Positions 1 to 22,736 of a stretch of DNA of 22,736 bases are shown one piece after another. The translations under genes were made by a program, and so were the position numbers. The notes under the pieces are model-generated. The model did not search any database. It saw only the letters and a program-made list of their open reading frames with translations, and was not told where the DNA came from. This DNA is from a virus: IMG/VR virus record IMGVR_UViG_3300010391_000029, positions 1 to 22,736 of that record. One strand, 5' to 3'. Position 1 is the first letter of the stretch. Every line of letters starts with the position of its first letter.

Positions 1-1
1 C

Positions 2-79
2 GAGGTGGATAAGGTGGTGACGGAGAACCAGGGACTCAGGGGGCAGGTGAGAGCGGGGCGGGGCAAGGAGAAGAATTAG
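2..79 (+). CDS. C-terminal end of a truncated hypothetical protein
   Basis: An open frame enters from the left edge and stops at TAG 77-79, giving the last 25 residues of a protein whose start lies outside the window. The tail is highly charged (many K, R, E) and ends in G-K-E-K-N, which would suit the end of a coiled-coil or nucleic-acid-associated phage protein, but no family can be named. The next gene begins with ATG directly after this stop, so the two are probably cotranscribed. The only support is the open frame and the tight junction. Confidence 0.4.
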   Translation, partial: EVDKVVTENQGLRGQVRAGRGKEKN

Positions 80-217
80 ATGGCTCTCAGTGAGTGGGAC
101 AAGAAAATGATCGAGGAGAAATGTAACCAGATGAAAACGCCAGAATGTCTAGCGCAGTATTGTTTCCGCTGTCCTCGACCAAGCACCTGTTCCTGTCCTT
201 GTCATCGTGGAAGGTGA
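80..217 (+). CDS. Small cysteine-rich hypothetical protein (45 aa)
   Basis: ATG follows the previous stop without a gap, and an AAGGAG sits 9 bases upstream within the end of the previous frame, so this start is well supported. The product has seven cysteines and one histidine in 45 residues. They are concentrated in the second half (C28, C31, C37, C39, C41, H42), which suggests a small metal-binding fold. I do not recognise a family. Small Cys-rich proteins of this type are common in phage early and middle regions, where they often bind nucleic acid or host factors. That role is only a guess here. Confidence 0.5.
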   Translation: MALSEWDKKMIEEKCNQMKTPECLAQYCFRCPRPSTCSCPCHRGR

Positions 218-224
218 CGGCGGG

Positions 225-293
225 ATGAGTGACCGCAGAGCCTTGCGAGCGACGGGGAGGCAGGGGGGAGAGCGGATACGGGGGGAGAAATGA
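225..293 (+). CDS. Possible 22-aa leader peptide overlapping the nucleotidyltransferase start
   Basis: A 22-codon frame starts at ATG 225 and ends with TGA 291-293, overlapping the ATG of the next gene by ATGA. The product is very basic (many R, G). Translation of it could couple ribosomes onto the downstream start, but its own upstream sequence is only weakly purine-rich. Arginine- and glycine-rich short frames also arise easily in GC-rich DNA. I list it as a possible coupling peptide, not as a firm gene. Confidence 0.25.
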   Translation: MSDRRALRATGRQGGERIRGEK

Positions 294-1081
294 GCGCGAA
301 AGAGATTGCGGAACATGGACTAATCTTCAAGGCCGTTGTCGGATCGACCCTTCACGGCCTGAACCTGCCTGGACAGGATGACCGGGATGAGATGGGCGTC
401 TGCATTGAGCCACCAGACTGCGTGATCGGGCTGAAACGGTTTGAGCAGTGGACGTATCGCACCAAGCCAGAAGGTGTGCGGTCCGGTCCTGGCGATCTCG
501 ATTCGGTCGTCTATTCGCTCCGTAAGTGGGCGCGGTTAGCGGCGAACGGCAACCCGACGGTGCTCCTGCTGCTGTTTGTACCAGGAGCAATGACGGTGAC
601 AACGACCTTGGCTTGGGCCTGCGTGCAGGCTGAGGCGAAGGCGTTCCTCTCGAAGCGGGCTGGTATTGCGTTCCTTGGATATCTGACGGCGCAGAAAGAA
701 CGGCTATGCGGGGAGCGCGGCCAGAAGCGGACGAAGCGAGAGGACTTGGTGTGTCGGTACGGCTATGACGTGAAATACGCGATGCACGCCTTCCGGCTCG
801 GCTATCAGGGAGTCGAATTGTTGGAGACCGGCAGAGTGCACCTACCGATGCCTGAACCATGGCGAGGGGCGGCGATGGCGATCCGAGAAGGGAAGACGCT
901 GCTGCCGGTTGTGATGTCAGCGATTAGTTCTTTTGAGAACCGGCTGAAAACGCTGATTACAGAGAGCACCTTACCCGATGAGCCTGACTATGCGGCAATC
1001 AACGGAATGCTGCAAGCGGTGTATTTAGATGAATGGGAGAGGTCGAAGCTCAGACCGCAGCCAGGACAGGGGGGACGGTGA
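290..1081 (+). CDS. RlaP-like nucleotidyltransferase (DNA polymerase beta superfamily)
   Basis: A 263-residue protein with the minimal nucleotidyltransferase signature. G18-S19 is followed by the carboxylates D31 and D33 within the run GQDDRDEMG, and a third acidic patch lies at D69/D71 before YSLRKW. The block NGNPTVLLLLF (86-96) is characteristic of the RNA-repair-associated RlaP group (PF10127-type), also frequent in phage genomes. Such enzymes are predicted to transfer a nucleotide to an acceptor, but the substrate of the phage versions is not established. GGGGGGAG lies a few bases before the ATG. The gene ends in a TGATG overlap with the next one. The family call rests on motifs. No ligase or other RNA-repair gene is visible next to it, so a repair role is not implied. 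Confidence 0.75.
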   Translation: MSAKEIAEHGLIFKAVVGSTLHGLNLPGQDDRDEMGVCIEPPDCVIGLKRFEQWTYRTKPEGVRSGPGDLDSVVYSLRKWARLAANGNPTVLLLLFVPGAMTVTTTLAWACVQAEAKAFLSKRAGIAFLGYLTAQKERLCGERGQKRTKREDLVCRYGYDVKYAMHAFRLGYQGVELLETGRVHLPMPEPWRGAAMAIREGKTLLPVVMSAISSFENRLKTLITESTLPDEPDYAAINGMLQAVYLDEWERSKLRPQPGQGGR

Positions 1082-1299
1082 TGGGAGCAGATATTAAGAT
1101 AAAGGTTAAATTGAGCAGAAAGGATTTCTCCATCCTAGAGGACGCCGCTCGGTCTGCGCCCATAGACGTGGAATATAATGAGAGTACTCTCCATTTCCAC
1201 TACGGATATTGGGGAGAAGATCACGCTAAACGATGTGAGTCGTTCGTTGAAGGGTTTTGTGTAGGAAGGGGGATTAAAAGACCGAAGTGGGGTTACTAA
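1081..1299 (+). CDS. Hypothetical protein (72 aa)
   Basis: The start chosen is ATG 1081, which shares its A with the TGA of the nucleotidyltransferase gene (TGATG). A longer reading from 1033 would only add residues that shadow the upstream gene. The product is 72 residues, with a basic N-terminus (several KIK/VKL repeats), then an acidic and aromatic middle (HFHYGYWGED) and a basic tail ending in PKWGY. The alternating pattern suggests a small alpha/beta fold. I recognise no family. Translational coupling suggests it is made with the nucleotidyltransferase, possibly as its partner, but that is inference from layout only. Confidence 0.6.
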   Translation: MGADIKIKVKLSRKDFSILEDAARSAPIDVEYNESTLHFHYGYWGEDHAKRCESFVEGFCVGRGIKRPKWGY

Positions 1300-1317
1300 G
1301 ACGAAAGGAGCCTAACC

Positions 1318-1494
1318 ATGACACCACGACGAGTTACAATCACGCTGGAAGTCGAGACGGATGCGCCGTTGAAGGTGCTGAGACAAGCGGTAAGCTTCAA
1401 CCGTGTGCCAGGGTTGCCATACAGCTTCAGGGTTGTCCAAGCCCAGGCGAACGTGATCGCGGCGAAGAAGGACACGAAGATCAGGAGGCGATAG
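1318..1494 (+). CDS. Hypothetical basic protein (58 aa)
   Basis: ATG 1318 is preceded by AAAGGAG ending at 1310, a well-placed ribosome-binding site. The frame runs 58 codons to TAG 1492-1494. The N-terminus (MTPRRVTITLEVETDAPLKV) has a beta-strand pattern, followed by a segment rich in V and A, and the protein ends in a very basic tail (KKDTKIRRR). The basic tail may bind nucleic acid. A different frame covering 1287-1559 overlaps it but has no ribosome-binding site and a less natural composition, so this one is preferred. No family is recognised. Confidence 0.6.
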   Translation: MTPRRVTITLEVETDAPLKVLRQAVSFNRVPGLPYSFRVVQAQANVIAAKKDTKIRRR

Positions 1495-1539
1495 CTACCG
1501 CCTCAACCGCTTCCACGCTGACTCGAAGGCGGAGAACTT

Positions 1540-1782
1540 ATGAATATTTGTCGCTGTAGAGTGCGCCACAAAACCTACAGGACTTCTGCAAAATGCAGAT
1601 TCCCAAATGCGGACTGGATTAGCGGGAACGGTCCGATTGCGCTCTTAGCACATTGTAGAGTTCTAACAGTCACGCTTTGGAAAGACCGCGTGCTGGCAGA
1701 AAAGCAGAAAGCGGTTATAGATAATGATGCTTGTGGTGGTCGGTGTTTCAAAGACCACGAAATTCTTGTCTATCCTTGGTAA
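1540..1782 (+). CDS. Conserved-looking phage hypothetical protein (80 aa, Cys-rich)
   Basis: An 80-residue protein, the last plus-strand gene before the switch to minus-strand genes. A GGAGAA lies just before ATG 1540. Its pattern is distinctive: AKCRFPNADWISGNGPIALL, then a strand TVTLW, then IDNDACGGRC and an H-E pair. From memory, similar small proteins with the C-x-FP, W-I-x-G-x-GP and C-G-G-x-C blocks occur in actinobacteriophage and other phage genomes, with no known function. The six cysteines and histidine could form a metal site. No search was possible, so the family resemblance is recall, not proof. Confidence 0.65.
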   Translation: MNICRCRVRHKTYRTSAKCRFPNADWISGNGPIALLAHCRVLTVTLWKDRVLAEKQKAVIDNDACGGRCFKDHEILVYPW

Positions 1783-1796
1783 GCAGAAATAGAGCC

Positions 1797-2048
1797 TCAG
1801 CGTTTTAATCGCTTCCAGGCGTTCTCAAACGCACTCAGCTTGTCAGTGTAGTTACTTAACAGTTCCGCTCCTGCCGGATCCAGACACACCAGCCCCTCCT
1901 TCGCCTGCCACTGGATCACGGGCCGCTCAGGAAAGGGGAGTCCTGTCGGCTCAGGCCGCCACCAAGCGCACGCGCTAAGGCTTAGGAGGCTGCACAGGAG
2001 GCCGAGGCTGAAACTTGTCCGTAAGGTCTTTCGATAGCTCCGCTGCAT
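1797..2048 (-). CDS. Rz1-like outer-membrane spanin lipoprotein
   Basis: From ATG 2048 this is an 83-residue protein with a basic N-terminus, a hydrophobic run (SLGLLCSLLSLSAC) and a lipobox L-S-A-C followed by A-W-W, so it should be lipidated at that cysteine. The mature part begins with a short proline-containing stretch (RPEPTGLPFPERP). A TTG 24 bases upstream could extend it, but ATG 2048 has a GGAG about 12 bases upstream and gives a normal signal peptide. It overlaps the 3' end of the Rz-like gene in another frame, the classic spanin arrangement. In Gram-negative phages Rz1 pairs across the periplasm with Rz to fuse the inner and outer membranes at the end of lysis. The assignment is by architecture, since spanins vary greatly in sequence. 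Confidence 0.75.
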   Translation of the reverse strand: MQRSYRKTLRTSFSLGLLCSLLSLSACAWWRPEPTGLPFPERPVIQWQAKEGLVCLDPAGAELLSNYTDKLSAFENAWKRLKR

Positions 2049-2232
2049 CGGTTTTCGGTGGCTCCGCGTCAATCCGCTTAAAGGTAGATTCTAGCCGCTC
2101 AGCTTCGACATCCTGCTTGCCCTTCTGCTTCTCTTGGTCGAGCTTCTGCCGCCAATAGAGGGCTTCGGTGGAGAGATACTTCTTCCATAAGCCTACCAGC
2201 GCCCCGAGGACGGCAAGAATCGTGGTCCACAT
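1975..2232 (-). CDS. Rz-like inner-membrane spanin
   Basis: An 85-residue protein with one N-terminal transmembrane segment (about residues 2-16, TTILAVLGALVGLW). A charged helical region rich in K, E and Q follows (20-70), suited to a coiled coil, and the tail is proline-rich (QPRPPVQPPKP). This is the i-spanin layout: anchored in the inner membrane, with the coiled coil crossing the periplasm. Its C-terminal codons overlap the start of the Rz1-like lipoprotein gene out of frame. It starts at ATG 2232, six bases after the holin-like gene ends, so lysis genes run endolysin, holin, Rz, Rz1. The role is inferred from architecture and position. Confidence 0.75.
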   Translation of the reverse strand: MWTTILAVLGALVGLWKKYLSTEALYWRQKLDQEKQKGKQDVEAERLESTFKRIDAEPPKTDAAELSKDLTDKFQPRPPVQPPKP

Positions 2233-2238
2233 GGCCTT

Positions 2239-2415
2239 TTACTCTATCGCCTGCTTCGTGACGATTCTAAGGATAGTGTTCACAACCGCCAGCACCGCAG
2301 GAAACAGTGCCTCTTGCCAGGTCATTGCGCCTTGGGCCACGGCACCAGCGGCGGTCACGAGCGCCATGATATTTGCCCAAATGGTTTTTGATGCCAGCCA
2401 ACTTTTTGCCTCCAT
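2239..2415 (-). CDS. Putative holin (small two-segment membrane protein)
   Basis: The 58-residue product has two hydrophobic segments (about residues 13-30 and 36-52) joined by a short polar turn (MTWQEA), and a K-x-x-x-E end. The motif SKTIWANIMALV is common in small phage membrane proteins often annotated as holins. ATG 2415 is chosen over GTG 2424 because AGGGGGTG lies at the right distance before it. It sits between the peptidase endolysin and the spanin pair, where a holin is expected. It would form pores in the inner membrane that release or activate the endolysin. No functional residue can confirm this. Confidence 0.65.
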   Translation of the reverse strand: MEAKSWLASKTIWANIMALVTAAGAVAQGAMTWQEALFPAVLAVVNTILRIVTKQAIE

Positions 2416-2434
2416 CGAGATCACCCCCTCTCGG

Positions 2435-2914
2435 TTAGTCGATTGCTGGCCGCTTCCCCGCCCGTAATTGGGCCAGGGTCAGGCCGCCCGTCCATTCAAC
2501 ATGCGGGCGATCCGGCTTCTTCCACCGGCCACCCCATGTCAACTCTAGTGACTCCGCGAAGTCGCCGAACTGCTCCCAGGTAATCAGGCGGTCCTGGTCC
2601 GCATATGGTTTGCCCGTCGCGTAGCAGACATCCGCCGCAAGGCCGAAGTTATGGACACTGTACCCCGCCGGTGCCGCCGTCACGATCCGATTTTCAGCCT
2701 CTTTGACTGGCGGGAGCCCGGTGCTCACCCGGAATGCATTGACGGTTTCAAGCGTAACTCGCCCCTGGAAGTAGAGCGCCTGCTGCGCCTCTAAGGACCT
2801 GAGCGATTGTGTGATCCGGAACGGACACCCTCTCGCCTCGCAGGTGGCGAGCAATTGCGAGACGTAGGCCCGGAAGACCGGATGCAAGGTGACAAGATGT
2901 TCGTCGGTGGTCAT
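2435..2914 (-). CDS. Endolysin, peptidase family M15 (VanY/CwlK-like)
   Basis: A 159-residue single-domain protein with the M15 zinc-peptidase signature. S86-x-H88-x-x-G91-x-A-x-D95 and the C-terminal P-H138-V-E-W block supply the zinc ligands H88, D95 and H138. The segment ITQSLRSLEAQQALYFQGR is also typical of the L-alanyl-D-glutamate or D-Ala-D-Ala endopeptidase group used as phage endolysins. No signal peptide is present, so export relies on the neighbouring holin. The length matches single-domain members. It starts at ATG 2914 in an ATGA overlap with the upstream gene. The exact bond cut in peptidoglycan cannot be told from sequence. Confidence 0.9.
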   Translation of the reverse strand: MTTDEHLVTLHPVFRAYVSQLLATCEARGCPFRITQSLRSLEAQQALYFQGRVTLETVNAFRVSTGLPPVKEAENRIVTAAPAGYSVHNFGLAADVCYATGKPYADQDRLITWEQFGDFAESLELTWGGRWKKPDRPHVEWTGGLTLAQLRAGKRPAID

Positions 2915-3126
2915 CGCACTTCGTCAACATCGCACACATACGCCGATGGCCGAAATTCCGCTCGCGTGGTAGAGACGCACATGAGGCTCATCCTTTTGCC
3001 GTCGTGAGACAGGTAGCGGACGTCTACGATCTTTGGGAGTGTGGCGACTGGCTGACACCCGAAGGTCAACACTACCAGCACGATCCACCAGCTGAGCATA
3101 ATCAAGATGCCAGCAACCGTTCTCAT
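2911..3126 (-). CDS. Small membrane-anchored protein or lipoprotein (71 aa)
   Basis: An N-terminal hydrophobic segment (residues 5-23) ends in L-T-F-G-C24, close to but not a perfect lipobox, so it could be a lipoprotein or a single-pass membrane protein facing the periplasm. The remaining 47 residues have two further cysteines and a beta-like pattern (KIVDVRYLS, SLMCVST). The gene overlaps both neighbours by ATGA, so it is translated with the upstream exported protein and the downstream endolysin. Function is unknown. A lysis accessory or superinfection-related role is possible from position only. Confidence 0.6.
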   Translation of the reverse strand: MRTVAGILIMLSWWIVLVVLTFGCQPVATLPKIVDVRYLSHDGKRMSLMCVSTTRAEFRPSAYVCDVDEVR

Positions 3127-3593
3127 TGTTCTAGCACCTGAAAGCGGTTGTAATATGGCAGCACTGTCGCTACCGTCCCCGTGCAGTCTGTCGCAATCAC
3201 GGTCCAGGTGTAGACTCCTGGGGCGAAGCTCGCCACGGCACGAAGGAACGGCAGATTGAATCCTCGGTAATAGTCAGAGAGCCGAGGATCATAGTGTCCT
3301 GAATCGGCCTTCATATAGTGCGTCAACTGACCGCTAGAGCGTGCGACTAGGATATACACGTGCTCGGTGTCCACCGGCAGGCACACATCGTTTGGGTCAA
3401 AGTAGGTCCCCTTGAAGGCAATGGCATCTGTGGACAAGAACACGCGTTGTTCAATCCCTTTAGTGGGGTCTACCGTATAGGCCGAGGTGATCTGCTTCAC
3501 CAGGGCCGCCCCGTTCGGACTGGGCACGATGGGAAAACTGAACGCCACCGATGGCATGAGGAGACTACAGAGCAACCCTACGAGCCTTTGCAT
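3123..3593 (-). CDS. Exported hypothetical protein (156 aa)
   Basis: A clear Sec-type signal peptide is visible: basic start (MQR), a hydrophobic core (LVGLLCSLLMPSVAF) and likely cleavage after A-F-S. The mature protein of about 136 residues has beta-strand patterns and aromatic residues. It also has two cysteines (in NDVCLP and ATDCTG) that could form a disulfide in the periplasm. The end region (APGVYTWTVIATDCTG) resembles an immunoglobulin-like strand pattern, but I cannot name a fold. It starts at ATG 3593 inside the end of the preceding gene and ends in an ATGA overlap with the next. I see no catalytic motif. Confidence 0.65.
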   Translation of the reverse strand: MQRLVGLLCSLLMPSVAFSFPIVPSPNGAALVKQITSAYTVDPTKGIEQRVFLSTDAIAFKGTYFDPNDVCLPVDTEHVYILVARSSGQLTHYMKADSGHYDPRLSDYYRGFNLPFLRAVASFAPGVYTWTVIATDCTGTVATVLPYYNRFQVLEQ

Positions 3594-3865
3594 AGTTTAA
3601 CCTTCCCAAAGTAGCGTGGTTTCTCATCCGTGACCCAGTGCCCTTTCCGCTCCGTGTTCTCACGCGAGATGTAGATATGGTAGGTCCAGTCCGAAACGCC
3701 CACGCAGGTTCTATCACCAACGAATTGCCGAAGGGCCTCCTCTGCTTGGGACTCACGAACAACGACTGAGATGACCTTCGTCTCGTAGTTCGTTGTGGTG
3801 TCCCACTGGGCGGCCAGGAGCACAGGCGAGAGGAGCAGCAGTCCACCGAGCAGCCAGCGCCTCAT
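3578..3865 (-). CDS. Exported hypothetical protein (95 aa)
   Basis: The start chosen is ATG 3865, because GGAGGTGA lies 4 bases upstream and it places a signal peptide (MRRWLLGGLLLLSPVLLAAQ) exactly at the N-terminus. The longer upstream reading would bury that signal. The mature part of about 75 residues has two cysteines (TCVG, LCKG) and a strand-rich pattern with aromatic residues (WTYHIYIS). It overlaps the next gene's start by 16 bases. Function is unknown. It belongs to a run of small exported proteins upstream of the lysis genes. Confidence 0.7.
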   Translation of the reverse strand: MRRWLLGGLLLLSPVLLAAQWDTTTNYETKVISVVVRESQAEEALRQFVGDRTCVGVSDWTYHIYISRENTERKGHWVTDEKPRYFGKVKLCKGS

Positions 3866-3869
3866 CGTC

Positions 3870-3877
3870 TCACCTCC
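3870..3877 (-). promoter_or_regulatory. Ribosome-binding site deciding the 3865 start
   Basis: On the minus strand the sequence reads GGAGGTGA, four bases before ATG 3865. It is close to the full anti-16S complement and makes that start much more likely than an upstream start that would put the signal peptide inside the protein. Confidence 0.7.
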
Positions 3878-3881
3878 AGCG

Positions 3882-4061
3882 TCAAACTGGCGCTGGGACG
3901 GTCGCATCCAGCCCAAGGATTCTGACCTCAGACTTCATCACAAGCCCCTCACTATGACAGGTGAGACACGGCAACATATATAAGGCAGCGTCTTCGTATC
4001 CGGCGTTGAGGATGAGGTTCGTTCCGCAATCTAAACATTCCATTGTCGTAGTGACGCTCAT
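3882..4061 (-). CDS. Small zinc-knuckle protein (59 aa)
   Basis: Two C-x-x-C pairs, MECLDCG at the N-terminus and LPCLTCH about 22 residues later, form a typical four-cysteine zinc ribbon. The C-terminal 20 residues are hydrophobic and acidic with no metal ligands. ATG 4061 is chosen because GGGGAGGA lies 4 bases upstream. A longer reading would add an arginine-rich segment that shadows the upstream gene. The start overlaps the upstream stop by ATGA. Such small ribbons can bind nucleic acid or host proteins, but none of this can be assigned here. Confidence 0.65.
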   Translation of the reverse strand: MSVTTTMECLDCGTNLILNAGYEDAALYMLPCLTCHSEGLVMKSEVRILGLDATVPAPV

Positions 4062-4219
4062 CGCGTCCTCCCCTTCTTCGCTCTTGTCTCCTCCTCCTGT
4101 TCTTCTGGCCCCCACACGCGAGAACAGGGACATCGCACGCTGGCATCAAGCCGAGCCTTCTTCAGCACCCTACCACACGGGCAGCGGAACGTCCATTCTC
4201 CCAAAGGGAGGCTACTCAA
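4058..4219 (-). CDS. Small zinc-knuckle-like protein with basic tail (53 aa)
   Basis: Likely start TTG 4219, overlapping the upstream stop by 8 bases, with a GAGAGG just before it. A longer TTG at 4279 is possible but adds a low-complexity arginine/alanine segment. The product has C-P-C-G and C-P-C-S motifs separated by about 14 residues, a plausible four-cysteine metal site. After it comes an acidic patch (GPEEQEEETR) and a basic tail (KKGRTR). It ends in an ATGA overlap with the second zinc-knuckle gene, so the pair is made together. Function is unknown and the start is uncertain. Confidence 0.5.
   Translation of the reverse strand: MSSLPLGEWTFRCPCGRVLKKARLDASVRCPCSRVWGPEEQEEETRAKKGRTR
4066..4073 (-). 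promoter_or_regulatory. Ribosome-binding site deciding the 4061 start
   Basis: Minus-strand GGGGAGGA ends four bases before ATG 4061, inside the end of the upstream gene. It supports the short 59-residue reading of the zinc-knuckle gene. Confidence 0.6.
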
Positions 4220-4445
4220 ACGCGGCCTCTCGCGTGCTAAAGTTCTGGCCGAGGTCCGCGCAGGCCCGAGCGAGTTCAATGGAATATGGTTCAGTCTTCA
4301 ACAGATGAAAGTTCCGCACTACGCACTCGCTGTATTCGTGCATCGCCGTCATTGCCACCATCTGGCGCCAGCCTTCGATGCCATAGCGAAGATGACGAAC
4401 GCACAACATCATGCGAAATAGTGGAGAAAAGTAGTGAACGGTCAT
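4212..4445 (-). CDS. Hypothetical protein (77 aa)
   Basis: A 77-residue frame starts at ATG 4445 in an ATGA overlap with the upstream gene and ends 8 bases inside the next. The N-terminal half contains several methionines, histidines and cysteines (MMLCVRHLRY, MVAMTAMHEY). The C-terminal half is helical and mildly acidic. No strong ribosome-binding site is seen, so translation is probably coupled to the upstream gene. I recognise no family. It is supported mainly by its fit into the chain of overlapping genes. Confidence 0.5.
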   Translation of the reverse strand: MTVHYFSPLFRMMLCVRHLRYGIEGWRQMVAMTAMHEYSECVVRNFHLLKTEPYSIELARACADLGQNFSTREAAFE

Positions 4446-4732
4446 GGGCCACCACTACGTTGACATATCTTTGGCACAATGTCTTCTAGGATGGCTTCTA
4501 GGATGGACAAATCCTTTCGTTTGGAGCCCTCTGCAATCTCGCGTAGCACTTGGTCATACGCAGCGCCGTACACCGTATTCTCGCAGCGATAGAGTTTCGG
4601 GGGAAACGTCACCCACACGATGTTCCGGTAGCTATCGATTGACCATCCGACCTTCGGCGAATGAGAGGGCTGCGTCGTCAGGCCGCCGAATGCAACACTA
4701 ATTGCGACGACGAAGGACGGTAGCCACATCAT
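4442..4732 (-). CDS. Exported hypothetical protein (96 aa)
   Basis: AAGGAG lies 7 bases before ATG 4732. The N-terminus (MMWLPSFVVAISVAFGGLTT) looks like a signal peptide, though the positive charge at the start is missing and cleavage is unclear. The mature region contains a tryptophan/tyrosine-rich strand pattern (VGWSIDSYRNIVWVTFPP) and two cysteines (YRCEN, KICQR) that could pair. An amphipathic helix lies between them. Its start overlaps the previous gene by 35 bases. Function is unknown. It adds to the run of small envelope-directed proteins in this cassette. Confidence 0.6.
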   Translation of the reverse strand: MMWLPSFVVAISVAFGGLTTQPSHSPKVGWSIDSYRNIVWVTFPPKLYRCENTVYGAAYDQVLREIAEGSKRKDLSILEAILEDIVPKICQRSGGP

Positions 4733-4937
4733 TTCGCAACTCCTTCATATCATGTTCCAATCCATCAAACCGCGCCTGGTTGACGAGTCCTGCGCGTTGG
4801 CGTTCTTCAATTTGTGTGGACAGTGTTGCCACGGCGATCTTCACGGCAATGAGTTCCTTGAGTGTCCATCCACTGACTGCTAACACCGTCCCAAGCGCAC
4901 CGATGATGAGCTTGTCTTTCCAGTTGTTGGGCATCAT
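4698..4937 (-). CDS. Single-span membrane protein with coiled coil (79 aa)
   Basis: One transmembrane segment (about residues 10-24, LIIGALGTVLAVSGW) is followed by a long charged helix (25-79) with heptad-like spacing, ending LRRRN. This layout is common in phage small membrane proteins of the hemolysin XhlA or holin-accessory type, and also resembles short i-spanins. ATG 4937 shares its A with the upstream TGA (TGATG). An in-frame ATG 4934 directly after is an equal alternative. It may be a second holin or antiholin to the 2239-2415 gene, but its distance from the lysis genes leaves this open. Confidence 0.65.
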   Translation of the reverse strand: MMPNNWKDKLIIGALGTVLAVSGWTLKELIAVKIAVATLSTQIEERQRAGLVNQARFDGLEHDMKELRNDVATVLRRRN

Positions 4938-5101
4938 CACCCCTTCTTTCGCTTTGTGGCGTACTCCTTCAACTGGGTCTCGGTCATGCTCTTCGCCATC
5001 TGTTTAACGGCGCCCTTCGCCATCGTCATGGGCTGCTCACCGCGCTTGACGGCAAGGGCCATTCCTGCGGCGCGTCGTTGCGGTCCACTCTTGGCTGACA
5101 T
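4937..5101 (-). CDS. Small basic protein resembling DUF3008
   Basis: A 54-residue frame with AAGGAG before ATG 5101, starting 18 bases after the large upstream gene ends. Its pattern, MSAKSGPQRRAAGMALAVKR followed by KGAVKQMAKSM and LKEYATKRKKG, closely recalls the small DUF3008 group. That group opens with M-P-A-x-S-x-A-Q-Q and ends in a basic tail after an S-M-[ST] block. The group is known from bacteria and phages and has no established role. The match is from memory and short, so treat it as a lead. The net charge is strongly positive, which suggests nucleic-acid contact. Confidence 0.65.
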   Translation of the reverse strand: MSAKSGPQRRAAGMALAVKRGEQPMTMAKGAVKQMAKSMTETQLKEYATKRKKG

Positions 5102-5119
5102 GATCTGTGCTCCTTTTAG

Positions 5120-8100
5120 TTAATACTCTTGCTGCGCCTTAGACAGAGACGCAGGAGACAACGATTTCCCATGACGCTTCCTGAACCACGTTTGCCACTC
5201 TGAAGCCTCGACACTATCCCCCCGGCGCCGCGCCCGCGTAATCGCTGCCGTCGCTCTCCGTCGATCACTTTGCTCGGTGGCTGGGAGCAATGGCTGAACA
5301 AAGGCCCCGGCACCAGGGATACGACGCGCAACCGCCCTGCCTGCCTGCATCCTGGCCGATGCTTTTTGTTTCTCGGTGCCGGTCAGTTCCTTGGCCGCGA
5401 CATTCGCGGCCTGTGCAGCCATTTCAACTACGTTGCTCACTCCAGCGCCACCAATCGCACTACCGATCCTCGCTACAGATTCTCTTGGGCCTCCAGACGC
5501 CAGCAAGCCTTCTTTGATGACCTGGAGATAGCCGAACATGCCGCTAAACATCAGATCATCGCCAAGTCTCTTGAGGATCACGTTGGCTGGTACGCGGCCA
5601 TTCACCAGATCATCGGCAAACTCGGTGAGGCTTCCGCCTGGTCGGTCTTCCTGTCGGCCTGCGAGGGTCCGCAAGGTCTCACCAAGGACTTCCCCGGTGA
5701 CACCCATTGCCGCCACCAACTTCACCACGTTCGTCAAGCCTTTCGTCGTCCCGACGACATCTCCCTTGGCAACCGATCGAAGCAACGGCGCGACATAATC
5801 CTGCGAGATCGTCTTGGTGATGGCGATATTGAAGCTGTTGAGATGCCGGAAGAACGTCAGCCCAGGCTTGTAGAGGATGAACGGCATTTCCTCTGGCCCG
5901 GTACGGAGGTTCACGCGGTCGGCGACGCGCTTGGCGGCGAGGCTGATGTCATCGAGCGAGGAGGTTGCGGAAAGCCCCTGTGTCTTGAGTTTCGCTATCG
6001 CGTTCGCATCCCGTGACAGGGCCTTTTCTTGGAGGGCCAAGAGGCGATGTTTCTCGCCGTTGAAGGTCACGATTCTCCCGAAGGCATCGGTCTTAGGAAT
6101 CCGCCAGAAGTTGACCACCTTGTTCGCGCCCGTCCGAGTCAGCATCTCCAGTCGGTCCAGCTTTGTCGCGGCTGGCTGAGGTCCGCCTTGTGCTCTGGCC
6201 GCGATCATGTCGTTTCTCAGATCATCCACGACTGAGCCGAATCGCCTTGCCTCGAATCGGCCCTGCTTCGTGAAACTCTCCTTGATCCCCACCGCCAATG
6301 ATCGGATCGGGAGCCGTGCCGCTGCGAGTCCGACCTGTGAGAATTGCTTGATGGCGGTCGGCCCCCCTAAGAACATCATCGTCGCAGCGTTGCCAAGAAT
6401 CCGCTGGATCTGGTCGATACCCTGATAGCTCGGCCCCTGTATCGACCGGCCCCGGTACTGATCCCAAAACTCCACGCCCAGCGCGGTATCTGGCCTCGGA
6501 TTCGCTTGGCCTGCCTTAATGGCGGCTTCCATCACGGCATCCTTCGGCCCATACGTGAGCAACGCCGCCTTCTCCTTCGCCATGCTCTCCATATACGCTG
6601 GCATAGACACGTTCGGTCGCTGCAAGATTTCGTCAGGGATGACGAAGCCCGTGCGCTCATGGAGGTGGGCCGACTGCGGTTGCCCGCGCCGCAGGATCCT
6701 GGCCGCCTCCTCGCCGACCGTGGAGGGGATCGCCTGCCCCTTGGCTTGGGCTCGCATCCCCACGGCCATCTCAGCGGCCTGCGGGGCGCTCATGGTCGGA
6801 TTGGCGCGTGAGATCGCCGTCGCCAAGTCCTGCGGGAGCATCTTCACCACGAGCCGATCATCGACAGCGCGATAGTAGTAATCCTTCACCGGCGCAAACG
6901 GCTTCCATGTGGCCTCTCGCAGCTTGGTCCCGGTGGTCCCGCTGCCATACGTCACATCTTTCAACACCTGCGCCCCTTGCTGCGTCAGCAACGTCGCATC
7001 CTGCCCGGTCAGTCGCTTCCACTCTTGCAACGTCTGAACGACACGGGCATTCATCGGCGTAGCTCGTCCCTCTGCCGCCCGCATCAGGTTCGTCAACTCC
7101 GGCTCAGTGAGTGACTTCAGTGGGGTCTTCTCCATCCCCATCATGTATTCCGCCGTAAACCGATCATTCCAGTTCCGCATCGTGAGGAGCTTATCGCCGA
7201 GCTTTTGCTCAGGGAACGCCCGGTTGAGAATAGTCTGCCCAGTGTTATAGAAGTGAGCCAGCTTCTCAGGGGGGAGGTCGGCGGCTGTAGAGGCCACACC
7301 TGCGACGGCTGGACGCTTAAAGAATTCTCGCACCCGATTCTTGACCGACTCTGGAATGGGCAGACCGGCGTGGAGTTCAACGATGCCTTCGGATGGAGGC
7401 TTCAGCGGCAACTCCGGCGGCGGCGGTTCCATCGGGCGCATCCCGCCCAAGAGTTCTTCATGTGGGACTTGTGGGGCACCTGCTCGCAACGGTTCAGGGG
7501 AGAGGCTTGGAGCAACTTCGATCATCCGAGGTTGTGACGGGGCCGTCTTCCTCAACGCCTGAGCGGCTTCTGGATATCCTGCACGTTCAAGGAGTTCTAT
7601 GCGCTCTGCAACTGGCAGATTGCCTTCTCGAAGCGGGATGCCTGCGACGGATCGGACGGGTTCTTGGGCTGCCTGCTCATTAACAAATCTGGAAAACTCA
7701 TCGAAGTCTGTCGGTCGAAGCGCGGCTGCTTCCTGTTGCGCCTCTCTGCCAAGCTGATGTTCTACGGCATCTTTGATTGCGAGGTATAGCTTGTTTCCTC
7801 TATCCTTGTCAATGGCCTCAATAATCTCTTTTGGACCTACCTTTGGCAATTCTCGCAATTCCGGGAAGAGCGGGGATAATTGCTCTCGAATAGATGGGGT
7901 CGCACCAAGATTGAGCACCTCACCCGTCTCTGAAATACCGACTTGCTTCCCGGTCGGTAGGCTCGTCCGTGCGTCGTCCACCTGTCGCCGGATCATCGCC
8001 AACCTGTTTGTCACTTCTGGTGCAGGGGTCGGCTCAACCACTTGCCCCCTTTTGACCAATTCCTCTGTCAGACGCAGTGGTGCAGGCGCCTGGATAGGCT

Positions 8101-8839
8101 CAGGAGCGATCCTCGCCGGTCCCGCCACTCCTGCTATCGGTTGTGGCCTAATCTCGGATCCTGGAGCCACTGCAAGCGGCTGGACGGGAGGCGGTTCGAG
8201 AAGAGGCCGTCCTATAGGTTCCGGTGAGATCATCGCCTGTGGAGGCACCTGTGAGGCCGGTAGGACGGTTTCAGGAGGCAAAACCTCCATTTGAGGCTGT
8301 ACTGGCGGCCTGAGTGGTCTTCCAGGAGGGATTTCAGCGGCCAAGAGGGGTCGTGTAGGGGCCGGTTGCGTATAGCGAAAGCCTAGTGGCGTCTTCGTCC
8401 CTCCAAATCTCGGCCCACCAATCACATGCCCACCAGCCCCGAACATGGCAGCACTGAACAACGGCTCCTCGCGCCGCATCAGTTCTTCATTTGATAGCGA
8501 GAATGGACTCATCAGTCCGCGCCCAGACTCCTTCGCTATCGCCGCCTGCTCAGGCGTGAGTGCGGCAAGCCCACTTGCTTGCTCGGCTGCCGTCTGGCCC
8601 CGTAGAACCTTCCCAGCTTCGACGAGCGGCCCGAGCGTGAAATTATAGGCCAGCTCTGGCAGGAGATTCACCACGCGCCGAGCGAGAGATGGTCCTGGAC
8701 CCTTCGGCTCATCCAGCGTGGATTCTTGAGGAAGTCCACGTTGAGACACCATCCGCTTGACCGTGCTCTGTATAACCGTTGGGTCGGTCTCGTCAGGGAA
8801 CTCTAGCGTCCCAAGCCCTTCGACTTCGGCTGTAATCAC
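5120..8839 (-). CDS. Large virion-associated protein, candidate DNA-ejection protein (1239 aa)
   Basis: This is the longest gene in the window. The start is GTG 8839, overlapping the previous stop (GTGA), with AGGGGAA upstream. Residues 1-30 hold a short strand motif (EVEGLGTLEFPDETDP) often seen at the N-terminus of large phage ejection-type proteins. Residues 155-255 and 440-485 are proline-rich, which suggests flexible linkers. The C-terminal half is mostly helical, with hydrophobic stretches at 815-850, 1037-1060 and 1095-1115 and a basic end (RRRGDS, RKRHG). I see no clear lytic transglycosylase or protease motif. Its size and place at the end of a hub, GNAT-like, small, medium, large series match T7 gp16 (1318 residues). 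An alternative is a polyvalent-type protein. The function is inference. Confidence 0.7.
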   Translation of the reverse strand: MITAEVEGLGTLEFPDETDPTVIQSTVKRMVSQRGLPQESTLDEPKGPGPSLARRVVNLLPELAYNFTLGPLVEAGKVLRGQTAAEQASGLAALTPEQAAIAKESGRGLMSPFSLSNEELMRREEPLFSAAMFGAGGHVIGGPRFGGTKTPLGFRYTQPAPTRPLLAAEIPPGRPLRPPVQPQMEVLPPETVLPASQVPPQAMISPEPIGRPLLEPPPVQPLAVAPGSEIRPQPIAGVAGPARIAPEPIQAPAPLRLTEELVKRGQVVEPTPAPEVTNRLAMIRRQVDDARTSLPTGKQVGISETGEVLNLGATPSIREQLSPLFPELRELPKVGPKEIIEAIDKDRGNKLYLAIKDAVEHQLGREAQQEAAALRPTDFDEFSRFVNEQAAQEPVRSVAGIPLREGNLPVAERIELLERAGYPEAAQALRKTAPSQPRMIEVAPSLSPEPLRAGAPQVPHEELLGGMRPMEPPPPELPLKPPSEGIVELHAGLPIPESVKNRVREFFKRPAVAGVASTAADLPPEKLAHFYNTGQTILNRAFPEQKLGDKLLTMRNWNDRFTAEYMMGMEKTPLKSLTEPELTNLMRAAEGRATPMNARVVQTLQEWKRLTGQDATLLTQQGAQVLKDVTYGSGTTGTKLREATWKPFAPVKDYYYRAVDDRLVVKMLPQDLATAISRANPTMSAPQAAEMAVGMRAQAKGQAIPSTVGEEAARILRRGQPQSAHLHERTGFVIPDEILQRPNVSMPAYMESMAKEKAALLTYGPKDAVMEAAIKAGQANPRPDTALGVEFWDQYRGRSIQGPSYQGIDQIQRILGNAATMMFLGGPTAIKQFSQVGLAAARLPIRSLAVGIKESFTKQGRFEARRFGSVVDDLRNDMIAARAQGGPQPAATKLDRLEMLTRTGANKVVNFWRIPKTDAFGRIVTFNGEKHRLLALQEKALSRDANAIAKLKTQGLSATSSLDDISLAAKRVADRVNLRTGPEEMPFILYKPGLTFFRHLNSFNIAITKTISQDYVAPLLRSVAKGDVVGTTKGLTNVVKLVAAMGVTGEVLGETLRTLAGRQEDRPGGSLTEFADDLVNGRVPANVILKRLGDDLMFSGMFGYLQVIKEGLLASGGPRESVARIGSAIGGAGVSNVVEMAAQAANVAAKELTGTEKQKASARMQAGRAVARRIPGAGAFVQPLLPATEQSDRRRATAAITRARRRGDSVEASEWQTWFRKRHGKSLSPASLSKAQQEY

Positions 8840-10239
8840 TGAAGCAAGTTCCCCTGTGCGTCAAAGCGGAAGCGCTTAGGCGTAACCGGCTTCGCCGCTG
8901 CTGGCGCTTGAGCTGCCTTGGGGTCGAACACTTGCCTGAACGCCTCTTCCGCCGCAGCCTGTTGAGTGCCTGTCAAATTGTTCATCTTCTTAAGGGCTTG
9001 TTCCTCCCGTGTCTGTCCTGGTGTATTCCAGAACCGACCAGGAATCATTTTGATGTCCTCCAGCTCTTCGAATTTCCTTCGGAACGTCTCAATCGCTATG
9101 CTGAGTGTTGTGGGCTTCTCTGCTTTCGTGCTTGGCCCGCGCTGATAGATGACCTTGCCCTGTGCATCTATGACCGTTTCGTCTGGCTTGACAGTGCGAA
9201 GGCCCTGTTTGGCGCCACCCGCCTTTTGCGCTGGAGAATAGGGCGCAGTAACAAGGCCACGTTTCTCTCCAGGCTGATAGGCTGTTGCTCCTGGTGTAAG
9301 AGTCACGGTGCTCTGCCGTGCCGTCGGCTGGGCCACAATGGGAGGGGCGCCTGGAGACGGAATAATGGTACTCCCAGGTGCCCCAATGACCGCCTCTTCT
9401 CTCGGTGTGAAGAGGGGGCCGACCGCTGGATAGACCTCACCCGTCACCGGATCAATATAGGCAGGCCGTGACGCGGTGCGAGCCGTCGCCGGCGGCGCCG
9501 CCTGGCTCGGAATCAACGGTGCGGTATATTGCTCAGTCGCTCCCGGGATATAGCCCGTTTCTGCTGGCTTCAATGGGACCACTGACTGCCGTGGACTAAA
9601 CTGCCCTTCGACCGCCGGATACTCGCCGTAGGCGGGACGAGACGCACCCAACGCGGTAGCAGGTGGGGGCCGTAATTGTTGTTCCCTCGGACTGAATTCT
9701 CCTTCAACGGCGGGATACTCCACACCTCCCACCGTGTACCCTGGTCTGGACGATCCAAGAGATGTTGAAGGGGGTGCCGCTAGTCTAGGAGTCAGGGGGG
9801 ACGTATACGGCTGATTCGGATCACGGTTCTCAGGTGGGATCGTGTACCCCGGCGCAACGGCTCCTCCCCTCCGACTCATCAGCCCCCTGAGCATCGCCTG
9901 TCGCTGTCGTTCTTTCTCCAGCCGCTCCCGGTACGCCTGATCCGCTTCGTGGATGCCGAGTCTTGCTGCCGCGCCGCCAAGCCTCCCACCAAAGGAGTCA
10001 GGAGCAAGCGCCTGCGCGGTCAGACCGGCAAGCGTCGCAAATCGTCCATAGTTGAAGCCTTCTGGTTCAGCGGTCATTCGTGGTTGCATGAGTGGACCAG
10101 GGCCTGCCGGCTGAGGGCCTTGCAGCATCCAGTCTGGAAGCGCGTCTGCGTAGGAGCCTACACGCCGCTGCTCGTTGGGATTGTCATAGAGGGACAACCT
10201 TCGATCAGGTTGCTCATCGTCTTGCCATACCCATGCCAT
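8836..10239 (-). CDS. Proline-rich repeat protein, candidate internal virion protein (467 aa)
   Basis: ATG 10239 is chosen because AAGGAGGA lies 7 bases upstream. The longer upstream reading adds only an arginine-rich shadow. Residues 1-125 include a helical, charged region (RERLEKERQRQAML). Residues 150-285 carry three imperfect copies of a P-P-x-T...SRP-x-Y...YPAV...F-[ST]-P-R unit. Residues 286-340 are proline/threonine-rich. The C-terminal part (345-467) has VKPDETVIDAQGKVIYQR, then a helical segment, then a basic end. It lies between the 286-residue hydrophobic-tailed protein and the 1239-residue protein, the place of T7 gp15 in a T7-like ejection set. No catalytic motif is seen. Confidence 0.7.
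   Translation of the reverse strand: MAWVWQDDEQPDRRLSLYDNPNEQRRVGSYADALPDWMLQGPQPAGPGPLMQPRMTAEPEGFNYGRFATLAGLTAQALAPDSFGGRLGGAAARLGIHEADQAYRERLEKERQRQAMLRGLMSRRGGAVAPGYTIPPENRDPNQPYTSPLTPRLAAPPSTSLGSSRPGYTVGGVEYPAVEGEFSPREQQLRPPPATALGASRPAYGEYPAVEGQFSPRQSVVPLKPAETGYIPGATEQYTAPLIPSQAAPPATARTASRPAYIDPVTGEVYPAVGPLFTPREEAVIGAPGSTIIPSPGAPPIVAQPTARQSTVTLTPGATAYQPGEKRGLVTAPYSPAQKAGGAKQGLRTVKPDETVIDAQGKVIYQRGPSTKAEKPTTLSIAIETFRRKFEELEDIKMIPGRFWNTPGQTREEQALKKMNNLTGTQQAAAEEAFRQVFDPKAAQAPAAAKPVTPKRFRFDAQGNLLQ
9400..9777 (-). repeat. Three imperfect protein repeats in the 467-aa protein
   Basis: Residues 155-185, 191-217 and 248-280 share the pattern P-P-[SA]-T, SRP-x-Y, a variable loop, [EV]YPAV-x-G, then F-[ST]-P-R. 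The copies lie at about 9685-9777, 9589-9669 and 9400-9498. The DNA is diverged, so the repeats are old or under protein-level selection. They may be spacers or interaction motifs. Confidence 0.7.
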
Positions 10240-10246
10240 GTCTGTC

Positions 10247-10254
10247 TCCTCCTT
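10247..10254 (-). promoter_or_regulatory. Ribosome-binding site deciding the 10239 start
   Basis: Minus-strand AAGGAGGA lies seven bases before ATG 10239 and overlaps the stop codon of the preceding gene, so it supports both the short reading and efficient re-initiation. Confidence 0.75.
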
Positions 10255-11113
10255 AGAAGAATGATCCGGCGAGACCGAGGAGCCCCCCGATGATGATGCC
10301 AGTCGGACCCGCGATCGTCCCACCACTGGCCCCAGCCAGCATCCCCCCCATCGCAGCGCCACCCATCGCCCCAGCGATCGCTTTGGCAACCTTCGAGCTC
10401 CCGGCAGGGCTCGATGTTGTGGTCGTCGCCCCTTGCAACGCCCCAATCGCCGCCCGTTCGTATTCTAACACCGTGAACGGCCAGAGGGCGTTCTTGACGA
10501 CAACCTCCTGGTTGTGTGAGTCAATGTCCATCTTGGCAGAGAAGTAGAGTTTGTTAATCTCAGCATAGGTCAGGACGACCGACTTGTTCCACTCCAGATG
10601 TTTACTCCATCGCTCAGTAGCGACTGGGATGAGGGCATACTTCAGTTGCCCGCTGAATTTCGACAGCGCCTTGACTCGCGCATCTTCGATCATCGCTTTA
10701 CCCACGATGTATGTGCTGGCGACCACGCTATTGATATCGCGCATCCCGACCTGAAACCGTGGAAGAACATTTGCCACAATATCATCATCCATCAGGGCGG
10801 CTTCGGCAGCGACCAGCGCGTTGACGTGCGGCCCATCAACCGTATCCTCAAAGACTTGGCCGTAGAGGACTTCAATGTCTAGCCCGGCCATGAACTTGCC
10901 GTACATGTCGTAGAGGGAAGGGAAATCGGCAAGCACAAAGCCCAAGCCGAAAAACGCGGTGTCAATGGGAATGGCGGTGATCGTCGCAAAGGGGGAGATG
11001 TCGATTATGGCGGCCCGCTTCGCCGCGACGATATCCAGGAACGTGATGTGATGATTTTCAATATAAGGGGCGTATCGAATGGTTGCCGTGCTATCTTGAC
11101 TCTTACCGCCCAT
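10253..11113 (-). CDS. Virion-associated protein with hydrophobic glycine-rich tail (286 aa)
   Basis: ATG 11113 is chosen because GGAGGGG lies 4 bases upstream. The extended reading starts inside the previous gene. Residues 1-230 are mixed helix and strand, with aromatic and hydrophobic blocks (ITFLDIVAAKR, FFGLGFVLADF). The last 45 residues form a glycine/alanine-rich hydrophobic segment (KAIAGAMGGAAMGGMLAG, GIIIGGLLGLAGSFF) that could insert into a membrane. By order and by having one such segment it resembles T7 gp14, a small membrane-inserting ejection protein, though gp14 carries its segment at the other end. The role is inferred, not matched by sequence. Confidence 0.65.
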   Translation of the reverse strand: MGGKSQDSTATIRYAPYIENHHITFLDIVAAKRAAIIDISPFATITAIPIDTAFFGLGFVLADFPSLYDMYGKFMAGLDIEVLYGQVFEDTVDGPHVNALVAAEAALMDDDIVANVLPRFQVGMRDINSVVASTYIVGKAMIEDARVKALSKFSGQLKYALIPVATERWSKHLEWNKSVVLTYAEINKLYFSAKMDIDSHNQEVVVKNALWPFTVLEYERAAIGALQGATTTTSSPAGSSKVAKAIAGAMGGAAMGGMLAGASGGTIAGPTGIIIGGLLGLAGSFF

Positions 11114-11558
11114 TATTCCCCTCCAACAGATAGACATAATTTCGAGAGGCTTCCTTAAATCCGAGTTGTTCGTAGATCGTCCAGAGGCGTGGATTCTGTG
11201 ATCCGCAGACGATCTGCGCACAATTCTGGCTCATGGCGACCCGACGAAAGAGATCGCCAGAAGCCATGATATCCTCCTTCTCCATGAGGCGAAACGAATA
11301 CAGGCCGGTAATCACTAATTCCCGTTGTCCGGTGAGCTGATGTACTCGCACCTGTGTCAAGCAAACCTGGAGGATAGTGCGCTGCTCATCGAGCGTGACA
11401 AAACATTGCACCGTGTCACTCAACAGGCCATGCAAGAGGCGAAGGCAGACCTGCGGGAGCGCCTCCGGTGACACCTCCTGCGAGCGAACCGCTGCCAGCT
11501 TAATGACTTCCCACACCTGCGGCACCTGAGCCGGTAGCACTCTAATGATCGTGGACAT
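11103..11558 (-). CDS. GNAT-fold-like protein (T7 gp13-like position)
   Basis: A 151-residue protein whose C-terminal block, LWTIYEQLGFKEASRNYVYL (125-144), has the typical end of a GNAT acetyltransferase fold. The acetyl-CoA motif R/Q-x-x-G-x-G/A is not visible, so it is probably not an active enzyme. A GNAT-like protein without clear activity is also found as T7 gp13, an internal virion protein. Here it follows the propeller-like gene and precedes a membrane-inserting protein and two larger ones, as in T7. AAGGTGA precedes ATG 11558, which overlaps the upstream stop by 17 bases. An active acetyltransferase is not excluded. Confidence 0.6.
   Translation of the reverse strand: MSTIIRVLPAQVPQVWEVIKLAAVRSQEVSPEALPQVCLRLLHGLLSDTVQCFVTLDEQRTILQVCLTQVRVHQLTGQRELVITGLYSFRLMEKEDIMASGDLFRRVAMSQNCAQIVCGSQNPRLWTIYEQLGFKEASRNYVYLLEGNNGR
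11118..11124 (-). promoter_or_regulatory. Ribosome-binding site deciding the 11113 start
   Basis: Minus-strand GGAGGGG ends four bases before ATG 11113, inside the last codons of the preceding gene. It makes the 286-residue reading clearly better than the longer one. Confidence 0.65.
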
Positions 11559-12789
11559 GCCCGTTCACCTTGAGATAATCCAGATGGCCCCATGAGGCGG
11601 CAAGCGACTTGAGCAAAAACCGAAACTCGTAGCCGTAACAGCCTATGGGCTTGACGCCGCGATTGTCGATTGTGTAGAAGCTGGTACTCGCAAACGCCGA
11701 CGCGATCTTCTGCCGGTACTCAATGGCGATCTGGATCGTGGCCGCAGTATCAATCCCGACTTCTATGGACTGAATGGTCTTGGCGCGCCGCGTCCCGAAA
11801 TCGTAAATATCAGTCGTCACCGCCAGCAACGGCATGGCGATGGCCGCCGGAGCGGTCACATACTTGGTGCCATCCTGTACGCCGATCCCGGTCACGTTCA
11901 CCGGACCACGCCCAAGGCTCTTCGTGGCAGGATCGTAGACAAAGCCTTTCGTCCCATCACAGAGGTAGAGGAGCCGTTCATGTGGATCGTAGGATAGCAC
12001 CGGAGCCGAGCCGAGTTCAGACAGGTATTCTGAGTAGTCAAGAAAGGTCAGCCCTTGGCTTAATTCCCACAGTTGCGAGTGCTTATCCAGGAGGTACTGC
12101 ACCGAGTCAGTTCCAGCCACGGCCTGTTTGCTCTTGAGGCCGATGCGTGCAATGGTCTCTAACCCAAAGGCGTTCCCGGCAGGCGTCAGTATAGAGATCC
12201 CGTTCTCGCCGTAGGCCACCACCTTGTTCCCCAGCTTCTTGAGGGCATGAACCTTGCCCTTCCAGTCGAGTGGCCGCTCCCCAGCCAAGTTATCCTTAAG
12301 GATGGTGAAATCGAGCGCCCCAATGGTAGACCACTTGACCCAGTTGGCGCGTGTCGTGCTCGTGACAAACACTGGACTGGGAGAGACCGAGAGGGCTGGG
12401 TTGAACCCGACCAAGACCTGTAGAGGCGAGGCCACGATCGAAAAGCTCTTAACCAGTCCTGGTGCCGCAGAGGTAGGATCAGCCGTAGATGCAGGCTTGG
12501 AAAATCCCACCTCCACACGAAGCGGAGAGGCGACAATCCTCTTGTTTAGCCAAATTCCGAGGAGGTCAACCGTGACTCTTTGGGGAGTAGAAAAAAGGGT
12601 TTGGTCGAGGGCCGGATCTCTGGCGCTCGCCGTGGACGAACTATAGACCCCGCGAAGAGAGACCGCAGCCTGCAACGGCGCAGCGGTAATAGTCAGCGTG
12701 AGCAGAGCGGCAATCTGAGTCAGCCGCTGTGCAGGCTGCGGTGTCTCTTTCGAGGTCCAGAACGTCTTAGGCAGAAATGGGGGAAACAT
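11542..12789 (-). CDS. Beta-propeller-like tail hub or DNA-stabilisation protein (415 aa)
   Basis: The start chosen is ATG 12789, with GAGGGGA before it. Residues 30-130 contain four imperfect strand repeats ending in a P-L-Q-x-x-V type pattern. Residues 150-300 carry propeller-like blocks: VHALKKLGNKVVAYGENGIS, LDKHSQLWELS, LSYDPHERLLYLCDG. These recall the P22 gp10-like and nozzle or stabilisation proteins of short-tailed phages. Residues 335-410 form a C-terminal strand-rich domain ending HVHDH. The hydrophobic run near residue 30 is part of the first repeat, not a signal peptide. It would close the tail and hold packaged DNA. The family call is from pattern memory. Confidence 0.6.
   Translation of the reverse strand: MFPPFLPKTFWTSKETPQPAQRLTQIAALLTLTITAAPLQAAVSLRGVYSSSTASARDPALDQTLFSTPQRVTVDLLGIWLNKRIVASPLRVEVGFSKPASTADPTSAAPGLVKSFSIVASPLQVLVGFNPALSVSPSPVFVTSTTRANWVKWSTIGALDFTILKDNLAGERPLDWKGKVHALKKLGNKVVAYGENGISILTPAGNAFGLETIARIGLKSKQAVAGTDSVQYLLDKHSQLWELSQGLTFLDYSEYLSELGSAPVLSYDPHERLLYLCDGTKGFVYDPATKSLGRGPVNVTGIGVQDGTKYVTAPAAIAMPLLAVTTDIYDFGTRRAKTIQSIEVGIDTAATIQIAIEYRQKIASAFASTSFYTIDNRGVKPIGCYGYEFRFLLKSLAASWGHLDYLKVNGHVHDH
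12400..12690 (-). repeat. Four imperfect strand repeats at the N-terminus of the hub-like protein
   Basis: Units at about residues 34-47 (ITAAPLQAAVSLRG), 65-78 (LFSTPQRVTVDLLG), 84-97 (RIVASPLRVEVGFS) and 117-130 (SIVASPLQVLVGFN) share the pattern A/S-P-L/Q-x-x-V-x-L/V-G. The DNA copies are partly alike in the last two. They probably build a repeated beta structure. Confidence 0.6.
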
Positions 12790-12817
12790 GCTCACTCCCC
12801 TCTCAACTCACAGAGAC

Positions 12818-13282
12818 TTACTGGTACTCCGCAAAGACCATGTAGGCCCGATACGTAGCCGAGGCTGGAGCCACCGGGAACTTCATGGCGAGAATCCCGG
12901 CTTGTGGGATGACGATCCGATCTTCTCCAGATTTCCACATCCAGCCGTTGAGAATGTTCCAGCCTTCATCAGGCAGCACCTCGCCATCCGTGCCTTCGGC
13001 GGTGGCCGTGTAGCCGGTTGCGGCAGTCCCACCGATCGCCAGTGCCACAGGATCGCTTGGGTTATACCGGCGTGGGGTGAAGGCTGTGACCGTGGCCGCC
13101 GCCGTCTTGCGGAGAATCTGGACGTGCTCCATGGTGGAGGTCTCGGAGAGGCCCTGTGTGATCCCGGCGCGGAGCAGTTCCAGCGCCGCCGCGCCTGCCT
13201 TGACTTGTAGGATGGTAATCGCCGTCGAAATGGCGACTCCAGCATCGCCGTTCTTTGCGACATAGATATACGGGGCTGACAT
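12818..13282 (-). CDS. Conserved-looking tail or virion protein (154 aa)
   Basis: A strong AAGGAGGAG precedes ATG 13282. The N-terminal 30 residues (MSAPYIYVAKNGDAGVAIST, then ITILQV) form a strand pattern. A helical stretch (AALELLRAGITQGLS) follows, then a strand-rich half with RRYNPSDPVALAIGG, GEVLPDEGWNILNGW and a terminal VFAEYQ. No signal peptide or catalytic motif is present. The pattern is typical of small phage structural proteins that trimerise, but I cannot name the family. It lies between the propeller-like gene and another strand-rich gene of the adhesin block. Confidence 0.55.
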   Translation of the reverse strand: MSAPYIYVAKNGDAGVAISTAITILQVKAGAAALELLRAGITQGLSETSTMEHVQILRKTAAATVTAFTPRRYNPSDPVALAIGGTAATGYTATAEGTDGEVLPDEGWNILNGWMWKSGEDRIVIPQAGILAMKFPVAPASATYRAYMVFAEYQ

Positions 13283-13297
13283 CGTTTCTCCTCCTTG

Positions 13298-13921
13298 TTA
13301 TTCCTCAGTGAAGACGACAGCGTACAAATGCACCTGACCAGACACCAGCGCAGCATCGTTAAAGTTCACGGCGACTCCCTGACCGACTCCGCGAAGGGTG
13401 ACGGGACGAACCAGCCCTGATCCATCGGTCGGAAGCATCTCGAATAGCACGTTCTGAACGATCCCGGCAAACGTGGCGGCGAGGAGCACTGGAGAGGCCA
13501 CCCTCATAATGTTAATATTCCCGAGAGCCGTCCCAGGCGTGGGGTCCGCCGTGTAATGGTTGATGGTGGCGGTTGCCGCCGCATCGTTGGAGTCAAGCGG
13601 AATGATCGTTGCGGCAACCGGCGTCCCGCCTGTCGTCACGGCGCTCCGCTTGCTGATAAAGTATTGCTGCGAGCCCGCCGCCGTGTTCTGGGCTCCAAAC
13701 TTCAACGAGACCAGCCGAACAGTCGTGCTGGCGCTCCCAAAGATGGTGAGCAGATCGGCTGGCGTGGCTGCCGGGGTGAAACTCCCCGCCGCCGCATACG
13801 CCCGCTTGCCCTGCGCACTGATCTCTCTCCCAGTCGAGTCGTAGAGCGTGACACGTGCCGCTTTCGACGTGGCATCAATAGTGAGTTGATCGGAGGAGCC
13901 CCCACTCTTGATTATCGCCAC
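13298..13921 (-). CDS. Strand-rich virion protein (207 aa)
   Basis: The start is GTG 13921 with GGGGTGA four bases upstream, the best available initiation. The first 35 residues (IIKSGGSSDQLTIDATSKAA, then RVTLYDSTG) match a recurring N-terminal block of phage structural proteins: an attachment segment with D-A-T-S-K-A-A-R-V. The rest is low in charge and rich in A, T and V with repeated strands (ISKRSAVTTGGTPV, VASPVLLAATFAGIV). It is probably a surface or fibre-associated subunit. The specific role and family are not identified. Confidence 0.55.
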   Translation of the reverse strand: MAIIKSGGSSDQLTIDATSKAARVTLYDSTGREISAQGKRAYAAAGSFTPAATPADLLTIFGSASTTVRLVSLKFGAQNTAAGSQQYFISKRSAVTTGGTPVAATIIPLDSNDAAATATINHYTADPTPGTALGNINIMRVASPVLLAATFAGIVQNVLFEMLPTDGSGLVRPVTLRGVGQGVAVNFNDAALVSGQVHLYAVVFTEE

Positions 13922-13924
13922 GTG

Positions 13925-14338
13925 TCACCCCACAAGATAATTGATTTTGAAGGTATCGGCGAGATACCCGTCTCGCCCTTCAGCCCGCAACGCAAATTGT
14001 CCGGTTCCTGGTTGAAACTTCAGGTCGAGGGCGTCCATCTCTAGTTCATCAAGATCCTTGCCCGTTGGCGCCTCATAGGCGACATTCCCGATGAGTTGCG
14101 ATGTACCAGAGACATCCGCATCTATAATGGTAAACTCCGCGCCGTAGACCGGCGTAGCCCCAAAGTCAATTTCCGTTTGCTTAATGTTGACGGTTGCTGC
14201 TGGGAGCGCCGCAAAATTCCCGTCGGCACGGAGGAACAGCGTCGTTCCACCCGGATACTGCTGCATCAGCCCATGTCGGGTCAGCGAGGCTTCCAGTTCC
14301 GAGGTCTGGATCGGAACCACACCCCAGCGATCCGCCAT
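13925..14338 (-). CDS. Phage structural protein of unknown role (137 aa)
   Basis: ATG 14338 overlaps the previous TAA (TAATG), with only a weak ribosome-binding site, so it is probably translated by coupling. The protein shows strands and D-rich turns (TEIDFGATPVYGAEFTIIDA, EAPTGKDLDELEMDAL) and ends in YLADTFKINYLVG. It has no signal peptide or cysteines. The pattern looks like conserved small virion proteins of short-tailed phages, though no family is named. It follows the TIISNK-type protein, and the two probably act together. Confidence 0.55.
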   Translation of the reverse strand: MADRWGVVPIQTSELEASLTRHGLMQQYPGGTTLFLRADGNFAALPAATVNIKQTEIDFGATPVYGAEFTIIDADVSGTSQLIGNVAYEAPTGKDLDELEMDALDLKFQPGTGQFALRAEGRDGYLADTFKINYLVG

Positions 14339-14784
14339 TAGGTGCTCGGCTTCCCGATCCGCACTTCAACGTTGGCAATCGTGGCGACGCCGCCAGCCGG
14401 TTGGCTCTGGTTCCCGCCGAAGTCGATGTAGCCAATGATCGCATCAGCAACCGGCGTGGTCACGGTGTCATCGTAGATAATCGCTCCTGGGCTTGGGCCG
14501 ATGGCCCCTCCACTGGCTGTCCACTGTGCGTTATTCCAGGTGATCTCCGTCCGGTCATCGGTATCATCCTGCGTGACCGCCACGCCCGCGAGGGTCGCGC
14601 CTCCTGCCGTATAGCCGTTGCCAGTCGCCAGCTCAGAGGCCGACACGTTGGCATAGCCCGCGTGCGTGTCCACGTTGAACACGAAGCCGGAGCCCATGAG
14701 AATGATCTTGAACACATCGGCTGAGAAGTCGATAACCTTGGTCGCCAGCAGGTAGGTGAGTTTGTTACTGATAATCGTTGCCAT
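14338..14784 (-). CDS. Widespread phage structural protein family (148 aa)
   Basis: A recognisable pattern common in phage genomes: an N-terminal ISNKLTYLLATK block, then FKIILMGSGFVFNVDTH, then SELATGNGYTAGGATLAGV and GPSPGAIIYDD with YIDFGG near the end. From memory such proteins are conserved in many phages and prophages and are usually listed as hypothetical or virion proteins. Residues are mostly strand-forming, and there is no signal peptide. AGAGGAG lies before ATG 14784. A role in the tail or as a decoration subunit is likely but unproven. Confidence 0.65.
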   Translation of the reverse strand: MATIISNKLTYLLATKVIDFSADVFKIILMGSGFVFNVDTHAGYANVSASELATGNGYTAGGATLAGVAVTQDDTDDRTEITWNNAQWTASGGAIGPSPGAIIYDDTVTTPVADAIIGYIDFGGNQSQPAGGVATIANVEVRIGKPST

Positions 14785-14805
14785 GTGCTCTCCTCTGCGT
14801 GTGCG

Positions 14806-15486
14806 TTAGACCGTGGGCATCGTCCAGACCGGGTTGATCCCCTGACCGACACAGCTACCAGCTCCTAAGACTTCAACAAGGATCTCATCGACAGCGCTCG
14901 TCCCGGAGAGTTCCAACCCCGGATGAATAGGCCGCGAGTCACCAGCCGCAGTGAATGGGGTAGTGGCAAAGAGATCCAAATTCGCGTTATCAACACTATA
15001 CCCACCAACAGTCCCAATCACCTGATAGCCGCGCACAATGCCATCCTCCAACACTTCCAACCCAAAGCGACGGTTCACAGAGGACCCGCCCACCACCGTC
15101 ACGAACACCCCATTCCAAAAAAGCCGACGAGCTGGCGTAATGCTGTTATCTCCAACCACGCCAAGAATCGTGGGGGCGATTCCCGTAAACTGGTACACCC
15201 CGATAAACGCTTCTCCCCCAATTCCTGTCGCATATCCGCTGATACGAAATGGCGTGACTCCGAGAATTACCGGGAGCACATAAGCGTTATACGCGCACCG
15301 TGGAGCGACAACAGCGCCAGCGGGTTCACGGCAGGTATTCCCCGACACCGCGACATCTCGTGGAGTCTGTGTGAGCCCCCCATCACCATCCAGCATAGTA
15401 AACGTTCCAGGAAGCGCGCCATCGGCTTGGGTGAACGATAACAGCAGTGAACTCGTGACCACACGGTCTTGTGAGAGGAAGCCCAT
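14806..15486 (-). CDS. Hypothetical strand-rich protein (226 aa)
   Basis: A low-charge protein of 226 residues rich in G, V, T and S, with many strand-like blocks (LLLSFTQADGALPGTFTMLD, VLPVILGVTPFRISGYATG). Three cysteines (C52, C64, C213) may pair if it is exported, but no signal peptide is seen. ATG 15486 lies 21 bases after the LamG-type gene ends. Its GAGGGA is 11 bases upstream, a little far. The layout suggests a fibre- or adhesin-associated subunit. I recognise no family, and the start is not fully certain. Confidence 0.5.
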   Translation of the reverse strand: MGFLSQDRVVTSSLLLSFTQADGALPGTFTMLDGDGGLTQTPRDVAVSGNTCREPAGAVVAPRCAYNAYVLPVILGVTPFRISGYATGIGGEAFIGVYQFTGIAPTILGVVGDNSITPARRLFWNGVFVTVVGGSSVNRRFGLEVLEDGIVRGYQVIGTVGGYSVDNANLDLFATTPFTAAGDSRPIHPGLELSGTSAVDEILVEVLGAGSCVGQGINPVWTMPTV

Positions 15487-15507
15487 GTCAGAGTAGTCCC
15501 TCGCGGC

Positions 15508-16689
15508 CTATCGGCATTTCCACCAGTACCCGCACGGCTCATGATCTACGAGACTAGCCGCCGCCTTGGTCCATCGCGGATTATTGACGTAGCCGAATTT
15601 GTCCGGTTGCGGAACGAAGGGCCAGGGGCCATTGCCTTTCGTCTTGAGCCAGCCGGTGGCGCTGAGAACGATGACGGCTGTGGCAACTTCCGCCCCCACC
15701 GCATAGAACGTGCTCGGGCTGAACTGATTGTTGTATTCGGTGGCGATCCAGTCGGCGGAACGAACGACATTTGAGACACGAACCTCATCCATGAGGCCAT
15801 TCAAAAAGAGACTGGGAGTCTTGAACGCCGCCAAGAAGGTTTCGACCGTTGTGCCCGTGTTCAACGTCCCTCCACTGGGAGAACCACTGGCATCTTGAGC
15901 GTCGTTCAGATAGACCTTAATGAGTGATCCGTCGCTGACAATTACGCCGTGATACCATTGGCCCGACACCAGCGTCGTCGCACCAGCAAGGGCCGCACTC
16001 TGGTAATTCAAGTTCAATTTACTGCTTTCAATTTCCATGGCAAAACGGCCACGAGTGGTCTCTGTCCCGGCGTAGAATAAAAATTGGCGAGTGCTGATGG
16101 TCGTGACACTCTTGAACCACCCGGAGACCGTCTTGACGGCATTGCCGGTCGGCACGATCGACGCAGCAATAGAGAGATAATCGTTTGACCCATCAAAGGA
16201 GATCGCCTTGTCTATCTGCCCCGTTGCGCCAAAGGTTGGGCCTCCGGTATCCGTGAGATGCTTCGCGTTGCTGGTCGAATCCTTGATAGTTCCCGATCCG
16301 CCAGCCGCTTCTTTGAGATGCCACACGCCATTGAAATTCACGTCCCATACGCCCGTCACGTCCTCCTGTGACGTGGTGATCGCGGCGTTGCCGTACCAGA
16401 GGTAAATGATGGTATCGGTCGCGGTAGTGACAGTAGGAACGCGAACCCAAAAGTTGACGGCTCCTGTGACGGGATTGTAGGATTCGATCTCATGATCGAG
16501 CTTGGTCAACCCGGCAGCATCGGAGGTGAAGATGATGTCGAAACCGCTGGAGCTTGTGACCTTGCCACCATTCGCCACAGTCGCAAGATAGGCATACGTC
16601 CCTGAGAATAGAACCGGGAAATTCACCTGGTTCGTGTTCGGGACCTTGGTTTTGTCTATTGTCAAAGTGCGCGAGAAGCCATAGACCAT
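15508..16689 (-). CDS. DUF2341 and LamG/concanavalin-like adhesin protein (393 aa)
   Basis: Residues 20-105 show the DUF2341 pattern (FPVLFSGTYAYLAT, SGFDIIFTSDAAGLTKLDHE, TIIYLWYGNA). Residues 130-310 show a LamG/concanavalin-type jelly roll: GVWHLKEA, AISFDGSNDYLSI, KTVSGWFKS, GQWYHGVIVSDGSLIKVYL, GLMDEVRVSN. This pair is common in phage tail proteins and bacterial secreted proteins that bind carbohydrates. The C-terminal 60 residues are separate (PWPFVPQPDKFGYVNNPRW) and end in CGYWWKCR, with two cysteines. GAGGA precedes ATG 16689. It is likely a receptor-binding or tail-associated sugar-binding protein. The ligand is unknown. Confidence 0.8.
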   Translation of the reverse strand: MVYGFSRTLTIDKTKVPNTNQVNFPVLFSGTYAYLATVANGGKVTSSSGFDIIFTSDAAGLTKLDHEIESYNPVTGAVNFWVRVPTVTTATDTIIYLWYGNAAITTSQEDVTGVWDVNFNGVWHLKEAAGGSGTIKDSTSNAKHLTDTGGPTFGATGQIDKAISFDGSNDYLSIAASIVPTGNAVKTVSGWFKSVTTISTRQFLFYAGTETTRGRFAMEIESSKLNLNYQSAALAGATTLVSGQWYHGVIVSDGSLIKVYLNDAQDASGSPSGGTLNTGTTVETFLAAFKTPSLFLNGLMDEVRVSNVVRSADWIATEYNNQFSPSTFYAVGAEVATAVIVLSATGWLKTKGNGPWPFVPQPDKFGYVNNPRWTKAAASLVDHEPCGYWWKCR

Positions 16690-16690
16690 G

Positions 16691-17080
16691 TTAGCGTCCT
16701 CGCGCCTTCCTCATCTCCGTAAAGACGGCTTTTAGCTTCGCATCTATGCTCGGATCAGCGAGCACGGCTGCAATCGCGGTGTCCAACGCGGCATTTGGAT
16801 TGGGACGCGGAATAGGCGCCGGTGGCGCTGAAAACACCTTGCCCACCGCGTTGTACAGATAGCCAACCTGCCCCCCAATCGCGTCAACGCCGATCAGACA
16901 CAGCTCACCCGACTCCGGCTGCCACTCGCCAGGTTTGCCGGTCCACTCATCCGGCAGCAGGATCATGTTTGTCACCACACCATTCTTCACAATCACTCCG
17001 GTCCTCGTTGCACCTCCCCAGGTGAGCAGGGGAGTGATGAGCAGCAGGAGTCCGCAGAGTATCCATCGCAGTGTCATCAT
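16691..17080 (-). CDS. Exported hypothetical protein in the adhesin block (129 aa)
   Basis: A Sec-type signal peptide (MMTLRWILCGLLLLITPLLT) is followed by W-G-G-A, a likely cleavage area. The mature part is strand-forming at first (TGVIVKNGVVTNMILLPDEW). A proline-rich hinge (APPAPIPRPNPNAALD) and a short basic helix at the end (KLKAVFTEMRKARGR) follow. GGAGGAG lies just before ATG 17080/17077. It begins 21 bases after the Gly-rich gene ends and runs into the LamG gene. No catalytic residues are seen. The signal peptide is unusual for a virion subunit. Confidence 0.6.
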   Translation of the reverse strand: MMTLRWILCGLLLLITPLLTWGGATRTGVIVKNGVVTNMILLPDEWTGKPGEWQPESGELCLIGVDAIGGQVGYLYNAVGKVFSAPPAPIPRPNPNAALDTAIAAVLADPSIDAKLKAVFTEMRKARGR

Positions 17081-17101
17081 CTCCTCCTCTTCTTCACTGA
17101 G

Positions 17102-18178
17102 CTACCACGACACCACCCACATATAGCCCGCACCTCCAGCTTCACCAGCGCCGCCGGTCGTAGTCCCACCCCCGCCACCACCGCCTCCGCCAGCCGGAGT
17201 CCCACCAGTTCCACCGACGCCGCCAGTACCAGCCGTATTCGCGCCGCCTCCACCCCCACCTTGACCGCCCTTCGTGGAATCGCCTGCTGCGCCATTGCCG
17301 CCTGCGCCGCCGCCGTTGGAGCCTGCTGCGCCACCGCCGCCGCCTGTATAATCAAAACTATTGGTGGCACCACCAGCAACAGCCGCAATGTAAGTATTGG
17401 CAATAAGTACCCCACCCCCGGCAGCGCCTCCACCGCCACTTCGCAGAGACTTTCCACCAAGTCCTGTCGCTACATAATTAAATGCCCCCCCACCTCCGCC
17501 GTAATCCGCTCCAGGGGAACCTTGATCTTCTGGAGATGCCACTTTGAATCCACCAAAACCACCCAAGCCAAGGATGAACTGCTCTGTTTCAATAGTTCTT
17601 GGGCTTACAAGAACAGGATCACCAGGCTTCCCAGTTCCATCGGCTGACGCCCCAGCACTCGCTGCGCCACCGCCGCCGCCTCCAATAGAGCTTTCTCCTA
17701 CTCCAACACCACCCCCGCCACCCGCTCCGCCTCCATAGGCCGTTAAGTATGCCCCAAACGTGGTATTTCCTCCAACCGCTCCATTACTTCCATTTGCGCT
17801 TGACCCACCGGCGCCACCGGTCCCGCCAAGTCCGATAGTGACAGAAACGGTCGCAGAAAGATCGGAGGCGCGGAAAGTTTTTGACACACACGCACCTCCG
17901 CCGCCACCCCCACCGCCCGCTCGATCATTTCCAGCGGCGCGACCTTCTCCTCCACCTGCACCGCCACCAGGAGCGCACGCCTTGACCTCCACCCACGTCA
18001 CCCCGGCGGGCTTCGTCCACGTTCCGCTGCCTGAGAACGTCTGCACGTCCGTTGCAACGCCCGGACCTGTTGGTCCCGTTGAACCCGCGGGACCTGGTTG
18101 GGTCAAGGACCCAGCGAAGAGTGGAGAGAACCATCCTAGCAGCAGGAGCAGGACGAGACTGACGAGTCGCCTGGTCAT
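17102..18178 (-). CDS. Polyglycine-rich fibre or adhesin protein with signal peptide (358 aa)
   Basis: Domains in order: a signal peptide (residues 1-22, MTRRLVSLVLLLLLGWFSPL), four collagen-like G-x-y triplets (29-40), then the segment SGSGTWTKPAGVTWVEVKAC (49-68). That segment begins the glycine-rich tail-fibre domain found in many phages. From residue 71 on there are repeated glycine runs split by polar strands, ending in GYMWVVSW. Such sequences can form the polyglycine-II sandwich known from receptor-binding tips of some phage tail fibres. The signal peptide is unexpected for a virion protein, as these are normally assembled in the cytoplasm. ATG 18178 shares an A with the upstream TAA. 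It could instead be an exported surface protein of the infected cell. Confidence 0.75.
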   Translation of the reverse strand: MTRRLVSLVLLLLLGWFSPLFAGSLTQPGPAGSTGPTGPGVATDVQTFSGSGTWTKPAGVTWVEVKACAPGGGAGGGEGRAAGNDRAGGGGGGGGACVSKTFRASDLSATVSVTIGLGGTGGAGGSSANGSNGAVGGNTTFGAYLTAYGGGAGGGGGVGVGESSIGGGGGGAASAGASADGTGKPGDPVLVSPRTIETEQFILGLGGFGGFKVASPEDQGSPGADYGGGGGAFNYVATGLGGKSLRSGGGGAAGGGVLIANTYIAAVAGGATNSFDYTGGGGGAAGSNGGGAGGNGAAGDSTKGGQGGGGGGANTAGTGGVGGTGGTPAGGGGGGGGGTTTGGAGEAGGAGYMWVVSW

Positions 18179-18546
18179 TAGTAACTCCCTTCTGTGACCA
18201 GCAGCGTTTTCGTGGCGGCCCCCGCATGGATACAGTTCACGGCCCCGATCATCAGAAATTCGTTGAGGGCGCCAGGCGATCTGCTGTCCATTAGGAGATT
18301 GCCCCCACTCGCCATGAGTCTGATGCCCTCACTGGCGACCGCCGCTGCGCCGATCTTGATGTCAATCGCGGTATCGCTGATATTCTCCAAGAGCAGGAAG
18401 GTTCGCTGGGTATTCAGGGCGACGACCGCCGTGGTGGTCGTCGCACACGCCACACTCGTATGCGTCACGACCGGCGCTGCGGCCAGCGCGAGACTACCGA
18501 GCAGCCCAACCCCGAGACCGATCAAGACAACCAGTAGCCGTGTCAT
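18178..18546 (-). CDS. Exported conserved-looking phage protein (122 aa)
   Basis: AAGGAGGG precedes ATG 18546. A signal peptide (MTRLLVVLIGLGVGLLGSLA, cleavage near A-L-A-A) is followed by a strand-rich domain: LNTQRTFLLLENISDTAIDI, IGAAAVASEGIRLMASGGN, FLMIGAVNCIHAGAATKTLL. Phage proteins with this N-I-S-D-T and G-A-V-N-C-I-H pattern recur as small structural proteins, normally without a signal peptide. Two cysteines could pair in the periplasm. It ends TAATG with the polyglycine protein, so the two are made together. Whether it decorates the virion or the cell surface is open. Confidence 0.65.
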   Translation of the reverse strand: MTRLLVVLIGLGVGLLGSLALAAAPVVTHTSVACATTTTAVVALNTQRTFLLLENISDTAIDIKIGAAAVASEGIRLMASGGNLLMDSRSPGALNEFLMIGAVNCIHAGAATKTLLVTEGSY

Positions 18547-18561
18547 GTTCCCTCCTTGTGA

Positions 18562-19053
18562 TTATCCGGTTGGCAGGAGCCCGCCGACCATCACCTGTCC
18601 GTGAATGTTGACGATCGCCTCAGCATTGGGAAGCGTGGTGTCGAGTGCAAAGACCTTATCCGTCGCACGCCGTACCACCGCGACGACGCCATTGCTCAGA
18701 TAGAGGAAGTCGTAGAATTCCACCGCCGACCAGACCGAGCCCGCCGTCAGACTCCCCAATTTGAGGGTGAGCGTACTGGGAGGCGTCCACTCATAGATCG
18801 CGGTGAGACCGCAGACCACGATCAAGTTGGTGAAGGTAAAGATTTGCGGGTACGGAAACGGATCGGTAATCGCGGTCGTGGCGATTCTCGTCAGGGTCTC
18901 CAGTTCTTGCAGACTCCCATCATGGCCCACCGCCCCTTGACACTGAGTGAGAAACCCACTATCCCGTGGCATACGGGTAGAGGGCCGGAGTCCACGGATC
19001 AGCTTCGGCGAGTCAATGTGCAGCGAAAAGCTCCGGTCCTCAGATTTCGCCAT
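18562..19053 (-). CDS. Propeller-like short protein, candidate P22 gp10-like piece (163 aa)
   Basis: The first 60 residues hold PKLIRGLRPSTRMPRDSGFL and CQGAVGHDGSLQELETLTRI. Then come blade-like strands FPYPQIFTFTNLIVVCGLTA, FYDFLYLSNGVVAVVRRATD and AIVNIHGQVMVGG. These recall short-tail hub or stabilisation proteins of the P22 gp10 or nozzle type, but the protein stops after one part of such a fold. The 415-residue gene at 11542-12789 has further propeller-like blades, so the two could form one hub in two parts. GGAG lies 9 bases before ATG 19053. It follows the neck genes, where hub genes usually lie. Confidence 0.55.
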   Translation of the reverse strand: MAKSEDRSFSLHIDSPKLIRGLRPSTRMPRDSGFLTQCQGAVGHDGSLQELETLTRIATTAITDPFPYPQIFTFTNLIVVCGLTAIYEWTPPSTLTLKLGSLTAGSVWSAVEFYDFLYLSNGVVAVVRRATDKVFALDTTLPNAEAIVNIHGQVMVGGLLPTG

Positions 19054-19411
19054 GTGGAGACTCCGATCCAGCCTCGACCCTCAGTGGAGGCAGATGCCGA
19101 GAGGGCGTTCGAGAGACCATCGTCGTGTCAAGCGGCTGGATGGTCCTGATCCGCTCACGAATCTGCGGCACCGCTTCCTTCAGGATGTCCTCATAGCGCA
19201 TTCCCGGAGATCGGCCCTCGATCATCTCTAATACCGATGCCACCGCCTGTTTATTGTCACGAAACTCTGGATGGTCACGATAAAACCCCTCGGTCAGCTT
19301 CGCCATGGCCGTATGAGAGACCAGGAGGTTCCCGACTACTTGCGGGAGCATGAGGAGCGCCTTTTCAACGGCCCGGTCGATGATCTCTTGCTTCTCGTCC
19401 TCAGTCATCAT
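19040..19411 (-). CDS. Helical hypothetical neck-region protein (123 aa)
   Basis: ATG 19411 is chosen because it overlaps the upstream stop by ATGA. A GTG six bases earlier is possible. The product is mainly helical (EKQEIIDRAVEKALLMLPQV, FYRDHPEFRDNKQAVASVLE, YEDILKEAVPQIRERIRTIQ) with a proline/arginine-rich tail that overlaps the next gene. Such helical proteins between the neck and hub genes of short-tailed phages are common but poorly described. No catalytic or membrane motif is present. A scaffold or connector-accessory role is possible from position only. Confidence 0.6.
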   Translation of the reverse strand: MMTEDEKQEIIDRAVEKALLMLPQVVGNLLVSHTAMAKLTEGFYRDHPEFRDNKQAVASVLEMIEGRSPGMRYEDILKEAVPQIRERIRTIQPLDTTMVSRTPSRHLPPLRVEAGSESPHGEI

Positions 19412-20121
19412 AGCCACCCATCCGTCGTGATATCCCAGCGGCGTCTGTCCACTGTCAACGCCGCATCGAGCGGGACATTATCTGGGATCAGCCGCTTGCT
19501 GTTATTTGTGAAGAGCGTAGCTTCCGCCCGCAGCGCATTCTTTTCCAAAAGCGCATCCGACTTGCCGAAACTAGACATCAGGCGCATCGCCAGGTTCAAC
19601 ACTAATGGATTCTCATATTCTGGGGGGAGCGCGATGGTCTCGGTGCTCGCTGCAAATTCCACAATGGACACAAGCGAGTGTAGGTCCACGGCATAGGCGG
19701 CGTCAGGCGTGGGGTAAAAGTTCATGGTCCCGAGGGTCCACGCCGGGTCGTAATAGACCTCATCGGGGATGCCGGTCGGATAGGTGCGGTAGTCCCGATA
19801 GCGAAAGAGGGCATTATAGACTGCGAGCGAGCGAAACACCCCAGTGCTCTCCGTTAGCACGGCATCCACCAACTCAACCGGACGCCTGACGTTAAAGGCC
19901 CCGCTCGCCCCGATGGTATAAGAGGCCGTGCCGCTGACGAGCGTGACGCTATTCTTCGTCAAGGCGTGCAGCTTCATCCCTTCGACCGCCCAGTCCTGGA
20001 GCATCGCGTTGATTTTGGCTAACCCCTTGGCCTTGAATTCTGTCGTGATTGCTGCCGCTTCTCCAATCGGAACCACGCCCAACTCTTCTAAGGCCGCTTT
20101 AATGATGTCATCAACGGTCAT
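19408..20121 (-). CDS. P22 gp4-like neck (head-closure) protein (237 aa)
   Basis: A 237-residue protein with the pattern of the P22 tail accessory factor gp4 family. The N-terminal helix (DIIKAALEELGVVP) is followed by KINAMLQDWAVEG, the strand region SGTASYTIGASGAFNVRRPV, and FYPTPDAAYAVDLHSLV. Near the end lies the ALPPEYENPLVLNLAMRL helix seen in this family. In P22-like phages this protein binds under the portal and connects the head to the tail. The length is typical. It is read from ATG 20121, overlapping the glycosyltransferase stop by ATGA. This gives one of the two firmest links to P22-like head-tail assembly. Confidence 0.8.
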   Translation of the reverse strand: MTVDDIIKAALEELGVVPIGEAAAITTEFKAKGLAKINAMLQDWAVEGMKLHALTKNSVTLVSGTASYTIGASGAFNVRRPVELVDAVLTESTGVFRSLAVYNALFRYRDYRTYPTGIPDEVYYDPAWTLGTMNFYPTPDAAYAVDLHSLVSIVEFAASTETIALPPEYENPLVLNLAMRLMSSFGKSDALLEKNALRAEATLFTNNSKRLIPDNVPLDAALTVDRRRWDITTDGWL

Positions 20122-20804
20122 GGTGCCTCGCTTCCTCCTGGTTGCCGCAGCATGAAATTATGAAAATTCCCTGGAAATGCCTGCTCGCCATTGTGGTGGG
20201 TGATATTCAGGTCCGGCACGATCCAAATCTCCCCGCCCGCGTTCTCCCAATTCCGAGAGAAGGCGTAATCTTCACCCCACCACACACCTTTGAAGGCCCC
20301 ATGATTGAACAGGTCGATGGAGGGGTTGTAGCGTGGGCCATAGATCAACTCGGGATACGCCTCCATAAATCGGTGAATGGCTCCCTTCGTCACTTTCAGA
20401 AAGCCAGCCGGCACCCGCTCTGCCTTAATGCACCCGTCACTTCTGACAATGGGGCGATTGTCTCCATTGGTGTGAAGGGTCCCCATATACTCTTCTTCTG
20501 ATTTCTTCAGCCGATAGGTTCCGGCAATCACGTCGCCCTCGGTTTCGATCAGGGTCAGGAGGTCTCGCGGTGCCCAACTCAGATCGTAGTCGAGATACAC
20601 GATGACATCGGCCTTCGCATCGAGCGCACGGCGAGTCAGCTTTGACCGAGCCACAGAAATATAGGGACATTGGACTTCCTGTACATACGCCTCCTCCCAT
20701 CCCGCTGAAATGATCAGCGGAATAGACGCCTCCAGAGCGGCGATATACGGGCCGGTCGGCCCAGCCAGCGAGGGCGTACAAAACACCACCTTTTTGCCGG
20801 TCAT
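20118..20804 (-). CDS. GT-A glycosyltransferase-like protein (228 aa)
   Basis: From ATG 20804 the protein opens with the GT-A strand KKVVFCTPSLAGPTGPY. The DxD motif is D72-Y73-D74 in YLDYDLSW. VPAGFLKVTKGAIHRF and WWGEDYAFSRNW later give acceptor-side and acidic motifs, with a H203-H204 pair near the end. These features match family-2-like phage glycosyltransferases that transfer a sugar from a nucleotide donor. An in-frame GTG at 20840 could extend it, but neither start has a good ribosome-binding site. Its place between the coat and neck genes suggests modification of a head protein or of host surface sugars. Neither is shown by the sequence. Confidence 0.75.
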   Translation of the reverse strand: MTGKKVVFCTPSLAGPTGPYIAALEASIPLIISAGWEEAYVQEVQCPYISVARSKLTRRALDAKADVIVYLDYDLSWAPRDLLTLIETEGDVIAGTYRLKKSEEEYMGTLHTNGDNRPIVRSDGCIKAERVPAGFLKVTKGAIHRFMEAYPELIYGPRYNPSIDLFNHGAFKGVWWGEDYAFSRNWENAGGEIWIVPDLNITHHNGEQAFPGNFHNFMLRQPGGSEAP

Positions 20805-20825
20805 GGTATGAGTACCCGGCGCGGC

Positions 20826-20852
20826 CCCGGACTGGCCCACTGCCGATCCGGG
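20826..20852 (-). other. Possible hairpin before the glycosyltransferase start
   Basis: On the minus strand CCCGGA at 20852-20847 can pair with TCCGGG at 20831-20826, giving a 6-base stem with a 15-base loop. There is no T-run, so it is not a classic terminator. Together with the weak ribosome-binding site it could lower glycosyltransferase expression relative to the head genes. Confidence 0.3.
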
Positions 20853-20872
20853 ACCGCCACGAGTGGGCGCTA

Positions 20873-21109
20873 TTACGCCGCGCCCTTCCAGATCCCGAGC
20901 GCCGTCAGCGTGTCCATGATCTCGATCATGGCAGCCGCCATCAGCGTGTTGAACGCTGTTGAGCTCGCCGTGCCGACGAGCGAGGTCGCCTGCGAGGCTC
21001 CGACCCGCTGGACAATCGGCGTCACCCCGTACAGACTCACCTTATCGGTGATCGACTGGCCGAACGTGGTGCCGTCGTCGTTGGCCTTCGTGAGATGTTC
21101 TACTGCCAT
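20873..21109 (-). CDS. Small head-associated protein (78 aa)
   Basis: An AAAGGAGG lies before ATG 21109. The product has a polar N-terminus and a strand stretch (VSLYGVTPIVQRVGASQATS). Its C-terminal helix (NTLMAAAMIEIMDTLTALGI) ends WKGAA. Small proteins with a G-V-T-P-[IV]-x-Q-R motif and a helical end often lie directly after the coat gene in phage genomes and may form head fibres or decorations. This matches in position and pattern, but I cannot confirm the function. It precedes the glycosyltransferase, which might act on it. Confidence 0.7.
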   Translation of the reverse strand: MAVEHLTKANDDGTTFGQSITDKVSLYGVTPIVQRVGASQATSLVGTASSTAFNTLMAAAMIEIMDTLTALGIWKGAA

Positions 21110-21142
21110 GTGTCATTCCTCCTTTATCCTATGCTCGTGTGC

Positions 21143-22369
21143 TTACCCTCTGCATCTTGCCGCCCACTCGGGCCTCAGCGTCTTGTATCCAAACAGGACA
21201 TCTGTCCGACAGGGGAACTTGTCGTTCACGATGTCGAACTGCCGCACGATGCGGAGGGAAATGCCATCGAAAACTTCTCGCGCGGCGAAATCGACGCCCT
21301 TCGGCATCTCCAGGTCCGCCGTGACAAAGGTGAACGCATCCCGGTGGTACACCAAGGGCTGCGTCAGGACCGCCGAGGCTTCTCCAGATCCGCCGGTGGC
21401 CAGGTTGACCACGGCCTTGCTTGCGCCGGCGCTGACCAGCTCGATGTTCTGCTTGGCGCCAGAGGTGATGGGCGTGGGGGAGACCGCCGGGGACATGTCG
21501 CCTGAGCCGGTCTCGGTCTCATCCGCCGTGACCACCCACTGCTGGAGGTGGGCGTACCGCTGCTTGGTCTCCAGGTTCACTGCGTACACGTCGCCGACGG
21601 TGAACACGTCGCCCTTCTTGTAGGTCTTGGCATCGGGGAACGCGGTCATGGTGATGACCGCCGTGCCACTCGTGATCCCGGTCGAGGTGTTCACGACCGG
21701 CGTAGTGTCGGTGCGGGTGCCGTTGGTATGGCTCGGCACCATATTCGACTCCCACCACTTGAGTCCGGCTGCCATGCCGATATAGCCATCGGCAAAGGCG
21801 CGCTCCAACTCGCTCGCCTTGTGGAAGTACAGGCCCACCGCGTTCACCAACGGGAACATGGTCGCGGAGTTGAGCAGAAAGTGCCGGTTGCCCTGCTCGG
21901 CCAGGCCCTCACTCACGCGCGCGTTGGCGCTGAGCGGGTCGATCATCGCGTCCGGCTCCGCGTCCGGGTCGCCGGTGAGGTTATAGATGTCCTTGTAGAT
22001 GTTCGACAGCACGATGGACTCAACCTCGGCAGCGAGGCGAGCCATCGCGGGTTCGAGAATCCGTGTGGCGAAGTCGTCCAGCGAGAGCGTCAGCTCGACA
22101 GAGCTGAAGTTCATGTCCACGCCCCGCTGCGTCCCCAAGACGAGTGACTGCGATGTCTCGGCCACATCCTGCGCGTCCATGATGGCGCCCGACCGCACCG
22201 TGAACTGATTGGGCTCACGGATGAGGAGGGTGCCGCCGTTCTTCGCGCCGGACTTGGCGAAGCGGTTGTCGTATTCCCGGTTGATGGTCTTGATGAACTT
22301 CAGCTTGTTGTGGAGAATACTCAACGCCTTGCGGGTTACTTCTGTCGGCGTGAGGATTGTATTTGCCAT
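21143..22369 (-). CDS. Major capsid protein, P22 coat family (408 aa)
   Basis: The N-terminus (MANTILTPTEVTRKALSILH, then NREYDNRF) and the block GGTLLIREPNQFTVRSGA are typical of the P22 gp5-like coat family (HK97 fold). LSLDDFATRILEPAMARLA continues the pattern. The long central part (about residues 225-310, with many T, G and S) fits the inserted I-domain of this family, and the C-terminal TADLEMPKGVDFAAREVFDG block is also characteristic. 408 residues is near the usual length of 400-430. It follows the scaffold gene and is read from ATG 22369 with AGAGGA upstream. It builds the icosahedral shell on a scaffold core. This is the firmest assignment in the window. Confidence 0.9.
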   Translation of the reverse strand: MANTILTPTEVTRKALSILHNKLKFIKTINREYDNRFAKSGAKNGGTLLIREPNQFTVRSGAIMDAQDVAETSQSLVLGTQRGVDMNFSSVELTLSLDDFATRILEPAMARLAAEVESIVLSNIYKDIYNLTGDPDAEPDAMIDPLSANARVSEGLAEQGNRHFLLNSATMFPLVNAVGLYFHKASELERAFADGYIGMAAGLKWWESNMVPSHTNGTRTDTTPVVNTSTGITSGTAVITMTAFPDAKTYKKGDVFTVGDVYAVNLETKQRYAHLQQWVVTADETETGSGDMSPAVSPTPITSGAKQNIELVSAGASKAVVNLATGGSGEASAVLTQPLVYHRDAFTFVTADLEMPKGVDFAAREVFDGISLRIVRQFDIVNDKFPCRTDVLFGYKTLRPEWAARCRG

Positions 22370-22384
22370 CGTCGTCTATCCTCT

Positions 22385-22736
22385 CTAGGCAAAGGGATTT
22401 GCCTTCAGTCGTTCGAGTGTTTGTGCCTTATTCCAGGCCATCCATTCATCGGTGGTCATCTTGCTCGGGTCCTTCGTGACCCCTGCGGTCCCCGTGACCG
22501 GCGTAATCGGCGCTGGCGCACCTGAGACTTTTTTGGGCGGCGGGGCCTCGAACCGTGATTCGAGTTTCACAATGGCCCGTGTCGCCTCCACCATACTCAT
22601 GCGATTGATCTTGTCCGCTTCAGACGGGTGTGTGCCAAGGAAGTAGGCGATCTCGGCGCCGTGCGGACTATGGTAAAGTAGCTGTTGCGTGGCCGGTCCG
22701 TAGATCGGGGCGCTGGTCACGTCATCGAAATCGTCA
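22385..22736 (-). CDS. Scaffold protein (C-terminal part, cut by window edge)
   Basis: The frame stays open to the right edge, so the N-terminus lies outside. An in-frame GTG at 22720 is not the true start, because the frame continues with an acidic D-D-F-D-D stretch before it. The visible part has the helix YGPATQQLLYHSPHGAEIAY, then LGTHPSEADKINRMS and a proline-rich linker (EAPPPKKVSGAPAPI). A charged C-terminal helix with MTTDEWMAWN follows. This pattern and the position directly before the coat gene fit scaffold proteins of P22-like phages, which guide capsid assembly and are then removed. Confidence 0.7.
   Translation of the reverse strand, partial: DDFDDVTSAPIYGPATQQLLYHSPHGAEIAYFLGTHPSEADKINRMSMVEATRAIVKLESRFEAPPPKKVSGAPAPITPVTGTAGVTKDPSKMTTDEWMAWNKAQTLERLKANPFA

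Follow-up and report, generated by a model that had tools for sequence, protein, structure and literature searches.

Assembly of tailed phages is taught as a wholly cytoplasmic process, and tail fibres of the kind of gp48 from Pelagibacter phage HTVC112P are put together in the cytoplasm. Virion proteins with Sec signals are known from filamentous phages, whose pIII and pVIII are membrane-anchored and whose virion is extruded. The locus described here also codes for putative virion proteins with Sec-type signals but belongs to a tailed phage that has a P22-like coat and genes for lysis. Its proteins resemble a pair found in other tailed phages (IMG/VR loci, and BFVD fold matches such as the uncharacterised I2FLS9/I2FLT0 of Pseudomonas phage tf). 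There, a jelly-roll protein of a family defined in this work, named NDSDT, is paired with a fibre featuring an M-x-L-x-N-P start. The jelly-roll domain is the same (~40% identity), as is the gene order with an adjoining fibre, often near capsid or connector genes. These pairs differ from the present locus in that their jelly-roll protein has neither a signal nor a cysteine pair at the same positions, and their fibre begins at the motif. No description of exported tail fibres was found among open-licence papers.

The locus lies in a 22.7-kb IMG/VR record that was analysed over its entire length (the window). Its late genes are found in the minus strand. They begin with the scaffold and the P22-like coat (21143-22369; Pfam P22_CoatProtein, PF11651, 8e-27; phrog_283), which served as bait for collecting relatives, and continue with a 78-aa gene, a glycosyltransferase-like gene (20118-20840; phrog_1574), a gp4-like head-tail adaptor (19408-20121; Pfam SU10_adaptor, 1.9e-12), a 125-aa gene and hubN (18562-19053), which codes for a conserved 163-aa protein. 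Three genes named here SP1, SP2 and SP3 come next, followed by a gene coding for a DUF2341/laminin-G protein, several small genes, hubC, an acetyltransferase-like gene, ejection-type proteins and the lysis region. The coat and adaptor families, arranged in the same order as in a Desulfofustis phage, identify a P22-like podovirus as judged from genes alone. The glycosyltransferase-like gene separates coat and adaptor in nearly all relatives and codes for a possible modifier of the capsid or of the fibres.

SP1 (18178-18546), SP2 (17102-18178) and SP3 (16691-17080) code for 122, 358 and 129 aa, respectively, in consecutive frames that overlap or almost abut. Their ribosome sites are well placed: AAGGAGG for SP1 (18546), GAAGGGAG with a TAATG overlap for SP2 (18178) and GAGGAGG for SP3 (17080). 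Each protein features a basic n-region, an uncharged hydrophobic core and small residues at positions -3/-1 of a Sec/signal peptidase I-type cleavage site. The predicted signals are MTRLLVVLIGLGVGLLGSLALA, preceding AAPVV, in SP1; MTRRLVSLVLLLLLGWFSPLFA, preceding GSLTQPGP, in SP2; and MTLRWILCGLLLLITPLLTWGGA, preceding TRTG, in SP3. The calls were made with a simple n/h/c-region rule, which finds 24 of the 25 E. coli signal peptides used as controls. The rule is positive for the three proteins, as a preliminary description of the window had proposed from the ORFs, and for all eight signalled SP1 homologues when the window is counted. Applied to the other phage genes of the comparison loci that have RBS support and code for 80 aa or more, it is positive for 13 of 614 (2.1%), several of the 13 being themselves long fibre-like late genes. 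At that background rate three consecutive signals among ~19 late genes are unlikely to occur by chance (~2e-4).

None of the remaining window genes between gp4 and hubC has a comparably strong hydrophobic start. A candidate fourth signal on hubC (taken as 11542-12795) was rejected, its hydrophobic stretch beginning past residue 20 and not being kept in relatives. Past the signal, SP1-SP3 show no second transmembrane segment, no lipobox and no recognisable anchor; they are predicted Sec/signal peptidase I substrates, soluble once cleaved. SP2 matches Pfam Gly_rich_2 with 32.2 bits (cut-off 24.3), in agreement with its initial depiction as a polyglycine fibre-like protein, and its match to phrog_863 (tail) may be compositional. 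SP3 has no detectable relatives in viral contigs or annotated phages. By sequence, SP1 gave no significant family in PHROGs, Pfam, NCBIfam or the PDB and no match in annotated phages.

SP1 relatives adjoining gp4 were found in contigs L002, L003, L004/L005, L006, L011 and L036, most of the relatives being fragments, whose coats are 64-82% identical to that of the window. In the comparison of homologue amino termini called for in the preliminary description, the SP1 signal is kept in these six relatives with P22-like coats, making seven clade members with the window, and also in L047. The head region of L047 is of another kind (large terminase, portal, protease and a different coat, judged from ORFs), yet the signalled pair is present. 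The eight signals have a charge of +1 or +2, no acidic residue and a small-x-small cleavage site, and in the relatives of the clade W-I-P-x-D-Y-E follows. Pairwise identity averages 30% in the signals versus 64% in the mature parts, as expected where selection acts on signal character alone. When alignments of SP1 or of the coat were searched against 84,980 genomes of bacteria and archaea, no relatives were found.

In all eight cases the gene after the signalled SP1 codes for a variable fibre-like protein with a signal of its own, which in the clade ends in A before G-[S/N/W/F]-L. Counterparts of SP2 by position and amino terminus are recognised in L002, L003, L004, L006, L011, L036 and L047. 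Two relatives have additional signalled genes (113 and 78 aa in L004, 72 aa in L036) that are unrelated to SP3 though in the same slot. All genes that separate gp4 from the 125-aa gene are signalled in L004 (four genes), L036 (three) and L006 (two). In the window the signalled block stands instead after hubN, and in the more distant relative L022 hubN directly follows gp4 and the block is absent. The difference in position between window and relatives implies that SP1-SP3-type blocks move as a unit.

Broader scans yielded 67 distinct SP1-type domains (alignment A5). SP1 belongs to this NDSDT family by its homologous domain with N..SDT and GIRL.A.GG motifs and by the fibre-like gene next to it. 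It is the protein that had been noticed as following a pattern normally seen without a signal, and 59 of the 67 members are indeed unsignalled, being short proteins or carboxyl-terminal domains of longer ones. The rule also calls a signal in L066, where the hydrophobic stretch is weak and forms part of the conserved domain; this call is counted as a false positive. At least two cysteines occur in the SP1 domain of 8/8 signalled and 10/59 unsignalled members (Fisher 6.7e-6, with relatedness ignored and small numbers). The combination of the SDTxI[D/Y]C cysteine with the N-C-I cysteine is found in 7/8 signalled versus 0/59 unsignalled members. Window SP1, whose cysteines are C34 and C105, has lost the SDTxI[D/Y]C cysteine and features V-A-C instead. 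A peptide scan for the cysteine motif added one relative, unsignalled and cysteine-free. At least two changes of signal label are forced by well-supported branches of the family tree. On this tree the SP1 signal has at least two origins, both accompanied by a second cysteine; since the tree needs two label changes, the cysteine pair was probably completed twice. The co-occurrence of cysteines and signal rests on these two origins and is partly phylogenetic.

The AF2 model of SP1, built from 59 sequences (a version from seven was poor), has a pLDDT of 86. It shows an all-beta domain spanning residues ~21-122, with residues 1-20 at low confidence outside the fold. Fold searches lead to jelly-rolls and cupins, including many short uncharacterised phage proteins; the comparison to the PM2 spike P1 gives Z 9.8 over 85 residues with an rmsd of 2.5. 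Going by the secondary structure of the model and the usual jelly-roll order, strands 61-65 and 103-107, where the relatives have their cysteines, would be neighbours. SP1 is also similar in fold to Ena1B, Ena2A and Ena3A, the subunits of disulphide-linked jelly-roll fibres that form Bacillus endospore appendages. The best Foldseek score is 8e-4 (9i0y), and VIA, whose fold comparison covers the families in its list, gives Z 9.1 and rmsd 4.2 over 96 residues at 12% identity (7a02). A profile of seven SP1 sequences found no match among PDB sequences, and the similarity to Ena is one of fold. Ena fibres are put together inside the mother cell, and their subunits are not known to be exported by Sec. 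Jelly-roll folds being common, the resemblance to Ena is a likeness only, and the fold matches of the model should be read as indicating fold class.

The gene following unsignalled SP1 relatives codes for N-P within its first ten residues in 23/54 cases versus 28/503 background genes, the start being typically M-P-L-x-N-P. In two other phage lineages a signal stands directly before this motif: AG precedes PLDNPLNNP in L117, KG precedes DIYNPTD in L098. The L117 contig codes for a T7-like head-tail adaptor (phrog_332, 1.8e-132) and has a second signalled fibre-like gene, while in L098 the fibre is signalled and its jelly-roll partner is not. In the clade of the window the amino-terminal motif of the fibre is short and loosely conserved. 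Fibre-type domains were found in SP2 (Gly_rich_2) and, through PHROG fibre and spike matches, in the counterparts of L006 and L036. Domains of the L006 fibre recur in virion structural and tail-spike families (2.4e-18 to 1.8e-9), and this fibre also has domains in common with tail fibres of isolated phages. Internal fibre domains are held in common with phrog_4636, phrog_23837 and HTVC112P gp48, the last of which differs in having no signal peptide.

Long signalled fibre-like genes of other kinds are present in the coat relatives L021, L032 and L037. The long fibre-like proteins of L021 (8619-10859) and L032 (4744-6816) have almost identical signals and first mature residues (FAGWEDK and FASWEDK, respectively), with the rest differing, which suggests a constant amino-terminal end joined to a variable body. 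A second signalled fibre-like gene was also found in the T7-like phage contig L147 (3243-4385; MLKYLKTLATAAILSLGIAPWAQA preceding AVV) and has no PHROG match. From their sequences, exported fibres seem to recur.

The host is probably diderm if the architecture of a gene pair is a guide. Positions 1797-2232 of the minus strand code for a probable overlapping spanin pair, formed by an 85-aa protein with an amino-terminal transmembrane segment and an 83-aa protein with the lipobox LSAC. A Pfam search gave no match, so the assignment comes from architecture, which suggests two membranes. Near the lysis region, at 3123-3916, are another two small genes with signals (156 and 95 aa), neither of which has a family match.

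The reading we lean towards, with slightly less than even confidence, is that SP1-SP3 form a Sec-exported fibre module, with SP1 stabilised by a disulphide, that docks on released virions after lysis. The jelly-roll partner SP1, the variable fibre SP2 and one or two small accessories (SP3) would each carry a cleavable signal, pass into the periplasm and be cut by signal peptidase I, and a disulphide bond would stabilise at least SP1. Cleavage would expose the short conserved amino terminus of the fibre (G-S-L-x-x-P type) as a constant docking end, the remainder being free to vary. The proteins, unanchored, would stay periplasmic until the lysis genes open the envelope; fibre and partner would then meet released virions and dock as late-added adhesion fibres. 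The analysis shows how the genes are built, that their signal features are conserved, that they behave as a block, that cysteines co-occur with the signal and to which fold class SP1 belongs; from this we infer export, cleavage, disulphide formation, docking and its timing. By synteny and family, SP1 is a putative virion component. Late docking is favoured because the unsignalled counterparts resemble a virion pair beside capsid genes, because the exported L006 fibre and virion proteins have domains in common, and because the signal stands immediately before the conserved start of the fibre.

Virion membership is what separates this scheme from its main rival, rather unlikely in our view, in which the proteins are exported and never join the particle. 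They would be free adhesins, set free by lysis or kept periplasmic, with receptors, debris or matrix as their targets (receptors being blocked), or would counter superinfection at the envelope. The evidence speaks neither for nor against the decoy or receptor-blocking functions raised at the outset. The export evidence is the same, the cleaved proteins are soluble and unanchored, and their anatomy would equally suit a free secreted adhesin. However, the unsignalled family members form with their fibre a conserved pair beside capsid and connector genes, and the exported fibre has domains common to virion proteins, both suggestive of a virion origin. Display on the cell is very improbable, even though the composition of SP2 is fibre-like: members tested have no lipobox, second transmembrane segment or recognised anchor, which makes surface exposure before lysis unlikely. 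The earlier idea of an anchored adhesin of an infected cell or lysogen loses ground for this reason and because no integrase was found in the 42-kb relative G005 or the other records tested. The related idea of a coat around the infected cell fits poorly with a diderm host, where a cleaved soluble protein would remain periplasmic until lysis.

The location of SP1-SP3 among virion genes could also be accounted for by hydrophobic starts that are never cut off and that, on proteins of the virion, help in its assembly or in docking ejected proteins to a membrane. This explanation, likewise raised at the outset, is improbable: the basic n-region, the core and the small -3/-1 residues are kept while the sequence diverges, the unsignalled relatives of the module lack any hydrophobic start, and the fold of the model spans residues 21-122, with 1-20 outside it. 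Chance hydrophobic termini or misassigned start codons are hardly credible; the heuristic does call ~2% of phage genes, but here the ribosome sites are strong, three signals follow one another, and their conservation extends to divergent relatives and to an unrelated phage. As a prediction, the proposal that a late operon codes for an exported set of adhesins or fibres is well supported by signal conservation, the co-occurring cysteine pair and block behaviour.

A conserved, mobile set of exported fibres would, if real, either add an assembly step after lysis or reveal extracellular adhesins made by the phage and released at each burst. Both outcomes change the annotation of fibre genes and views on the control of host range and superinfection. 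It is possible, if still doubtful, that tailed phages partly build their adhesion apparatus outside the cytoplasm, using a mobile jelly-roll and fibre cassette that is Sec-exported, disulphide-hardened in the periplasm and fitted to virions only after lysis, the cassette or an equivalent having arisen in several unrelated phage types. A signalled fibre gene beside a signalled jelly-roll gene is a simple sequence rule by which any collection of phages can be screened.

HubC (11542-12789, minus strand) codes for a 415-aa protein whose profile aligns to residues 166-432 of one continuous ORF of 453 aa in Desulfofustis phage OP947158 (5e-17), located at the same place between gp4 and the acetyltransferase-like gene. 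HubN, just upstream of SP1-SP3 and kept in L004, L006, L022 and L036, is probably the amino-terminal half of this tail hub, though its match to the Desulfofustis ORF is weak. The hub looks divided between two genes that lie ~5.8 kb from each other and enclose variable fibre-type genes, and the same split is present in L004, L036 and L022. Comparison to gp10 of DSL-LC05 and relatives did not support the split; the carboxyl-terminal half is supported through the Desulfofustis phage. In L003 (7722-9063) the gp4-like adaptor region occurs as two consecutive copies. A conserved motif of ~45 residues, NKGxGPWxFxxQxxKxGYVNNPRW..DHEPCGYW, forms the carboxyl terminus of the DUF2341/laminin-G protein of the window (15508-15660) and the amino terminus of propeller-like proteins of 350-480 aa in L004, L005, L006, L036 and L022, giving the impression of a docking end that was moved.
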